NCBI GenBank assembly: GCA_025356095.1
Contig: JANXUR010000112.1
Span: 1 to 64,000, forward strand
Direction of reading: 5' to 3'
DNA from: Acidobacteriaceae bacterium
GTDB lineage: Bacteria > Acidobacteriota > Terriglobia > Terriglobales > Acidobacteriaceae
Length of the DNA: 64,000 nt
Each line of letters begins with the position of its first letter. Positions within the stretch are counted from its first letter, which is position 1. The notes under the pieces were generated by a model that did no database searches, had not been told where the DNA came from, and saw nothing but the letters and a program-made list of their open reading frames with translations. The position numbers and the translations under genes are program-made. Positions 1-64,000 of this stretch are shown here, one piece after another.

Positions 1-116
1 GAATGAGCCACCCTTGGTCATTTCAAACACGCCCATTCCTCTTTGCAACTGGTCGCTGGACTTACCGCCGCATCTCTGCTATTCTCCCGGAAACTTTGTA
101 TTACTCAGGAGTCGCT

Positions 117-2087
117 GTGTCGCGTTTCTATAAGCTTGTGCTTGCCGCTCTGGTCTGCTTTGTACTTTGGTTCTCGTCCGTCCGGCCCGCTTTCGCGTTT
201 GATGGCTGGCTCCCCATACCGCCGGAAGACTTGGCCATGACCTCCTACCCAAAAGCACCTGGGGCGGCGGCGATTGTACTGTTCCGCAAGGTGGATCGCG
301 ACGATGCGGGGCGAGCCCCTCACGAATTCCACTATGAACGCATCAAGATTCTGACCGAAGAGGGCCGGAAGTATGCCGACGTAGAGATTCCCTTCGACCG
401 GCTGGAAGTAGCCTTGAATATGAGCGGGTTGCACGGTCGCACCATCCATCCCGATGGCAGTGTGGTGGAGTTTGATGGCAAAGTATTCGACAAGACGGTA
501 GTGAAAACGCGCGACTACCAGTACACAGCGCGGACGTTCACACTGCCCGATGTGCATGCCGGAAGTATTATTGAGTACCAGTTCAATCTCGACTTGAACG
601 AAAATCTGATCTTCTCTTCTCGTTGGACTCTCAGCTCGGAACTCTATACCCGGGACGCCAAGTTCTCTCTTAAGCCATACCCGGAGTTCGGCGTACGCTG
701 GTCCTGGCCGGCAGGCTTACCCGATGGCACAGCTCCTCCGAAGATAGATTCACTTAGCCGCGCGATTTCCATGGAGACGCACAATATTCCGGCGCTGCCC
801 TTTGAAGAGTTCATGTCGCCGCGCGAAGTACTCACCATGCGGGTAGAATTCTCCTACGACTCGAGTGGCGGGTTGGAATCTGACCCCGCAAAGTTTTGGC
901 GAGCCTTTGGCAAAAAGCGAAACGGCGCGTTTGAAAGCTTTATCGGCCGCCGCAACGAGGTGCAAGCGGAACTCGGCACCCTGCTCTCCCCATCCGATTC
1001 GCCCGAAGCCAAAGCTCGTAAGATCTACACCCGGGTGCAACTACTGCGCAATACCTCTTACGAGCGGGGGAAAACTGAGCAAGAAGTAAAGCGCAACAAA
1101 GAGAAAACGGTCAAGAACGCTGGCGACGTGCTGAAGCAGGGCTTCGGCGACTCCCAGCAGATAGACTGGCTTTTTGTGGCTATGGCTCGTTCTGCCGGAT
1201 TGGATGCGGTGCCACTGGTGCTGGCGGCTCGCAGTCGCATTGCATTGAATCAGACCCTGCTCAATTCCAACCAGCTTGACGATGATGCCATCCGCTTGAA
1301 GCTGGATGGCAAAGAAATATATCTCGACCCGGGCTGTAAGTTCGTGCCATTTGGAGTGCTGTGCTGGCCTGATACAGGTGTCGGCGGACTCGCGCTAGAC
1401 CGCGATGGCGGCAGTTGGATTCTAACGCCGCTGCCGTCAAGCTCCGAAAACACGATTACCCGAAAGGCTGACCTTAAACTAACGACGGAAGGCACACTGG
1501 AAGGTGTATTGACCGTGACCTACGGGGGACTTGAAGCGTTGCAGTTGCGCCAAGGACAGCGGGAGGCTGACGCCACCGCGCGCACCAAGTTTGCAGAAGA
1601 TCTGGTGCACGAAGCGATTCCCGTGGGCGTGGAAGTCTCGCTGACCAACAAGCCGGAGTGGAGCAGTTCTGCCCCACAATTGACGATGGAGTACACCCTG
1701 AGGGTTCCGGGATGGGCGGCGGGCACAGGTCATCGCGCGCTGGTGGGACTGGCACTATTCGGCGAGAGCGAAAAGCACATGTTCGAGCGCGCCGACCGGG
1801 TGACGAATGTCTACTTCCACTTCAACAGCCGTAAAGACGACGACGTAACGCTCGCGCTTCCGCTCGGCTGGAAGGTGGCGACCACCCCATTACCCATCAA
1901 TCAAGATAGTAAGGCAGTCGGGTACATGCTGAAGGCCGAGGGCAGTAATGGTACCCTACACTTGACGCGCACCCTGAGAACAGACCTGTTTATTTTGGAC
2001 GTGAAGAATTACGGGGCATTGCGGCAATTCTTTGAAGTCGTGAGGACTGGCGATGAACAGCAAGCAGTACTACAGCCGGGCAGCTAA
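117..2087 (+). CDS. Exported DUF3857 / transglutaminase-like protein with degenerate active site
   Basis: The frame is open from base 3, but the GTG at 117 is the better start: AGGAG ends five bases before it and a signal peptide follows at once (hydrophobic run ending in RPAFAF). This gives 656 residues. An N-terminal DUF3857-type beta domain (about residues 30-230) is followed by a transglutaminase-like core (about 290-410) and a C-terminal DUF3858-like region. In the core the usual GDC is GDS (Ser346) and the His position is Asp390 in LDDDAI; only the final Asp (YLDPG) is kept. By family knowledge the Cys-His-Asp triad is needed for transglutaminase/protease chemistry, so I infer a non-catalytic binding or scaffold protein. 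Its stop overlaps the start of the intact paralogue at 2053 by 35 bp, so the two are probably co-translated and may work together. Substrate unknown. Confidence 0.85.
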   Translation: MSRFYKLVLAALVCFVLWFSSVRPAFAFDGWLPIPPEDLAMTSYPKAPGAAAIVLFRKVDRDDAGRAPHEFHYERIKILTEEGRKYADVEIPFDRLEVALNMSGLHGRTIHPDGSVVEFDGKVFDKTVVKTRDYQYTARTFTLPDVHAGSIIEYQFNLDLNENLIFSSRWTLSSELYTRDAKFSLKPYPEFGVRWSWPAGLPDGTAPPKIDSLSRAISMETHNIPALPFEEFMSPREVLTMRVEFSYDSSGGLESDPAKFWRAFGKKRNGAFESFIGRRNEVQAELGTLLSPSDSPEAKARKIYTRVQLLRNTSYERGKTEQEVKRNKEKTVKNAGDVLKQGFGDSQQIDWLFVAMARSAGLDAVPLVLAARSRIALNQTLLNSNQLDDDAIRLKLDGKEIYLDPGCKFVPFGVLCWPDTGVGGLALDRDGGSWILTPLPSSSENTITRKADLKLTTEGTLEGVLTVTYGGLEALQLRQGQREADATARTKFAEDLVHEAIPVGVEVSLTNKPEWSSSAPQLTMEYTLRVPGWAAGTGHRALVGLALFGESEKHMFERADRVTNVYFHFNSRKDDDVTLALPLGWKVATTPLPINQDSKAVGYMLKAEGSNGTLHLTRTLRTDLFILDVKNYGALRQFFEVVRTGDEQQAVLQPGS

Positions 2088-4098
2088 TCTGCTACGGGCT
2101 AGCCTCGTGATGGTGGGTGTACTTTCGGTTGGGGCTCCGGCGTATGCAGGAAGCGCCGCGCAAGCACCAGACTGGATGCACGCTCTGGCTTCTGCACCCA
2201 TGCCCGCCCATGACGAAAAAGACAGCATGGTTGTGATGTATGACGAGACCAATCTAGTGGTGGACTCGGTTGACCACATGCGAACTATTCACCGGCGGGC
2301 CTTTCGCATACTCCGGCCTGACGCACATGATGCCGGGAACATCTGGGTTAGCTTTAACCGCGACAGCAAAGTAACTCACTTGCGAGGTTGGTGCATCCCC
2401 GCCAAGGGCGCCGATTATGAAGTGAGGGACAAGGAAGCGATTGAAGCAGCCCTTCGGATTGACGGCGGCGATTTGGTAAATGACACGCGCAACAAGGTAA
2501 TTGTCATCCCCGCTGCAGAACCCGGCAACCTTATCGGCTATGAAGCCGAAGTGGAAGAGCACCCTCTGGCGCTGCAAGATATCTGGGTTTTTCAAGAACC
2601 GTATCCAGTGCGCGAATCCCGCTACAAGCTGACTTTGCCGGCAGGTTGGGAGTACAAAGCAACTTGGGCTAACTTCACGGCGGTAAAGCCAACCGAAGCT
2701 GGCACCGAGCATGAGTGGGTGGTGCACGACATACCGGGGGTGCGCAAGGAAAATGAGATGCCGCCCATGAACGCCGTAACGGGCCATTTAGTCATAAGCT
2801 TCTATCCCACCGGTTCGCGGACCCTCAAGGCTTTCTCGACGTGGCAAGAGATGGGCGCATGGGCAGATGACTTGGTGAAAGACCGATTGCAGGCTTCCCC
2901 GGAGATTCAGACCAAGGTAGTGGCGCTCACCGCTGGGGCCAGTACCCAACTGGCCAAGATGCAGGCAATCGCGCGCTTTGTTCAAACTGATGTCCGTTAC
3001 GTTTCTATTCAACTGGGCATTGGGGGCTGGCAACCCCACCCGGCGGCTGAAGTCTTTAGCCATCGTTATGGCGATTGCAAGGACAAGGCCACACTGATGC
3101 GATCCATGCTCCGTGAAATCGGCATCACCGAGACGTATCACGTCTCCATCAACACAGAACGGGGAGCGATGACGCCGAGCGAGCAGCCATGGCGAGGGTT
3201 CGACCACGCCATCATTGCGATTCGTTTACCTGCGGGTCTGGAGGATTTCTCGCTCCAAGCAGTGGTGAATCATCCTAAGCTGGGGCGACTCCTCTTCTTC
3301 GACCCGACCAACGAGTATGTGCCGCTTGGCGAGATCCCGAACTACTTGCAGGCTAGCTACGCGCTGGTCTCTTTACCGAACGGTGGCGAGATGATTGAGA
3401 TACCGCGCTCGCCCGCTGCTGCCAATGGCGTCCGCCGCGCCGGTACTTTGACGTTGGATGTAGCTGGCGGCTTACACGGGAGCTTCGAGGATATTCGGCT
3501 GGGCGCTCGTGCCGCCGAAGAGCGTTATCGTCTTAATGCAGCAGAGAAAGGTACCGACCGCTCCAGACCGGTGGAGCAACTGCTCGCGCATTCCTTTACC
3601 GCTTACCAACTCACTAGCCTGGCTTCCATCAACGTGCAAGATGTTACGGTGCCTCTCGGCTATCGCTACAGCGTAGCGGCGCCTGCCTATGCCAAGTATG
3701 CCGGTGACTTACTGCTGGTGCGGCCACGGGTGCTCGGCACGCGCTCCAGCGGACTGCTCGAAGAGAAAGAGCCGCGCAAACAGCCAGTAGAGTTTGTAGG
3801 CCCCGAGCTGGACAGTGACAGTTTTGAGATCACCATACCACCCGGTTTTGTGGTGGACGACCTGCCGCCACCCTCCGACGCGGACTACGCCTTTGCCAGC
3901 TATCACAGTAAGACGGAAGTGGCGGGGAACGTCCTTAAGTACCAGCGAACCTTCGAGATTAAAGAATTGAAGGTAGAGATGGCGCAAATGGGGGATCTGA
4001 AAAAATTGTACCGCTTGATTGCGAGCGACGAGCGCAACACCGCGGTGCTGAAGAAAAGCGCGTCCGCCACGGTAGGCGCAGTTGCACCCGCGCACTAG
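2053..4098 (+). CDS. Exported DUF3857 transglutaminase-like protein, catalytic triad intact
   Basis: The product has 681 residues and begins with a signal peptide ending near APAYAGSA. A DUF3857 domain (about 60-240) precedes a transglutaminase-like core (about 280-430). The core carries a complete triad: Cys342 in RYGDCKDKA, His385 in GFDHAI and Asp417 in FFDPTN. A beta-rich C-terminal part resembles DUF3858. The ATG lies inside the 3' end of the preceding paralogue, with GAGG about eight bases upstream, which indicates a two-gene operon. The likely site of action is the periplasm or cell envelope, as an amidase or cross-linking-type enzyme; the substrate cannot be read from sequence. The contrast with the degenerate upstream partner is the most notable point. 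Confidence 0.87.
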   Translation: MNSKQYYSRAANLLRASLVMVGVLSVGAPAYAGSAAQAPDWMHALASAPMPAHDEKDSMVVMYDETNLVVDSVDHMRTIHRRAFRILRPDAHDAGNIWVSFNRDSKVTHLRGWCIPAKGADYEVRDKEAIEAALRIDGGDLVNDTRNKVIVIPAAEPGNLIGYEAEVEEHPLALQDIWVFQEPYPVRESRYKLTLPAGWEYKATWANFTAVKPTEAGTEHEWVVHDIPGVRKENEMPPMNAVTGHLVISFYPTGSRTLKAFSTWQEMGAWADDLVKDRLQASPEIQTKVVALTAGASTQLAKMQAIARFVQTDVRYVSIQLGIGGWQPHPAAEVFSHRYGDCKDKATLMRSMLREIGITETYHVSINTERGAMTPSEQPWRGFDHAIIAIRLPAGLEDFSLQAVVNHPKLGRLLFFDPTNEYVPLGEIPNYLQASYALVSLPNGGEMIEIPRSPAAANGVRRAGTLTLDVAGGLHGSFEDIRLGARAAEERYRLNAAEKGTDRSRPVEQLLAHSFTAYQLTSLASINVQDVTVPLGYRYSVAAPAYAKYAGDLLLVRPRVLGTRSSGLLEEKEPRKQPVEFVGPELDSDSFEITIPPGFVVDDLPPPSDADYAFASYHSKTEVAGNVLKYQRTFEIKELKVEMAQMGDLKKLYRLIASDERNTAVLKKSASATVGAVAPAH

Positions 4099-4130
4099 GA
4101 TTCGGCAATCGAGGTAGGTAATGGGAACGA

Positions 4131-4166
4131 AATGGGAGAGGAAATCGAGTCGCCCCTCTCCCCATT
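4131..4166. terminator. Hairpin between convergent genes
   Basis: AATGGGAGAGG pairs with CCTCTCCCCATT with one bulged base and a loop of about 13 nt. It sits between the stop of the plus-strand DUF3857 gene and the stop of the minus-strand PLP enzyme gene. The T-run after it is short (GTTT), so it is probably a weak bidirectional terminator. Confidence 0.45.
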
Positions 4167-4217
4167 GTTTCGCAGGTTACTTTGTTGCCATCGGGCGCAG
4201 AACCTACACCGCAGAAC

Positions 4218-5456
4218 CTACACCGTTGCCAGCGCCTGCTCAAAGTCGGCCAGCAGGTCACGCCAGTCTTCAATGCCAACCGAGACCCGTACCAGACCGT
4301 CCGAAACGCCTGCCTGCGCGAACTCGGCTTCGGTAAACCCTGAATGTGTGGTGGTCTTGGGATGGCAGACTAGAGACTCCACGCCGCCCAGTGAGACCGC
4401 ATTGCGCACGATGCGGACATGGCGCAGAAACTCAAACGCTCCTGGTTTGCCGCCCTTGATGACCAACGAAAGCATGGCACCTGCCTGATCGCATTGCGCC
4501 TGGAAGATGCGCTTTTGCTCCGCGTCGGCGAAGAGCGTGGGGTAGATCACCTGTTCGAGCTTGGGATGCCCCACCAGCGCTTCGGCAATCTGGCGAGCGT
4601 TCTCGCCGGCGGCCTTCATGCGGAGGGCCACGGTGGTGAGGCGGCCGTTCAGCATCCAGCACTCATCCGGTTGCAAAATGTTGCCGAACAGGCTGCGCTT
4701 GCTGCGCATCTGGCGGATTAGTTCCGCATCCTTGGCCAGAAGTACGCCGCCAATCATGTCACTAAAGCCAGAGAGATATTTCGTCGCCGAGTACATCACG
4801 ATGTCGGCGCCGTGCAACAGAGGATGCTGAAAGGTGGGGCCAAGCAAAGTATTGTCTACCATCACTAACGGCTTGGAAGCGAGTTGGCCAGCGGAATCGC
4901 AGGCATCGCGAATATCGCTCATGATGAGCGTCGGGTTGGCGGGCGATTCCACCAGCACCATCTTGACGTTCTTGGCCCGGGCGAGCACGGCGCGCATCTG
5001 CTCGCGGTTGCCTGCAACCACGCGCTCCCCGTGGATGCCGTAGAGCGTCAGAAAATCTTCAATCATGTGTTGTGTGCCGCCGTAAATCGGCACAGTGTAA
5101 ACGATGGAATCTCCGGGCCGCACAAATGTAAACAGGGCCGTCATGATCGCAGCCATGCCGGAGTTGAAGGCTAGGGCGCCGGTCGCGCCATCTTCCAACG
5201 GCACAATCTGGGCCTCCAGAATCTCGGCGTTGGGGTGATTGAACCGCGAGTAAACGAGGTCCACGCCCTCGCCGGGGGCACGCTTGGCACGGCCACCCAT
5301 AATGTCGAAGGCGTGCTCTGCCGACTCGGGGCTGGAGAAAACGTAGGTGGAACTGCGAAAAACCGCAGGCCGGGCCGAGCCGACCGACAGCATGGGATCA
5401 AAACCACGGGTAAGAACCTGCGTATCAGAACGTAATGAATCGTCGTGCGAGGACAT
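4218..5456 (-). CDS. Cystathionine gamma-synthase / methionine gamma-lyase family PLP enzyme
   Basis: The 412-residue protein belongs to the Cys/Met-metabolism PLP-dependent family (fold type I). The Schiff-base lysine is Lys226 in YSATKYLSG. Other family marks are YSRFNHPN near residue 70, the cofactor-phosphate motif FNSGMAAI, VMVDNT, and the C-terminal SLGGVESLVCHP. Members split or form C-S bonds of cystathionine, homocysteine or methionine using PLP in the cytoplasm. Sequence alone does not separate synthase from lyase: the long loop MGGRAKRAPGEG is found in a subgroup usually annotated only as cystathionine gamma-synthase family. The ATG at 5456 begins a soluble protein with no signal peptide. 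It is transcribed convergently to the DUF3857 pair and divergently from the sensor kinase gene, with no partner of methionine biosynthesis adjacent. No SAM riboswitch is apparent upstream. Confidence 0.88.
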   Translation of the reverse strand: MSSHDDSLRSDTQVLTRGFDPMLSVGSARPAVFRSSTYVFSSPESAEHAFDIMGGRAKRAPGEGVDLVYSRFNHPNAEILEAQIVPLEDGATGALAFNSGMAAIMTALFTFVRPGDSIVYTVPIYGGTQHMIEDFLTLYGIHGERVVAGNREQMRAVLARAKNVKMVLVESPANPTLIMSDIRDACDSAGQLASKPLVMVDNTLLGPTFQHPLLHGADIVMYSATKYLSGFSDMIGGVLLAKDAELIRQMRSKRSLFGNILQPDECWMLNGRLTTVALRMKAAGENARQIAEALVGHPKLEQVIYPTLFADAEQKRIFQAQCDQAGAMLSLVIKGGKPGAFEFLRHVRIVRNAVSLGGVESLVCHPKTTTHSGFTEAEFAQAGVSDGLVRVSVGIEDWRDLLADFEQALATV

Positions 5457-5759
5457 AGCAGAACTCCGATGCCTGCGGCGGCGCGCCCGCGCGGGCCAAG
5501 AATGAAGTACAGAACGATGAGTGGCGCGCGATAGTTACGAGCCTCTGCGGAGCACACAACCGCTCGTTCGAACGCCCTCGATTACAGTAGCACGGAGGAC
5601 GGGCTTCAGTTTGTGAGAGCGAGGCACACGGTGTGCACGGAAGGCGCATCGGACCATTGGGTCGTTGGCACCGAATCGCCGCCCCCTGCCCCGGTTGGCA
5701 AGCGCTACTGCAAGTGCTACGCTCAAGCATCAAAGCTGCTCAAGTCCGCGTTCGCCGCT
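5457..5759. other. Intergenic region between divergent genes
   Basis: About 300 bp separate the PLP enzyme start from the preferred kinase start. It must hold both promoters, but I cannot pick convincing -35/-10 boxes. The kinase frame stays open back to a GTG at 5613, so the 3' part could be coding if that start is used. The 49 extra residues are Cys-rich, lack a family match and are probably not translated. Confidence 0.4.
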
Positions 5760-7070
5760 ATGACTGCTCTCAAGTCTCCATCCCCGAAGGCAATTCGCCC
5801 TGACATCAACTGGCTCGACCTGCCGTGGCTGGTCTTTCTGGCTGGGTTAGCGATTCTGCCGCCGCTGTGGGAAGTGCACAAACAGTTGGTACTGGCGGCA
5901 CTGGCGGCGGTACAGCTTTCTGAGTCGTGGATGGTACGGCGCGATCCTAAGCGTGGTCCGACCTACGCGGTCGCGCTGAAGCTGCTCTTGGCAACCGTGC
6001 TGATTGACCATACCGGCGAACTGAGCATCAACAGCAGCTATTACCCTATCTACTATCTTCCTGTGATCACGGCAGCGCTCTATTTCAGCCCGCTTGTCAC
6101 GTTGCTGTGGACGTTGCTGGCTTCGGCGGCCTATTCGTCGTATTTGCTGCCTGCGCTGGAAGAGTATTCGCTTGACGCCTCCGGCTTCACCATTCTCGCC
6201 ATCCGCATCTTCTTTTTCTTTTTGGTAGCGATGGTGGTGAACCGTGTGGTGGTGGAGTCGCGCCGACAAAGCCGGAGCTATCAACTGCTGGCCGAACAGC
6301 TCACGGAAACCAATCGTCAACTGGAGCGAGCCCAGGCAGAAACGCGTCGCTCGGAGCGTCTGGCTGCACTAGGACAGCTCACTGCCGGACTGGCACACGA
6401 AATTCGCAATCCACTTGGCATTATCAAAGGTTCGGCGGAAATGCTGGGACAGAAAGTCGCCAACACCAACCCGCTGGCGGCGGAGCTTGCCGGTTACATC
6501 TCCAGCGAGGTCAATCGCCTGAGTGCGCTCGTCAGCCGGTTTCTCACATTTGCCCGTCCGTTGCAGCCAGAACTTGCGCTGCAAGACCTTGCCAGCAGCC
6601 TCGATCGCTCACTGAAGGCAGTGCAGGATCAGTGGCACGGCGAGCCAGTCTTAGTGCAACGCGACCTTCCTGCTGGGCTGCCGTTAGTGTTGATGGACGC
6701 AACCTTGTGTGAGCAAGTATTTGTCAACCTGATTCAGAATGCGTTTGAGGCAATGAGCGACGCGGGCGGCGGCGGTACGCTGCGGCTGCGCGTTGCTACA
6801 GCTAACTCGAATGGCCGTGATGGCATCGAAGTGACCATGCAAGACTCCGGCCCGGGAATTCCGCCAGCGCTGCGCGAGCAGATATTCAACCCATTCGTCA
6901 CCACTAAGAGCGCAGGCGTGGGGCTAGGCCTCTCCATCGTCTCGCAGATCATGGACGAGCACCACGGCACCATCCGGTTGCTAGATGACACGGGCGCGGG
7001 CGCGGGATTTGTTCTCTATTTCCCGCTCGCTCCAGATGGCGATCCATCAGCGGAGGCCAACGCGCTCTGA
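5760..7070 (+). CDS. NtrB-like membrane sensor histidine kinase
   Basis: From the ATG at 5760 the protein has 436 residues. Residues about 20-165 form five or so hydrophobic segments, a membrane sensor of no recognised named type. A short coiled linker (about 170-205) leads to a HisKA dimerisation domain with His213 in GLAHEIRNPLG. The HATPase domain shows the N box (FVNLIQNAFEAM), G1 (DSGPGIPP) and G2 (GVGLGLSIV). This is the NtrB/HydH-type layout that phosphorylates sigma-54 activators. The next gene, eight bases downstream, encodes exactly such a regulator, so the two form a two-component system. The signal sensed is unknown. A longer product from GTG 5613 is possible but less likely. Confidence 0.9.
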   Translation: MTALKSPSPKAIRPDINWLDLPWLVFLAGLAILPPLWEVHKQLVLAALAAVQLSESWMVRRDPKRGPTYAVALKLLLATVLIDHTGELSINSSYYPIYYLPVITAALYFSPLVTLLWTLLASAAYSSYLLPALEEYSLDASGFTILAIRIFFFFLVAMVVNRVVVESRRQSRSYQLLAEQLTETNRQLERAQAETRRSERLAALGQLTAGLAHEIRNPLGIIKGSAEMLGQKVANTNPLAAELAGYISSEVNRLSALVSRFLTFARPLQPELALQDLASSLDRSLKAVQDQWHGEPVLVQRDLPAGLPLVLMDATLCEQVFVNLIQNAFEAMSDAGGGGTLRLRVATANSNGRDGIEVTMQDSGPGIPPALREQIFNPFVTTKSAGVGLGLSIVSQIMDEHHGTIRLLDDTGAGAGFVLYFPLAPDGDPSAEANAL

Positions 7071-7078
7071 CCGCGCCT

Positions 7079-8485
7079 GTGCCCATGCCCACCATTCTTA
7101 TTGTTGAAGATGAAGCCAAAATGCGTCGCCTGCTGGAACTAAGCCTGGCGGACGATGGCTTTGCCACGTTCTCCGCAGCCCATGCCGAGGCGGGATTGCA
7201 ACTGCTGCGGCAGAATGTCGTGGACCTAGTGGTCACTGACCTCAAACTGCCGGGCATGGGTGGACTCGAGTTTCTGCACAACGCCAAACAGATTCAACCC
7301 ACGCTGCCGGTGATTGTAATGACAGCCTTTGGCACGGTGGAAACCGCTGTGGAAGCGATGAAGGCCGGTGCCAGCGACTATGTGCTCAAGCCGTTTTCGC
7401 TGGCTGAAATGCTGATGGTTATCCGCAAAGAGCTGGATGTCTCGCAACTCCGCGAGGAAAACCGCACGCTGCATGAGGCTCTCGGTCGCCGCTACAGCCA
7501 TCCCAACATCATCGCCAACAGCCCCCGGATGCAGGAAGCGTTAGCCATAGTCGAACGCGTGGCACCCGGTAATTCCACCGTGTTGCTGGGCGGCGAAACG
7601 GGTGTGGGCAAAGACATGATTGCCCGCGCCATACACGAGAAATCTCGCCGCGCTTCCGGGCCGTTTATCAAGATCAATAGCACGGCGATTCCGGAAAACC
7701 TGCTGGAGAGCGAGCTTTTCGGCTATGACAAAGGTGCGTTCACCGGGGCCGTCGCCAATAAGCCCGGCAAGTTTGAGCTTGCTGACAAAGGCACCCTCTT
7801 CCTTGATGAAATTGGTGACGTTCCTCTAGCAACGCAGGTGAAGTTGCTGCGGGTCTTGCAGGAGCGCGAGTTTGAACGGCTGGGCGGAACCCGGACGCTC
7901 AAGGTGGACGTCCGGCTCATCGCCGCCACCAACCGTGATCTGCGGGCCGCACTTGAGGATGGCACCTTCCGGCAGGATCTTTACTATCGCCTAAACGTGG
8001 TGCCGATTGATATTGCGCCCCTGCGCGAACGTAAAGAAGACATCCCAGAAATGGTCAAGCTGTTCGTCGCGCGCTCCTCGGCGTCGTCAGAAAATCTAGT
8101 GACTGGGGTTTCGCCGGACGCTTTGCGGATGCTGGTGCAATATCACTGGCCCGGAAATGTGCGCGAGTTGCAAAACGTGATTGAACGCGCTTGTGCGCTC
8201 GCCAGCCACCCCATTCTGACCGCCGATGACATTAAACTCGACGATCGCCAGCAGAGTAAAAAGACCACGCTCACTGACGGCTTCTTGCCTACTGGCTTCA
8301 CTCTCGAGCAGTGGGAAGACGAGATGATTCGCGAGGCACTCCACCGTGCCAATGGCAACAAGAGTCAGGCAGCGCGGCTGCTTGGACTCTCCCGCAACGC
8401 CCTACGCTATCGGCTCTCGAAGATTGGCATTCCGGACGATGCTGACCTAGGGGCAGAGAACGATTCGCAGGGTTCCGGCGAATAG
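7079..8485 (+). CDS. NtrC-family sigma-54-dependent response regulator
   Basis: The protein has 468 residues from the GTG at 7079; an ATG two codons later (7085) is an equal candidate. The order is a receiver domain (residues 1-120, phosphoacceptor Asp54 in VTDLKLPG), a sigma-54 AAA+ domain (about 140-375) and a Fis-type HTH (about 425-460, SQAARLLGLSRNALRYRL). The AAA+ part has Walker A GETGVGKD, Walker B TLFLDEIG and the sigma-54 contact loop GAFTGA, so it should open sigma-54 promoters directly. It is translationally close to the kinase at 5760-7070, its likely phosphodonor. A -24/-12 element occurs 163 bp beyond its stop, before the FecR/DUF6600 gene, which is therefore its most obvious target. 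Confidence 0.94.
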   Translation: MPMPTILIVEDEAKMRRLLELSLADDGFATFSAAHAEAGLQLLRQNVVDLVVTDLKLPGMGGLEFLHNAKQIQPTLPVIVMTAFGTVETAVEAMKAGASDYVLKPFSLAEMLMVIRKELDVSQLREENRTLHEALGRRYSHPNIIANSPRMQEALAIVERVAPGNSTVLLGGETGVGKDMIARAIHEKSRRASGPFIKINSTAIPENLLESELFGYDKGAFTGAVANKPGKFELADKGTLFLDEIGDVPLATQVKLLRVLQEREFERLGGTRTLKVDVRLIAATNRDLRAALEDGTFRQDLYYRLNVVPIDIAPLRERKEDIPEMVKLFVARSSASSENLVTGVSPDALRMLVQYHWPGNVRELQNVIERACALASHPILTADDIKLDDRQQSKKTTLTDGFLPTGFTLEQWEDEMIREALHRANGNKSQAARLLGLSRNALRYRLSKIGIPDDADLGAENDSQGSGE

Positions 8486-8511
8486 AACCTGCAAAGTTGC
8501 CCAGCGGTTGA

Positions 8512-8544
8512 AATCCACCACCCACATGCTTGGACTGGTGGATT
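8512..8544. promoter_or_regulatory. 9-bp dyad: possible activator site or weak terminator
   Basis: AATCCACCA and TGGTGGATT form perfect inverted arms separated by 15 bases, 26 bp after the regulator stop. There is no T-run after it, so it is a poor terminator. It lies about 100 bp upstream of the sigma-54 promoter at 8648, a normal distance for an enhancer site. Either role is inference. Confidence 0.35.
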
Positions 8545-8647
8545 GCAGCCAACTCTGCCTTAGGCCGCCCTACCCGATGCGTCGCGTGTGATTAACTATC
8601 TCTCTTGCAATGAACTACTTACAGAGTCACCCCTCAATTGGGTGCAT

Positions 8648-8663
8648 TGGCCCTGCAGTTGCT
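8648..8663 (+). promoter_or_regulatory. Candidate sigma-54 (-24/-12) promoter
   Basis: TGGCCCTGCAGTTGCT fits the sigma-54 pattern TGGCAYR-N4-TTGCW, with the invariant GG and GC separated by exactly 10 bases and two mismatches in the -24 block. It is 66 bp before the ATG of the FecR/DUF6600 gene and directly downstream of a gene for a GAFTGA-bearing activator. The combination makes it credible. Confidence 0.6.
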
Positions 8664-8728
8664 CTTACCTAGGCCACGGAAGCCTCAATTCTCGAATGAA
8701 AAGATGCTTCCTGCGAGAGAGGTAAGAC

Positions 8729-11215
8729 ATGAAAAGCACAGTTTTGAAGAATCTGGCAGTTCTCGCGGTGCTGGCCATCGGCGTGATGAGCGCGTCGGCG
8801 CAAGCGCCGAATGGCGCGCCGTCGCAACCTGCGGACGGCGCATCTGGCGCGGTGCAAGTGGGCCAAGGCGTTGGGCGCATCAGCTTGATCCGCGGCTCCG
8901 TTTCCACTCAGCGCGGCGATTCCAACGACACCTCTGCCGCCGCGCTCAATGCGCCGCTGGTAACCGGCGACCGCATCTCGACTGGCGATGACTCGCGCGC
9001 CGAGGTGCAACTCGACTTCGCCAACATTTTGCGCTTGAGCAATCGTGCCCAAGCCAACGTGGCAAGCCTCACCGACAAGCAAATTCAGGTGCAGATTAGC
9101 CAGGGCGAGGCGAGCTACACCGCACTGAAGACCAGCGAGATTCGTCCAGAAGTAGATACGCCAAATCTTTCAGTGCGTCCTTCCAAGGACGAAGTGAGTT
9201 TCCGCGTCTATGTGGTTTCGCCGGAGGAGTCGCAGGTCACCGTGCGCAAAGGCGAAGTCGAAGTCTCGACGCCATCGGGCAGCACGCAGGTTCGCAAGGG
9301 CCAGGTAATTACGGTGCGGGGCACTGGCAACGACGCGCAATTCAAAGTAGCGGATGCGGGTGGTAAGGACGACTGGGACAAGTGGAATGACGACCGCGAC
9401 CGCCTGATCGCTAACGTGGAGCGCTACAGCCACACCAGCCCGTACTACACCGGATCGCAGGATCTTGACGCTTATGGCCATTGGAGCAATGTGCCGGACT
9501 ATGGCAACGTTTGGGTTCCGAACGTGGGAGCGGGCTGGGCACCCTATCGAGATGGCCGCTGGGTTTATGAGCCGTACTACGGCTGGACCTGGGTAAGCAA
9601 TGAGCCGTGGGGCTGGGCTCCGTATCATTATGGCCGGTGGTTTAACTACAACGCATCGTGGGTATGGTGGCCGGGGCCGGTCGGCGGTTATGGCTATGGC
9701 TCTGGCTCTGGCTATGGATACGGCTACGGACGCCACTACTATCGGCCTATCTGGGCTCCGGCGTATGTCTCCTTCTTCGGCTTTGGCGGGGGCTACGGTG
9801 GCGGCTTTGGATTTGGCTTCGGATTCGGCTCCTTCGGCTGGCTGCCTTGCGGCCCGGGCGACTATTACTATCCATGGTGGGGCGGATACCGTAACCGGAT
9901 CAACGTCGTGAACATCACCAACATCTACAACTATCACGGCGATGGCATTCATCCGCTGTACAACGGGCGCGGCACGTCCTATTCGAACGTGCGGCTGGCG
10001 CAGACGGACCTCCATGTTCGGCAAGGCGTCTCAACGGTACCGGGCAGTGGGCACTTCGGCGGCGGCCAGACCATAGGCCACGGGGTTGAGCCCGGCATCT
10101 TCCAGAGCGGCCACTTGATGACTGGCAACTTGCCTGTGGTACCGACGCGCGAGAACCTTAGCGCCTCGGGCCGACCGGCAAGCGGCAATACCATGCGGTC
10201 GGAACCGCTGCCGCGCTTTTTTGGCAGCAAGACCACCGCGCAAGCCGAGTCGTTCGATCATCAGGCCGCGCAGGTGCAGCAGGCGATTCAGCGGAGCCAG
10301 CCTGACAGTTCAGGGGCAGGAGCAGGAGCAGGTGTACACACGCTGGAAAACCCTAGCGGTAACCGGGCAAACCCGGGCAGTTCGACGGCAACCATCGCAG
10401 AAGCGCCGAAGAACGCGACCCAGCCGGAACGCAGCGGCAACACTCCACGGGACGCCGGGAGAGCACAGAATGCGCAGCCGGTGCGCAATCAGGGGAGCTT
10501 GGGCAACTCCGGCAACTCTGGCAACGGTGCGGGAGTGAAAACCAGCGCACCCGTGCAGGGAGGTTGGCAGCGCTTTGGCGGCGGCGGTGTGCCGCAGTCT
10601 GGAACGGTACACACGGCACCGGCTCAACCCGGTCAACCCGGTCAACCCAGTCAACCCGCAAGCCGCGACAACTCGAGTGGTCGTTCGCCCCAACCGCAGC
10701 CCTCACCGGCTCGCAGCAACAACGGCAATGACAACAGCGGTTGGCAGCGCTTCCCGGCCGCAAATACGCGGACGCCAGAGGCCAATAACCGGGGCAGCAA
10801 TGCTGCCCCGCTGCGGGAGAACGTCCACAACAACGTCCACAACAACGTCAACAACAACGTCAACAATAATGGCTGGGACCGCGGGCCAGCTCGCGAGCAG
10901 CAGCAGCAGCCTAGCCGCAACACCCCTTCGGGGGGGGATCGTGTCTATGGTCGCGATTCACGGCCCACGTTGGATATGCGCCAGCCGGTGGTCACCCCGC
11001 GGTCGTCCGGTGGGGAGCGTAACTCCGGCTCTGCTCCGGCGCAGCGTGGCGGGAACGGCGGCAACGGCGGCAACGGCGGCAACAGCGGAGGAGGCCAACC
11101 CCACGGCTCCAGCGGTAGCAGCGCGCCCCACGGTTCGAGTGGTGGCAACTCACCCCACGGCGGGGGTGGCGGCGGCAAGGGCAACGGCGGCGGCGGTGGT
11201 GGACACCGCAGGTAA
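8729..11215 (+). CDS. Exported FecR-domain / DUF6600 protein with Gly/Asn/Pro-rich tail
   Basis: The 828-residue protein starts at ATG 8729, preceded by GAGAGGT. It has a signal peptide (cleavage near SASAQA) and a FecR-like beta domain (about 50-215: GVGRISLIRGSVS, then VTVRKGEVEVSTPSG). A Trp/Tyr-rich DUF6600 block (about 250-320) has three repeats of the type GRWVYEPYYGWTWV. An aromatic Gly-rich stretch (about 320-400) follows, and then a long disordered Gly/Asn/Pro/Ser tail with repeats, ending in HRR. No catalytic motif is visible. A surface or envelope structural role is plausible, as for other acidobacterial DUF6600 proteins, but the function is not known. The gene follows the NtrBC-like pair and has a sigma-54 promoter candidate at 8648 and a strong hairpin after it. 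Confidence 0.85.
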   Translation: MKSTVLKNLAVLAVLAIGVMSASAQAPNGAPSQPADGASGAVQVGQGVGRISLIRGSVSTQRGDSNDTSAAALNAPLVTGDRISTGDDSRAEVQLDFANILRLSNRAQANVASLTDKQIQVQISQGEASYTALKTSEIRPEVDTPNLSVRPSKDEVSFRVYVVSPEESQVTVRKGEVEVSTPSGSTQVRKGQVITVRGTGNDAQFKVADAGGKDDWDKWNDDRDRLIANVERYSHTSPYYTGSQDLDAYGHWSNVPDYGNVWVPNVGAGWAPYRDGRWVYEPYYGWTWVSNEPWGWAPYHYGRWFNYNASWVWWPGPVGGYGYGSGSGYGYGYGRHYYRPIWAPAYVSFFGFGGGYGGGFGFGFGFGSFGWLPCGPGDYYYPWWGGYRNRINVVNITNIYNYHGDGIHPLYNGRGTSYSNVRLAQTDLHVRQGVSTVPGSGHFGGGQTIGHGVEPGIFQSGHLMTGNLPVVPTRENLSASGRPASGNTMRSEPLPRFFGSKTTAQAESFDHQAAQVQQAIQRSQPDSSGAGAGAGVHTLENPSGNRANPGSSTATIAEAPKNATQPERSGNTPRDAGRAQNAQPVRNQGSLGNSGNSGNGAGVKTSAPVQGGWQRFGGGGVPQSGTVHTAPAQPGQPGQPSQPASRDNSSGRSPQPQPSPARSNNGNDNSGWQRFPAANTRTPEANNRGSNAAPLRENVHNNVHNNVNNNVNNNGWDRGPAREQQQQPSRNTPSGGDRVYGRDSRPTLDMRQPVVTPRSSGGERNSGSAPAQRGGNGGNGGNGGNSGGGQPHGSSGSSAPHGSSGGNSPHGGGGGGKGNGGGGGGHRR
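10820..10867 (+). repeat. 12-bp coding tandem repeat (4 units)
   Basis: Four in-frame units of AACGTCMACAAC encode an Asn-Val/His-rich run (NVHN, NVNN) in the tail of the FecR/DUF6600 protein. A 9-bp GGTCAACCC repeat at 10631-10657 and GGCAAC repeats near 11050 lie in the same tail, so its length is probably variable between strains. Confidence 0.8.
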
Positions 11216-11261
11216 CCGGCCAGATCCCCGCATGGTGTAGGCAGCGGGCGAACCAGCTGCA

Positions 11262-11296
11262 AGAAGATGGCCGCCGAGTTCCGGCGGCCATCTTCT
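11262..11296. terminator. 14-bp perfect hairpin terminator
   Basis: AGAAGATGGCCGCC pairs perfectly with GGCGGCCATCTTCT around a 7-nt loop. It is 46 bp after the FecR/DUF6600 stop and 54 bp beyond the end of the minus-strand cassette, so it could serve both. There is no clean T-run. Confidence 0.6.
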
Positions 11297-11349
11297 GCCT
11301 GCAGCGCATCGAACGCGCTGCAATTCGACTCCTTGCCTCGACGCCTGTG

Positions 11350-11628
11350 CTAGCGTCCGACTTCCCGCAGTCCCGGCACAATCAAGAATGAGGCGCGGTC
11401 CTTGATGTCCACGTTAGCTCGGCTACCCTTGGCGGGAAAACGGTATCGCAATCCTGTTCCCTGCCCCGTAATCGCAAGGCCTGACTCTCCGACATACTCG
11501 AAAATGACCGTAGAGGCTGAGGCCTGTCCGTACCCTGTGAAAAACGGCACCGGCGTCATCACCCCACTTTGACCGGGGCGGCTGTTTGCCGCCGTCAGAG
11601 CTTGTCTACCTCTTCCGCAACAAGACAT
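11350..11628 (-). CDS. Small protein with N-terminal MSCCG motif, function unknown
   Basis: A longer open frame reaches 11763, but the ATG at 11628 is preceded at nine bases by GGAGG and gives a compact 92-residue protein starting MSCCGRGRQ. The C-terminal half reads as a small beta domain (VFEYVGESGLAITG-type run, then GLRYRFPAKG, then a region ending VPGLREV). I cannot name a family, though small proteins with this Cys-Cys-Gly start and a beta-rich end are in my experience shared by unrelated bacteria. It begins four bases after the stop of the DUF1360 gene and is almost certainly co-transcribed with it. A 14-bp hairpin beyond 11350 may end the transcript. No signal peptide. Confidence 0.65.
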   Translation of the reverse strand: MSCCGRGRQALTAANSRPGQSGVMTPVPFFTGYGQASASTVIFEYVGESGLAITGQGTGLRYRFPAKGSRANVDIKDRASFLIVPGLREVGR

Positions 11629-11632
11629 CGAA

Positions 11633-11944
11633 TTATTCCTCCTTCCAATAAGGCGCTGGGGCCGACGGTATGGTCGTCGTCCGCTCCAGCAAGATGGCCG
11701 CGCCTGAAAGCGCAAGCCACAAAAGGAACTGTTCCCGGAGACTCCCGCCGAGCAGCCACGCAAACGGCGCTGCCACCCAGAGGCTCAAACAGTAAAAGCA
11801 ATCCAGCAGGCCGCCCCAAAACCCCTGCCCAAGTCGCTGACGAAGGCGAACCACCAGGTTCCACGGGCCGTCTTCCGCCTGCAACAAATGCGTAAGGCGC
11901 CAGACCGAGAGAGTTCCCAGAATGCTCCAGTACCAGTTCATCAA
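11633..11944 (-). CDS. DUF1360-like small membrane protein
   Basis: This 103-residue protein begins MMNWYWSILGTLSVWRLTHL and has two or three hydrophobic segments. In the middle is GLLDCFYCLSLW, a CxxC pair next to a membrane segment typical of DUF1360 proteins. The N-terminal W-R-L-T-H-L run and the loop LRQRLGQGFWGG also fit that family. Function is unknown; DUF1360 members have been linked to sporulation in some Firmicutes, which does not transfer here. It lies between the large transthyretin-like gene upstream (88 bp gap) and the MSCCG gene (4 bp gap), all on the minus strand. Confidence 0.7.
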   Translation of the reverse strand: MMNWYWSILGTLSVWRLTHLLQAEDGPWNLVVRLRQRLGQGFWGGLLDCFYCLSLWVAAPFAWLLGGSLREQFLLWLALSGAAILLERTTTIPSAPAPYWKEE

Positions 11945-12032
11945 TCATGTCCCCAGTAAGTTTTGTATCCGGAGGCGGATGGTTGTCCGCCCCCGGAGTT
12001 TGCCCGGCGAGTTAGTCGCCAGCAATTGGTCT

Positions 12033-13955
12033 CTAGCGGCAGTAGAGAATCTCAATGCTATGGCTGGTATCCAAATACTGGCGAGTCTGCCAGGTGATGG
12101 AGACGCGATACGCGCACGAGGGGTCGCCAGAGATATCCACGGGGAATCCGCCGGTAAAAGTTGCATTATGCGAACCACTGGCCCCGCCCCGGAAGAAGAA
12201 ATTTGGGTTCGGGCCCGGCAGCAGGAAGTTGCTGGTTGGCATGGCAGTATTGCCATTCGGCGTGGGTGGAGGCAATGGGTTTGCGGGCCCATGTACATCC
12301 GGCGGACTTAGATTGCTGCTAATGGCGAGCGAGAAGCTGCTCAGGTGGGGATGATCCACCGTATACAACACGTGAGCAGTGTTCACGCCACCGAGCGGGT
12401 TGCAGAGGTTGAGGAACAATTCCTCCATGCCAATCAGTTTGACCGGCTGGCTGTTGCTCAGAACAATCGAGCTCAGCACGTCTGTGTAAACGCTCGCAGA
12501 AGTCGAAGCGTCTTTCACTTCGAACTGCAACTTGTAGCGACGAATGGGTTCCTGTTGCTCCACTCTCAAGCTGTCGCCTGCACCAATCGCGGGAGCGCCC
12601 AGCAGTGGCCCAGTGATGTCGTTGGAATCCAGCACCATCAAGTCGTCGGTGCGGAGAAAATTGAACGCGCTCAGCATTACGTTCGTTGTGGTGCCGTTAT
12701 GCATGTCTAGCGTAATGATCCGGCCCTGCAACGGCAGCGTCACCCACCCATTCGCATCCAGGTCGGCGTTCGTGATCACAACGTCATGAATGCTATGGAC
12801 GCTGAAGGCATCGGTGTAGTCAATGTGGCCAACTACGGTCGGCACGATCCGGGTGACCGGCGTAAGTCCGGCAGGAGCCACACTAGGAATGACCGCGGGA
12901 TCATTCTGTGCCGCAGCCCCGCCCGGCCAAGTGTACGCGCCGTAGAGGAAGCGGTACTGCAAGGCATTGCCAGTCGCCAAGCTGGTCAGCGGACAGTTGC
13001 CACGCATAGGCACCCCGCCGCTGAAGACGTACGAGGATCCCGGTCCGCCCGCATAGCCTTCTGCGGAGAATGTTGACCCAACCAGCCCGGCGTCGGGATG
13101 GATGTCAAAGCCCCACACCGTTTCCCAATGCGGAATTTTTTCCGTGGGAATTTGTGCGCTCTTTGAGCACAGATCTACACAGAAGCAGGGCCCGATGTTT
13201 TCGCGACCGGGGCTGCGGCCGGTAGAGCTAGGCTCATCCAGGATTAGGTCAGGACCCAGCGTTGCCTTGAAGTACACGTCTGGCCCGCCGGTCCATTCAA
13301 AATTGAGCCACGGGGAGAATGGAGTTACCTTGAAGGCATCGCTGTTGTAGTCAATGCGAAAGTTGCCATTCACGTCGGTGACGGCAGAGCCGAGTGGATC
13401 ATCTTGAATCCAGTCGGTATCAATCGCGCTAACAGTTGCACCCCAAATCGGCGATCCATCCACACAAGCGGTCAGCCGCCCGAAGATCACCCACGCATCA
13501 TAGAGTGAGCGGATGTAGCACCAGTAGCGGTAGGAGATGCAGTAGTTCCAAATGGCGACGAATTCACCTTCACTCGTCTGCTTCCATGCTGGCTGAAAAG
13601 TGGTGATCGAGAATTGACGCGGCGTCGGATCTTTGTGTCCCGGCACACGGTGGGGCACAGTGCCACAGTAAACATCTACTTCAAATGCGTCCCCGTTGTA
13701 CTTCTGTTTTTCGCCAAGGCTGAAGCTAAAGTTACCCGCTTCGTCGGTCGTGGTCTCGGCAATCATCAGCTTAGATTTGTCTTTGACTTGGTCTCCAGAG
13801 AGCAAGGCGAAGGTGTCGTTGGGGTTGGCGACCGCTAACGCCGTGACGTTGGTGTCGGGACGATGCCGGTAGAGGCGGACGGTGACGTTAGAGAGTTGCT
13901 CGGTGTAGTCGCCGCACAAGGCGCCGCAAAGGGTACCACGAAAGGTGTAGCTCAT
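12033..13955 (-). CDS. Large carboxypeptidase-regulatory (transthyretin-like) domain protein
   Basis: The 640-residue protein starts at ATG 13955 with AAGGAG seven to eight bases upstream. It has no signal peptide and begins MSYTFRGTLCGALCGDY. Two beta-sandwich modules resembling carboxypeptidase-regulatory/transthyretin folds are visible: residues about 1-85 (NVTVRLYRHRP, then TDEAGNFSFSL) and about 155-240 (VIFGRLTACVDGSPIWGATV, then TDVNGNFRIDY). The remainder is beta-rich, with Cys-rich patches (CFCVDLCSKS), a region around FSAEGYAGGPGS and a C-terminus rich in Pro/Asn that ends SHSIEILYCR. No enzyme motif is seen. It heads a minus-strand cassette with the DUF1360 and MSCCG genes. A structural or adhesin-like role is possible but not shown. 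Confidence 0.72.
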   Translation of the reverse strand: MSYTFRGTLCGALCGDYTEQLSNVTVRLYRHRPDTNVTALAVANPNDTFALLSGDQVKDKSKLMIAETTTDEAGNFSFSLGEKQKYNGDAFEVDVYCGTVPHRVPGHKDPTPRQFSITTFQPAWKQTSEGEFVAIWNYCISYRYWCYIRSLYDAWVIFGRLTACVDGSPIWGATVSAIDTDWIQDDPLGSAVTDVNGNFRIDYNSDAFKVTPFSPWLNFEWTGGPDVYFKATLGPDLILDEPSSTGRSPGRENIGPCFCVDLCSKSAQIPTEKIPHWETVWGFDIHPDAGLVGSTFSAEGYAGGPGSSYVFSGGVPMRGNCPLTSLATGNALQYRFLYGAYTWPGGAAAQNDPAVIPSVAPAGLTPVTRIVPTVVGHIDYTDAFSVHSIHDVVITNADLDANGWVTLPLQGRIITLDMHNGTTTNVMLSAFNFLRTDDLMVLDSNDITGPLLGAPAIGAGDSLRVEQQEPIRRYKLQFEVKDASTSASVYTDVLSSIVLSNSQPVKLIGMEELFLNLCNPLGGVNTAHVLYTVDHPHLSSFSLAISSNLSPPDVHGPANPLPPPTPNGNTAMPTSNFLLPGPNPNFFFRGGASGSHNATFTGGFPVDISGDPSCAYRVSITWQTRQYLDTSHSIEILYCR

Positions 13956-14364
13956 GTTGGGTCTCCTTGAGATGCCAAGGCCGTGTTGTGAGGGGAGATT
14001 CTCGACAGACCTTGGCGGAGAGCGCGTATCCCTAGGAAGGCGGGAGCGCGTTCTGCGCGTGATCTTTATGCAATCACTTGACCAACCGGAGCGATGGGCG
14101 AAGTTCCACCCACAAGGGCGGTTTGGCCATCGAATTGCGCAAGAAAGAGTAGTTTCCGCCGCACTACAGCCTTGGGCGTGCTAGCAAAAAGGATAGTCGG
14201 GCAAACGGAATGATTGCAGTGACGGAGGGCGCACGAGACAGCCCGCGCTCTACCGCACTTCGGCAAGCGAATTGCAGGAACCGTGGGCGAGAGGGAGCAG
14301 TTGCACTGCGTTTGGTCGGATTTGGGGCGAGATGGGCCTGCGGGCAAGACGCTGGACGCCGTTA
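13956..14364. other. Intergenic region, no supported gene
   Basis: About 410 bp separate the start of the transthyretin-like gene from the end of the SnoaL-like gene (both minus strand). Short frames here have no family match and no good ribosome site. The region should carry the promoter of the 12033-13955 cassette; I could not identify boxes. Confidence 0.4.
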
Positions 14365-14757
14365 CTAGGCTTCAAGCTGGCGCTGATAGTCGGCGCCGTC
14401 AAAGTGGCCCAGCGATTCGGTAATCAGGCCATCCCCGCCGATCCGCCATTCCTCGTAGCCGCTGATGCGGACGTGTCTGCCGCTGCCGCCGGGGCCGTTG
14501 TTGGTTCCATCGAGCGTCCAACGATAAACCGCGCGGTTGTCATCGCCCGAAACATCGTCCATCAGCACCTGCAAGTCAGGAAAGGCCATCATGAAGCTAT
14601 GCGCCACCTCGGTGATTGCCGCACGCCCGATCGCCGGGGCGCTGTCATTCACCTTGAGCGAGCCGCTCGCAGAAAAGAAGGCGGCCACGCTCGCGGGATT
14701 CTGGCTGCACCACGCAGCGGTGTAGCGCACGGCAAATTTGTGCAGGTCGGTGGGCAT
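14365..14757 (-). CDS. SnoaL-like / NTF2-fold protein
   Basis: The frame extends to 15033, but the ATG at 14757 with AGGGA upstream gives a 130-residue protein that matches the SnoaL-like (NTF2-fold) layout over its whole length. The marks are FAVRYTAAWCSQNPASVAAFF at the N-terminus, the FPDLQVLMDDV strand, then VYRWTLDGTNNGP, and a C-terminal ITESLGHFD. Such proteins are small alpha+beta cones used as polyketide cyclases, ester cyclases or binding domains; the substrate is not predictable. It lies downstream of the GH106 gene on the same strand but beyond a strong terminator, so it is probably a separate transcript. Confidence 0.78.
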   Translation of the reverse strand: MPTDLHKFAVRYTAAWCSQNPASVAAFFSASGSLKVNDSAPAIGRAAITEVAHSFMMAFPDLQVLMDDVSGDDNRAVYRWTLDGTNNGPGGSGRHVRISGYEEWRIGGDGLITESLGHFDGADYQRQLEA

Positions 14758-14844
14758 TGGAGACTCCCTATCTATGTGAAAGCAAGCGCAGTGATTGTAG
14801 CGCTGGGCGCGATGGGGCTTCAAACGCGAGAAAAGCGCGGCGCA

Positions 14845-14880
14845 GAAAAAGGGCGGCACGAGAAAAATCGCGCCGCCCTC
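14845..14880 (-). terminator. Intrinsic terminator after GH106 gene
   Basis: Read on the minus strand, AGGGCGGC and GCCGCCCT form an 8-bp stem around a 14-nt loop, followed directly by a T-run. It starts about 23 bp after the GH106 stop and separates it from the SnoaL-like gene. Confidence 0.75.
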
Positions 14881-14902
14881 AGTATTTTGAGCGTAGGCCC
14901 GG

Positions 14903-17900
14903 CTAGGGTTTGGCGATCCGCACCACTTGCACCGGCCCCAGCAAGCCAGACTGCACCAGCGGCGCATCTGCCTTGTAGAACTTAGGGCTGGTGAAGGTGT
15001 ACTGCTTGGGAGCATTGGCTTGGCGATCGCCAATAATCCGGTTGGCCCACAAGCTGATGACCTTCACTTCCACCTTGTTTGCTCCGGGCCGCAACGCGCT
15101 AGTCGCGTCCACGCGGAAGGGTGTCTTCCACACCAAGCCGAGCGCCTTGCCGTTGACCGTAACCTCCGCCAGATTCTTAACGCTGCCGAGATCAAGCCAG
15201 AGCTGGGTACCGGGCTTGAACCAATCGGCAGGTGCGTCCATCGCTTTGGTGTAAGTACTGGCACCGCCAAAATATTTAATGCCGGGGTCAGTGCTCTCAC
15301 TGAACGAGGTCAGCTTGTCGAAGGTGGCCTTAGCCGGAGCACCTCGATCGGCTTCGAAGGTGACATCCCACGAACCTTCGAGTGTTGCAACGTGGGATTC
15401 CGCGAGCTGAGGCAGCATGCGGGCCGGCGCCGTCGCCGCCTTGCGGAAGACGACGAATACGGTACCCCAAGGCTCCAGCGTGAGGGGGACCGTGGTGCGA
15501 CCGTTGGCAGTCTTGTAAGAAGCCGGTTCAACCTTTCCCGTGTCAGAGTGCCACAGCTCGGCTTGCTTGCCGCTGACGCGGAAGGTGGCTTCGAGAGATT
15601 CGGCGTGGTCATTGCGGTTGTCCACGAAGTAGGCATCGCCATCACTCAACTTGCGATGTACGAACAACAGATTGGTATCGGTCTGCGGCTTGGTGTAGTC
15701 AAAGTCGGGTGCGACCTTTGTCGCCGTCAGCACCTCAGCTAACGTCTGGTTGGCGATGACTTTGCCTTTGCCATACCTGTGCTCACCGGTGCCGTCACCC
15801 CATACTTTGTTGACGATGGAGGTGAATTGGGCGGCATCATCAGCGCGGCTGGGCGTATGTTCAGGTTTCGCACCGACCACCGTCGCGCCTTCGCCCACCA
15901 ACTGTTCGAGCTTGCGCAGCACGGGCAGCGACATATACTTTGCACGCGGATCGAGGCCCAGCATACGGTAGTTCATGCCGCTGGCAGTGACGAGGTGCCC
16001 ATCGCTCACCGAGAACTTGTGGATGATCGCATCGCCATTGACGTAGTCAAAACCGTAGCCCGCTGGCACGGCGGGGTGGTGGTCGCCGTAGATGGCAGTG
16101 AGGTTGGAGTCTTCACCGTAGAACCATGCGACATCGGCGGCAAAGTGGCCTTGCTGCAACAAGTAGCAACTGCGGCTCAAGTACGAGACCCATGCCTTGG
16201 CTTGCTCGGCCCAAGTCTCGTTGCGGTTAAACCACTGGCCGAACGGACCGAGCGCCAAGCCGGGTTTGCGGTCGAGCAGCGGCTGATGCACCGAGGTATG
16301 AATCACGAAGCGATTCAGTCCGTTCATCATCTCTTTGTCGGCGGTCGGCTTAAGTGTTTCAGGCGACCACGCCCATGCACCAGTGGACGCCGTCATGGAT
16401 TCTGCCGCCACCAAATTCTGCCCGTAAATATGCGCCACTGAGGCTGATTCGCGGACGTCGGCATCGTAACCGAAAAGCTCTTTGTTCACTCCCGGCTTTT
16501 GCGTCCAGGTCGCGGACATGGGCACGTCGTTGGAGCGCTTTACCTCCATGCCGTCGCCGATGAAAGCGCGGCCCTCTTCGTGCGACTCACCATAGTGGCC
16601 CATGCCGCGCTCGTGCAGCATGGCAGTGATCTGGTCATAGTGATTTTCCGCCAGTAGGTCAGAGAGCGTCCGGCGCACGTCCCACAAGAAGCCGTCACTG
16701 GCTTCGGCGCTTTGAATCACCCGGCCCGCAATCACTGGCAGCCACGGGCGAGGATCGTAACCGCGCCGCTTGGTGAACTCTGCCACCATGTTCTCAGTCC
16801 AGTTGGCGGTGCCCGCCTCCCAACTATCGCTAATCACATACTGCAACCCACGCTTACCCATCAAGTCGCCAACCGCACTCTTGTAGTTGTCCAGATACTT
16901 GGTCATGTAGTCACGAACATCGTCGTGGCTCAGCTTGTCCACTTCCAGGCCGGTGCCTTCCGGCGATGCGGGATGGTTGGTGATACCAGTGAGGGAATAG
17001 CCGAAGCGCATTAGGACCCAGTCGCCCGCAGGCGGCGTCCAATTCAGCGTACCATCGGCTTTCATTTTCGCGGTCAGATCCACAACGTCACTCGGCTGGA
17101 TGGCATCCGCTGCCCCAACGGCAGGTGTCGCGAACGGTTGCAGATCGAGCAGGTTGGCATAGCCTGCTTTTTCTTCAACACGCGAAACGCGAGCACCCGG
17201 ATGCAATACCAGTTCGGAGATCTCAAAGTTCGGATTTGGCTTGATACCGCTGAAGTCGCCAAAGGCATTGTCCACATCAAACGTCATGTCCGTGAAACTG
17301 GAGGACTTCTTTTCGGTAAATGCCACCCTAAAATAGCGAGCCGTGGTGGCCGAGAAGGCGACAGTGTGCACCGGCGCGCCATCGCCCGGTACGTCGGCAA
17401 GCTTGCGGAAGCTGGTGCCATCATCGCTCGCTTCTACAGCGGCAATCGAAGGGGCCGCTCCGAACATGTTAGCGGCGGCCGCCGCCGGGTCGTTCAGCGC
17501 CAGCGTAAGGGCGTGCATCGTTTGCGGCGTGGCGAATTCATACTGAATCCAAGCGGATTGCCCCTCTGCTGCTTTGGGCAACTGCGTGGTTTGCACAAAA
17601 TCACCGTCGCTCAGACGGGCTAAATTGAGACTGCCGCTGCTGGTGGAAACCTTCGGCTGCAGGGCAGCCACCGGCACGTCAGTGGCCGCCGCGCGATAGG
17701 CGATCACAGCAGTATCGGCATAAAACGAGGGGGGCGGCTCTGGCGCTGCGCCACTGATGACGGCGAGAAAGTCAACGAGAGGAATGTTTTGGAAGGGGCC
17801 GCTAACGGTGGGCGGCTTCGGCAACACACCCGCGAAGGGCTTGCCACCCTCGACCCGCGTCTCACTCCACACCACCTTCTTCATGCCTTGGTTCGGTTTG

Positions 17901-18310
17901 ACCCACGGCCCGCCGGATTCACTCCATCCCGGTGAACCAGCGATGGCCTCTTCGAGGCCAAGCTTGTCAGCCAGTTTGGTGGTGAACAGGAAGGCATCTT
18001 TCCACTCTGGCGTCATATAGATGAGGCGCTTTTCCACCAGCTTGGGCGTTCCGAGTGAGGCGTCGAAGTTTTGAAAGCCCCCAATGCCAACCCTGTGCAT
18101 CCACTCCAGATCGAGTTGAATGCCCTCTTTGGTGATGTTGCCGTTCATCCAGTGCCACCACACGCGCGGACGCGCGCCGTTGGGCGGATTCTCGAATCCG
18201 GCCCTCAAAGGATCGGCAGCCTGCTGCGCGAAGCTGGAGAGGCTCAAGCTAAAACAGAGTGTAACGGCCATCATTACCGAGCTAACTTTTCTGAACATCC
18301 GCATACGCAT
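14903..18310 (-). CDS. GH106 alpha-L-rhamnosidase
   Basis: This exported enzyme of about 1135 residues has a signal peptide (MFRKVSSVMMAVTLCFSLSL, cleavage near SFAQQA). The N-terminal block RPRVWWHWMNGNITKEGI followed by DLEWMHRVGIGGFQ is the hallmark of GH106. Later parts include GTGLEVDKLSHDDVRDY and SWEAGTANWTENM in the catalytic barrel, and a C-terminal beta-sandwich (LWLDLGSVKNLAEVTVNGK) typical of the family. GH106 enzymes release L-rhamnose with inversion from pectic or other rhamnosides. Three ATGs (18310, 18304, 18298) are possible; GAGGA fits the second best. It is 101 bp downstream of an isomerase-family gene on the same strand, so the pair is likely co-expressed and belongs to the rhamnose island. 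Confidence 0.92.
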   Translation of the reverse strand: MRMRMFRKVSSVMMAVTLCFSLSLSSFAQQAADPLRAGFENPPNGARPRVWWHWMNGNITKEGIQLDLEWMHRVGIGGFQNFDASLGTPKLVEKRLIYMTPEWKDAFLFTTKLADKLGLEEAIAGSPGWSESGGPWVKPNQGMKKVVWSETRVEGGKPFAGVLPKPPTVSGPFQNIPLVDFLAVISGAAPEPPPSFYADTAVIAYRAAATDVPVAALQPKVSTSSGSLNLARLSDGDFVQTTQLPKAAEGQSAWIQYEFATPQTMHALTLALNDPAAAAANMFGAAPSIAAVEASDDGTSFRKLADVPGDGAPVHTVAFSATTARYFRVAFTEKKSSSFTDMTFDVDNAFGDFSGIKPNPNFEISELVLHPGARVSRVEEKAGYANLLDLQPFATPAVGAADAIQPSDVVDLTAKMKADGTLNWTPPAGDWVLMRFGYSLTGITNHPASPEGTGLEVDKLSHDDVRDYMTKYLDNYKSAVGDLMGKRGLQYVISDSWEAGTANWTENMVAEFTKRRGYDPRPWLPVIAGRVIQSAEASDGFLWDVRRTLSDLLAENHYDQITAMLHERGMGHYGESHEEGRAFIGDGMEVKRSNDVPMSATWTQKPGVNKELFGYDADVRESASVAHIYGQNLVAAESMTASTGAWAWSPETLKPTADKEMMNGLNRFVIHTSVHQPLLDRKPGLALGPFGQWFNRNETWAEQAKAWVSYLSRSCYLLQQGHFAADVAWFYGEDSNLTAIYGDHHPAVPAGYGFDYVNGDAIIHKFSVSDGHLVTASGMNYRMLGLDPRAKYMSLPVLRKLEQLVGEGATVVGAKPEHTPSRADDAAQFTSIVNKVWGDGTGEHRYGKGKVIANQTLAEVLTATKVAPDFDYTKPQTDTNLLFVHRKLSDGDAYFVDNRNDHAESLEATFRVSGKQAELWHSDTGKVEPASYKTANGRTTVPLTLEPWGTVFVVFRKAATAPARMLPQLAESHVATLEGSWDVTFEADRGAPAKATFDKLTSFSESTDPGIKYFGGASTYTKAMDAPADWFKPGTQLWLDLGSVKNLAEVTVNGKALGLVWKTPFRVDATSALRPGANKVEVKVISLWANRIIGDRQANAPKQYTFTSPKFYKADAPLVQSGLLGPVQVVRIAKP

Positions 18311-18336
18311 TTCCTCGACCTTGAAGTGACTGGGTT

Positions 18337-18401
18337 GACTACGTTGGTTTACTACGTTTGTTTGCTACGTTTGTTGACTATGTTGAGTGACTATGTTGTA
18401 C
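18337..18401. repeat. Five degenerate 13-bp tandem repeats
   Basis: Five consecutive units of the type GACTACGTTTGTT (units start at 18337, 18350, 18363, 18376, 18389) fill the gap between the isomerase stop and the GH106 start. They lie in the untranslated leader of the GH106 message. Function unknown. Confidence 0.85.
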
Positions 18402-18411
18402 CAAGCATTCG

Positions 18412-19848
18412 CTAACCGACCTGACAGAACTCAATGCCAAGCAGTTGCGCCAGCTTCTGCAATTTGCCCGAGATATGTCCGACGCCCACTGCAGAGTGAT
18501 GGGCAGGTCCTTGCGCGTTCCACCGATTCATGAAGTCGCGAATACCCAGCGAAAAGCGATAGCGACTGTTGGTGTTGCCAATCGCCAGCGTCGGGCCGGC
18601 GACCGACTCACCCTCCGCCACCACCAGCTTGAGCTTGCCGCCAGCCGCCTCCACCACAGAGAGCAACGTGACCGGGCCGTGTTTCACGGACATCTCCACA
18701 GAAAGCCCGCGACCCACTTTGCCGTGATAGACCTGCAGCGGCTTGACCTTGGTCTTGCCCTCAGCGATGGCGATGTGGCCGGGGCCGTCGTGGCCCATCA
18801 AGACGACATCATCGTTAAAGTCCACGCCGTAGTATTCGGTGAAGGAGCCACCCGCGCCGAAGGCATCCATAATCTTCATCGCCTGCGCGTTCTTAATCTC
18901 ATACTCGCCCGCGACGGGAATACCGCGCGCCGTCAGCAGACTTGTGCCCAAAATGATGGAACTCATCACATCTTCGTGCTCGGAGTTGCCGGTGCCTTGA
19001 TAGTAGTAGGCGAGCGAGCCGAGTTGGTGCTGCTGCGCCACTTGATCGAGCGCTACCGAGGTGCGCGCAGCGCGAGCCAGTTCAGCGGGCTCACACTCCG
19101 GCTGTACGTCCATGCTGGCGCATATTTCTGCGACCCGTGCGGCTGCCGCGGCATCACTCACCGAGCGGCGCGCGGCGGCAATCTCTTCCACTTCGAGCAT
19201 CTCAATGTGCCCGCCAAAAGTGGCGCATTGCAGGGTCAGGTCGGTGTAGATATCCAGCATGCCGCCGTAGTAATGGCCGAGCACACCCAGACGGTTGTGC
19301 TCCATGATTTGCGCCACCTTGGCAGCAGCAACCCAATCGGCGATTTCGTTCCACGCAGTTGGATCCTCTTGCAACATGCCTGTGACTTGGAAGAATGGAA
19401 CGCCGCAGCGGCTGAAGACGTTGGCAATCTCTGGCACCGGGCAAGCCTGGCAGTGCGCGAGCCACTCTCCGGTCATTTTGGTGCGGTCACCCAGTTGATG
19501 GAACCAGGCATAGTCCATCGCAGCCGCGGGTGCAAGGTTCAGGATGATCACCGGCACCTTCGCGCGGCGCACCACCGGCAACACCGTAGAAGAGAGTGCA
19601 TAGGTGCTGACGTAGAGAAAGATCAGATCCACATCTTCCCGGCGAAATTCGTGCCCCGCCTGTATCGCTCGCTCCGCCGTATCAATCAGTCCCAGATTGA
19701 CTACTTCTACGCCGGGGGCCGCCAGTTGCGAGGCCACCAGATTGGTGTAGCCGCGCAGGCGCGACTCCAGTCCTTCGAACTGCGACCAGTAGGCGTCGAG
19801 TCCAATTCCGAATAATCCGACCTTCAGCAACGCGGGAACTGTGCTCAT
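18412..19848 (-). CDS. L-fucose/L-arabinose isomerase family protein
   Basis: From ATG 19848 the protein has 478 residues (the frame stays open to 19983). It has the layout of the L-fucose/L-arabinose isomerase superfamily: an N-terminal Rossmann-like part (LKVGLFGIGLDAYWSQFEG), a middle domain with GHYYGGMLDIYTD, and a C-terminal barrel with the signature GHDGPGHIAIAEGKTKV. Such enzymes interconvert aldoses and ketoses with a divalent metal in the cytoplasm. The exact sugar is not readable, and it is clearly distinct from the RhaI encoded at 38362. Its place directly before a GH106 rhamnosidase suggests action on a sugar released from the same polymer. Upstream lie two 17-bp elements like those before the rha genes. 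Confidence 0.85.
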   Translation of the reverse strand: MSTVPALLKVGLFGIGLDAYWSQFEGLESRLRGYTNLVASQLAAPGVEVVNLGLIDTAERAIQAGHEFRREDVDLIFLYVSTYALSSTVLPVVRRAKVPVIILNLAPAAAMDYAWFHQLGDRTKMTGEWLAHCQACPVPEIANVFSRCGVPFFQVTGMLQEDPTAWNEIADWVAAAKVAQIMEHNRLGVLGHYYGGMLDIYTDLTLQCATFGGHIEMLEVEEIAAARRSVSDAAAAARVAEICASMDVQPECEPAELARAARTSVALDQVAQQHQLGSLAYYYQGTGNSEHEDVMSSIILGTSLLTARGIPVAGEYEIKNAQAMKIMDAFGAGGSFTEYYGVDFNDDVVLMGHDGPGHIAIAEGKTKVKPLQVYHGKVGRGLSVEMSVKHGPVTLLSVVEAAGGKLKLVVAEGESVAGPTLAIGNTNSRYRFSLGIRDFMNRWNAQGPAHHSAVGVGHISGKLQKLAQLLGIEFCQVG

Positions 19849-19974
19849 AAAAGAATTGGGATAGGCTGCTCTGCGCTTTGGCTGTAGCCGAGAGTAGGCC
19901 ATTGCGGCAGCAAACTTGGTCAGCATAGGCTGCGCGGCTGCGGGCGGCAAGCCATCTCTCCACAAGCCCCAGCT

Positions 19975-19991
19975 ATTTCGCATCGCAAAAT
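19975..19991. promoter_or_regulatory. Weak candidate operator of the rhamnose regulon
   Basis: ATTTCGCATCGCAAAAT matches the palindrome GTTTCGCAWTGCGAAAC at 13 of 17 positions. It is 127 bp upstream of the isomerase start. On its own it would not be convincing. Confidence 0.3.
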
Positions 19992-20095
19992 CAGGAACAC
20001 CCGCCGCAAGTAGTGCTCACTACTTATTAAGCCTCATTCGCCCGCCAAGTACCGCCAATTCTCCAGTTGGCGTCGAAAGCCGTGAACTCCACTGG

Positions 20096-20112
20096 TTTTT
20101 GCATTGTGAAAC
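20096..20112. promoter_or_regulatory. Candidate operator between isomerase and GH39 genes
   Basis: TTTTTGCATTGTGAAAC matches the 17-bp palindrome at 14 of 17 positions. It lies in the divergent region between the isomerase/GH106 pair and the GH39-like gene, 146 bp before the latter. Confidence 0.45.
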
Positions 20113-20257
20113 ACCGAGTTCATAACATTTGTGATTGACGCGGCGCGCAGGGCGTGGAACTATCACTCCTGCTTTGCCAGACAGCGAAGGTATTGCGGCA
20201 GGCACGCAGGCCGTCTGGCAGCAACATCGCAGACCACACGCACGCAACGAGGAATCC

Positions 20258-21781
20258 ATGAAGCAAGTCCGCCAATTGTTCTGTTTCTCCTTCCTGACAC
20301 TGTTCGCATTCGCTCTGCCGGTCGCGGCGCAGCAAGCTCCTGCGGGCCTTGATGTTCATTGGGACAAAGTTGAGAGCGTAAGCAAGACCACCGCCACCTT
20401 GCAGGTGGTGGTAAACCCGCCGCTGCGGCCGGGCCAGCCAGTGCGCGATGGTGCGTACAAGGCGCTGAAAGAGCTGGGTGCAGATTATGTTCGCTACGTG
20501 CCGTGGTTGCCCTATCCGCGACTAGGCGTGGCGGAGCTTGAACCGCCCACGGACGGCAAGACTTCATGGGACTTCACGCTGATTGACCCCATGACCATTG
20601 ATTTTCTGGAAGCTACCAAGGGTCACCCCTCCATTCTTAACTTCAGCACCATTCCCCAGTGGATGTACAAAACTGATAAGCCGGTGAAGTATCCCGACGA
20701 CCCGAACTTGGCCGTGTGGGACTACGAGCAGGGCACCGAGTTGCGCGACCCCAGTTGCCAAGAGGTTGCGGATTACTTTGCGAGGCTGGTGGGCTGGTAC
20801 ACTGCGGGCGGCTTCACGGACGAATTGGGGCAGCGGCACGATTCTGGACTCCACTATCCACTGGCCTATTGGGAAGTGCTGAACGAAGTGGAGTTCGAGC
20901 ACAAGATGTCTCCCCAGACCTACACCACCTGCTACGACGCAACGGTGACCGCCATTCACAAGGTTTCTCCTGCAACGAAGTTTGTGGGCACGGCATTGGC
21001 AATCCCCGGACAGGCGCCTGACTTCCTCGAATACTTCTTGAACCCAGCGAACCACAAACCCGGCGTACCGCTTGATTTCGTCTCGTACCACTTTTACGCC
21101 GTGCCGACCGCTGACCAATCTCCCGAAGTGCAGAACTTCACCTTCTGGGACCAAGCAGCGGGCTTCCTGAATACGGTTCGCTATATCGAGACCATGCGCA
21201 AACGACTTTCGCCAAACACGCGCACCACCATTGATGAAATTGGCGCCATCTCTGCCGACGACATTGCACAGGCCGAACCCGGCCACGTGGCGCAGCCGAT
21301 TCCCAATTCCTACTGGAACTTGACTAGCGCCATGTATGCCTACCTGTTTAAGGAGGTGACGCGCATGGGCATTGACGTAGTCGGCGAGTCGCAATTGGTG
21401 GGATACCCCACGCAGTTCCCTTCGGTCTCTATGGTGCGGTGGGACGATGGTTCGCCGAATCCGCGCTTTCGCACGCTGGAACTACTGAAGAACAACTTTG
21501 GCGTGGGCGACAAGATCGTAGAGATTGCGCCCTTCACCCCGTTCGCGGCCTCGCATCCCTATCTGGAATCCATGGCCGTGGTGACGCCGGAAGGCAAGCA
21601 CCGCGTGTTGCTCATCAACAAGCGCGATCGTCCGCTGGATGTGAAAGTGCGGGATGCGAAGGGGGCCAAACTGGAATACATAGACCAGACCACTGGCTTT
21701 GGCCCTGCGTTGACCGGTACCGCTGCGTCGGATACCGTGACGCTCGGCGGCTTTTCCGTAACCGTGGTGACGTTGCCATAG
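20258..21781 (+). CDS. Exported GH39-like clan GH-A glycoside hydrolase
   Basis: The frame opens at 20135, but ATG 20258 (GAGGA six bases upstream) begins a signal peptide (MKQVRQLFCFSFLTLFAFAL, cleavage near VAAQQA), giving 507 residues. The TIM-barrel body has the clan GH-A acid/base in WEVLNEVEFEH (Glu210) and a likely nucleophile in TTIDEIGAI (Glu327). A small C-terminal beta domain (KHRVLLINKRDRPLDVKV) fits GH39 enzymes such as beta-xylosidases. The precise substrate is uncertain. The gene is divergent from the isomerase/GH106 pair and shares candidate operators with it, so a role in side-chain removal from rhamnose-containing glycans is a reasonable inference. A strong terminator follows. 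Confidence 0.83.
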   Translation: MKQVRQLFCFSFLTLFAFALPVAAQQAPAGLDVHWDKVESVSKTTATLQVVVNPPLRPGQPVRDGAYKALKELGADYVRYVPWLPYPRLGVAELEPPTDGKTSWDFTLIDPMTIDFLEATKGHPSILNFSTIPQWMYKTDKPVKYPDDPNLAVWDYEQGTELRDPSCQEVADYFARLVGWYTAGGFTDELGQRHDSGLHYPLAYWEVLNEVEFEHKMSPQTYTTCYDATVTAIHKVSPATKFVGTALAIPGQAPDFLEYFLNPANHKPGVPLDFVSYHFYAVPTADQSPEVQNFTFWDQAAGFLNTVRYIETMRKRLSPNTRTTIDEIGAISADDIAQAEPGHVAQPIPNSYWNLTSAMYAYLFKEVTRMGIDVVGESQLVGYPTQFPSVSMVRWDDGSPNPRFRTLELLKNNFGVGDKIVEIAPFTPFAASHPYLESMAVVTPEGKHRVLLINKRDRPLDVKVRDAKGAKLEYIDQTTGFGPALTGTAASDTVTLGGFSVTVVTLP

Positions 21782-21817
21782 CCGCCTACGGAACCCGCCA
21801 GCCGCGTTATGATTGTG

Positions 21818-21848
21818 GAGCCGTCGCACCAATGCGGCGGCTCTTTTT
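21818..21848 (+). terminator. Intrinsic terminator after GH39-like gene
   Basis: GAGCCGTCGCA pairs with TGCGGCGGCTC (one G-T pair) around a CCAA loop and is followed by TTTTT. It lies 36 bp after the GH39 stop and just before the ASPIC/UnbV gene. Confidence 0.8.
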
Positions 21849-21862
21849 CCTGAAAGCGATCT

Positions 21863-23656
21863 ATGGGCGCATCACGTAGAGTCTTTCTTTCCACTCTGAT
21901 CGGCGGTGCGGCCGCCACCTGCTTCGGACAGGGCATGGTGGATCATCGTGTGCGTGTGCAGCCGCGCGGTAAGTCGTCGGGACTTCCTTTTCTGGCACAG
22001 TTTACTGATGTGAGCAAACAGGCCGGGCTCAATGCGTCCATTACTTACGGCGGGGTGGATCGTAAGGATTACATCATTGAAACCGTTGGCTGCGGCTGTG
22101 CGTTTTTCGACTACGACAATGACGGCTGGATTGACGTGCTGGTACTCTCGGGCTCGCGACTGAAAGATGTGCCCACCGGCGCGACCAATCGGCTCTATAA
22201 AAACAACCGCGACGGCACGTTTACTGACGTTACCGAGAAGGCTGGGCTCACTCGGTCGGGCTGGGCCTGCGGCGTGTGCGTCGGTGACTACAACAATGAC
22301 GGCTTCGAAGATCTGTTCATCACCTATTGGGGCCAGAACGTGCTCTATCGCAACAACGGTGATGGCACCTTCACAGACGTGACCGAGAAGGCTGGCTTGC
22401 TGAGCAAGCCCCACCAGCATGTTCGCTGGGGCACAGGTTGCACTTTTGTGGACACTAGCCGCGACGGCAATCTTGATTTGTTTGTCTCCAACTATCTTGG
22501 CTTTGATTTGGCGACAGCACCGCTGCCGGGCGTCAACGCCAACTGCCGCTGGATGGGCGTGCCGGTCGGGTGCGGTCCTCGCGGATTTCCCTTTGGCCAG
22601 CACAGCTTGTACCGCAACAACGGTGACGGAACGTTTACTGATGTGAGTATTGCCTCAGGTATTGCGTCGGCAAAAAGCAGCTACGGGTTTACTCCACTGG
22701 CGGCGGACTTCGACGACGACGGTTGGCCCGACATTTATCTGGCCTGCGATTCGACTCCGAGCCTGCTGTTCCTCAACAACCATGACGGCACCTTTCGCGA
22801 AGAGGGGGCCATTCGCGGGCTCGCATACAGCGAAGATGGGCAAGAACAGGCAGGCATGGGCGCGGCGCTCGGCGATTACGACGGCGACGGCAATCTCGAC
22901 ATCTTCAAGACTAATTTTGAGGGTGACACGCCCGACTTGTTCCGCAACTTGGGCAAGGGCAACTTTGAAGAAGTGAGCAAACGCGCTGGACTTGGCGTGG
23001 ACTCGCGCTATGTGAGCTGGGGATGCGGCTTTGCCGACTTCGACAACAACGGGCTACCCGACCTATTCGTGGTGGCAGGTCACACCTTTCCGGAGCTCGA
23101 GAAGAAGCTGCCCGACTTCCCTTTCAAGAATCCTCGGCTGCTGTTTCGCAACCTCGGTGGGGGGAAGTTCGAAGAACTGGTCACTGAGGCTGGCCCGGCG
23201 CTTGCTGACCCTCACGCCAGCCGGGGTTGTGCCTTTGGCGACTTCGACAACGACGGCGACGTGGACATCCTAATCGTAAATTTGAACGAACCACCAACAC
23301 TACTTCGCAATGATGTGCCCAGTACCGCGGGGCATTGGCTGAAGGTCAAGCTATTGGGCACAACATCAAATCGCAGCGGCATCGGTGCGCGCGTAGTGGT
23401 GAAGGCGGGGGACGTAGTACAGACGCAGGAATTGCTCAGCCAATCGAGTTTTCTAAGCAGCAATGATCCGCGTCTGCACTTTGGTTTGGGCGGGGCCGGG
23501 AAGGCAGAGATTCGCGTGCGCTGGCCGAACGGCATCTGGCAGAACATCGGTGAGGTTGTGGCGAATCAGTTGGTGACGGTAAAGGAAGGCACGGGTGTAG
23601 TGCCAAGTAAAGGCTGGCCTGCGATCCTAAAGCCCGCATCCTCTGCCAAGAGCTAA
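21863..23656 (+). CDS. Exported FG-GAP/VCBS repeat protein with ASPIC/UnbV domain
   Basis: The 597-residue protein begins MGASRRVFLSTLIGGAA, a Tat-like signal with a twin arginine. Calcium-binding-type repeats of the form DYDNDGWIDVL / NNGDGTFTDV occur at least six times (about residues 50-470), consistent with a seven-bladed propeller. The C-terminal domain (about 490-585) is ASPIC/UnbV: HWLKVKLLGTTSNRSGIGA, then HFGLGGAGKAEIRVRWPNG. These CRTAC1-like proteins are abundant in acidobacteria; the function is not established and is often assumed to be adhesion or ligand binding. It starts 15 bp after a terminator, so it needs its own promoter or relies on read-through. It is convergent with the TPR gene, with 17 bp between stops. 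Confidence 0.88.
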   Translation: MGASRRVFLSTLIGGAAATCFGQGMVDHRVRVQPRGKSSGLPFLAQFTDVSKQAGLNASITYGGVDRKDYIIETVGCGCAFFDYDNDGWIDVLVLSGSRLKDVPTGATNRLYKNNRDGTFTDVTEKAGLTRSGWACGVCVGDYNNDGFEDLFITYWGQNVLYRNNGDGTFTDVTEKAGLLSKPHQHVRWGTGCTFVDTSRDGNLDLFVSNYLGFDLATAPLPGVNANCRWMGVPVGCGPRGFPFGQHSLYRNNGDGTFTDVSIASGIASAKSSYGFTPLAADFDDDGWPDIYLACDSTPSLLFLNNHDGTFREEGAIRGLAYSEDGQEQAGMGAALGDYDGDGNLDIFKTNFEGDTPDLFRNLGKGNFEEVSKRAGLGVDSRYVSWGCGFADFDNNGLPDLFVVAGHTFPELEKKLPDFPFKNPRLLFRNLGGGKFEELVTEAGPALADPHASRGCAFGDFDNDGDVDILIVNLNEPPTLLRNDVPSTAGHWLKVKLLGTTSNRSGIGARVVVKAGDVVQTQELLSQSSFLSSNDPRLHFGLGGAGKAEIRVRWPNGIWQNIGEVVANQLVTVKEGTGVVPSKGWPAILKPASSAKS

Positions 23657-23673
23657 TTCGGCACACACTGCCA

Positions 23674-24918
23674 CTACCGCGGCGGATCTTTTTCTAGCTG
23701 CTGCGGCGTCACCTCTTGTGGAGCAAAAATCTGCTTGCCTGCTTCTTCCCGCTTGGACTTGGCATCGCGCAGCTTCTGAAATTCCGCGAAGGCTCCCTTT
23801 TGCTCACCTGCATTGCCCAGCACACCCTGCACCTGCGACAAGCGATACCAAGTGACTTCGTTGTCTCGATTCAGCGTCAGCGCCCTCTGCAGGTGTGGCA
23901 GCGCATCGGCTGGCTGGCTGCGCGAGATAAGTACGGCCGCTAAACCCAACTGAGCCTGCTCAAAGTCGGGATAGTGCGCCAAGGCCTGTTCAAAGTAGCG
24001 TTGAGCCTCCGGCATTTCGCTGGCGTTGCGGTGAATCTCTCCAAGTTCGTACGCAGCATTCGCGTTCGATGGGTCAATCCCTAACTCGTGCTGAAATTCT
24101 GCGCGCGCCTGTTCGATGTCATCCGGCGAAGCACTCTGCCGCGACCGCGAAAGCAAGGTCCGGCCCAGCCGATAGTGGATGCCGGGGCGATTCGAGTCGA
24201 GCGCCAGCACTTGCCTGTATTCGCTGATCGCCGAATCGTTTTCGCCTTGGCTCTCATTGGCTTCAGCCTCGGCCAGGTGACGCCAAATCGAAGCCGGAGC
24301 GGCGGTGGCCAACCTCTGAATGCTGAGGAATGCGAAGTTTCCGAAGATTTTGCCGTTGTGGTAAAGCACTTCGGGGTCGTCAGGAAATGCTTTGTTCAGC
24401 TCCAGCGCGGTCTGCACGGCGTCACCGTGGCGATCCAGCCCGGTGTAAGCCCGCTCCAGTTGCAAGCCACAAGTACGCTTGGTATCCGGCGTCGCGCCGT
24501 GATGGAAGCACTTCTCCAGCCCCGGCAATGCCTGCTTGAATTGACCAAGCTCCGAGAGCACGATCGCCAATAGCGCGTCAGATGCAGCGAGGCCAGGCTT
24601 CAGCTTCAGCGCCTGCCGCAGCGACGCTGAGGCCTCTTCGAGCTTGCCTTCTTGAAAGTAAACCGCGCCTAAGTTGGCGTGCACTTCTGCGACTCCCGAT
24701 TGCAAACCGCGAAGCTTCACAAAAGCTTGTTCAGCCTCCGCGAGCTTGCCAGCAGCCAGCGCCTCGCTACCCTGCTGCGCATAACGTTGCGAAAGATCTG
24801 CTGAGCTCGCCGACTGCGCGATCGCGCTCGCCCCAGACGCTACAGCCAACAGGCAGACAAAAACTAAACCAGTCGCGCCGCAAGATCGAAGTTGGAATTT
24901 CAAATTCACGCCCGTCAT
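23674..24918 (-). CDS. Exported tetratricopeptide-repeat protein
   Basis: The product has 414 residues with an N-terminal signal peptide (GLVFVCLLAVASGASAIAQS). From about residue 45 to 400 there are some ten TPR units; clear ones are AEVHANLGAVYFQEGKLEEA, then PGIHYRLGRTLLSRSRQ, then ANAAYELGEIHRNASEMPEA. No enzymatic domain is present, so it is a protein-protein interaction scaffold. Its start follows the stop of the flavoprotein gene by two bases, indicating translational coupling. It faces the ASPIC/UnbV gene; TPR and CRTAC1-like genes are commonly neighbours in this phylum, but the functional link is unproven. Confidence 0.85.
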   Translation of the reverse strand: MTGVNLKFQLRSCGATGLVFVCLLAVASGASAIAQSASSADLSQRYAQQGSEALAAGKLAEAEQAFVKLRGLQSGVAEVHANLGAVYFQEGKLEEASASLRQALKLKPGLAASDALLAIVLSELGQFKQALPGLEKCFHHGATPDTKRTCGLQLERAYTGLDRHGDAVQTALELNKAFPDDPEVLYHNGKIFGNFAFLSIQRLATAAPASIWRHLAEAEANESQGENDSAISEYRQVLALDSNRPGIHYRLGRTLLSRSRQSASPDDIEQARAEFQHELGIDPSNANAAYELGEIHRNASEMPEAQRYFEQALAHYPDFEQAQLGLAAVLISRSQPADALPHLQRALTLNRDNEVTWYRLSQVQGVLGNAGEQKGAFAEFQKLRDAKSKREEAGKQIFAPQEVTPQQLEKDPPR

Positions 24919-24920
24919 AG

Positions 24921-26267
24921 CTAGCTGCTGAAGATATTGGTGTTCAAGAATTCATTACGAAACTTCGCCGCCGGATCGTACGTCTTCGCCAAGTGGACAA
25001 ATTTCTCCCTGCGGCCCTCATAAAGCGTCGCCAGCTTCGCTGAGGACATCGTAAAGCATTTGCCCCAATGGGGCCGCGCCCCAAACGGTGCCAGCTCGCG
25101 CTCAATCACCGGCAGCAAGGCTTGTACGGCGGGCCAATCCTGCTTCCAAGTAAAGTGAATCGCCACGCTGTGCTCTTGATAGCACGGACTCATCAGCAAA
25201 TCGTCGGCGGCAATGGTGCGAATCTCTGAAATCAGCAGGTGCGGCGTCACTTGGTCACGCAACCGCTCAATAGCCATGATCGCTTCCACCGCATGTGCGC
25301 GCGGCACAAAGAATTCGGATTGCAGTTCCTTGCCAGCGCTGGGAGTAAATCCCATGCGAAAGTGTGGCAAGCGCTCAAACCAAGGCCCGGCCACGCCCAA
25401 CTGCTCGGTACAGTTCTCCGCCGAAAGTTCCGCAATGGGATGCAGATTCTTGCTGGCAAGTTTAGCCCCGAACCATTCCTGCTTGGCCTCAAATGGGTGC
25501 GCAGCGTCGTCCCGGCACTTGAGCCAAACCTCGTTCACTCGCTGCTTCTGCCAATCGGTAAACAGGCTGACGCTGTAGCCGCTGGCTTCAATCGCATCAA
25601 AGTGCTCGCGCATCTGACTCAGCGGAAGATCCTGATAGACATACTGCTTCACCGAAAATGTGGGTTGCAGATCGAGCGTCACTTTGGTGATGACGCCCAG
25701 CGCGCCGAGTCCAACCACGGCCGCGCGAAATGTGTCGCCATCATTGTGGCGCGAGAGCTTCACCACATCGCCGGACGCAGTCACCAGTTCCAGAGCGGAC
25801 ACTGCGGTGGCCAGATTGCCATTGGCTTCACCCGAACCGTGGGTCGCCGTGCTGCATGCCCCCGCCACAGAGATGTGCGGCAACGATGCCAGATTGTGCA
25901 GGGCAAATCCTTTTTCATGCAGCATGGGCGAAAGCTTGCCATAAGTGACGCCAGCGTCCACTGTGACGGTCCGCGCCTTTGCGTCTATCGCAACGCTATC
26001 CAGCACCTTCAGCGAGAGCAGGCGGTCGTGGCTATCGGCAATCCGGTTGAAGCAGTGCCGCGTGCCCAGCACCTTCAGGCGGCCATGCTCCCGCACGTAA
26101 TCACGCACCTGTTGCTGTGAGGTAGCGGAGGTAAGGTCTTCGGTACTGTATTCAATGTTTCCAGCCCAGTTGGTGAGCTTGCCGCTAGTAGCCCAAGTCA
26201 TCATAGGAGCGAGGAACCGACCGACAATCAGCCCGGCCACCGCCTTCAGAAAAGTTCTGTGGGTCAT
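24921..26267 (-). CDS. FAD-linked sugar/alditol oxidase (AldO / aldonolactone oxidase family)
   Basis: The 448-residue protein has an N-terminal hydrophobic leader (MTHRTFLKAVAGLIVGRFL), a PCMH-type FAD domain (about 40-210) and a C-terminal D-arabinono-lactone-oxidase-like domain ending FRNEFLNTNIF. His71 in LGTRHCFNRIAD fits the covalent-FAD histidine of alditol oxidases, and PHISVAGACSTATHGSGEAN is the flavin pyrophosphate loop. Family members oxidise alditols or aldonolactones with oxygen, giving peroxide. In the middle of a sugar-utilisation island it could oxidise a sugar alcohol, but the substrate is unknown. It is coupled to the TPR gene. The leader suggests export, perhaps through Tat, although only one arginine precedes the hydrophobic core. 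Confidence 0.83.
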   Translation of the reverse strand: MTHRTFLKAVAGLIVGRFLAPMMTWATSGKLTNWAGNIEYSTEDLTSATSQQQVRDYVREHGRLKVLGTRHCFNRIADSHDRLLSLKVLDSVAIDAKARTVTVDAGVTYGKLSPMLHEKGFALHNLASLPHISVAGACSTATHGSGEANGNLATAVSALELVTASGDVVKLSRHNDGDTFRAAVVGLGALGVITKVTLDLQPTFSVKQYVYQDLPLSQMREHFDAIEASGYSVSLFTDWQKQRVNEVWLKCRDDAAHPFEAKQEWFGAKLASKNLHPIAELSAENCTEQLGVAGPWFERLPHFRMGFTPSAGKELQSEFFVPRAHAVEAIMAIERLRDQVTPHLLISEIRTIAADDLLMSPCYQEHSVAIHFTWKQDWPAVQALLPVIERELAPFGARPHWGKCFTMSSAKLATLYEGRREKFVHLAKTYDPAAKFRNEFLNTNIFSS

Positions 26268-26358
26268 AGGAACCTTTGGGGATACGTTGGGTGAACCTCA
26301 CCGCACCGAATGAAGATGATACCGCAGATGCGACGCGGCGGAGATGAAGTTCGTGCCC

Positions 26359-26395
26359 AAAAAAAATCCGCCAGCCTCGGAGGAAACTGGCGGAT
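26359..26395 (-). terminator. Intrinsic terminator after the TonB receptor gene
   Basis: On the minus strand ATCCGCCAG and CTGGCGGAT form a 9-bp perfect stem around a 12-nt loop followed by eight T residues. It lies just beyond the receptor stop at 26416. Confidence 0.88.
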
Positions 26396-26415
26396 CAAGT
26401 GTGCGAGTGTAGCGG

Positions 26416-29400
26416 TTAGAAGATGATCTTGGCACCCAACTGGACAACACGGCCCGGCCTTGCAGCTAGAACCTTGCCGAAGTTCCCCGGATCGCCGGTG
26501 CTGTTACCCACCGCACTGCCGATGCCGTTGCTGGTTGCAGGGTCAAAGCCATACTGCGCATGGTTGAAGGTATTAAAGGTCTCGATACGGGTTTGCAAAC
26601 CGATCTTCTCGGTGAATTGGAAGGTCTTGCCCATACCAACATCCCAGTTGTTGATGCCGGGGCCACGCAGCACGTTACGCCCGCTGTTACCGAACTCGCC
26701 AAACTGAGTTGAACTGGCACATGCGGTGTTGAAGTACTGCTGATTGCTCTTGGTGAAGCCCGAGTTAGGATCACAGGTCTGGTTCGCCCGGTTGGTGAAG
26801 CTTACGTTACCGAGGAACAGATCCGGCGACTGAATGGAGTAGGGGAAGCCCTTTTGGAAGGTGGCAATGCTGGTGACCTGCCATCCACCCACCACCAGAT
26901 CAGTGATCTTGTTGGCGTCGTTCATGAACTTACGGCCCCTGCCGAATGGCAGTTGATAGACCGCGCTGGCCACGAAGCGATGGTTCACGTCGTAGTCAGA
27001 ACGGCCGTAGTCGAAGCGCTGATTGCGGTCGTTGGCATGGCCCGAGAACGCGTTGGTCGCGCCGACGCCAGCGGATGCAGACTTGTCGTCCAAGCTCTTG
27101 GCCCAAGTGTAAACCGCAAGGAACGACAGATCCTTGGTGCGGCGTTCCAGTTTGAAGTTCGCCGCGTGGTAGTTGGAGTAGCCGTTCCACTCGCTATCCA
27201 AGAAGCCCAGGAACTGAGTAATGTTGGAGTAGGGGCGGCGGGCGGAATTCGGACAATCCCCGTTCCCCAGATTGATGAAGTTGCCTGCACCATCTTTCGC
27301 GTTGCAGAAGGGAATGCTGGCCACCGGCAAGGGCTGGCCGATATTGGTGCGATTCAACAAATGCGTACCCTTGTTGCCCACATAGTTCACTTCCAGCGTG
27401 GTGTTCCGCGCCAGCTCACGTTGCAAAGAGAGAGTCCACTGCTGCACGTATTGGTTGCGTGGACGCTCGGAGATGATGACGGCAAAGAACTGGCCGCCGT
27501 CGGTCGCCGCGCTCACCTGATGCAGAGAAACCGGCGGAAACAGGTTGTCAGACAGCTTGGGTGCGGTCGCGTCGCCGATGGGGCTTACGTTCGCACGAAC
27601 CACGAACGGGTAAATGTCGCCCGAGTCGTCAATTTCGCGGTCTTCACCAGCATCGAAGAAGATGCCATATCCGCCGCGAACCACCGTCTTTTCACCAAAC
27701 GGACGCCATGCGAACCCCAGACGGGGGGCGAATGGGTACCGTGAACTACGGGTTGGATTGCGGCGACCACAGTAGCGGTAGAAGCCGTTACCCTCCGGCG
27801 CAATTGGGCCACCGAGGCCGTCAATGCTTTGCGTCTGCAACGCCTGGTCCGCGAAACACAAACCGCCAGCCGGGTTTTGTTTGTCGAACCAGAACAGTTT
27901 ATTCGTCGCTTCCACCGGAACGGTGCGGAAGTCCCAACGCAGGCCAAGGTTCAGGGTAAGCCGTGAGTTGACCTTCCAATCGTCCTGCACGAACGGCGCA
28001 AAGTATTGGTACTGGTAGTGATTCGGGTTTCCAGCCACCCCAGCAGCGCTAAACGGACCGGGCTGGAAGGTAGAAACGCCGTTGTAGTAGCCAAGCAGAA
28101 AGTCCGCTACCGAGTTGCCGGTGCCGCAGGTAACGGTGGCGCATCCCTTTGCCGCCTGCCCGTGGAATCCGGTGCCGCTGCCATTGTTCAGAATGGTGTC
28201 GTTATTAAAGCCAAAGCTGCCCAAAAAATCCGAAGAAAGATTCCGGATTTGAGTCCAGCGGCGATACTCCAAGCCAACCGCAACGGTGTGGCGACCACGA
28301 ATCATAGACAGCGTTTCACCAAACTGCCAAGTAGGACCGTCGCTGGTCGTGGTGTCGTTACCCTGACTGCCGTAGCTGGTGTTGTTGATGCCTTGGAAGC
28401 CTACACCCGGATAGAGGCGGGCGAACGCCGGTAGACCGGTGAAGGTCCCGGTGAGGCCGAGCGCATCCACGTCGCTTTGCGGGGCTGCGTTGCCGCCCTG
28501 AATCGCGATGGGTTCGAGGCGCCCGAAGCGGAAGTTGTTAATCAGATGGCTGCCGATGCTGACGGTGTGTGACAGCGCCCAACTCTCCGTCTTCTCGTTA
28601 AAGCTGCCAATGCCGAACGGAATGCTCACTGAACCATTGATGCTCTGGTTGGTGTAGGTACCAGTGGTGTAGCGACCAGAAATGGAGCCGAAGCGGCCGA
28701 AACTCTGGTCCAGCTTATAGGTGTATTGATTCACCGTGTTGGCCAGATTGGCCTGGAGGCGGTAGTTGTTGACGCCGCAGGTGGTGCAGTTGGGCGTCGG
28801 GATCAACTTCGCACTCTCGAATACATTGGCCAGCCGGGAGAAGCGGCTGGTTGGGATGATGTTGCCGGGGAACGGCAAACCAGTCAGCGGATCCACCGGT
28901 AGACAGAATTGCGTGGAACTCGGGGTGCAACTTGCACCCGACGTTGTGACGGGCGAAAGCCCGGAGGCCGAGAAGTCGCCTGCCAGCCATGCCGGATCAG
29001 GAACGTTGAAGGTAGCGCCGTTGAAACCGTTGTTAATGCGCCAGCCCTCATAGTTCACGAGAAAGAACGTCTTGTTGCGGCCATCATAGACCTTAGGAAT
29101 ATAGATGGGGCCGCCCACTACAAAGCCGAACTGATTCTGGCGCAGCTTAGGAATGGTGTTCTGGAATGGGGCCTTGGCGTCCAGCGCGTCGTTGCGCAGA
29201 AAGTCCCACACCGTGCCATGCAGAGAGTTGCTGCCGCTCTTGCTGATGATGTTCACTTGATTGGCTGCGAATCCGAATTCAGCAGAGTAGGTTGCGCTCT
29301 GCACCCGGAACTCCTGAATCGCGTCCTGCGAAAGAATCACGGCGGGCGTGTTCAGCGCGGTATCGGTGTTGGTGAGGCCATCGAGGGTGTAGTTGTTCGA

Positions 29401-29985
29401 GGTAGGGCGGGCGCCGTTGATACTGATGGCGTTACCCTCACCCTGACGCATCTGGCCCTGCTCGCCCGTGGTCTGCACCGCGCCAGCACCAATGAACAGT
29501 AGGTTCAAGAAGTTGCGGCCGTTGAGGGGCAGTTCGTTCACCTGCTGCTGCGTCACCAGTTGGCTGACGGCGGAAGTATCAGTATCCAGCGTGACCGCAT
29601 TCGCCTGGACTTCCACGGTTTCAGACACCGCACCGGGCTTGAGCGAGAAATTAACCCGCTCGGTTTGCGCCACGGCGAGCACAACGTTGTCGGCCACAGT
29701 CTTGGTAAAGCCCTGCGCCTGTACCGTGATCTTGTACGATCCCGGTTGCAGTTGCGATGCGGTGTAGTCGCCACTCGCAGAGGAGGTCTCTTTGACCGAC
29801 TGATTGGTCGCCTTGTTCGTCAGCTCAACAGTCGCATTGGCCACCACTGCGCCCGTATTGTCCGTGACTGTGCCGACAATCGAACCCACCACGCCACTTT
29901 GGCTAAACAGCCAACTGGTCGAGATGAGCAACAGAAAAGCTCCTAGCCATAATCTTGTTCGCCTCATTGCCCTTTGCCTCCCCAT
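26416..29985 (-). CDS. Oar-type TonB-dependent receptor of the rhamnose island
   Basis: This 1189-residue outer-membrane protein has a signal peptide (LWLGAFLLLISTSWLFSQSG) and a carboxypeptidase-regulatory-like domain (about 30-115: GSIVGTVTDNTGAVVANATV). A plug (about 120-230: NELPLNGRNFLNLLFIGAG) follows, then a very long barrel with the terminal aromatic residue in LGAKIIF. The layout is that of Oar-like receptors common in acidobacteria, which import large ligands such as oligosaccharides with energy from TonB. The start is ATG 29985 or, nearly as likely, ATG 29967 with GGAGG upstream. It is divergent from lutABC, and the intergenic region has a perfect 17-bp palindrome shared with the rha genes, so import of a rhamnose-containing oligosaccharide is inferred. 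A terminator follows. Confidence 0.92.
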   Translation of the reverse strand: MGRQRAMRRTRLWLGAFLLLISTSWLFSQSGVVGSIVGTVTDNTGAVVANATVELTNKATNQSVKETSSASGDYTASQLQPGSYKITVQAQGFTKTVADNVVLAVAQTERVNFSLKPGAVSETVEVQANAVTLDTDTSAVSQLVTQQQVNELPLNGRNFLNLLFIGAGAVQTTGEQGQMRQGEGNAISINGARPTSNNYTLDGLTNTDTALNTPAVILSQDAIQEFRVQSATYSAEFGFAANQVNIISKSGSNSLHGTVWDFLRNDALDAKAPFQNTIPKLRQNQFGFVVGGPIYIPKVYDGRNKTFFLVNYEGWRINNGFNGATFNVPDPAWLAGDFSASGLSPVTTSGASCTPSSTQFCLPVDPLTGLPFPGNIIPTSRFSRLANVFESAKLIPTPNCTTCGVNNYRLQANLANTVNQYTYKLDQSFGRFGSISGRYTTGTYTNQSINGSVSIPFGIGSFNEKTESWALSHTVSIGSHLINNFRFGRLEPIAIQGGNAAPQSDVDALGLTGTFTGLPAFARLYPGVGFQGINNTSYGSQGNDTTTSDGPTWQFGETLSMIRGRHTVAVGLEYRRWTQIRNLSSDFLGSFGFNNDTILNNGSGTGFHGQAAKGCATVTCGTGNSVADFLLGYYNGVSTFQPGPFSAAGVAGNPNHYQYQYFAPFVQDDWKVNSRLTLNLGLRWDFRTVPVEATNKLFWFDKQNPAGGLCFADQALQTQSIDGLGGPIAPEGNGFYRYCGRRNPTRSSRYPFAPRLGFAWRPFGEKTVVRGGYGIFFDAGEDREIDDSGDIYPFVVRANVSPIGDATAPKLSDNLFPPVSLHQVSAATDGGQFFAVIISERPRNQYVQQWTLSLQRELARNTTLEVNYVGNKGTHLLNRTNIGQPLPVASIPFCNAKDGAGNFINLGNGDCPNSARRPYSNITQFLGFLDSEWNGYSNYHAANFKLERRTKDLSFLAVYTWAKSLDDKSASAGVGATNAFSGHANDRNQRFDYGRSDYDVNHRFVASAVYQLPFGRGRKFMNDANKITDLVVGGWQVTSIATFQKGFPYSIQSPDLFLGNVSFTNRANQTCDPNSGFTKSNQQYFNTACASSTQFGEFGNSGRNVLRGPGINNWDVGMGKTFQFTEKIGLQTRIETFNTFNHAQYGFDPATSNGIGSAVGNSTGDPGNFGKVLAARPGRVVQLGAKIIF

Positions 29986-30193
29986 AGTTCCCTCTCCTCA
30001 GTGCACTTACTTCTGCTGGGACTGCCATCAAGCCAGAGTCACCGATGGGTGAGTCCCGCTTGTGCACGACCGCTCCAATTTACTTGTCTCGCCTCGCCCC
30101 GGTGCTACGTGACCCACGCGGGTTTCCGCCGACCTCCGGAATGCTCACATTGGAGTGCCGGGAGGGTCAATCGGCAGTCTCATTAAAAGAGGT

Positions 30194-30210
30194 GTTTCTC
30201 ATTGAGAAAC
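30194..30210. promoter_or_regulatory. Perfect 17-bp operator-like palindrome (receptor/lut divergon)
   Basis: GTTTCTCATTGAGAAAC is a perfect 8-1-8 palindrome halfway between the receptor start (209 bp away) and the lutA start (206 bp away). It has the same frame and outer bases as the element before GH78. Confidence 0.7.
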
Positions 30211-30315
30211 ATATTGGGCCGTTGGGCGCAGGCACGAAACACCATCTTTCCGCCTGTTTCCATGCGTAAGAGGGCACTCTCCGCAATTCTGTAGCGGCCA
30301 CAGGCAACCCTAGTG

Positions 30316-30332
30316 GTTTTGCAATGCACAAC
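30316..30332. promoter_or_regulatory. Second operator candidate, proximal to lutA
   Basis: GTTTTGCAATGCACAAC matches the 17-bp motif at 14 positions. It lies 84 bp upstream of the lutA start. Confidence 0.5.
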
Positions 30333-30415
30333 ACTTTTCTAGCCGCGAAATTTGCGCTCCGTCACCCAATCCATAGCTTATGCTGGAGGTGCGTTGAGTT
30401 CTCGGGGAGCCGTTC

Positions 30416-31159
30416 TTGCTTATTTCTCTGTTTGTAGCCTGCTACAACGATGCACTTTTTCCGCAGACGGGAAAGGCCGTGGTCACCGTACTGGAGCGGC
30501 TCGGCCATACTGTCGAGTTCCGCCACCGGCAGACCTGCTGCGGACAAATGCACTACAACAGCGGCTATCAGCAGGAGGCGCTCCACCTCATGCGGGGCTT
30601 TCTCGATGTATTTCAGGATGCGGCCGTCATCTGCGTACCGTCTTCTTCTTGCGTCGCTATGCTGCGGGAGCACTATCCTAAGCTCGCCGCAGCCAGTGGC
30701 GAGCCGCAACTGCTGCGGCAGGTGGAAGAAGTATTGCCGCGCATCTTTGAATTTTCAGAACTGCTGATAGATCGGCTAGGCGTCACGGATGTGGGGGCCT
30801 TCTATCCCCACGTGGTTACGATGCACACTTCTTGCCATGCGCTGCGCTCTCTCCACTCCTCAGGGAAAGCGGGGGAATTGCTGGGGCAGGTGCGAGGGTT
30901 GACGCTGGTGGAATTGCCGCAGAGTGATGAGTGCTGCGGGTTTGGCGGAACCTTCGCGGTGAAAAATCCCGATGTCTCTGCCGCGATGCTGGGCGACAAA
31001 CTGCGCTGCATACTCAACACCGGCGCCGAAGCCTGCACGGGCGTAGACAACTCCTGCCTGATGCACATCGGGGGTGCGCTCTCCAGGCAGCGCACCGGCG
31101 TGCGGGCTCTCCACCTCGCCGAGATTCTGGCCGCGACCAAAGCGGGTGGCAGCGAATGA
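30416..31159 (+). CDS. lutA: LutA-type L-lactate oxidation subunit (CCG domain)
   Basis: The 247-residue protein starts at TTG 30416 with GGGAG six bases upstream. It has two cysteine-rich CCG domains: C-YNDALFPQTG with TCCGQMHYNSGY at the N-terminus and HTSCHALRSL with DECCGFGGTF near residue 170. These bind an iron-sulfur cluster of the heterodisulfide-reductase type. With LutB and LutC it oxidises L-lactate to pyruvate in the cytoplasm. The stop overlaps the lutB start (ATGA), so the three genes form one operon. Placement beside the rhamnose genes fits, because the aldolase/dehydrogenase pathway of rhamnose ends in L-lactate. Two candidate rhamnose-regulon operators lie upstream. Confidence 0.93.
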   Translation: MLISLFVACYNDALFPQTGKAVVTVLERLGHTVEFRHRQTCCGQMHYNSGYQQEALHLMRGFLDVFQDAAVICVPSSSCVAMLREHYPKLAAASGEPQLLRQVEEVLPRIFEFSELLIDRLGVTDVGAFYPHVVTMHTSCHALRSLHSSGKAGELLGQVRGLTLVELPQSDECCGFGGTFAVKNPDVSAAMLGDKLRCILNTGAEACTGVDNSCLMHIGGALSRQRTGVRALHLAEILAATKAGGSE

Positions 31160-32586
31160 GCATCCGGGTAGGCAAGGCCGCTCAGGCACCGCCATTCCCG
31201 GCAGTGGCCAAGCAATTGGTCCACAACTCACAGATTCGCCACAACGTGCGTCATGCCACGGACGTGATCCGCAACAAGCGGGCGCGTGTGGTGGACGAAA
31301 TGCCCGACTGGCAGCAGTTGCGCGATGCCGGCCATCGCATCAAGGAGCACACGCTGCACCACCTCGACAGATACTTGCTGCAGTTCGAAGAAAGCTGTAC
31401 GCGCGCGGGCGGCAAAGTCCACTGGGCAGCGGATGCCGATGAAGCGAACCGCATCGTCGTCGGAATCCTTCAGGCGAACGGTGAGCACGATGTCATCAAA
31501 GTGAAGACCATGACTTCCGATGAGATCCAGCTCAATTCCGCGCTGGAAGCGGCTGGCATTACTCCCTACGAAACCGACCTTGCCGACTTGATTGTGCAGT
31601 TGGGGGAAGATCAGCCCTCCCATATTGTGGTGCCCGCGCTGCATCGCAATCGCATGGAGATTCGCGAACTCTTTCTGCGCAAAATGGGATTGGAAACTCT
31701 GGGGGAGAAGGCAGAAGACCTTGCGGCCGCGGCGCGCGCCTATTTGCGCGAGAAGTTTCTGCGGGTGCGCGCGGCCATCAGCGGCGCGAACTTCTTGATC
31801 GCTGAAACTGGCTCGGTCTGCGTGGTGGAGTCGGAAGGCAACGGTCGCATGTGCCTGTCTCTGCCGCAAACTCTCATCACCGTCGCGGGCATTGAGAAAG
31901 TAATTCCGACCTTCCAAGACCTCGAAGTTTTTTTGCAGTTGTTGCCGCGCTCAGCCACTGGCGAGCGCATGAATCCGTACAACTCGATTTGGACCGGTGT
32001 CACGCCTGGCGACGGGCCACAGGAATTTCACGTCATCCTGATTGACAATGGCCGCACCAGCGTTCTGGCTGACGAAGAATCGCGGGAAACGCTCGATTGC
32101 ATTCGTTGTGGTGCGTGCTTGAATGTGTGTCCGGTGTATCGCCAGACGGGAGGCCACGCTTACGGCTCCATCTACGCCGGGCCTATCGGCGCCATCGTCA
32201 CCCCGCAACTTCTTGGCATGGAACACTCACAGTCTTTGCCGTATGCGTCGTCGCTTTGTGGAGCTTGCTATGAGGTCTGTCCGGTAAAGATCAATATTCC
32301 AGAAGTGCTCATCCACCTCCGCAACAAAGTGGTGCAGAACGGCGACGCTCCGCTGGAAGAGCGAATAGCCATGAAGATTGCTGCACTGGCAATGGGCAAC
32401 TCGTCGCGGCTTGGAGCAGCGCACAAACTGGTACGCATCGGCCAAAGGCTCTTTGAGAATGACGGCCAACTGACTGGGCTGCCAGGCATGATGGCTAACT
32501 GGACTGCCACACGCGATCTTTCTGCACTTCCCCCGGAATCATTTCGCGAATGGTGGAGCAAGCGGACCACCGGGAGATCATCTTGA
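31156..32586 (+). CDS. lutB: LutB-type iron-sulfur subunit of L-lactate oxidation
   Basis: The frame is open far upstream, but ATG 31156 overlaps the lutA stop by four bases and gives the normal family length of 476 residues. The N-terminal two-thirds are an LUD domain (about 60-300, with FLIAETGSVCVVESEGNGR). It is followed by two 4Fe-4S motifs, CIRCGACLNVCPVY and CGACYEVCPVKI, and a C-terminal helical region (DUF3390-like) ending in FREWWSKR. It passes electrons within the LutABC complex from lactate towards the respiratory chain. It is translationally coupled to both neighbours. Confidence 0.94.
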   Translation: MSIRVGKAAQAPPFPAVAKQLVHNSQIRHNVRHATDVIRNKRARVVDEMPDWQQLRDAGHRIKEHTLHHLDRYLLQFEESCTRAGGKVHWAADADEANRIVVGILQANGEHDVIKVKTMTSDEIQLNSALEAAGITPYETDLADLIVQLGEDQPSHIVVPALHRNRMEIRELFLRKMGLETLGEKAEDLAAAARAYLREKFLRVRAAISGANFLIAETGSVCVVESEGNGRMCLSLPQTLITVAGIEKVIPTFQDLEVFLQLLPRSATGERMNPYNSIWTGVTPGDGPQEFHVILIDNGRTSVLADEESRETLDCIRCGACLNVCPVYRQTGGHAYGSIYAGPIGAIVTPQLLGMEHSQSLPYASSLCGACYEVCPVKINIPEVLIHLRNKVVQNGDAPLEERIAMKIAALAMGNSSRLGAAHKLVRIGQRLFENDGQLTGLPGMMANWTATRDLSALPPESFREWWSKRTTGRSS

Positions 32587-33233
32587 GCGTAGCCCGTGAG
32601 CAAGTTCTCTCTCGCATCCGTCAAGCGATACCGCCGACTGCGGCAAGTTCTGTCAAGGCAGGTCATGCCGCGATCCCGCGCGAGTATCAGCGCGCGGGCA
32701 CACTGGGGGAATCTGCCCGCCTGACGCTATTCGAAGACCGGCTGCGGGATTATGGTGCGGGGGTGTATCGCTGTGCCGAATCCGCAATCGCAGCGACGGT
32801 CGCTTTGGCAATGAAAGCGCGGGGCAAGTCGGAGCTCATCGTTCCTCCCGCCGTGCCGCAGGCGTGGCTGCCCGCAGAGGCGCGCTTCTTACCAAGCAAT
32901 GCGCTCAGCTATGCAGATCTCGATCAGACGCAGGGCGTTCTTACCAACTGCGTGGGTGCCGTGGCGATTTCAGGAACCATCCTGTTGCAACACACTGCGG
33001 ATAATGGCCGCCGCGCGATTACCTTGATTCCCGACTACCACTTGTGCATTGTATTTGCCGATCAAGTACGCGAAACGCTAGCTGAGGGGCTAGAAGCCTT
33101 GCCGAAGAGTCTTTCCGTGCCCATCACTACCATCTCTGGACCGTCCGCCACTTCAGACATCGAGATGACGCGCGTGAAGGGAGTCCACGGCCCGCGCGTG
33201 CTCGACGTGATTCTGGCGGCAAGAAACCCCTAG
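32583..33233 (+). CDS. lutC: LutC-type subunit (LUD domain)
   Basis: I prefer the TTG at 32583, which overlaps the lutB stop (TTGA) and has GGGAG about seven bases upstream. That gives 216 residues; ATG 32550 would add 11 residues inside lutB but has a weak ribosome site. The single LUD domain shows the segment DLDQTQGVLTNCVGAVAISG, then LIPDYHLCIVFADQV, and the terminal KGVHGPRVLDVIL, where the family has a conserved G-x-H-G-P. It is the third part of the LutABC lactate oxidation complex. The gene ends 31 bp from the convergent regulator gene. Confidence 0.92.
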   Translation: MSVAREQVLSRIRQAIPPTAASSVKAGHAAIPREYQRAGTLGESARLTLFEDRLRDYGAGVYRCAESAIAATVALAMKARGKSELIVPPAVPQAWLPAEARFLPSNALSYADLDQTQGVLTNCVGAVAISGTILLQHTADNGRRAITLIPDYHLCIVFADQVRETLAEGLEALPKSLSVPITTISGPSATSDIEMTRVKGVHGPRVLDVILAARNP

Positions 33234-33264
33234 GCCGTGACCGAATGCCGATCGCAGCTGCGGC

Positions 33265-34437
33265 CTATGACGCCTTTGGGCGCAGCGCGTTCTCCGTTCG
33301 CGCCATGTCGCGCAAACTATCGTTCGGATAGTAATGATCCACCGTCAGCGGCGTAACCAGCTTGTGCTCCACGAAAACCGCAGGCGCCACCTGCCGTTGA
33401 TTCAGTATGTCCAGACTCACGCGAATCAGGTCTTCGCCATAGCGCTCAGGGAAGTAGGCAACCGTACCCACCAGCCGCGTCTTGGGGCGTCGCAACTCGG
33501 CGCGGCCTTCGGGTGAGGCGTTCTGGCCCATGATGACACACTCATCGGCGCGGCCTGCTTCTTCAAAGGCGCGCAGCGCGCCAATGGCGCTGGAATCATT
33601 GATCGCCCCCACCACCTGATGACGCGCGCGGGTGCTGCGCAAATGCTTGCGCACCGCCTCAAAACTGCGTCCCAGTTCGCCGTCTCCATCGAGGTATGTC
33701 ACCTTGCAGCGCCCGGCCTGCGGTAGAGCAGTGTTCAGACCTACCAACATCCCACTCAGCCGCATGCGTGGCAAACTGCCCGCACGGGGCAGTTCCAGCA
33801 TGATGATTTCATCCACTTGGCTCTGCCAGTGCTCTTTGACCCAGCGTCCCAAATAGCGGCCCCCAATCATGCCCGCTTCATAATTATTGGCACCATAATA
33901 AGTGGCGCCGGGATGCGGAATATCAATCGCGATCATCGGGATGCCCGCTTCGCGATACTTCGAAGACACGATCGCGGCGACATTTTCGTCGGTTTGGAAT
34001 TCGATCGCCAGATCCACGCGCTCCCGCACCAGTAGGTCGGCATTCCGCTGCGCGATCTTGGCGCTATAGCGGTTGTCGAGCATGATCAACTCGATGCCTT
34101 CGGCAGCGGCGGCCCGCTGCAAGCCAGAAGACACATCCTTGGAGAATTCGTAGTCGCCGCCTTGTGCTGCATAACCCAGCCGATACAAACGTTGCTTCCA
34201 CGGACGCACACACGACTGGTAGAGATTCTCGCCAACCTTATCCACCATGCCGCAACGCTCGAGCGTGTAAAGCAGCCGGAAAGCCATTGTCTTGGGCAGA
34301 CCGCTTCTGGCCGCCACATCCTTCAACGGCAAAGCCTCGCCCGGCGAACGGAAAGCCGTCATCAACTGGGAACAATGCACGATGGACTTGACCAAATAGC
34401 GATCGCGAGACTGCGGACCGGTGACTGTCGTTGGCAT
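33265..34437 (-). CDS. Transcription regulator: IclR-type HTH fused to periplasmic-binding-protein-like sugar domain
   Basis: The 390-residue protein has two parts. Residues about 12-75 are a winged helix of the IclR type (LPLKDVAARSGLPKTMAFRL, then LERCGMVDKVGENLYQ). Residues about 95-375 resemble the sugar-binding proteins seen in LacI regulators and ribose-type transporters (Peripla_BP_4), with LIMLDNRYSAKIAQRNADLL, then IPMIAIDIPHPGATYYG, then VGAINDSSAIGALRAFEEAG. There is no signal peptide, so it is cytoplasmic. Usual IclR proteins carry a GAF-like effector domain, and usual LacI proteins carry a LacI HTH, so this is an uncommon combination. It lies between lutABC and GH78/rha and is the natural candidate for binding the 17-bp palindromes. 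I infer that a rhamnose-pathway sugar is the effector. Confidence 0.86.
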   Translation of the reverse strand: MPTTVTGPQSRDRYLVKSIVHCSQLMTAFRSPGEALPLKDVAARSGLPKTMAFRLLYTLERCGMVDKVGENLYQSCVRPWKQRLYRLGYAAQGGDYEFSKDVSSGLQRAAAAEGIELIMLDNRYSAKIAQRNADLLVRERVDLAIEFQTDENVAAIVSSKYREAGIPMIAIDIPHPGATYYGANNYEAGMIGGRYLGRWVKEHWQSQVDEIIMLELPRAGSLPRMRLSGMLVGLNTALPQAGRCKVTYLDGDGELGRSFEAVRKHLRSTRARHQVVGAINDSSAIGALRAFEEAGRADECVIMGQNASPEGRAELRRPKTRLVGTVAYFPERYGEDLIRVSLDILNQRQVAPAVFVEHKLVTPLTVDHYYPNDSLRDMARTENALRPKAS

Positions 34438-34480
34438 TCTGGAAACCTCATGAACCCACGCGAGTGGAAAAATTCTCGCC

Positions 34481-34507
34481 TACATTTGTGTAAGAAATCC
34501 AAATGTA
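34481..34507. promoter_or_regulatory. TACATTTG-N11-CAAATGTA dyad before the regulator gene
   Basis: Perfect 8-bp arms are separated by 11 bases, 44 bp upstream of the regulator start. Outer arms GGAAAAAT (34466) and ATTTTTCC (34512) extend the symmetry. It is unlike the 17-bp motif and may be a control site for the regulator itself or part of its promoter. Confidence 0.5.
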
Positions 34508-34729
34508 TGCGATTTTTCCATTTTGTCAAGCGAAATTCTCGATAGCGGCCTCCCTACAACGAAAGTCCGCGCCACACCACTCCCATGGCGGGGGTCCGCG
34601 CCAAAGTGAGGTCAAACCACATCAGAAAGCCCCTTTGTTCGCGGGCTTGGAATGGATTGAGCGATCAGCCGATCGGCGTGACAGTGCGACACGCGGCACC
34701 CGTCTCCGTGTTCCAAAAGGGAAAATGTG

Positions 34730-34746
34730 GTTTCGCAATGCGAAAC
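34730..34746. promoter_or_regulatory. Perfect 17-bp operator-like palindrome before GH78
   Basis: GTTTCGCAATGCGAAAC is a perfect 8-1-8 palindrome ending 101 bp before the GH78 start. It is the best member of a set found before several operons of the island. Confidence 0.75.
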
Positions 34747-34847
34747 GTCAATTCCTCCTCCCCAACGGCGCGACTCGCTCCCGTGCCATTGTGTAAGCTT
34801 CTACTCCGTGCCGTCCGTGCCGCCGTAAACCGAAAATGGGAGAACCT

Positions 34848-37800
34848 ATGAACCGCCAAACCGTCTTGTTCGCTGCTCTGATCCTGTTGCTGACTTTCGC
34901 AGCTTTGCCCGCGCACGCTTTGCCGGTCAAGCTGCGCTGCGAGTACGTCAAGAATCCGTTGGGAATTGATAAGCAGGCTCCGCATCTCTCCTGGCAAGAA
35001 AGCAGCGTGGTGCGCGATTGGCATCAGGCCGCGTACCAACTCAAAGTCGCCACTTCGGTTGCTGGCTTGCACGGTGCTGGCGCTTGGGACAGCGGCAAAA
35101 TCTCCTCTGCCGAATCAGTGAACATTACCTACAGCGGACCGGCGCTCCAGCCGCAGACGCGATACTTCTGGTCAGTGAAAGTGTGGGATGCCAAGGGCCA
35201 AGCAGGTGAGTCCACGGAAGCCGCGTGGTTCGAAACCGGGTTGCTCGCGGCTACCAACTGGAAGGCCAAATGGATTACGTGGGACAACCCCGACGACGCA
35301 CCCGATCGCGCAGCGATGAACTGGATTTGGGTTGCCGGGCAAGATGCGTTCAACATGGAACCCAAAAAGTCGGCAGAGTTTCAAACCGAAGTGACACTCA
35401 CGGCCAAGCCGCGCGCAGCCATCCTGTTGCTGGTGACGAAGGGACGCTTCAAGGCGACAGTCAATGGAGTGGTGGTCGGCAACAAAGGCGAGTGGGGAGC
35501 CTTTGACCGCCTCGACCTGGCGCCCCATCTGGTGAAGGGCAAGAACAGGGTGCAAGTCACCGTAACGGTTGCCGAACCGAATCAATTTGGCCCCAATGCC
35601 GGAGCCAAGACACTAAAGGCCGCGCTCGCTGCCGTCATCAAGATCACAGGGGCCGACGGCAAAGTTGAACGCATGGGCGCGGGTGCGAACTGGCAAGCCC
35701 GTATGGAAAATGCGGCAGCATGGCAATCTGCAAGCGCGGTCGGCGACTTGAGCGATGCGCGGATGGGTGCTGCGCCGCCCTTGCCCAAGCCCGCCGCGCT
35801 GCTGCGTCGTGAATTTGCCGCCACCAAGGCCGTCAAGTCCGCACGCATTTACGCAACGGCACTAGGCAGCTATCAACTCTTCTTGAACGGCACTCGCGTT
35901 AGCGCGGATGTGCTCACCCCCGACTTTACCGACTACGCCAAGCGCGTGCTCTACCAGACTTATGATGTAACAGCCAAAGTACGCCCCGGCAAAAACTTGC
36001 TCGGTGCCTTGCTGGGCGATGGCTGGTTTGGCAGCCCGCTCACGTGGACAGGCACACCATACTTCTTTCTCCCCGCGCCCACCCGGCTCATGGCTCAACT
36101 GGAAATCATCTACACGGACGGCAGTCATGAGACCGTGGTCAGTGACGGCTCATGGAAAGCTGCGGAATCACCCGTGCTGCGGTCTGAAATCTATGCGGGT
36201 GAATTCTACGATGCTCGCTCCGAGCAGGCTGGCTGGTCTTCCGCAACGTTCAGTGATGCCAAATGGAGTGCAGCCTCAATCGTCACAGCCAGTGCGCCGC
36301 CGGTAATCAGCCAGGTTTCGGCACCGGTTCGCATTGTCAAAACGCTACCCGCCAAGAGCGTAAAAGCCGCAGCAAAAGGCACTTACATTTTCGACATGGG
36401 CCAGAACATGGTCGGTTGGGTGAATCTGAAGGCTACGGGCAAACCCGGCACCACTATCCGTATGCGTTTTGCGGAAATCTTGAAGCCCGATGGCAACATC
36501 TACACCGACAATTTGCGCAACGCCGATGCAACCGACACGTTTGTATTGCGCGGCAGCGGTGGCGTAGAAAGCTTTACACCGCACTTCACTTTCCATGGCT
36601 TCCGCTATGTGGAAGTCACGGGCTATCCGGGCGCCCCCACACTGGGTGCAATCACCGGCGAAGTTGCCAGTAGCGTTTCGGGCGACCCAACCGGCAAGCT
36701 CGTCACCTCCAATGCGCTGGTGAATAAGTTTTGGGGCATCGGCACCTGGGGTCAGCGCGGCAACTTTCTCAGCATCCCTACCGACTGTCCGCAACGCGAC
36801 GAACGTTTGGGTTGGATGGGCGATGCGGGAGTCTTCTGGCGCACCGGCACCTACAACTTCGACATCGCCGCCTTTTCGCATAAGTTTATGGACGACGTAA
36901 CGGATGCCCAGACGGCCAACGGCGAATTCACCAACGTTTCACCGGACGTGCTGCGCCCTTATGGCAGCCAAGGCGCTCCGGGCTGGGGCGATGCGGGCGT
37001 CATTGTGCCGTGGACGGCGTGGATGCAGTATGGCGACCGCTCGGTGATTGATGAAAACTGGGCGGCAATGGAACGTTGGATGAAGTTCCTGCAGGATTCC
37101 AACCCAGACTTTCTCCGCAAGAATGGCGTCGGACCTAACTTTGCCGACTGGTTGGCACCGGACGACCGCACACCCAAGGATCTGCTGGCGACCGCCTATT
37201 GGGCACTCATCGCGCAGCAGATGGCAGATATGGCTCACGCCACCGGACGGGATGCCGACGCGGCGCGCTATGAGGCGTTGATTGGCAGCATCCGCACCGC
37301 TTATCAAAGTGCTTACATCAAGCCCACCGGCGAGGTGATGGGTGGAACGCAGACCGCGAACATCGTCACCCTTTATACCAAAATGGCCCCGCCCGATCTG
37401 GAGCAAAACATGGTGGACAATTTGGTGAAAGATATTGACTCGCGCGGCGGACATCTTTCCACCGGCTTCCTCGGTACGCCGTTCCTGCTGTTCACTTTGC
37501 AGGACCACGGTCGCACCGATGTAGCCTACAAGCTGCTGTTGAATGAGACGTACCCTTCGTGGGGTTACATGCTTTCCAAGGGTGCAACCACGTGGTGGGA
37601 ACGCTGGAACGGCGACACTGGCGATCCTGCCATGAACTCCTACAACCACTACGCGTTCGGTTCCGTGGTGGCATGGGTGTATCGGTCGGTCGCGGGCATT
37701 GATACCTCAAAGGCTGGCCCGGGATTCCGCGAGGTGGTGATCCAGCCGCATCCCGATGCGCGCCTGAACCACGCCCACGGCGAATATGCCTCGGTGTACG

Positions 37801-38015
37801 GCAACATCATTACCGACTGGACGTCGAGCCCCGGGGGCTTCGCGATCAAAGTGACTATCCCGGCAAACACCACCGCGCACCTAGTTCTTCCGGGGGCGGC
37901 GGGTTCGCAGGTGATGCAGGATGGGCGCGCGGCAAAGGTCGGTCGCATGAATGACGGCTTCGCGCTCAACATTGGTTCAGGCACCTATACCTTCCAGGTA
38001 ACGCCTGGAAAGTAA
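34848..38015 (+). CDS. GH78 alpha-L-rhamnosidase, exported
   Basis: ATG 34848 with GGGAG upstream is preferred to ATG 34836. It gives 1055 residues with a signal peptide (TVLFAALILLLTFAALPAHA). N-terminal beta domains (LRCEYVKNPLGIDKQAPHLSW and the Bac_rhamnosid_N part LRREFAATKAVKSARIYATA) precede the (alpha/alpha)6 catalytic barrel. The barrel carries the GH78 signature FLSIPTDCPQRDERLGWMGD, a C-terminal aromatic motif TTWWERWNG and a closing beta domain. GH78 enzymes release terminal L-rhamnose with inversion, from plant flavonoid glycosides or pectin-type polymers. The gene is headed by a perfect 17-bp operator candidate and ends at a terminator, so it is its own transcript in front of the rha operon. 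Confidence 0.95.
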   Translation: MNRQTVLFAALILLLTFAALPAHALPVKLRCEYVKNPLGIDKQAPHLSWQESSVVRDWHQAAYQLKVATSVAGLHGAGAWDSGKISSAESVNITYSGPALQPQTRYFWSVKVWDAKGQAGESTEAAWFETGLLAATNWKAKWITWDNPDDAPDRAAMNWIWVAGQDAFNMEPKKSAEFQTEVTLTAKPRAAILLLVTKGRFKATVNGVVVGNKGEWGAFDRLDLAPHLVKGKNRVQVTVTVAEPNQFGPNAGAKTLKAALAAVIKITGADGKVERMGAGANWQARMENAAAWQSASAVGDLSDARMGAAPPLPKPAALLRREFAATKAVKSARIYATALGSYQLFLNGTRVSADVLTPDFTDYAKRVLYQTYDVTAKVRPGKNLLGALLGDGWFGSPLTWTGTPYFFLPAPTRLMAQLEIIYTDGSHETVVSDGSWKAAESPVLRSEIYAGEFYDARSEQAGWSSATFSDAKWSAASIVTASAPPVISQVSAPVRIVKTLPAKSVKAAAKGTYIFDMGQNMVGWVNLKATGKPGTTIRMRFAEILKPDGNIYTDNLRNADATDTFVLRGSGGVESFTPHFTFHGFRYVEVTGYPGAPTLGAITGEVASSVSGDPTGKLVTSNALVNKFWGIGTWGQRGNFLSIPTDCPQRDERLGWMGDAGVFWRTGTYNFDIAAFSHKFMDDVTDAQTANGEFTNVSPDVLRPYGSQGAPGWGDAGVIVPWTAWMQYGDRSVIDENWAAMERWMKFLQDSNPDFLRKNGVGPNFADWLAPDDRTPKDLLATAYWALIAQQMADMAHATGRDADAARYEALIGSIRTAYQSAYIKPTGEVMGGTQTANIVTLYTKMAPPDLEQNMVDNLVKDIDSRGGHLSTGFLGTPFLLFTLQDHGRTDVAYKLLLNETYPSWGYMLSKGATTWWERWNGDTGDPAMNSYNHYAFGSVVAWVYRSVAGIDTSKAGPGFREVVIQPHPDARLNHAHGEYASVYGNIITDWTSSPGGFAIKVTIPANTTAHLVLPGAAGSQVMQDGRAAKVGRMNDGFALNIGSGTYTFQVTPGK

Positions 38016-38048
38016 GCCAACCATCTTGCCCCTCATCGGGAACTCTCG

Positions 38049-38080
38049 CGGCTGGCCGGAAGCGGTCAGCCGTTTTTTTT
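38049..38080 (+). terminator. Intrinsic terminator after GH78
   Basis: CGGCTGGCC pairs with GGTCAGCCG (one G-T pair) around a 6-nt loop and is followed by eight T residues. Confidence 0.88.
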
Positions 38081-38145
38081 CGGGTTCAGCCGCTCTTGGC
38101 TGCCGCCTGAACTTCTTGGCGCTGAGGCATTTACGATGTATTGTC

Positions 38146-38162
38146 GTTGCGCAATGCGAAAT
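38146..38162. promoter_or_regulatory. Operator candidate before the rha operon
   Basis: GTTGCGCAATGCGAAAT matches the GH78 palindrome at 15 of 17 positions. It lies about 200 bp upstream of rhaI, after the GH78 terminator, where the rha operon promoter must lie. Confidence 0.62.
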
Positions 38163-38361
38163 CGAACGGCGGGAGCAGAATTGAGGCAACTTGGCCGAAT
38201 GCCCTATTGGTGGCGGACTCAGCCGCAGCAAATCCCTGCAAGGGGCTGCCCGCGCGGCAAATTACGGTTTTACTCTACAAAATGACCCGCATCATGCACA
38301 ATATCGGCACACAGATAGCCTTGTTCCATTTAGCCTTCGATTTCGACTGAGGATAAGTTCA

Positions 38362-39552
38362 ATGCAGAGTAGCAGCTCGGATCGGGTCTTCGCCGCACTA
38401 GATCGCTTTCGTATCGAGATCCCTTCGTGGGGTTTTGCAAACACCGGAACCCGCTTTGGCAAGTACATGCAGGCGGCGGCGGCCAACACGATTGAGGAAA
38501 AATTTAGCGACGCGGGCGAAGTCCATCGCTGCACCGGCGTCTGCCCAACTTTGGCGCTGCATGTGCAGTGGGATTTCCCTGACGGCGTGGCCAGCGCTGC
38601 AAGCGTAGCGGCTCTGGGCAAGCAATACGGTGTGCGCCCCGGCGCCATCAATCCGAACTTGTTTCAAGATCAGCATTACAAGCATGGCTCCTTCGGCAAT
38701 CCAGATGCTGCGGTGCGGGCCGCGGGCTTGCAACATACTACGGACAGCATTGAAATCGCGCGGCAGTTGGGTGTCCGCGATATTTCCATGTGGTTCGCGG
38801 ATGGTTCCAACTATCCCGGCACCGCCAACATCCGGCAGCGCAAACAGTGGTTCACCGAAGGCCTGAAGTCCGCTCACGCCGCGCTTTCTAGTGACCAACG
38901 CTTGCTGGTGGAGTACAAACCCTTCGAACCCGCTTTTTACCACACCGATATCGCCGACTGGGGCATGGCCCTGCTGCTGGCTCGCGCCGCCGGGCCGCAA
39001 GCCCGCGTGCTAGTGGATACCGGCCACCATTACTCGTCGCAAAATATCGAGCAGATTGTGGCGTGGCTGCTTTCTGAAAATATGCTGGGCGGCTTTCACT
39101 TCAACGACCGCCGCTATGCCGATGACGACCTTACGCTCGGCTCGATTGACCCGTACCAGATCTTCCGTATTTTCCACGAAATCAACTTCTTCGAATGGGA
39201 AACCAAGACCACCGCCGACATTGCCTACATGATTGACCAGAGCCACAACTTGAAGGGCAAGATCGAGGCCATGATCCAGACGGTGACGATGGCGCAAGAG
39301 CTTTTTGCCAAGGCGGCGGTGGTGAGCCACGAACTTCTGGCCGATGCACAAGCCGCATGTGAACTGGTAAATGCGGAAGCGATTCTGCAAGATGCTTTTG
39401 CTACTGACGTGCGTCCCATGATTCGCGAGTGGCGCAAGGCACACGGACTGCCCGAATATCCTATGGCTTCGTTCCGGCAGAGCGGCTACCTGAACCGCAT
39501 CACGCAGGAACGCGGCGAACGCAACGCCGGCAGTGACGCATCCTATGCCTGA
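38362..39552 (+). CDS. rhaI: L-rhamnose isomerase, RhaI type
   Basis: The frame opens at 38191, but ATG 38362 (AGGA nine bases upstream) begins the conserved protein of 396 residues. It is a TIM-barrel isomerase of the Pseudomonas/rhizobial RhaI class, with IPSWGFANTGTRFGKYMQ at the N-terminus and metal-site segments in LLVEYKPFEPAFY, VLVDTGHHY and GFHFNDRRYADDDL. It converts L-rhamnose to L-rhamnulose with a divalent metal in the cytoplasm. It opens the operon rhaI-rhaB-aldolase-rhaM-rhaT; its 3' end overlaps the kinase start. No classical E. coli-type RhaA is present. Confidence 0.94.
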   Translation: MQSSSSDRVFAALDRFRIEIPSWGFANTGTRFGKYMQAAAANTIEEKFSDAGEVHRCTGVCPTLALHVQWDFPDGVASAASVAALGKQYGVRPGAINPNLFQDQHYKHGSFGNPDAAVRAAGLQHTTDSIEIARQLGVRDISMWFADGSNYPGTANIRQRKQWFTEGLKSAHAALSSDQRLLVEYKPFEPAFYHTDIADWGMALLLARAAGPQARVLVDTGHHYSSQNIEQIVAWLLSENMLGGFHFNDRRYADDDLTLGSIDPYQIFRIFHEINFFEWETKTTADIAYMIDQSHNLKGKIEAMIQTVTMAQELFAKAAVVSHELLADAQAACELVNAEAILQDAFATDVRPMIREWRKAHGLPEYPMASFRQSGYLNRITQERGERNAGSDASYA

Positions 39553-41026
39553 AGCTTCTTCCAGCCGGCCGTATCTGGCCTTTGATTTTGGAGCGGAGAG
39601 CGGGCGCGCCGTTCTCGCCCATCTGCATTCTGGCATTCTTACGACAAAAGAAGTCCATCGCTTCCCTAACGAACCGGTTGAGTACAGCGGGTCGCGCCAT
39701 TGGGACGTAATGCGGCTTTGGCTCGAGGTGCAGCGCGTACTTGCCAACCTCGAATCCGTGCCGCTGGCCAGCATGGGCGTGGACGCCTGGGGCGTGGACT
39801 ACGCCCTGCTTGGTGATCGCGGCGAACTGCTGCAGAATCCTTATCACTATCGCGACGCCCGCACCGACGGCATGATGGAGCAAGTATTCGCAGGGGTGCC
39901 GCGCGAGGAAATTTACCGTGTCACCGGCATTCAGTTTATGCCGATTAACACCCTGTACCAGCTATTTGCCCAGCGCCAGCAGACGCCCGGAATTCTAGCG
40001 GCTGCCAAGACCCTGCTGACCATTCCTGACCTCTTCCACTACTGGCTCACGGGCAACGCCGTGTGTGAATTCACCAACGCCACCACCTCGCAGATGGTAA
40101 ATGCGGTAAGCCGCACGTGGGCCACGGAGCTGCTGGAGCGGCTTGGCCTGCCCGCGCACCTTCCCGCCCGCATCGTGGAGCCGGGCAGCTTGGTGGGCAC
40201 TCTGCAAAATAATGCCGTCGGTGCATCGCGCCTGCTGGACACTCCAGTGATCGCTCCCGCAACCCATGACACCGGCTCTGCAGTTGCCGCAATCTCGGCG
40301 CGCAATGGCACCGCCTTCATCAGTTCTGGCACCTGGTCCATGGTAGGCACCGAGCTCGATGCTCCAGTACTAACCGCAGAGGCGCTGCGCTGCAACTTTA
40401 CCAATGAGGGCGGCGTGGAAGGCACGACGCGCCTGCTAAAGAACGTGATGGGCTTGTGGATGCTGCAGTGCTGCCGCAAAGCGTGGGCAGCACAAGGCCT
40501 GCAATACGACTATCGTGAACTGATGGAACTTGCGGCGAGCGAAGCGCCTTTTACCCACGTGTTAGACCCCGATGACCCATCGTTTCTCAATCCGCCAAAT
40601 ATGCTCGCGGCCATGGACAGTTTTTGCGCTCACACCCATCAGCCCGCTCCACAATCGCCGGGAGCTTACGTTCGCGCCATTTTTGAAAGCCTCGCGCTCA
40701 AGTATCGGCTTGTAATTGAAAATCTGGAGCGCATCAGTGGTCAGAAGATCGAGCAGATCCGCATTATCGGTGGGGGCTCGAAGAATCGCCTGCTGAATCA
40801 GTACACAGCCGACGCAACCGGTCGCCGTGTTCTGGCCGGACCAGCCGAAGCCACTGCGCTGGGCAACATCGCCATGCAGATTCTGGCGACGGGTGGAGCC
40901 AGCTCGCTGGCCGAAGTTCGCGCCATCGTGGATCGTTCTATCCCCACTGAAGTCTTTGAACCACTGCGGACCGACGAATGGGACGCACCCTATCAACGCC
41001 TTTATCAATACACATCTATAAAGTGA
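39545..41026 (+). CDS. rhaB: L-rhamnulokinase
   Basis: This is an FGGY-family sugar kinase of 493 residues from ATG 39545; a GTG at 39533 would add four. The ATP-site start is LAFDFGAESGRAVL, the central part has MGVDAWGVDYALL, and the catalytic Asp242 is in ATHDTGSAVAA. The second domain has IRIIGGGSKNRLLNQ and GPAEATALGN, diagnostic of rhamnulokinases. It phosphorylates L-rhamnulose to rhamnulose-1-phosphate with ATP. The start lies inside the end of rhaI and the next gene begins nine bases after the stop, so translation is closely linked. Confidence 0.95.
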   Translation: MPEASSSRPYLAFDFGAESGRAVLAHLHSGILTTKEVHRFPNEPVEYSGSRHWDVMRLWLEVQRVLANLESVPLASMGVDAWGVDYALLGDRGELLQNPYHYRDARTDGMMEQVFAGVPREEIYRVTGIQFMPINTLYQLFAQRQQTPGILAAAKTLLTIPDLFHYWLTGNAVCEFTNATTSQMVNAVSRTWATELLERLGLPAHLPARIVEPGSLVGTLQNNAVGASRLLDTPVIAPATHDTGSAVAAISARNGTAFISSGTWSMVGTELDAPVLTAEALRCNFTNEGGVEGTTRLLKNVMGLWMLQCCRKAWAAQGLQYDYRELMELAASEAPFTHVLDPDDPSFLNPPNMLAAMDSFCAHTHQPAPQSPGAYVRAIFESLALKYRLVIENLERISGQKIEQIRIIGGGSKNRLLNQYTADATGRRVLAGPAEATALGNIAMQILATGGASSLAEVRAIVDRSIPTEVFEPLRTDEWDAPYQRLYQYTSIK

Positions 41027-41035
41027 GATTGACGT

Positions 41036-43252
41036 ATGTCTGAGAATGCCGCTCTGCTCCAGTTGCAAGACCTATGGAACGATGCCACCGCCCAATCCCT
41101 TGGCGGAAACGAACTGGCGCTGTTGCGCTATCGCTCGAATGTTTTGGGTGCCGATCTGCGCATCACCAACTTCGGCGGTGGCAACACCAGCTCCAAGATA
41201 GAGATGCCCGATCCATTCACTGGAAAACCGGTGCGCGTGCTCGCCGTCAAAGGCAGCGGTGGCGACCTCGGCTCCATTAAGGATTCCGGCTTCGCGCTGC
41301 TCTATCTCGACCGGCTCGAGCAGCTCAAAACCATTTACAAGGGCGAAGCTTTTGAGGACGAGATGGTGGGGTACTATCCTCTCTCAGCTTTTGGCGAAAG
41401 TCGCGTGGCCGCCTCTATAGATACGCCGCTGCACGCCTTTCTTCCCTTTCCGCACGTAGACCACCTGCACCCGGACTGGGCGATTGCGTTGGCGGCAAGC
41501 GCCAACGGCAAGCGCAAGGTCGCCGAGTTCAATCAGCAGTTCGGACGCAAGATAGCATGGGTGCCGTGGCAGCGTCCCGGCTTTGAGTTGGCGCTGCTGA
41601 TTGCGGGTGCGGTGAAAGACAATCCAGGGACCGACGGGTTGATTCTCGGCGGCCACGGCCTGTTTACGTGGGGCAACACTCAGCACGAGTGCTACCTAAA
41701 CAGCATCCGTACCATTGACCAGATGGGCGAGTTCATTCGCCAACACGCGTCCCAGAAGGGCGCAGCCTTTGGCGGCCTGCTGCATTCGCCGTTGGCGGAT
41801 CGCACCACAGTCGCAGCCGAGATTCTGCCTGCACTGCGCGGAGCGGTTTCTTCGAATCGCCGCGTGATCGCCCACTATACCGACGACGCTGATGCTCTCA
41901 CCTTTGCCGGTTCAGTCTGGGCCATCGAATTGGGCGCGCTCGGCACCAGTTGCCCTGACCATTTTCTGCGCACGCGGGTTTGCCCGATGTTCGTGCCATG
42001 GGATCCCGCAAAAGAAGATGCGGCAATCCTCAAACAGCGCATCGCCGAGCAGGTCGTCGTCTATCGCTCGGACTACAAGAAGTATTACGAAGCGTGGGCC
42101 ACGCCGGAGTCGCCGAAACTGCGCGACTCGAACCCCTCCGTTGTCATCATTCCTGGGTTGGGCCTTTTTGGCTTCGGCAAGAACAAGACCGAAGCCCGCT
42201 ACACTACCGAGTTTTTCATCAATGCCATTCACGTAATGGCAGGGGCAAATGCGCTGGAGGATGGCGCAGGAGAGGATCCGCTCCCGCAGGCGCGGCGTCC
42301 CGAGCAATCGAAGCTCTTCGCCTCCTTCCACAACTACGTAGCTCTGCCCCGTTCCGAAGCTTTTCGCATCGAATACTGGGCGCTGGAAGAAGCCAAACTG
42401 CAACGCATGCCTGCGGAAGCAGAATTCAGCCGCAAGATTGCGCTGATCATCGGCGGCGGCAGCGGCATTGGCCGTGAAGTGGCGCTGATTCTCGCCAAAC
42501 GCGGCGCACACATTGTGATTGCCGACCTCGACGAAGCCACCGCCAAAGCCGCGGCCGACGATGCGTCGAAACTCACGAACAAGGAGTGGGTCACCGCCAC
42601 CAAAGCCGACCTCAGCTCGTCAGAAAGTCTGGCGAGCGCAGTGCGCTTTACCGCCGCGCGTTTTGGCGGCGTGGACGTCGTCGTCAACACTGCTGCACTC
42701 TATCCCGTTCCCGGCGATAGCGGCGAACTGAGTGACGGTATGTGGGCAAAGACCTTTCTGGTAAACGTTACTGGCAATTATTTTCTAGGCCGCGAAGCTG
42801 AACCCGTCTTCCGCGCCCAGGGTTTGCCTTCCACGTTAGTGCTTACGAGTTCCGCCAATGCGCTGGTGCCGAAAAAGGGCAGTGAGGCATACGACACCAG
42901 CAAGACGGCGCTCAACCACATCATTCGCGAACTCGCGATCAAGCTCTCGCCGCTGGTGCGGGTGAATGGCATCGCTCCCGCAACGGTCGTAGCGGGTTCC
43001 ACCATGTTTCCCCGCGATCGCGTCATGCAGTCGCTGGAAAAGTACAAGATTGCCTTCGACGCGGCAGAAGACACCGAAGCGTTGCGTTCGAAGCTGGCGG
43101 GTTTTTACGCACAGCGGACACTCACCAGGAATCCGATTCTGCCACAGGATTGCGCCAACGCCATCATCTGGCTGGCGGGCGAATTGAGCGCAAAAACCAC
43201 GGGTCACGTGATTCCTGTGGACGGCGGACTGACCGAAGCATTTCTGCGCTAG
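41036..43252 (+). CDS. Bifunctional rhamnulose-1-phosphate aldolase / lactaldehyde dehydrogenase (SDR)
   Basis: The 738-residue fusion has a class II aldolase domain (about 1-400) with zinc-ligand segments HVDHLHPDW and LGGHGLFTWG. A short-chain dehydrogenase domain (about 465-735) has the NAD-binding GGGSGIG and catalytic YDTSK after LTSSANAL. By family knowledge this protein (often called RhaEW, or YuxG-like) splits rhamnulose-1-phosphate into DHAP and L-lactaldehyde and oxidises the aldehyde to L-lactate with NAD. That makes lactate the end product and explains why lutABC is kept in the same island. It lies between rhaB and rhaM in the operon. It has about the normal fusion length and both active sites look intact. 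Confidence 0.93.
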   Translation: MSENAALLQLQDLWNDATAQSLGGNELALLRYRSNVLGADLRITNFGGGNTSSKIEMPDPFTGKPVRVLAVKGSGGDLGSIKDSGFALLYLDRLEQLKTIYKGEAFEDEMVGYYPLSAFGESRVAASIDTPLHAFLPFPHVDHLHPDWAIALAASANGKRKVAEFNQQFGRKIAWVPWQRPGFELALLIAGAVKDNPGTDGLILGGHGLFTWGNTQHECYLNSIRTIDQMGEFIRQHASQKGAAFGGLLHSPLADRTTVAAEILPALRGAVSSNRRVIAHYTDDADALTFAGSVWAIELGALGTSCPDHFLRTRVCPMFVPWDPAKEDAAILKQRIAEQVVVYRSDYKKYYEAWATPESPKLRDSNPSVVIIPGLGLFGFGKNKTEARYTTEFFINAIHVMAGANALEDGAGEDPLPQARRPEQSKLFASFHNYVALPRSEAFRIEYWALEEAKLQRMPAEAEFSRKIALIIGGGSGIGREVALILAKRGAHIVIADLDEATAKAAADDASKLTNKEWVTATKADLSSSESLASAVRFTAARFGGVDVVVNTAALYPVPGDSGELSDGMWAKTFLVNVTGNYFLGREAEPVFRAQGLPSTLVLTSSANALVPKKGSEAYDTSKTALNHIIRELAIKLSPLVRVNGIAPATVVAGSTMFPRDRVMQSLEKYKIAFDAAEDTEALRSKLAGFYAQRTLTRNPILPQDCANAIIWLAGELSAKTTGHVIPVDGGLTEAFLR

Positions 43253-43299
43253 AAGTGCGAATGCTCGACCGCAATTGCGGCCATACAAAAGGGGCGACC

Positions 43300-43620
43300 A
43301 TGCAACGCATCTGCTTTGTGCTGTACGTAAAGTCCGACCGACTGGAAGAGTACAAGCTCCGCCACGCTGCTGTGTGGCCGGAGATGCTCGACGCGCTGCG
43401 CGAAACTGGATGGGGCAACTACTCGCTGTTTCTGCGCCCCGACGGCATGTTGATCGGCTATTGCGAGACGGACGACTTCGAAGCGGCCCGCACGGGCATG
43501 GCGGGCCGCGAGGTCAACGCGCGCTGGCAAAAAGAGATGGCAGACTTCTTTGTGCAGCCTGAAGGCCTGCGTCCCGATGAAGCCATGCGTCCGCTGCAAG
43601 AAGTGTTTCATTTGGCGTAA
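43300..43620 (+). CDS. rhaM: L-rhamnose mutarotase
   Basis: The 106-residue protein starts at ATG 43300 (AAGGGG upstream) although its frame is open further back into the aldolase gene. The family signature is clear: QRICFVLYVKSDRLEEYKLR, HAAVWPEM, GWGNYSLFL, and the C-terminal PLQEVFHL with the conserved acidic/aromatic segment. RhaM converts alpha- and beta-anomers of L-rhamnose in the cytoplasm, supplying the form used by the isomerase. It sits between the aldolase and transporter genes, 47 bp after the former and 45 bp before the latter. Confidence 0.94.
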   Translation: MQRICFVLYVKSDRLEEYKLRHAAVWPEMLDALRETGWGNYSLFLRPDGMLIGYCETDDFEAARTGMAGREVNARWQKEMADFFVQPEGLRPDEAMRPLQEVFHLA

Positions 43621-43665
43621 CTGGCACTCTTAGAAAATTTTGTGAAAGTAAGCGAGGGGGAAACT

Positions 43666-44850
43666 ATGGGTGCAAATCCAGCACTGGGCGTTTTGTTTCA
43701 CTGGTTGGGCGGTTTGGCTTCCGGCAGTTTTTATGTTCCCTATCGCGGAGTCAAGCGCTGGTCGTGGGAAACCTATTGGCTGGTCGGCGGGGTGTTTAGC
43801 TGGATCCTCGCACCGTGGATTCTCGCCGGGTTCCTGACCAAAGACTTGTTGCCGGTTTTGTCGGAGGCTCCATCGTCCGCCCTGTTCTGGGCGTTTTTCT
43901 TCGGCCTGCTATGGGGGGTCGGTGGACTGACCTTTGGCTTGACCATGCGCTATCTAGGCTTGTCGCTGGGCATGGCAGTGGTCCTTGGCTTGTGTGCGGC
44001 GTTTGGCACCCTGATACCGCCGATTTTTCACGGAACCTTCGTCGGTCAGGTGCTCGGCACCAGGTCCGGCCAAACGATTCTGTTTGGCATATTCGTTTGT
44101 CTGCTGGGCATCGCCGTCGCGGGATTCGCGGGTATCGCCAAAGAGCGCAATATGTCCACCGAACAAAAGCAGGCTGTGATTAAAGAATTCGACCTGAAGA
44201 AAGGGGTGGGAGTTGCCCTGCTTTCAGGCGTAATGAGCGCGTGCTTCGCATTTGGGCTCGACGCAGGCCGTCCCATCAAGGCGCTGACTTTGCAACACGG
44301 CACATCAACCCTTTGGCAGGGACTGCCGGTGCTGGTGGTCGTGCTGATTGGGGGCTTCACCACCAACTTCATCTGGTGCTTGATTCTCAACGTTCGCAAT
44401 AAGACGGGCCACGAGTATTTTTCTTCCACCACGCGCCCTGCACACACCGCAGGCGAGAGCGTCGCCGAGACCACCGCCGAGACCATTATCGAAACTGCAT
44501 TCGACGCACCCAGCCGCGAGATGGCCGAGCAAATGCCGGTCGCGGCGTCCACCGGGCTCAAAGTACCCATGCTGGCCAACTACTTCTTCTGTGCGCTGGC
44601 GGGCATCACCTGGTACTTTCAATTCTTCTTTTACACCATGGGCGAAACCCAGATGGGCAAGTACGGCTTTTCCAGTTGGACGCTGCACATGGCCAGTATC
44701 ATCATCTTCAGCACGCTGTGGGGGCTCGGCTTGAAGGAATGGCGTGGCGCTGGCAACCGGGCGATGAGCCTGCTTACGCTGGCGTTATTTATGCTTGTCG
44801 GTTCGACCATGATCGTGGGCTATGGCAACTATCTTGCGCTGGGTAACTAG
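43666..44850 (+). CDS. rhaT: L-rhamnose/proton symporter
   Basis: From ATG 43666, with GAGGGGG directly upstream, the protein has 394 residues and about ten membrane segments (drug/metabolite transporter fold). Family marks are GLASGSFYVPYRGVKRWSWE at the N-terminus, LLWGVGGLTFGLTMRYLG, and the C-terminal GITWYFQFFFYTMGETQMG. RhaT carries L-rhamnose with a proton across the inner membrane, the step after hydrolysis and outer-membrane passage. A central soluble loop (about 235-300), rich in Thr/Ala/Glu, is longer than in enterobacterial RhaT. It is the last gene of the operon and ends 16 bp from the convergent EF-P gene. Confidence 0.94.
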   Translation: MGANPALGVLFHWLGGLASGSFYVPYRGVKRWSWETYWLVGGVFSWILAPWILAGFLTKDLLPVLSEAPSSALFWAFFFGLLWGVGGLTFGLTMRYLGLSLGMAVVLGLCAAFGTLIPPIFHGTFVGQVLGTRSGQTILFGIFVCLLGIAVAGFAGIAKERNMSTEQKQAVIKEFDLKKGVGVALLSGVMSACFAFGLDAGRPIKALTLQHGTSTLWQGLPVLVVVLIGGFTTNFIWCLILNVRNKTGHEYFSSTTRPAHTAGESVAETTAETIIETAFDAPSREMAEQMPVAASTGLKVPMLANYFFCALAGITWYFQFFFYTMGETQMGKYGFSSWTLHMASIIIFSTLWGLGLKEWRGAGNRAMSLLTLALFMLVGSTMIVGYGNYLALGN

Positions 44851-44866
44851 GAATTCGCGGGACGGC

Positions 44867-45442
44867 TTAGGCCCGCCCCGCGAACTCCCGCGTCTCTGTG
44901 CTGACCTTCACCTTTTCTCCGTTCTGGATGAATAAGGGCACCTTGATCTCGATGCCAGTCTGCAGCTTGGCGTGTTTGGTCACATTGCCACTGGAAGTAT
45001 CGCCCCGCGCGCCGGGCTCGGTGTAAACCACCTCAAGCTCCACCTGGTTGGGCAACTCCAAGCCAATCGGGTTGCCGTTGTATTTGTGCAACTGAACCAG
45101 TGCGCCATCCACCAGAAAATCGAGCGCGTCCCCAATCATCTCGCTGCCCAGCGTGTGGGTCTCGAAAGTCGCCTGATCGAGAAAGTGGGAGCCTCCTCCG
45201 TCGGTGTAAAGATAAGACGCCTCAACCATGTCGAGATCCGGCTCTTTGAACCGGTCGCCTGCCTTAAAGGTTCGGTCGAAAACCGCACGGGTCAGCAGAT
45301 TGCGCATCTTCAGGCGGACCAGCGTTTGCCCGCCACGGGCCGTGGGGGTGGAAACCTCTGCGTCTAAACAGTGGTAGGGAATATTCTCGTGTTCAAAAAA
45401 CATTTTGCGTTTTACGGTAATTGCTTCGATCAATGCAGCCAT
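44867..45442 (-). CDS. Elongation factor P family protein, YeiP/EfpL-like
   Basis: The 191-residue protein has the three beta domains of EF-P and starts at ATG 45442 with GAGGA upstream. The loop that reaches the peptidyl-transferase centre reads STPTARGGQTLV, with Arg36 where canonical EF-P has PGKG and a modified lysine. This resembles E. coli YeiP/EfpL (SPTARGAATL) more than standard EF-P. EF-P proteins rescue ribosomes stalled at proline stretches. Whether this is the only EF-P of the organism is not visible. It is unrelated to the adjacent rha operon in direction and function. It is not in an operon with the HAF gene, which has its own terminator. Confidence 0.88.
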   Translation of the reverse strand: MAALIEAITVKRKMFFEHENIPYHCLDAEVSTPTARGGQTLVRLKMRNLLTRAVFDRTFKAGDRFKEPDLDMVEASYLYTDGGGSHFLDQATFETHTLGSEMIGDALDFLVDGALVQLHKYNGNPIGLELPNQVELEVVYTEPGARGDTSSGNVTKHAKLQTGIEIKVPLFIQNGEKVKVSTETREFAGRA

Positions 45443-45603
45443 GGAATCCTCAAATCTTTCAAAGTGCTAGCGAGGTGGGGACTTCTGTGCGGCGACGCTC
45501 CACCCCACTTAATTTTAATGCGAGATGTGAAAAAGCGAACAAGGCTGCGGGCAGAAGCCCGTGATTGGGGGGATTAAGCGTGGTTAGCAGACGTGTGTAT
45601 TCG

Positions 45604-45649
45604 CAAAAATGGATCCGGGAGCGGTGCAGATGTGCACCACTCCCGAATC
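45604..45649 (-). terminator. Terminator after the HAF-repeat gene
   Basis: On the minus strand an 18-bp stem with two mismatches (TTCGGGAGTGGTGCA against TGCACCGCTCCCGGA) has a 4-nt loop and is followed by ATTTTTG. It lies about 58 bp after the stop at 45707. Confidence 0.8.
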
Positions 45650-45706
45650 CGAAGGCCCATCCGAAAGCCCGTCGGCAATCAAGCACCGCTGGAGGAGGCA
45701 ATCCAG

Positions 45707-47140
45707 CTACTTGACGACCGGGGACCATGCTTTCGCAAAAGGCTTCGACCACAACCCGACCAGCGGCGACCGCACTGTGAGGCTGCTGCCCGGTGCAGCC
45801 GGTGCGGAACTGGCGGCAATAAACGGCTCCACACCACGATGAGTAACTGGCACAAGAACGTAAACGTGGGTGTCGCCCGCGCTGGTGGTGCCTAAGCCCG
45901 CAATGGCGCCGGACTCATTGATGGCGTAAGCGACGTTGAGGGTGAGCGGCGAACCGGCCGGAATCAGAGTGTTCAGATCCTGAATCGCTCCGCCCTGCCA
46001 AACAAACGCATGTGCGTAGCTTGCCAAAGCCGTTGGGGTTACCGTTCCGGAACCGCCCACCACTACGCCTTGGCTATTGATTCCGAGTGCGATGCTGCCG
46101 GAGTCGCCAGCCACCGTGCCTAGCGATTGCACCGCACCGGTTGCTTGCCACATCGCCGCAGAATAGTTGAGGTCAGAGGCGTCACTGGCAGCACCCACGC
46201 TGGTTCCAGAATCGTTCAGCGTCAGAGGCTGATAGTTGTGTCCGCCTAAGGACTGCAGGTTTGTAATCGTTCCATCGAACCACAGGAATCCCTGCACCAG
46301 TGAGTTGGTGGCGTCGAGGGAGATGACAGAGACTTGTCCGCTGCTGTTAATGGCCGATGGCGTGGAGAACGAACCGCCTAGGGTGCCGATGTCCTTCATC
46401 TTGCCATTTGACCAAACGAAAGCATCGTCTTGCGGCTGGTTAAATGGTGGCAAAGGGTTTGTGTTCAGGAACGAAATCCCGATCACTTCGCCGCTCGCAT
46501 TCGCAGTCCAAGCTTGGGAATCCGTGCCCCCAAGAGTACCCAAATCCCGGATCTTTCCTTGCTGCCAGGTGACCGCATGCAGTTGCTTGCCGTAGTAGGA
46601 ATAGAAGTCATTGATACCGTTGTAAGCTAAACCGACCACCAAGCCTTGATTGGTAATGGAGCTGGCGAAGCTGGCTTGGCCACCCAGATCGCCGAGCCGC
46701 GTGATCTTACCGCCAGACCACATCACCGCTTCACCCAAGGGCTGCTGATTGAACTGACTCAGTTTGCCGTAATCGGAGATGCCGACCGCAACGCCGGAGT
46801 CATTGATGCCAAAGGCGTTGCTGCCGCCCCCGAAATCATTGGCATGGGCAAAACTTGGCAGCTTTTGCAGCTTCCCCTTCCCCCACACACCAGAGGCGGC
46901 AAAACTGTTGGCGTCGAGGGATATTACGGCCACCTGGTTGCGATTGTTGAGTGGGATCGGCGTAAAGAATCCTCCGGTCAAGTCAGCGTTGTAAAGGGTC
47001 GTAAAGTTGCCGCCGAGGGTACCTACGTCATAGAGGGTGTATTGGGTAACCGCTGGCTGCGCCGTAGCGCGAGACGGAACCGCTAGGAGCGCAAGGAGCG
47101 CGAGTGCAAGTGCAAGGGAAGCAATTTTACGGGAGCGCAT
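45707..47140 (-). CDS. Exported HAF-repeat protein
   Basis: The 477-residue protein has a signal peptide (ASLALALALLALLAVPSRATA). From residue 35 onward it has about seven repeats of the HAF type, for example YDVGTLGGNFTTLYNADL, IRDLGTLGGTDSQAWTANAS, MKDIGTLGGSFSTPSAINSS and VQSLGTVAGDSGSIALGINS. The conserved LGTLGG and AxxINxxG(x)VVG elements suggest a beta-propeller. Function of HAF proteins is not established. The end is a short hydrophobic run (APAAPGSSLTV), perhaps an exposed linker. It is divergent from the LytS-type kinase gene across 471 bp. Confidence 0.88.
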   Translation of the reverse strand: MRSRKIASLALALALLALLAVPSRATAQPAVTQYTLYDVGTLGGNFTTLYNADLTGGFFTPIPLNNRNQVAVISLDANSFAASGVWGKGKLQKLPSFAHANDFGGGSNAFGINDSGVAVGISDYGKLSQFNQQPLGEAVMWSGGKITRLGDLGGQASFASSITNQGLVVGLAYNGINDFYSYYGKQLHAVTWQQGKIRDLGTLGGTDSQAWTANASGEVIGISFLNTNPLPPFNQPQDDAFVWSNGKMKDIGTLGGSFSTPSAINSSGQVSVISLDATNSLVQGFLWFDGTITNLQSLGGHNYQPLTLNDSGTSVGAASDASDLNYSAAMWQATGAVQSLGTVAGDSGSIALGINSQGVVVGGSGTVTPTALASYAHAFVWQGGAIQDLNTLIPAGSPLTLNVAYAINESGAIAGLGTTSAGDTHVYVLVPVTHRGVEPFIAASSAPAAPGSSLTVRSPLVGLWSKPFAKAWSPVVK

Positions 47141-47611
47141 GATAAGCCTTTCCGGTTTTGGCGATCTGATTTGCTATGGATTGGCAAAGCAATCTCCCAG
47201 CCATTTAGGGCTCCCACCGTCCGAAGCCGGGCCATTCCTGCAGACCCTGTCCCGGATTAGTGCGGTTGAGGTGTCGTCTCGATTTTCTTGTCAGCCCCAG
47301 AGTGCAGCTCAAGGCATGGCGCAACCCGTTGAGTAACGCGGCAAATATCGAGCAGAATGTCGCGTGCCGCCCGTAAGCAGATACTGAAATGTGTAGAAAC
47401 TTCCGCAGGAAGCTACGCGTTTTTACATGTTGCGAACCCATAGATCTGGCGGAGCCAAATGATTCGTCACGCTTTGGTGCAGGTCGTCCTTTTTTGCACG
47501 TTCTCGTGCAGTTCCGCTTCATACTAGTAGCAGCCATCCGGAGTCTGGGCATGATTCGGAATGGCACATAGCACGGACGTCCAACTACTTTCCGTCAGGT
47601 GACTCGATACG
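47141..47611. other. Intergenic region with a 16-bp palindrome
   Basis: About 470 bp separate the divergent HAF and kinase genes, with no supported coding frame. A palindrome TGCACGTTCTCGTGCA lies at 47495-47510, about 100 bp before the kinase start, and could be a regulator site or a small hairpin. I see no clear promoter boxes. Confidence 0.45.
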
Positions 47612-48838
47612 ATGAGTGTGACACTGGCTAACGCTGGCAGCAATGTAGACGGGCCTTCTCGATTCGCGCGTGGGCCTGTGAGTGCACCTCCGCCAGCCTC
47701 CGCTGCGGGGGAGAGCCTCAGACCGCAGTCGTTGGCGATTCTAAGCCATGGCTCCACTTGGGCTGCAAGCTTTGGCATTTGGACGGTTTTCGGTCTAGTG
47801 ACTGCGTTGGGCTCACGCGCATACGCCTCCGCAGCAGGTGTGTTACTTCCCTCCCTCGCGGTGGCGCTTACTTGGGACTTTAGTGATGCCTATGTCTGGG
47901 CGTTGCTCACACCGCTGCTCTACTTGCTGACACAAAGGCACGGCTTTGAGCGGGGCTGGCCCAAAGCCTTGCGAGTGCATATCCCCAGCGGCATCGTGGT
48001 TGCTGGCATCGCCGCCTTTTCCACGGCAAGTTTGAACTATTTGGCACCGTGGTGCCGCACTGGCTTTGGCCGCTCGCTGACGACGGACGTAATCGCTCTG
48101 TTCTTCTCAAACCTGACGCGCTATTGCCTCATCGTGGCAGTGAGCGAAGCGATTGTTTACGCCAACAAGTATCGCGAACGCACGTTACGTTTTGCTGAGC
48201 TAAAGCTGCAACTGGCCAGTGCGCAACTGCAAGTCCTCAAGATGCAATTGGAACCGCACTTCCTGTTCAATGTACTGAACTCGATTGCTGCCTTGACCCG
48301 CGAAGATGCCGCTGCTGCCGAACAAATGACGCTGCAACTCAGCGACCTGCTGCGCATTTCTCTGCAAAATATGGAATGGCACGAAGTCCCGCTCCGCAGT
48401 GAGTTGGAGTTCCTCCGCTGCTATTTAAGAATCCAGCAAACCCGATTTAGCGACCGCCTGACCACCCACTTTCACATTGCGCCCGACGTTCTCGATGCAG
48501 CCGTTCCCCACATGGTGCTGCAGCCATTAGTGGAAAATGCAATTCGCCATGGCATCAGCCCGCGCTCGGCCCCCGGATGGGTACACCTGCGCGCAGAAAA
48601 AATATCTGACCGGCTGTTGATTGAGATTCTGGACAATGGCGTGGGACTGACGCAGCCGCCCTCAGCCGGGAATACAAGAGGGCAGGGCGTAGGGTTGAAA
48701 AATACCCAACTGCGGCTGCAACAACTCTATGGCGACCACTATGAGTTCAGTTGCGCGAACAGCGAGACGGGCGGATGCCGAGTATGCATTTCGGTGCCCT
48801 TTCGCGAAACCGCTACGGAGACAGGATGCCGTCCTTGA
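47612..48838 (+). CDS. LytS-type membrane histidine kinase
   Basis: The 408-residue protein has four or five hydrophobic segments in residues about 45-190. A short coiled coil (LRFAELKLQLASAQLQVLKM) leads to the His_kinase domain, with the phosphorylated His216 in QLEPHFLFNVLNSI. The HATPase part has MVLQPLVENAIRHGI, LDNGVGLTQ and GVGLKNTQLRL. This is the LytS/YehU class, which pairs with LytTR regulators. The following gene overlaps the stop by 13 bp and encodes exactly that. The N-terminal sensor is not a recognised 5TMR domain, and the signal is unknown. Confidence 0.92.
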   Translation: MSVTLANAGSNVDGPSRFARGPVSAPPPASAAGESLRPQSLAILSHGSTWAASFGIWTVFGLVTALGSRAYASAAGVLLPSLAVALTWDFSDAYVWALLTPLLYLLTQRHGFERGWPKALRVHIPSGIVVAGIAAFSTASLNYLAPWCRTGFGRSLTTDVIALFFSNLTRYCLIVAVSEAIVYANKYRERTLRFAELKLQLASAQLQVLKMQLEPHFLFNVLNSIAALTREDAAAAEQMTLQLSDLLRISLQNMEWHEVPLRSELEFLRCYLRIQQTRFSDRLTTHFHIAPDVLDAAVPHMVLQPLVENAIRHGISPRSAPGWVHLRAEKISDRLLIEILDNGVGLTQPPSAGNTRGQGVGLKNTQLRLQQLYGDHYEFSCANSETGGCRVCISVPFRETATETGCRP

Positions 48839-49620
48839 CCCCGCGCCCCCTGCGCGTATTGATCGCCGACGACGAGCCGCTAGCTCGAGGGCGGATGCGC
48901 TCGTTACTACTACAGGAGCCGGGAACCTGCGTGGTGGCAGAAGCCGCGAACGGCAGCGAGACGATTGCCGCTATCGAGCGCATCGAAGTAGACCTGATTC
49001 TCCTCGACATTCAAATGCCAGAGATGGATGGCTTTGCCACAGTAGAAGCGATGCGCACCGGGCCTGCCGCTCCCGCGCCCGCCATCATCTTCGTTACCGC
49101 GTATGATGCCTACGCGTTGCAGGCTTTTGCGGTTCACGCCGTGGACTACTTACTCAAGCCAGTGAGTGCAGAACGATTGCATGAAGCGGTCCACCGGGTA
49201 CACGTCAACCACGATGTCTTGCGATTGAATCACGACTTGCGGAGCCGGATGAGCTCGCTGCGCTTGGAACTGGAGACGCTGCGCCATGCCCGCCAGCAAT
49301 TGCTGGTAAAGACCGATGGCGAGATAACCCTGTTGGCGCTCGACGACATTGACTGGATCAGCTCTGCTGGCAATTACGTGACACTCCACATCAAGGGGCG
49401 AACCAAGTTGTGGCGCGAAACCTTGCAGGCGGTGGAAAAACGACTCGCTCCGCATCGCTTCGCGCGCATCAGCCGCTCCACACTGGTGAACACCACAAAA
49501 ATCGCGACGCTCCGCTCGGCCGGCTATGGCGACTACTGCGTCCGGCTGCAAGACACCACAGAACTGGCCTTGAGCCGCGCCTATCGCGAAGCCTTTCTCA
49601 GCACACTCAACCAGATTTGA
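48826..49620 (+). CDS. LytTR-family response regulator
   Basis: ATG 48826 (GGAG five bases upstream) gives 264 residues; the open frame begins at 48751 inside the kinase gene. The receiver (about 10-130) has the acidic pocket ADDEP, phosphoacceptor Asp61 in LLDIQMPEMDG and KPVS. A coiled linker (about 140-165) leads to a LytTR DNA-binding domain (about 165-262: WISSAGNYVTLHIKGRT, then FARISRSTLVNTTKI). LytTR domains bind direct repeats in DNA through beta strands. It is coupled to the LytS-type kinase. Targets are unknown; LytTR sites are degenerate and I could not place one. Confidence 0.94.
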   Translation: MPSLTPRPLRVLIADDEPLARGRMRSLLLQEPGTCVVAEAANGSETIAAIERIEVDLILLDIQMPEMDGFATVEAMRTGPAAPAPAIIFVTAYDAYALQAFAVHAVDYLLKPVSAERLHEAVHRVHVNHDVLRLNHDLRSRMSSLRLELETLRHARQQLLVKTDGEITLLALDDIDWISSAGNYVTLHIKGRTKLWRETLQAVEKRLAPHRFARISRSTLVNTTKIATLRSAGYGDYCVRLQDTTELALSRAYREAFLSTLNQI

Positions 49621-49747
49621 GATCCCTAGGCGCAAGGACTTACACGGCCGCAAGTCAATACAATCCCTCGGCGCTGGAATCCATGCGTAACGCAACTCAC
49701 GAATCAGATAAATTAGGCGGGGGAACGCGTCCAACTGATTGAAAAGA

Positions 49748-49824
<77 letters not shown>

Positions 49825-49902
49825 TGCTGCCGCGCCGGGAGGCGCGTTCGGTTGACAGCTTTCAATATAACATTTTCCGCCACTGCGGAAAAGTGCCAGC
49901 GC

Positions 49903-49938
49903 GGGGCTAGACTTGGGGCTGGACTTGGGGCTGGACTT
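49903..49938. repeat. 12-bp tandem repeat, three units
   Basis: Three copies of GGGGCTRGACTT stand directly head to tail upstream of the tRNA (minus-strand sense) and before the prolyl oligopeptidase gene. Non-coding; function unknown. Confidence 0.8.
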
Positions 49939-50027
49939 GGCCCGCTGCGCGAGCTGCCCACCTCCAGTGTTTGATACCCTTAATTGCGCTGCATTGTTGC
50001 TATCTTTGATTTGCACGAGGTTTTCTA

Positions 50028-52205
50028 ATGGCCGCTGATTTTCGCATCATTCTGCTGCTTGGCAGCTTGGTTCTTGCCGTTTCCGCCACCGTTTTCGCTG
50101 GGGACGCCGCCGCGCCAACTGGCCCGCCCAAGGCCAAGGTCGAGCCCGTCACCGACGACTACTTCGGCACCAAAGTGGTAGACAACTACCGCTGGCTTGA
50201 AAATGGCGAGTCGCAGGAGTCGCAGGAGTATGCCCGGCAGCAACTCGCCTACACTCGCAGCATTCTCGATCCCCTGCCCGGCCGCGATGCCATCCACAAA
50301 CGCTTGAGTGAGTTGTTAAACATTGGCACGGTGAACGCCCCGCAAATTGGCGGCAAGGGCGGCAGCAGCAGCGACGCCTACTACTTCTACACCAAGCGCG
50401 ATGGCGGACAGAATCAGCCGGCGCTCTACGTCCGCAAGGGTGTGCATGGCGAAGACCGCGTACTGGTTGACCCCAACACCCTCGCCGCCGATGGCACCGT
50501 GGCGCTCGACTGGTGGTACGCCACCGACGATGGCAAGTACGTCACCTACGGCACCTCGCATTCCGGCGACGAGATCAGCACCCTGCATATTCTGGAAACC
50601 TCCACCGGCAAGCTGCTGGCTGACACCATTGAGCGTTGCCGAGCCGCCAGCGTTGCTTGGCGACCCGACGGCTCCGGCTTTTTTTACACGCGGTACCCCA
50701 AGAAGGGCGAAGTAGCTGACGGTCAGGAAGCATACAACCGCCACGTTTTCTATCACCATCTAGGTGACGACCCGGCCACAGACAAGCTCATCTTTGGCGA
50801 AGGCCGCGATCCGCAGGATTGGGCCAACGTGGACCTGAGCGAAGATGGCCAATGGCTGACCATCAACGTGGAGCAGGGCTGGGCCAAGTCGGAGGCCTAC
50901 GTGATGAATGTGGCCGACGCAGCTTCTGCCTCCAAGCCTGTAAAGATCACCGAGGGCAAGAACTTTCTCTACAACGCTACGGTTTATAAGGGCCAGCTTT
51001 ACATCACGACAAACGAAGATGCGCCGCGATACCACGTCTTCCACACCGACCCGGCGCATCCGGCGCGCGCGAATTGGAAAAAACTCATTCCGCAGACCGA
51101 TGCCGTGCTGCAAGGCTTTTCATTCGTAGAGACCGCCACGGGCGGCAAGATTTTCGCGCAGTACGAGCACAATGCCAGCAGCGAGCTGAAGATACTGACG
51201 CTGGATGGCAAGGCAGCAACCGACATACCTTTGCCCACAATAGGCAGCGTTTACAGCGCTGGCAGCAAGCACGACCGCAGCGAGATTTTTTACGCCTTCC
51301 ACAGCTTCACCGTGCCTCCAAGCGTTTACCGCTATGACGTGGCCACCGGCAAGAGCGAAGTGTGGGCCAGCGTGAAGGCAGACGTGAACTCCGCTGCCTA
51401 CGACGCCAAGCAGGTCTGGTACACCTCCAAAGACGGCACCAAAGTGCCGATGTTCCTCGTCCACAAAAAGGGACTGAAGCTCAACGGCACCAACCCCACG
51501 CTGCTCACCGGATATGGCGGCTTCAACGTTAGCGAAACCCCTGCCTTCAGTCGCGGCGCGTATCTGTGGATGGAGCATGGCGGCGTGTATGCGCTGGCCA
51601 ATCTGCGCGGCGGGGCCGAGTTTGGCGAAGACTGGCATCGTGCCGGCATGCTGGCCAACAAGCAGAACGTGTTTGACGACTTTATTGCAGCGGGCGAATA
51701 TCTGGTGCGTGAAAAATACACCAGTCCCGCACATCTGGCGATTCAAGGTGGGTCGAATGGTGGCCTATTGATGGGCGCGGCACTTACCCAACGGCCCGAC
51801 CTCTTTCGAGCAGTAGTTTGCGCGGTGCCGCTGCTCGACATGCTGCGATATCAGGATTTTTTGATCGCCAAGCTGTGGGTGCCAGAGTATGGCTCATCTG
51901 AAGTAAAGGAACAGTTCGACTGGATCTACAAGTACTCGCCCTATCAGCACGTCAAGGCTGGAACCGAGTATCCGGCTATCTTGTTCATGACCGCCGACTC
52001 GGACACGCGCGTCTCGCCCATCCACGCCAAGAAGATGGCCGCACTGATGCAAGCCCAAGCGGCGAACGGTGCCAGTACAGAAAGGCCGATCCTGCTGCGC
52101 ATCGAGCCCAAAGCAGGACACGGCGCTGGCAAACCCGTAGCGAAGCAAATTGAAGAAGGTACGGATGTATGGTCGTTTTTATTTTGGCAGTTGGGGGTGC
52201 GGTAG
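50028..52205 (+). CDS. Prolyl oligopeptidase (S9A), exported
   Basis: The 725-residue serine peptidase begins with a signal peptide (RIILLLGSLVLAVSATVFAG). The N-terminal propeller (about 30-440) is followed by the alpha/beta-hydrolase domain with the full triad: Ser576 in IQGGSNGGLLM, Asp659 in TADSDTRVSP and His698 in KAGHGAG. The start of the mature part (PPKAKVEPVTDDYFGTKVVD, then YRWLE) is typical of S9A. It cleaves small peptides after proline, here probably in the periplasm. The gene stands alone between a tRNA and a hairpin. Confidence 0.96.
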   Translation: MAADFRIILLLGSLVLAVSATVFAGDAAAPTGPPKAKVEPVTDDYFGTKVVDNYRWLENGESQESQEYARQQLAYTRSILDPLPGRDAIHKRLSELLNIGTVNAPQIGGKGGSSSDAYYFYTKRDGGQNQPALYVRKGVHGEDRVLVDPNTLAADGTVALDWWYATDDGKYVTYGTSHSGDEISTLHILETSTGKLLADTIERCRAASVAWRPDGSGFFYTRYPKKGEVADGQEAYNRHVFYHHLGDDPATDKLIFGEGRDPQDWANVDLSEDGQWLTINVEQGWAKSEAYVMNVADAASASKPVKITEGKNFLYNATVYKGQLYITTNEDAPRYHVFHTDPAHPARANWKKLIPQTDAVLQGFSFVETATGGKIFAQYEHNASSELKILTLDGKAATDIPLPTIGSVYSAGSKHDRSEIFYAFHSFTVPPSVYRYDVATGKSEVWASVKADVNSAAYDAKQVWYTSKDGTKVPMFLVHKKGLKLNGTNPTLLTGYGGFNVSETPAFSRGAYLWMEHGGVYALANLRGGAEFGEDWHRAGMLANKQNVFDDFIAAGEYLVREKYTSPAHLAIQGGSNGGLLMGAALTQRPDLFRAVVCAVPLLDMLRYQDFLIAKLWVPEYGSSEVKEQFDWIYKYSPYQHVKAGTEYPAILFMTADSDTRVSPIHAKKMAALMQAQAANGASTERPILLRIEPKAGHGAGKPVAKQIEEGTDVWSFLFWQLGVR

Positions 52206-52257
52206 GGCGGGGCGGGGCGGAGAGGGGAGCGCAGTCCGCACGAACCAGCAAACTTAA

Positions 52258-52287
52258 TGACAGGCTGCGGCTGCGCCCAGCCTGTCA
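52258..52287. terminator. Hairpin between convergent genes
   Basis: TGACAGGCTG and CAGCCTGTCA pair perfectly around a 10-nt loop, four bases before the end of the DUF4337 gene on the minus strand. No T-run; probably a bidirectional stop. A G-rich run (52205-52227) precedes it. Confidence 0.55.
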
Positions 52288-52291
52288 CCCC

Positions 52292-52834
52292 TTACAGCAG
52301 CACGCCCGAAACCGCAGCCATTACGCCCACCACGCTCAGCACGATGCCCGCGTACCAGAACGCACGCTTTTTTGAGAGCAGGGTGATGGAGGTGACCACC
52401 AACGCAATCTCCATGAAGACTTCCGCCAGATCGAAGCGGTCGGCGCGGCGACGCTCCTGCCGGCCCTCTTCTTCCAGTTTGCGCGCTTCTTCTTCCAACT
52501 TCTTCTGCTCGTCCCGCTGATGTTGCGCCTCGGCTTCGTACTTCTCGCGGAACTTCTCCATGGCCGCTGAGTCCTTGGCAGCAACCACGGTGGAGAGGTC
52601 GGCGAAGACTTCATCCGTATTGCGACGGATATTTTTCGCCTGATACTCGGCCCATTGGTCTGCGGCTTTGCTCTGCAGCAGAATCTCTTCCGTATGCGAC
52701 CGATGCCCCATCAGCGACACAGTGGCTACCAGAACCGCCATCACCGCCATTGAGAGTGACACCGGAGCCAGACTCGGGTTATGCGCAGCGTGCTCAGCGT
52801 GTTCGTGCAACTCGCTCAATTCTTCAGAACTCAC
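52292..52834 (-). CDS. DUF4337 membrane protein
   Basis: The 180-residue protein has a membrane segment at about 24-42 (LSMAVMAVLVATVSLMG), then a charged middle (about 45-140) that becomes a strong coiled coil (EAQHQRDEQKKLEEEARKLE). Two C-terminal membrane segments follow (EVFMEIALVVTSITLL and WYAGIVLSVVGVMAA). This is the DUF4337 layout. Function is unknown. The N-terminus is His/Glu-rich (ELHEHAEHAAH), a possible metal-binding patch. It lies 55 bp downstream of the Oar-type receptor gene on the same strand. Confidence 0.85.
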   Translation of the reverse strand: MSSEELSELHEHAEHAAHNPSLAPVSLSMAVMAVLVATVSLMGHRSHTEEILLQSKAADQWAEYQAKNIRRNTDEVFADLSTVVAAKDSAAMEKFREKYEAEAQHQRDEQKKLEEEARKLEEEGRQERRRADRFDLAEVFMEIALVVTSITLLSKKRAFWYAGIVLSVVGVMAAVSGVLL

Positions 52835-52889
52835 AAACGCCTCCTCGCATACATCGGCTCGCCTCGCACCATTTCAGGCGTAAGGCTAG

Positions 52890-55800
52890 CTAAAAGATCA
52901 ATTTCACTCCCAGTTGCACATGCCGCGATCCCCCGGACCCCACTACCGGGTTTGCGGCCCATACATCCGGCGTTGCACGCGCTAACCCCAAGGAATCCAA
53001 GTCGCCAAAGTCTGAGTGGATCGAGCCGTTCGAAAAGTTCGCATGATTCACCACATTGAAAAACTCACCGCGGAATTGCATCTTCGTGCGCTCGTTGAGC
53101 TTCCACACCTTGCTCACCGAAACATCCCAGTTCATGAACGCGGGCCCGCGAAAGGTATTTCGTCCCAGATTGCCAAATTGACCCGGCTCCGGGGGTGTGA
53201 GTACAGTGCTGCCAAACACGTAGCAGCCATAATTCGTCAACTGGTCTAAGTCTGGCTGCGCGTTGACGCACGCCTGAGGGCTCCGATCCGGCGAAGAGAA
53301 ATCATAATAATGACTCGCGCTGCCGGGCCGCAGCCAGGTTACATTCGAGGCGGGCCCCGTAATGTTCCAGCGGTCGGTTAGTTCGCCCGTACCACTAATG
53401 TCGTTACTGCCATCACTTAGCGTGAACGGCTCGCCACCCTCTAATGACAATACACTGGTTAACTGCCAGCCCTGTCCCATCTGCAGGGGTGCCTCGAAAC
53501 TGGGCGGCTCATAGGTTGCTGACAGGGTAAAGCGGTTGCGAATATCGTTGTCGCCATTGCCGCGCTCAGCGGCATAGTTCAAACTGTTCTGCGGCACGCT
53601 CGCCAGGTTACTGGTAGCAGTATCAATTGCATGTGCAAACGTGTACCCAGCCAACAAGTAGAGACCCTTGGAGTATCGCTTCGTCAGAGTTACCTGCAGG
53701 CCGTTGTAGATCGAGCTCGAACCGTTATCAAGATAAGTGAGGAAGCCTATATACGGGAAGCAGCCGCTGGTAAGTGGGCTCGCGGCACCTTTCCGCACGA
53801 CGGTGCGGGGGGATCCGGCAGCATTCGCAAATGAACCGCAGTTCTGTACCAAGGGGCGCCCCAGTTGTTCTCCGCCGTCATCCAGGTTGTAATCCACCTG
53901 ATTGATATCACGGTTGCGATACAACAATGTACCTTTGTTACCCACATAGGCTACTTGCAACACTGTATCGGCAGCAATCTGATGTTGCAAGTTCAAAGTC
54001 CAGTTCTCCACATAAGGGCTGCGGAGATGCTGGTCTACGCCGAAGACATCGCACGGACTGTCAAAACTGCAAGAACTGGAACCGCTAGCAAAGTCGAATA
54101 CGGTGCCATCCCCGGTCCAGTTTATGTCGCCGCCTCCCAGAAAGCGAAGAAAGGTGTTGATGGTACCGTTGCCCGGTGTAACTCCATCAACTCCAGATGG
54201 ATTGAGGTTGAGGCCACCACTATTAATAAATGTGCGGATGGAAGGCTGCGTGTAGATGATGCCGAAGCCAGCGCGTAGAACCGTCTTCCCGGTACCATGC
54301 AAATCCCACGCCACACCTGCGCGCGGCGAAAGGTTTTTGAAGTTTGTCTGGTAGGGTTGGCTGATGCCATGTCCTACTTGTACTAATCCTTGATCCGGCA
54401 CGAAGTTTGCAATCAGGTTATTATCTTCCTTGATTGGTAGGGTCAGGTCATAACGCAGACCCAGATTCAACGTCACACGAGGAGTTACTCGGTAGTCGTC
54501 CTGCACAAAGCCGGCGAACGCTGATTGGTGAATGTTGCGGGCTAAATCTCCCACAAGAATTCTGCCGCGTCGCACGCTGCCCGCATAAAATCTTTCTAAG
54601 TTGCGAAAGTCAATGCGCCCACGCCCGTAATTGCCGCGCAGGTAGTCAACTGCTCCACGATTGTAGGATGCTCCCATTCTGAGGTTGTGCCGCCCCTGAC
54701 TAAGCGCCAAGGTGTCTGCAATGGCATAGGAGCCGCTCGGTTTGGTGAAGAGCGGCCAGCCAGAGTTACCCCCCAGATAGTCGAAGAGAGAACCCGGCGT
54801 GATGCGCGGCAGGCCGAATAAGACCGGGTCAGTAACTCCTGTGTTGATTCCGTAAAACGCATTGGGATCGCGGTTGTGATCAACCGTGTTGATGCGTTGG
54901 TAGAACCGGTTATAACTACCCCGCAGTTGGTTGGTCCAGCTCGAATTTGGGGTCCACGTCCAATCACCGCCATAGACTTGAGCTTTGGTGTTGGCCAGCG
55001 AAAGAAAGTCGGCGCGCAAAGGCACGGCGTCTTCCTCCGTCTGGACACTGTTACCAAACACCCAGCGGCCCGCGATGGCGTTGTGCTCATTGGGGTGATA
55101 GTCTGAGCGCACCACCAGATTGTCTTCGCGGTTTACATTATTAAAGTCAAAGTTAATCAGTTCGGGGTTATTAGGGTCGAAAGTACCGCCAGGATTCGGC
55201 AGGAAAAGCTTGGCAATCTGGTCGCTGACCGGACTGATCGAGCCAAAATCTACGAGTGCGGCCGCGCGGGCGTCCACTAGGCTCCGGGTTGGATCTCCAA
55301 TTGAGACAGTAACCGGGCTGGCAGCGGCAAACGGATTACCCACCTTGTGCCGGGTACCTTCATATGCTGCAAAGTAAAACCATTTGTCCTTTCGAATCGG
55401 CCCGCCCACGGAAGCGCCGAACTGGTGCAACAGCAGAGCAGACGCCGGGTCAGGCCCCGGATTGAAATAGTTACGTGCGTCGAGCGCGGAGTTGCGGTGA
55501 AAATAATATGCCGTGCCATGCACCCCGTTCGTACCAGACTTGAGCCCGATATTGACGACTACTCCTGGCTTTTGACCGAAGTCTGCGCTTGGGTTTTCCT
55601 GTGTATTGAACTCCTGAATCGCATCCAGCGGCAGATGGCTGGCTGGAGTGCCCTGCACTCCTTCCTCGTTGATGACCGTCGTACCGTAGTACGCGTCGGT
55701 ATCTGTGGCACCGTCAATAACAAAGTTGTTATCGTCTGGCCTATTGCCGTTAGATGTAATTGAATGAAAACCTCCACCGGGGGTGCGCTGTACCCCGGGA

Positions 55801-56291
55801 TGCAACGGCAGCAAGTTTTGAAAATCGCGGCCTTGTAGCGGCAACTCGTTAATGGCTTTATTCGAGAGGACCCCACTAAGAGTGACGTTGGTACTTTCCA
55901 CGAGCGGCGCATCGCCTTGTACCTCCACTATCTCTGACGCGGCACCCGGTCGCAAGGTAAAGTCCAGTCGCAAATCATTCGCCACTTCAATCAACACGCT
56001 CTCCCGTACCGCAGTCTTGAAGTTGGCCGCCTCGACGCTCACCTTGTAGCTACCGGGGTCGATGCTGGGTGCCGCGTAGTCTCCTGTAGCATTCGCCACC
56101 AGTTGCCGAATTATATGGGTGGCCAGATTTTCAATCGCCACACGCGCACCCGGTATTACCGCGCCCGTGGCGTCCACCACGCGGCCGCTGATGCGACCCT
56201 GCGAGGACTGCGCATGCACGCTCGCAACAATTCCGTTGAACGCAACAAACAGGGCCAAGAACACAACGATCCTGACACGACATAGCATCAT
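52890..56291 (-). CDS. Second Oar-type TonB-dependent receptor
   Basis: The protein has 1133 residues, a signal peptide (IVVFLALFVAFNGIVASVHA), a carboxypeptidase-regulatory-like domain (about 30-110: GRISGRVVDATGAVIPGARV), a plug (about 120-230: INELPLQGRDFQNLLPLHPG) and a long barrel that ends QLGVKLIF with the terminal Phe of outer-membrane proteins. It has the same architecture as the receptor at 26416 but is clearly diverged from it. No 17-bp rhamnose operator lies upstream, so its ligand is probably different. It stands between the cyanophycinase-like gene and the DUF4337 gene on the same strand. The substrate is unknown. Confidence 0.92.
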   Translation of the reverse strand: MMLCRVRIVVFLALFVAFNGIVASVHAQSSQGRISGRVVDATGAVIPGARVAIENLATHIIRQLVANATGDYAAPSIDPGSYKVSVEAANFKTAVRESVLIEVANDLRLDFTLRPGAASEIVEVQGDAPLVESTNVTLSGVLSNKAINELPLQGRDFQNLLPLHPGVQRTPGGGFHSITSNGNRPDDNNFVIDGATDTDAYYGTTVINEEGVQGTPASHLPLDAIQEFNTQENPSADFGQKPGVVVNIGLKSGTNGVHGTAYYFHRNSALDARNYFNPGPDPASALLLHQFGASVGGPIRKDKWFYFAAYEGTRHKVGNPFAAASPVTVSIGDPTRSLVDARAAALVDFGSISPVSDQIAKLFLPNPGGTFDPNNPELINFDFNNVNREDNLVVRSDYHPNEHNAIAGRWVFGNSVQTEEDAVPLRADFLSLANTKAQVYGGDWTWTPNSSWTNQLRGSYNRFYQRINTVDHNRDPNAFYGINTGVTDPVLFGLPRITPGSLFDYLGGNSGWPLFTKPSGSYAIADTLALSQGRHNLRMGASYNRGAVDYLRGNYGRGRIDFRNLERFYAGSVRRGRILVGDLARNIHQSAFAGFVQDDYRVTPRVTLNLGLRYDLTLPIKEDNNLIANFVPDQGLVQVGHGISQPYQTNFKNLSPRAGVAWDLHGTGKTVLRAGFGIIYTQPSIRTFINSGGLNLNPSGVDGVTPGNGTINTFLRFLGGGDINWTGDGTVFDFASGSSSCSFDSPCDVFGVDQHLRSPYVENWTLNLQHQIAADTVLQVAYVGNKGTLLYRNRDINQVDYNLDDGGEQLGRPLVQNCGSFANAAGSPRTVVRKGAASPLTSGCFPYIGFLTYLDNGSSSIYNGLQVTLTKRYSKGLYLLAGYTFAHAIDTATSNLASVPQNSLNYAAERGNGDNDIRNRFTLSATYEPPSFEAPLQMGQGWQLTSVLSLEGGEPFTLSDGSNDISGTGELTDRWNITGPASNVTWLRPGSASHYYDFSSPDRSPQACVNAQPDLDQLTNYGCYVFGSTVLTPPEPGQFGNLGRNTFRGPAFMNWDVSVSKVWKLNERTKMQFRGEFFNVVNHANFSNGSIHSDFGDLDSLGLARATPDVWAANPVVGSGGSRHVQLGVKLIF

Positions 56292-56586
56292 AAGGTAGCC
56301 TCGATATCTTTCACCGGAATATCACTGGTGGTTGCATGAAAATGAGCCTGGGACTTGCAAAAGAGGGGCGGAATCACTGAAGCAAGCTTACAGGCCAGCT
56401 TCCAGTTTTCCAGCGTCGAGTAGCCAAGCGAAGTAAGACCTTGCAGCCAATTCGGCTGGCGACACTGGGGCGACTGCAAAGGAAGCAAAGTTCAATTTTC
56501 GACACCCGGATGGTAGAGCAAGCAAAAGTTTGAAAGACAGACTGAGTTTTGCAGACTGAGCAAAAAGTGTCAAGAGCTTTTTCTTT
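56292..56586. other. Intergenic region with short direct repeat
   Basis: About 295 bp lie before the second receptor gene. CAGACTGAG occurs twice (56538 and 56552), 14 bp apart. I see no gene or terminator; the receptor promoter must be here. Confidence 0.4.
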
Positions 56587-57612
56587 TCAGTAAAGACTGC
56601 CATCTGCTTGCGTACTGGTCACCATACCAGCGTCCACCGATAGCGAATAGCTGACCGCCCCACTTGCCGTCCACTCGCCAAGATTGAGCGTGTGGCCCGC
56701 TGCTACATGCAGAACTGTGACGTTGGTGAAAGTGAGGCGCTTGCCGCGCTCGCACATCGCGGGAACGCCCGTAGGCCGGATCATATAGGCACCCCTGCCC
56801 GTACCTACTACCGTGGCCGTACCATCCGGCTCCAGCAGCACTGCTGATTTTTCATCAATCGCCACTTCTCTCGGCGAGCTAGACCATCCATCTTGCAAGA
56901 TGCGCGCCAGAAATCCCAGAGTGCGGCCCATGCGGTCGCGCTTGGCAAAATGCGAATCCGTCAGCAAATTTTCCAACTGCGGGACCTTCAGGAACCCTCG
57001 CACCAGCGTGACGCGGTCAAGGTATGGGTTAGCCAGCACGTCACTGGAGCGCAGGTCTTTGTCGTGAGGCTTGTCGCCCAGCGCGCCGTAGGCGAACTCG
57101 CCTTGAACAGCCAGACCAGCACTGGTTCCGCCGAGCGGTTTGCCCGCAGCCACATGAGCGTTGATCGCTTCCTGCACTGGCGTTCCTTTCCACCAGTTCA
57201 CGTAGCGTGCCTGATCGCCGCCCGAGATGAAAATAACCTCGGCAGCACGAATGATCGCCACGACCTTGGGATCATTCGCCGCCTTGCGGCTTGGGATCAG
57301 CAACGTCGCCACCGAATTCACCTTGCAAAGACCGTTCACATAAGGGTTGTAGTCGTCTTTGCCGTGGGCGCGCAGCACCAGAAAGTCGCCGCCAGTGCCC
57401 TTGTTGCACAGCCAGCGGAAGGCCTCGTCGAGGTCGTCTCCCCCGCCCATCATGGCAATTCCCGCCACAGGATGCGTTGTCGCATCCGTCGCAGCGCCGA
57501 CACGCCAATATTTATAGGAAGCGGCAGAAGCGGAGCCTGCCAGCAACAAGATCGCGGCCATGCCGAACCCAAAGGCTGACCTCATTACGCGGTTCAAACC
57601 AAGACGTTTCAT
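56587..57612 (-). CDS. Exported cyanophycinase-like S51 peptidase
   Basis: The 341-residue protein has a signal peptide (SAFGFGMAAILLLAGSASAA) and the S51/cyanophycinase fold. Marks are AGIAMMGGGDDLDEAFRWLC at the start, VIFISGGDQARYVNWWKGT, the nucleophile Ser164 in LGGTSAGLAVQGEFAYG, and LLTDSHFAKRDRMGRTLGFL with the catalytic-site His. Cyanophycinases cut the beta-Asp-Arg polymer cyanophycin into dipeptides. Extracellular forms exist that let bacteria feed on it. No cyanophycin synthetase is nearby, so scavenging or another beta-aspartyl substrate is more likely than storage use. It is divergent from the pyrophosphatase gene. Confidence 0.87.
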   Translation of the reverse strand: MKRLGLNRVMRSAFGFGMAAILLLAGSASAASYKYWRVGAATDATTHPVAGIAMMGGGDDLDEAFRWLCNKGTGGDFLVLRAHGKDDYNPYVNGLCKVNSVATLLIPSRKAANDPKVVAIIRAAEVIFISGGDQARYVNWWKGTPVQEAINAHVAAGKPLGGTSAGLAVQGEFAYGALGDKPHDKDLRSSDVLANPYLDRVTLVRGFLKVPQLENLLTDSHFAKRDRMGRTLGFLARILQDGWSSSPREVAIDEKSAVLLEPDGTATVVGTGRGAYMIRPTGVPAMCERGKRLTFTNVTVLHVAAGHTLNLGEWTASGAVSYSLSVDAGMVTSTQADGSLY

Positions 57613-57897
57613 GTTGCAAAAATCTACCTGCTCAGCGGGGCGGTGTCAAAAGCTCTAACCCTCGCCGAGGCGTACAGCAATCTGCGCATTAGTGTTCCCC
57701 ATTGCTTCCATTCCCGCAAACTGTTATAAAGAAGGGCTTTCGTAAACCTGCTCCGGACGGTGCCGTAGTCTCACGGCCCGTGTTTTCACCGGAGCGGTCG
57801 CTCCCGGCGCGGCCAAGCTCTTCCTGTTTCCCAGTAGCGGAAGCGTGCCCGGAACCCAAAAACGCTATGGTTGTTGACCCTAATTGGAGGAATCCGT

Positions 57898-60354
<2,457 letters not shown>

Positions 60355-60381
60355 AGGGCTCTTCCCCCTGTTGAGGGGCCG

Positions 60382-60414
60382 GGCACCCGCCGCGTTTGCG
60401 GCGGGTGCCTTTTT
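60382..60414 (+). terminator. Intrinsic terminator after hppA
   Basis: GGCACCCGCCGC and GCGGCGGGTGCC form a perfect 12-bp stem with a GTTT loop, followed by TTTTT. It is 28 bp after the stop. Confidence 0.95.
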
Positions 60415-60498
60415 GTTTGCGGCCTACGGTCCAGTCTCTTGCTCGCTGAGCGCTCACCCCTCGCTGCATTCTTGCGGCAGCGGTGAGCGCCCAAGGTT

Positions 60499-61035
60499 TT
60501 ACTGACCTGCCCGGGCGCTCCTCTCCAACGTCCGCAGAAATAGCACTACCTGCCAGCGCTGCGCGTCCGGCGCTCCGCTGAAGGATGGCATCTTCTTACC
60601 TGTGTTGCCTTGCGTGATCTTCCAGAAGAGTGCCCCGTCGCTTTGCTGCTGCACCAGCGGCAAAGTAAGATTTGCTGCGGGTGGCAGACCGGTACCATCG
60701 GGGCGATGACACTGGGCGCAGTCGCGCAGAAATATCTTCTTGCCGCCGGCTGCCAATTGTGGCTTGTTGGCGAGTGGATTGACCTTGGCTGAAGCCTCGG
60801 GCGGGGCTTGCCATTTGGGGTCTTGGATGTAGGTGAGGTTCTGGGCGTGGGCTGGTGGAGTAAACATCGCACAGAGTGCGAGTGTGAGCGCGAGTGTGGC
60901 TGTGACTGTGCCGACCCAAGCAAACAAATTTTTCTGCTTCGCAGGAACGGAACAGGCAAGGCATCCTGTCCCCACGCGGTCCCCGCTGGCCAAGGTGCCC
61001 CTTCCCGCACATTTTAATTCACTCATCTCAATCAT
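60499..61035 (-). CDS. Small membrane-anchored or exported c-type cytochrome
   Basis: I place the start at ATG 61035, overlapping the stop of the upstream gene by four bases (ATGA), which gives 178 residues. A GTG at 60975 would give a cleaner signal sequence (NLFAWVGTVTATLALTLALC, cleavage near AHAQN). The heme motif is CAQCH in IFLRDCAQCHRPDGTG, and a distal Met is likely in KKMPSFSGAP. This is a class I cytochrome c domain of about 85 residues, acting in electron transfer outside the inner membrane. The partner is unknown. It is co-transcribed with the outer-membrane-like gene before it and lies under the two TTGCAA-N5-TTGCAA boxes. Confidence 0.85.
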   Translation of the reverse strand: MIEMSELKCAGRGTLASGDRVGTGCLACSVPAKQKNLFAWVGTVTATLALTLALCAMFTPPAHAQNLTYIQDPKWQAPPEASAKVNPLANKPQLAAGGKKIFLRDCAQCHRPDGTGLPPAANLTLPLVQQQSDGALFWKITQGNTGKKMPSFSGAPDAQRWQVVLFLRTLERSARAGQ

Positions 61036-61925
61036 CTGCCACCCCACAGCGCGGCTAACTTGCGGCCAAATCCGCGAATCTCATAGGTGTAGCTAAAGCG
61101 CAGCAAGAAGGGATAACTGTGGTCATTCAGCCCGAAGCCGGGTGAAAACTTGACGCGTGAATTGCTGCTTACCTGCCACTGCACCACCGGGGCAATGTAT
61201 TGCGAGTTGCCGCGTCCGGTAAAGCCGAGGACGGTGCTGCCCAAACTGCCGTAAGCTTCCACTCCTGCGCTCATGTTCTCCGCGCAAAAGCGGCAGTCGC
61301 TGCCTGATGCAAGGGTGCTGAGCGGGCGCGAGGCACCCACAGAATAGCCAAACTCAAAGCCTTCGCTGCGGCTCAAGTTCTTTTCTGCCAAAAAGTTTTC
61401 CGCGATGTTCCAGTTGTGCACCTGGCTAGAAAGAATCAGCTTTGCCTCAATTTCATGGGCACGGGCCCGGCTCGATTCCGCATTCGGTGCGCCGAAATCC
61501 GGCGGGCCTCCCGGTGTTTCCTTCAAAATGCGCGTCGCCTCGTTGATATTTTCGTACTCAAAATACAAAACAGGGTTGATCCAGTGCTCGCGCTTCAACG
61601 GACGAAAGCGATTCTCAATGCGCCATCCCGTAAACACCGCGCTGTCGCCTACCCTGCCCTGCCCTTCCAGATATAGTTCGGTGGTCCACCAGCCGGTAAC
61701 GCCATATTCCAGCTCCAGATACGGGGCGACAAACGCACTGTCGGCTCGCGTCCCGCCTACCGGAGCGGAGGTCGAGCTAAACTCCAACTCCAGGTTCCCC
61801 GGCTCTTCCAGATGATGGTCATAAGTGGTGAAATACGGCGACTCTTGAGCTACGGCGATCGAACTGCCAGCGCACAATGCTATCGCCAAAAAAATGACGA
61901 AAAAGGCAAATTTAGGTCTTGGCAT
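61032..61925 (-). CDS. Probable outer-membrane beta-barrel protein
   Basis: ATG 61925 has AGGAG five bases upstream and begins a signal peptide (FAFFVIFLAIALCAGSSIAVA). The open frame itself reaches 62036, through the TTGCAA boxes. The 297-residue product consists of alternating amphipathic strands (NLELEFSSTSAP, YLELEYGVTGWWTTELYLEG) consistent with a barrel of about 12-14 strands. A soluble extracellular loop near 190-220 includes SDCRFCAEN, a Cys pair. I do not recognise a named family. It may be a porin-like or metal-related outer-membrane protein. It is followed directly by a cytochrome c gene and preceded by a Fur-family gene on the same strand. Confidence 0.68.
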   Translation of the reverse strand: MPRPKFAFFVIFLAIALCAGSSIAVAQESPYFTTYDHHLEEPGNLELEFSSTSAPVGGTRADSAFVAPYLELEYGVTGWWTTELYLEGQGRVGDSAVFTGWRIENRFRPLKREHWINPVLYFEYENINEATRILKETPGGPPDFGAPNAESSRARAHEIEAKLILSSQVHNWNIAENFLAEKNLSRSEGFEFGYSVGASRPLSTLASGSDCRFCAENMSAGVEAYGSLGSTVLGFTGRGNSQYIAPVVQWQVSSNSRVKFSPGFGLNDHSYPFLLRFSYTYEIRGFGRKLAALWGGR

Positions 61926-61936
61926 GACAACTCCTG

Positions 61937-61985
61937 TTGCAAACCAGTTGCAACTGTAGGGTACAGTGTTGCAACTATGTTGCAA
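61937..61985. promoter_or_regulatory. Two TTGCAA-N5-TTGCAA boxes (Nur-box-like)
   Basis: TTGCAA occurs at 61937, 61948, 61969 and 61980, giving two exact TTGCAA-N5-TTGCAA elements 32 bp apart (about three helical turns). They lie 12 to 60 bp before the outer-membrane gene start, where a repressor would cover the promoter. The pattern matches the box described for the Fur-family nickel regulator Nur of Streptomyces. The Fur-family gene is adjacent. Confidence 0.7.
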
Positions 61986-62077
61986 GTGACTTCCATCACC
62001 ATTGTCGCGGCCACTTGCCACTTGGGTCAAGCCCATCTATGTCAGAGTTGTGTCATTTGGTAGTGCTGTTCAGCGCG

Positions 62078-62548
62078 TCACTTGCCTTTACGCGCGGGCG
62101 CGGACGCCCGACAATCAGCGCAATATCCGCCCACTTCTAGCCGGGTAACCACGATCTGGACGTCGGCCTCGCGCTGAATGTTGGCTTTCAGGCGGTCAAA
62201 CAGCGCGCTTTCCAGTTCCACTACCTTGCCGCAGCGCAGGCACGTAACGTGGATATGGTCACGTTGCGGGCGCCGCTCGTAGAAGTGCTTTTCACCTTCC
62301 ACGTGCATCAGGTCAAGCTCGTCAATCATGCCGTGCTGCTTAAGCAGACCTAGCGTGCGGTAAACCGTCACACGGTCAATATTTGGGTCGAGACCTTTAG
62401 CCTGCAACAGAATCTGGCTCGCGTCGAGATGGGTGGTGGCAGTCTCGACGATGCCGAGAATCACCCGCCGCTGCCGCGTCATGCGGACGCCTCGGGCGAT
62501 CAACTCGGCCTGAAGTGAACCCGGAGTTTCTGTTTGGGGTAGGGGCAT
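62078..62548 (-). CDS. Fur-family metal-dependent repressor
   Basis: The 156-residue protein has a winged-helix domain (about 10-90: RGVRMTRQRRVILGIVETA, then VTVYRTLGLLKQHGMIDELD). The dimerisation domain has EKHFYERRPQRDHIHV, the first CxxC in TCLRCGKV and the second in GYCADCRAS, a structural zinc site. The subtype (Fur, Zur, PerR or Nur) is not settled by these motifs. The adjacent TTGCAA-N5-TTGCAA boxes suggest a Nur-like or closely related specificity. It lies 152 bp before the outer-membrane/cytochrome c pair and 64 bp after the small secreted protein gene, all minus strand. Confidence 0.9.
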   Translation of the reverse strand: MPLPQTETPGSLQAELIARGVRMTRQRRVILGIVETATTHLDASQILLQAKGLDPNIDRVTVYRTLGLLKQHGMIDELDLMHVEGEKHFYERRPQRDHIHVTCLRCGKVVELESALFDRLKANIQREADVQIVVTRLEVGGYCADCRASAPARKGK

Positions 62549-62612
62549 AGCAAGTCTTAACCACCAAGTCTAAGCTACCCAATCCTGGTGATGCCCGCAA
62601 GTTGAGCCGCGG

Positions 62613-63017
62613 CTATGCCGGGCCGCGCAAGTTCTGCTTCAAGCGCTTCGCCAGTCTTTCAATCTCATCTGCCTTCTTGATAGATGCCACGGGCAGAACG
62701 GGCGCGGTGCTAACGACTTTGATCTCCTGCTGCAGTTGGCTCGCCAGTGCCGTAAGGCGTTCGCTGTCGTCGGCCAACTGTTTGAGCCTTTCTTCCCTTT
62801 GCTTGCGCTGGCGCTCCATCTCGGCCCTCATCAGGAAGTCTTGCCGAACCTTGGACCCGGGCATTGGATTCACCGTAACCACACCCGGCATGCTGCTTTG
62901 CAGTTGGCGATCGGAAATAGGCCGATTCGGAATGGGAGGCATCGGACTTTGTGCTTGGGAACCGCCGCAAAGCAAAACCGCCAGCAATAATCCAGCCTGC
63001 AAACCGTAGAGTCGCAT
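62613..63017 (-). CDS. Small secreted protein with coiled coil, function unknown
   Basis: The 134-residue protein has a signal peptide (YGLQAGLLLAVLLCGGSQAQ), a Pro/Asn-rich segment (SPMPPIPNRPISD) and a charged helix (about 60-100: MRAEMERQRKQREERLKQLA). It ends in a second helical part, VASIKKADEIERLAKRLKQN. No enzyme motif is present. The GAGG before ATG 63017 and the signal peptide support it as a real gene. It precedes the Fur-family gene on the same strand but I see no functional link. Confidence 0.72.
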   Translation of the reverse strand: MRLYGLQAGLLLAVLLCGGSQAQSPMPPIPNRPISDRQLQSSMPGVVTVNPMPGSKVRQDFLMRAEMERQRKQREERLKQLADDSERLTALASQLQQEIKVVSTAPVLPVASIKKADEIERLAKRLKQNLRGPA

Positions 63018-63035
63018 ACTGCACCTCGTGACTTC

Positions 63036-63083
63036 GATATTCGATGTTTGAAATTTGATACCTGATATTTGATACTTGATATT
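63036..63083. repeat. AT-rich degenerate repeat of TGATATTTGATAC type
   Basis: About four imperfect copies of a GATATTTGATAC-like unit lie in the gap between the secreted-protein gene and the MscS gene, which must hold both promoters. Their role is unknown. Confidence 0.6.
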
Positions 63084-63199
63084 TAACGCCGAATTATACG
63101 GCCCGCTTCCACAAATCGCGGCAACTCCGTTGAGTTCTCAGGCACATCAGTTCACTCTTGCTATAATCCACCTTTCGGAGCGACCCGCTTTTGATTGCC

Positions 63200-64000
63200 A
63201 TGCCAATCCCGCACCTTCACAGCTGGGCGAACCTATTCGACGAATGGAGTGACGACTCCATCGAATTTGTGCGCCAGGCCGGGCCCAAGATTGTTTTTGT
63301 GGCCGTGACGACCTGTGTCATCATCCTTTTTCTGCGCTGGATGGCGCGTCGCACGATGTGGCTTAAGACACGGCAACTCCCGGGCGGGGTGCGGAGCCAG
63401 CAAGTCAGCACTTTGGCCAAGGTTATCAGCGACGTCGGCAGCTACGTGGTCGGCACACTGGGTGCGCTCGAAATTCTGGCCCTCTGCGGCCTAAATTTGC
63501 AGCCCCTTCTAGCCAGCGCCGGAATTGCGGGCATCGCCATCGGCTTTGGCTCGCAAGCTTTGATTAAAGATGTGCTTACCGGCTTCTTCATTCTGTTCGA
63601 CGACCAATACGCCTTGGGGGACAAGGTACAAATTGCAGGCGTCAAGGGCACGGTGGAAGAAATCTCGTTGCGGCGCACCATTCTGCGCGACGATGATGGC
63701 AGCCTCTACACCATCCCCAATAGCGAAATTCGTGTGGTCAGCAACCTCAGTCGCGATTGGGCGCAATTGCCAATAACGGTGACGGTGCCCTACCAACTGC
63801 CCAGTCAAGAGATCGAGCGGGTTGTCACTGCGGTGGCCCAGGAGTTCGCAGCCGATTCCCGCTTTACCGCCGACCTGGAAGGCCCGCCACAATTTGCCGG
63901 ACTCGATCGCACTGGCAACGGCACGGCCGACTATCTGATTCTGCTGCGCAGCCGCCCTACCCGCCAGTTTGTGTTAGCCCGTGAATTGCGGCTCCGAATC
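63200..64000 (+). CDS. MscS-family mechanosensitive channel (cut by window end)
   Basis: The ATG at 63200 begins a reading frame of 267 codons that is open to the last base, so the gene continues beyond the window. A TTG at 63191 has the better-placed GGAG and may be the true start. There are two or three membrane segments (about 25-120). The pore helix and following domain are clear: ASAGIAGIAIGFGSQALIKD, FFILFDDQYALGDKV, GTVEEISLRRTILRD and YTIPNSEI. MscS channels release solutes on hypo-osmotic shock from the inner membrane. The C-terminal mixed domain is only partly present. Confidence 0.93.
   Translation, partial: MPIPHLHSWANLFDEWSDDSIEFVRQAGPKIVFVAVTTCVIILFLRWMARRTMWLKTRQLPGGVRSQQVSTLAKVISDVGSYVVGTLGALEILALCGLNLQPLLASAGIAGIAIGFGSQALIKDVLTGFFILFDDQYALGDKVQIAGVKGTVEEISLRRTILRDDDGSLYTIPNSEIRVVSNLSRDWAQLPITVTVPYQLPSQEIERVVTAVAQEFAADSRFTADLEGPPQFAGLDRTGNGTADYLILLRSRPTRQFVLARELRLRI

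Follow-up and report, generated by a model that had tools for sequence, protein, structure and literature searches.

A Fur-family regulator of Acidobacteriota with a probable operator of its own and probable iron-uptake targets

The locus and its paired palindromes

The window, by which the whole analyzed stretch of 64,000 nucleotides is meant, carries the gene of a Fur-family regulator, here called wFur, and on the same strand the genes of an outer-membrane protein (OMP) and a mono-haem c-type cytochrome (cytC). The hexamer TTGCAA occurs at positions 61937, 61948, 61969 and 61980, in steps of 11, 21 and 11 bp, and forms two exact TTGCAA-N5-TTGCAA elements between the wFur stop codon and the OMP start codon, with the cytC gene then downstream of OMP (Table 1). 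An earlier sequence-only reading had described these positions and the two elements before the OMP-cytC operon, and both were confirmed exactly. It had also considered the boxes to be phased on the DNA helix. This applied to the window, with 11-bp steps within a box and 32 bp between the boxes, but not to relatives with two boxes, where the spacing was 73 to 85 bp at 12 loci and 59 bp at one; strict helical phasing of the paired boxes was dropped, as the spacing is not kept.

Palindromes of the form TTGCAACTNAGTTGCAA, with the variant TTGCGACTNAGTCGCAA at some loci, are referred to as w-boxes, and TTGAAAWTNAWTTTCAA, the presumed box of classical Fur (cFur) in these bacteria, as the c-box. With up to two mismatches, TTGCAA-N5-TTGCAA was found five times in the window against 3.8 times expected, which is the level of chance, so that the weight is carried solely by the exact elements and their conservation. 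Four promoter-like sites were present in the region against 1.1 expected, and the wFur promoter of the window has no w-box of its own. Upstream of wFur lies a minus-strand gene for a small secreted-looking protein of 134 aa (62613-63017), which is about 35% conserved in several relatives and matched no family above the cut-off. A 21-nt AT-rich repeat in three imperfect copies with 14-nt steps (63036-63084) precedes an MscS-like gene.

Table 1. Features at the wFur and OMP-cytC genes, with positions in the window.
Feature	Position	Strand	Remarks
w-box 1, TTGCAA-N5-TTGCAA	61937..61953	.	near-palindromic, TTGCAACTNAGTTGCAA type; 11 nt before the OMP ATG
w-box 2, TTGCAACATAGTTGCAA on the minus strand	61969..61985	.	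15/16 to the consensus of relatives
Candidate sigma-70 promoter, TTGACC-18-GACAAT	62001..62030	-	15 nt upstream of w-box 2; proposed from its consensus match
wFur, Fur-family regulator, 156 aa	62078..62548	-	PF01475 match
Outer-membrane protein (OMP), 297 aa	61032..61925	-	signal-peptide-like N-terminus; no Pfam family
Mono-haem c-type cytochrome (cytC)	60499..60927	-	CAQCH; PF13442/PF00034; start codon uncertain, open frame from 61047

The structural model of OMP was a 12-strand barrel of low confidence (mean pLDDT 55.9). FapF was the top match of this model in the PDB and a COG4313 channel stood lower in the list, at 9 to 15% identity. An assignment as FapF or as a COG4313-type channel was not adopted, and OMP was taken as a 12-strand barrel only. 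The pair C211-x2-C214 (CxxC, no haem motif) was conserved in all four aligned sequences and, given the usual barrel topology, would sit in a periplasmic turn. The cytochrome has one CxxCH motif.

The regulator and its operator in relatives

The wFur protein scored 84.7 bits with the Pfam family FUR (PF01475), whose cut-off is 23.1, which places it in the Fur superfamily, and its gene was the only PF01475/Fur-family gene found in its own genome. Orthologues with at least 45% identity were present in 42 of 120 genomes of the family (fragments in G013 and G070 counted). Classical Fur, scored as present at an identity of at least 54% (a fragment in G099 counted), is about 31% identical to wFur. 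A sample of the phylum yielded matches to wFur at E ≤1e-30 in 18 of 297 genomes, 15 of them outside the family. Phylogenetic analysis separated wFur (40 rows), cFur (8) and PerR-like proteins (8) into three groups with 97 to 99% ultrafast bootstrap; the backbones of this Fur-family tree and of the FTR1 tree were weakly supported. Two genomes contained two wFur copies of different subgroups (G091 with L062 and L079; G028 with L068 and L083). A further Fur-family group (L213, L215, L216, L222), with ATTYNNLRDL and RHHHFICDRCG or similar motifs, is unlike wFur, cFur and the PerR-like proteins.

All 40 wFur rows share H40, E91, H98, H100 and E111 as well as C103, C106, C143 and C146, and H82 and H88 are likewise invariant (40/40). 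The first five residues resemble what we take to be the regulatory site of PerR, with E111 presumably at the peroxide-sensing position, where wFur has Glu and not Asp. The second metal site of Fur is presumably lost, its equivalents being I99 and T135 (T, S or A in most relatives). By these assignments, made from general knowledge of the Fur and PerR sites on the 40-row alignment, wFur keeps one regulatory metal site only. The recognition helix reads mostly DRxTVYR in wFur and GFTTVYR in cFur.

The exact pattern TTGCAA-N5-TTGCAA was searched in the window's own genome (3.53 Mb, 120 contigs), as the sequence-only reading had proposed with nickel, superoxide dismutase or catalase genes in mind. 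Exact copies were present at three places only, two in the window at OMP-cytC and one before feoAB, while the backward-read control gave one place in the whole genome. Of the 11 matches with one mismatch, eight fell within open frames, and the remaining three (L005, L012, L013) did not, as judged by eye, precede an iron gene.

Beside wFur, TTGCAACTNAGTTGCAA was found with at least 13/16 matching positions at 35 of 40 loci from 38 genomes, compared with a mean of 0.26 and a maximum of 13 for 150 shuffled palindromes. At least 14/16 was reached at 29 loci (shuffled mean 0.03, maximum 2) and at least 15/16 at 19 loci (shuffled mean and maximum 0). Flanking bases lengthen the w-box towards AGTTGCAACT-N-AGTTGCAACT, and the inner CT-N-AG is favoured in relatives. 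At 17 of the 40 loci w-boxes precede the wFur gene at a distance of 17 to 49 bases. In the family sample, the genes faced by the boxes are OMP-cytC at most wFur loci, in tandem or divergent arrangement.

Conservation was narrower in a second set of 22 mostly more distant relatives, in which only five wFur genes had an adjoining w-box (L223, L224, L225, L231, L243). This set came from 23 loci, of which L244 (26% identity, Rhodothermaeota) was excluded from the box count, and consisted of metagenome-assembled genomes of Terriglobia, Acidobacteria gp1 and gp2, Acidobacteriaceae and Bryobacterales. Five gp2 relatives (51 to 60% identity) and most Bryobacterales had no w-box beside wFur. Neither box adjoined the wFur orthologues at L226-L230, L232-L242 and L245 (44 to 60% identity; gp2 Acidobacteria, Bryobacterales), and no alternative conserved palindrome stood out beside the box-less relatives. 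Lack of conservation, which the sequence-only reading had named as evidence against itself, was seen only in part: the boxes are kept at 35 of 40 loci in the family sample and in five of the 22 mostly distant relatives. The w-box operator thus belongs to only a portion of the wFur clade, the one that includes the window.

A wider search for TTGCRACTNAGTYGCAA with up to one mismatch covered 34 of the 42 wFur genomes and returned 38 places in 27 genomes against six for the backward control. Twenty-six places were at wFur loci and seven before the iron permease gene FTR1 (G091, G026, G009, G047, G085, G052, G083). Five were elsewhere and had no query-gene match (G062:C10, G106:C354, G109:C197, G099:C129, G091:C96); the two for which frames were read (G062, G106) fall inside open frames. 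As the backward control gave six, these five places are probably due to chance.

Where OMP is not adjacent to wFur, other genes face the w-boxes. TonB siderophore receptors above the TIGR01783 cut-off were found in this position in G017 (L070) and G014 (L071), and G099 (L075) has a Fiu-like receptor there which scores below the cut-offs, its gene being truncated where the contig ends. At other loci the boxes face an Oar-like barrel (G006), a porin-like protein with no assigned family (G028, G079) or a small cytochrome c-like gene (G062). At L080 and L082 the w-boxes face no recognizable iron gene.

Box type and regulator at FTR1, OMP-cytC and feoAB

FTR1 was matched in 76 of 120 genomes, and 69 of these were examined after omission of weak or partial matches (G008, G046, G057, G059, G078, G087, G113). 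One of two loci in G099 was dropped, and the tree omits G072 and G106, whose sequences were too short. No FTR1 match was found in the window's own genome. FTR1 was preceded by a c-box and never by a w-box in all 18 genomes with both regulators and in all 27 with cFur only. Where wFur was the only regulator, a w-type box was present in nine of 14 genomes, a c-box in three and no clear box in two. With neither regulator, eight of ten FTR1 genes had no box, two had a c-box and none had a w-box. The w-type box thus occurred in 9/14 wFur-only genomes and 0/55 others (Fisher p = 7e-5, a value which ignores relatedness and overstates the case). Since related sequences inflate Fisher values, the number of changes on the FTR1 tree is the safer measure: six are required for the switch, and well-supported branches force at least three of them. 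The number is five if G028 and G093 are omitted, which score 13 on both patterns and are two of the nine switched genes.

The wFur-only genomes in which FTR1 had not switched were G104 and G004 with a c-box, G035 with a mixed box (14 as c-box, 13 as w-box), and G013 and G023 with no clear box. Most of the genomes are draft assemblies, in which a missing cFur may reflect a gap; G104 is 91% complete, and its sister G048 has cFur. Both box types lie at much the same place before FTR1. The promoter is conserved as well: among 13 upstream regions, TTGACGC...TATCCT has a box just downstream of it that is a w-box in G091, G047 and G085 and a c-box in G044, G109 and G068. Intermediate boxes were found in G035 (TTGGAACTCATTTTCAA) and G052 (TTGAAACTGAGTTGCAA). 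In G052, where the FTR1 operon has switched, a TATAAT lies 16 nt before the box, and the FTR1 protein carries PF03239 and PF10080, being fused to an FtrD-like domain.

OMP was matched in 52 of 120 genomes, of which 49 were examined (weak matches in G020, G064 and G073 omitted). The counts leave out weak extra copies (G004, G005, G037), a partial copy (G075) and second copies without cytochrome (G106, G105), and operons were scored with thresholds of at least 13/16 for the w-box and at least 14/16 for the c-box. The 29 operons of the 28 wFur genomes had a w-box in 25 cases and a c-box in one. Those below the w-box threshold were in G018, G023, G093 and G014, the last having the c-box. Genomes with cFur only had a c-box at 11 of 14 operons and a w-box at none, and with neither regulator five of six operons had no box, a c-box being present at one and a w-box at none. 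The Fisher value for OMP (p = 4e-10) is again too favourable because relatedness is ignored. In G052 the OMP operon lies on a different contig from wFur and still has a w-box. In G014 a siderophore receptor occupies the slot beside wFur, and the OMP operon, which is located elsewhere, has the c-box. G059, which has cFur and no wFur, shows the gene order OMP-cytC-cFur. As the box follows whichever regulator is present, OMP-cytC would be an iron operon under either one, and OMP and the cytochrome most likely provide an outer-membrane and periplasmic step of iron uptake.

On contig 49 of the window's own genome, an exact TTGCAA-N5-TTGCAA lies 14 bases before the feoA start, with the w-type box TTGCAAACGAGTTGCAA at -31. 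Among seven other genomes with feoAB, six (including G004) had a classical box with 16/16 matches, at -30 to -33 in four genomes and at -9 and -51 in two, the starts being inferred from tblastn. By its box, which stands about as far from the start as the classical ones, feoAB of the window's genome repeats the switch seen at FTR1. This feoAB (L120:1149-3377) lies beside an SprT-like gene, and an sdhC-like gene follows feoB; an SprT-like gene also adjoins FTR1 at five of the seven w-box FTR1 loci examined (L125, L126, L127, L129, L130). In G004 (L066, L116, L179), no cFur was detected, classical boxes precede FTR1 and feoAB, and OMP has a 16/16 w-box.

Interpretation and comparison with known systems

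The comparison of genomes establishes the boxes, their conservation near the lineage of the window, their targets and the match between box and regulator at the level of sequence. Conservation and co-variation with the regulator argue for the claim of the sequence-only reading that the neighbouring Fur-family protein acts on the boxes. With high probability, wFur belongs to a separate Fur subgroup of Acidobacteriota and represses its targets in response to iron; it has its own operator and often took over FTR1 or feoAB where cFur is absent. Replacement of cFur by wFur most likely took place several times.

As operators containing TTGC are known both for Nur and for the Fur of alpha-proteobacteria, the metal cannot be read from the box alone, and it is the targets and the exchange with cFur that point to iron. 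The earlier reading of wFur as a Nur-like nickel sensor on tTGCaa-N5-ttGCAA, in charge of nickel handling and with OMP as a nickel port, arose because the outer bases of the window boxes fit the Nur consensus; both boxes match it exactly in the form given in PMC3919588, and Nur (3eyy) was 8th of 26 PDB matches of the wFur profile. It is nevertheless very improbable and was rejected on the targets. The other exact site of the own genome precedes feoAB, the boxes of relatives stand before FTR1 and siderophore receptors, and OMP-cytC, FTR1 and feoAB carry classical Fur boxes where cFur regulates. The inner CT-N-AG favoured in relatives also falls on bases which the Nur consensus leaves free. Ni-SOD was not found in 34 genomes, a result that counts little as the control of this search was also silent. 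The proposed link of the operon to metal handling is supported, with iron rather than nickel as the probable metal. Manganese sensing like that of Mur of alpha-proteobacteria, with the iron genes following the Mn/Fe balance, is hardly probable. The best PDB matches of the wFur profile, ahead of other Furs, were 5fd6 and 5fd5, which we take to be the Fur/Mur protein of Rhizobium leguminosarum, and a single regulatory metal site is conserved. TGC also occurs within alpha-proteobacterial Fur boxes, described as TG(C/A)-N-A-N8-CA(A/T) in PMC9409073, and Mur controls manganese transporters according to PMC5575495. However, all recognized targets of wFur are iron-uptake genes, and 30 Nramp loci (one per genome in 30 of 34 genomes, most of which hold further Nramp genes) had no w-box of at least 14/16 and no c-box. 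Three w-hits with a score of 13 were inside the matched region (L279, L294) or more than 250 bases before the open frame (L296), and manganese found little support from these loci.

A PerR-like sensor, which would detect peroxide through bound iron and have the cytochrome as a defence enzyme, accords with the five site residues of wFur and the loss of the second Fur site. Glu in place of Asp at the sensing position is reported to make such a site insensitive to peroxide, and with Glu there in all 40 rows and a separate PerR-like group with Asp in relatives, this function is very improbable. The targets recognized at the boxes also included no catalase or peroxidase gene. A different objection is that common ancestry, with only a few independent switches, may account for most of the association of box and regulator, and that OMP and cytochrome may serve iron-related electron transfer instead of uptake. 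The switched genomes do include the sister pairs G026/G091, G009/G083 and G028/G093, tree backbones are weakly supported, and a mono-haem cytochrome can serve respiration. This combination is unlikely, considering the number of switches that the FTR1 tree demands even without G028/G093 and the lack of either box in most genomes with neither regulator (8/10 FTR1 and 5/6 OMP loci). Moreover, iron shortage does not usually induce haem proteins, which speaks against electron transfer.

Direct binding, iron as the effector and repression are parts of the mechanism that we infer for wFur. The metal-loaded dimer would sit on the TTGCAACTNAGTTGCAA-type palindromes just downstream of the OMP-cytC promoter and block transcription, and would bind in the same way before feoAB of the own genome. 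Under iron shortage wFur would lose its metal and be released, freeing OMP-cytC and feoAB. In genomes with both regulators, wFur would retain control chiefly of the OMP operon or of a different outer-membrane receptor, and in many of these genomes also of its own gene. In the absence of cFur, it would often capture FTR1 or feoAB by substitutions within the existing box, from TTGAAAWT to TTGCAACT half-sites.

A more far-reaching proposal is possible but tentative. The Fur paralogue wFur, with an operator code two to three bases per half-site off that of Fur, may on several occasions in Acidobacteriota have taken the place of Fur as master iron regulator. On each occasion it would have captured FTR1 or feoAB through mutations in the box itself, with the promoter left as it was. 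OMP and cytochrome c may then form a previously undescribed outer-membrane module of iron acquisition, independent of TonB, which perhaps reduces Fe(III) at a periplasmic CxxC and haem face and can trade places with siderophore receptors within one regulatory slot. The literature searched, which left subscription journals largely outside its scope, yielded no account of the operator or of the operon. With OMP-cytC, FTR1 and feoAB under two alternative boxes that mostly match the regulator present, these bacteria offer a natural experiment in regulator replacement, and the intermediate boxes and several independent switches make it readable. A probable iron operator is thereby named for one group of soil Acidobacteria, and an orphan outer-membrane protein and a cytochrome are tied to iron.

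Compared with known systems, wFur shares with classical Fur the fold family, the TVYRT motif of the recognition helix, the CxxC pairs, an operator of inverted half-sites round one central base, and iron-uptake targets with the box at much the same promoter position. It differs from cFur in lacking what we take to be the second metal site (T135, I99), in its half-site TTGCAACT instead of TTGAAAWT, in the small number of sites per genome and in its separate clade. Measured against classical Fur, wFur has the boxes at iron-uptake genes, but not the pair of metal sites, of which the second would have a His on the last strand, and not a TTGAAAWT-type box. Zur is known by zinc targets such as znuABC and alternative ribosomal proteins, and the exact boxes of the own genome are confined to OMP-cytC and feoAB. 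PerR resembles wFur in a single His/Glu-type regulatory site and four structural Cys residues, but wFur has Glu for Asp at what we take to be the peroxide-sensing position, and operator and targets differ. Nur of Streptomyces shares the outer bases of the box (PMC3919588), but the targets of wFur are iron genes, and the inner CT-N-AG favoured in its boxes has no counterpart in the Nur consensus; nickel sites and the targets sodF, nik and sodN are given for Nur in a review (PMC7055735). Mur and Fur of alpha-proteobacteria have TGC...GCA operators and are the nearest PDB sequences by profile, but their published box has 16 bases and even symmetry, and the Nramp loci of the present genomes had no clear box. 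EfeU/FTR1 permeases with an FtrD-like domain have the same PF03239 and PF10080 as FTR1 of G052, but here a w-type box takes the place of the c-box in nine genomes.
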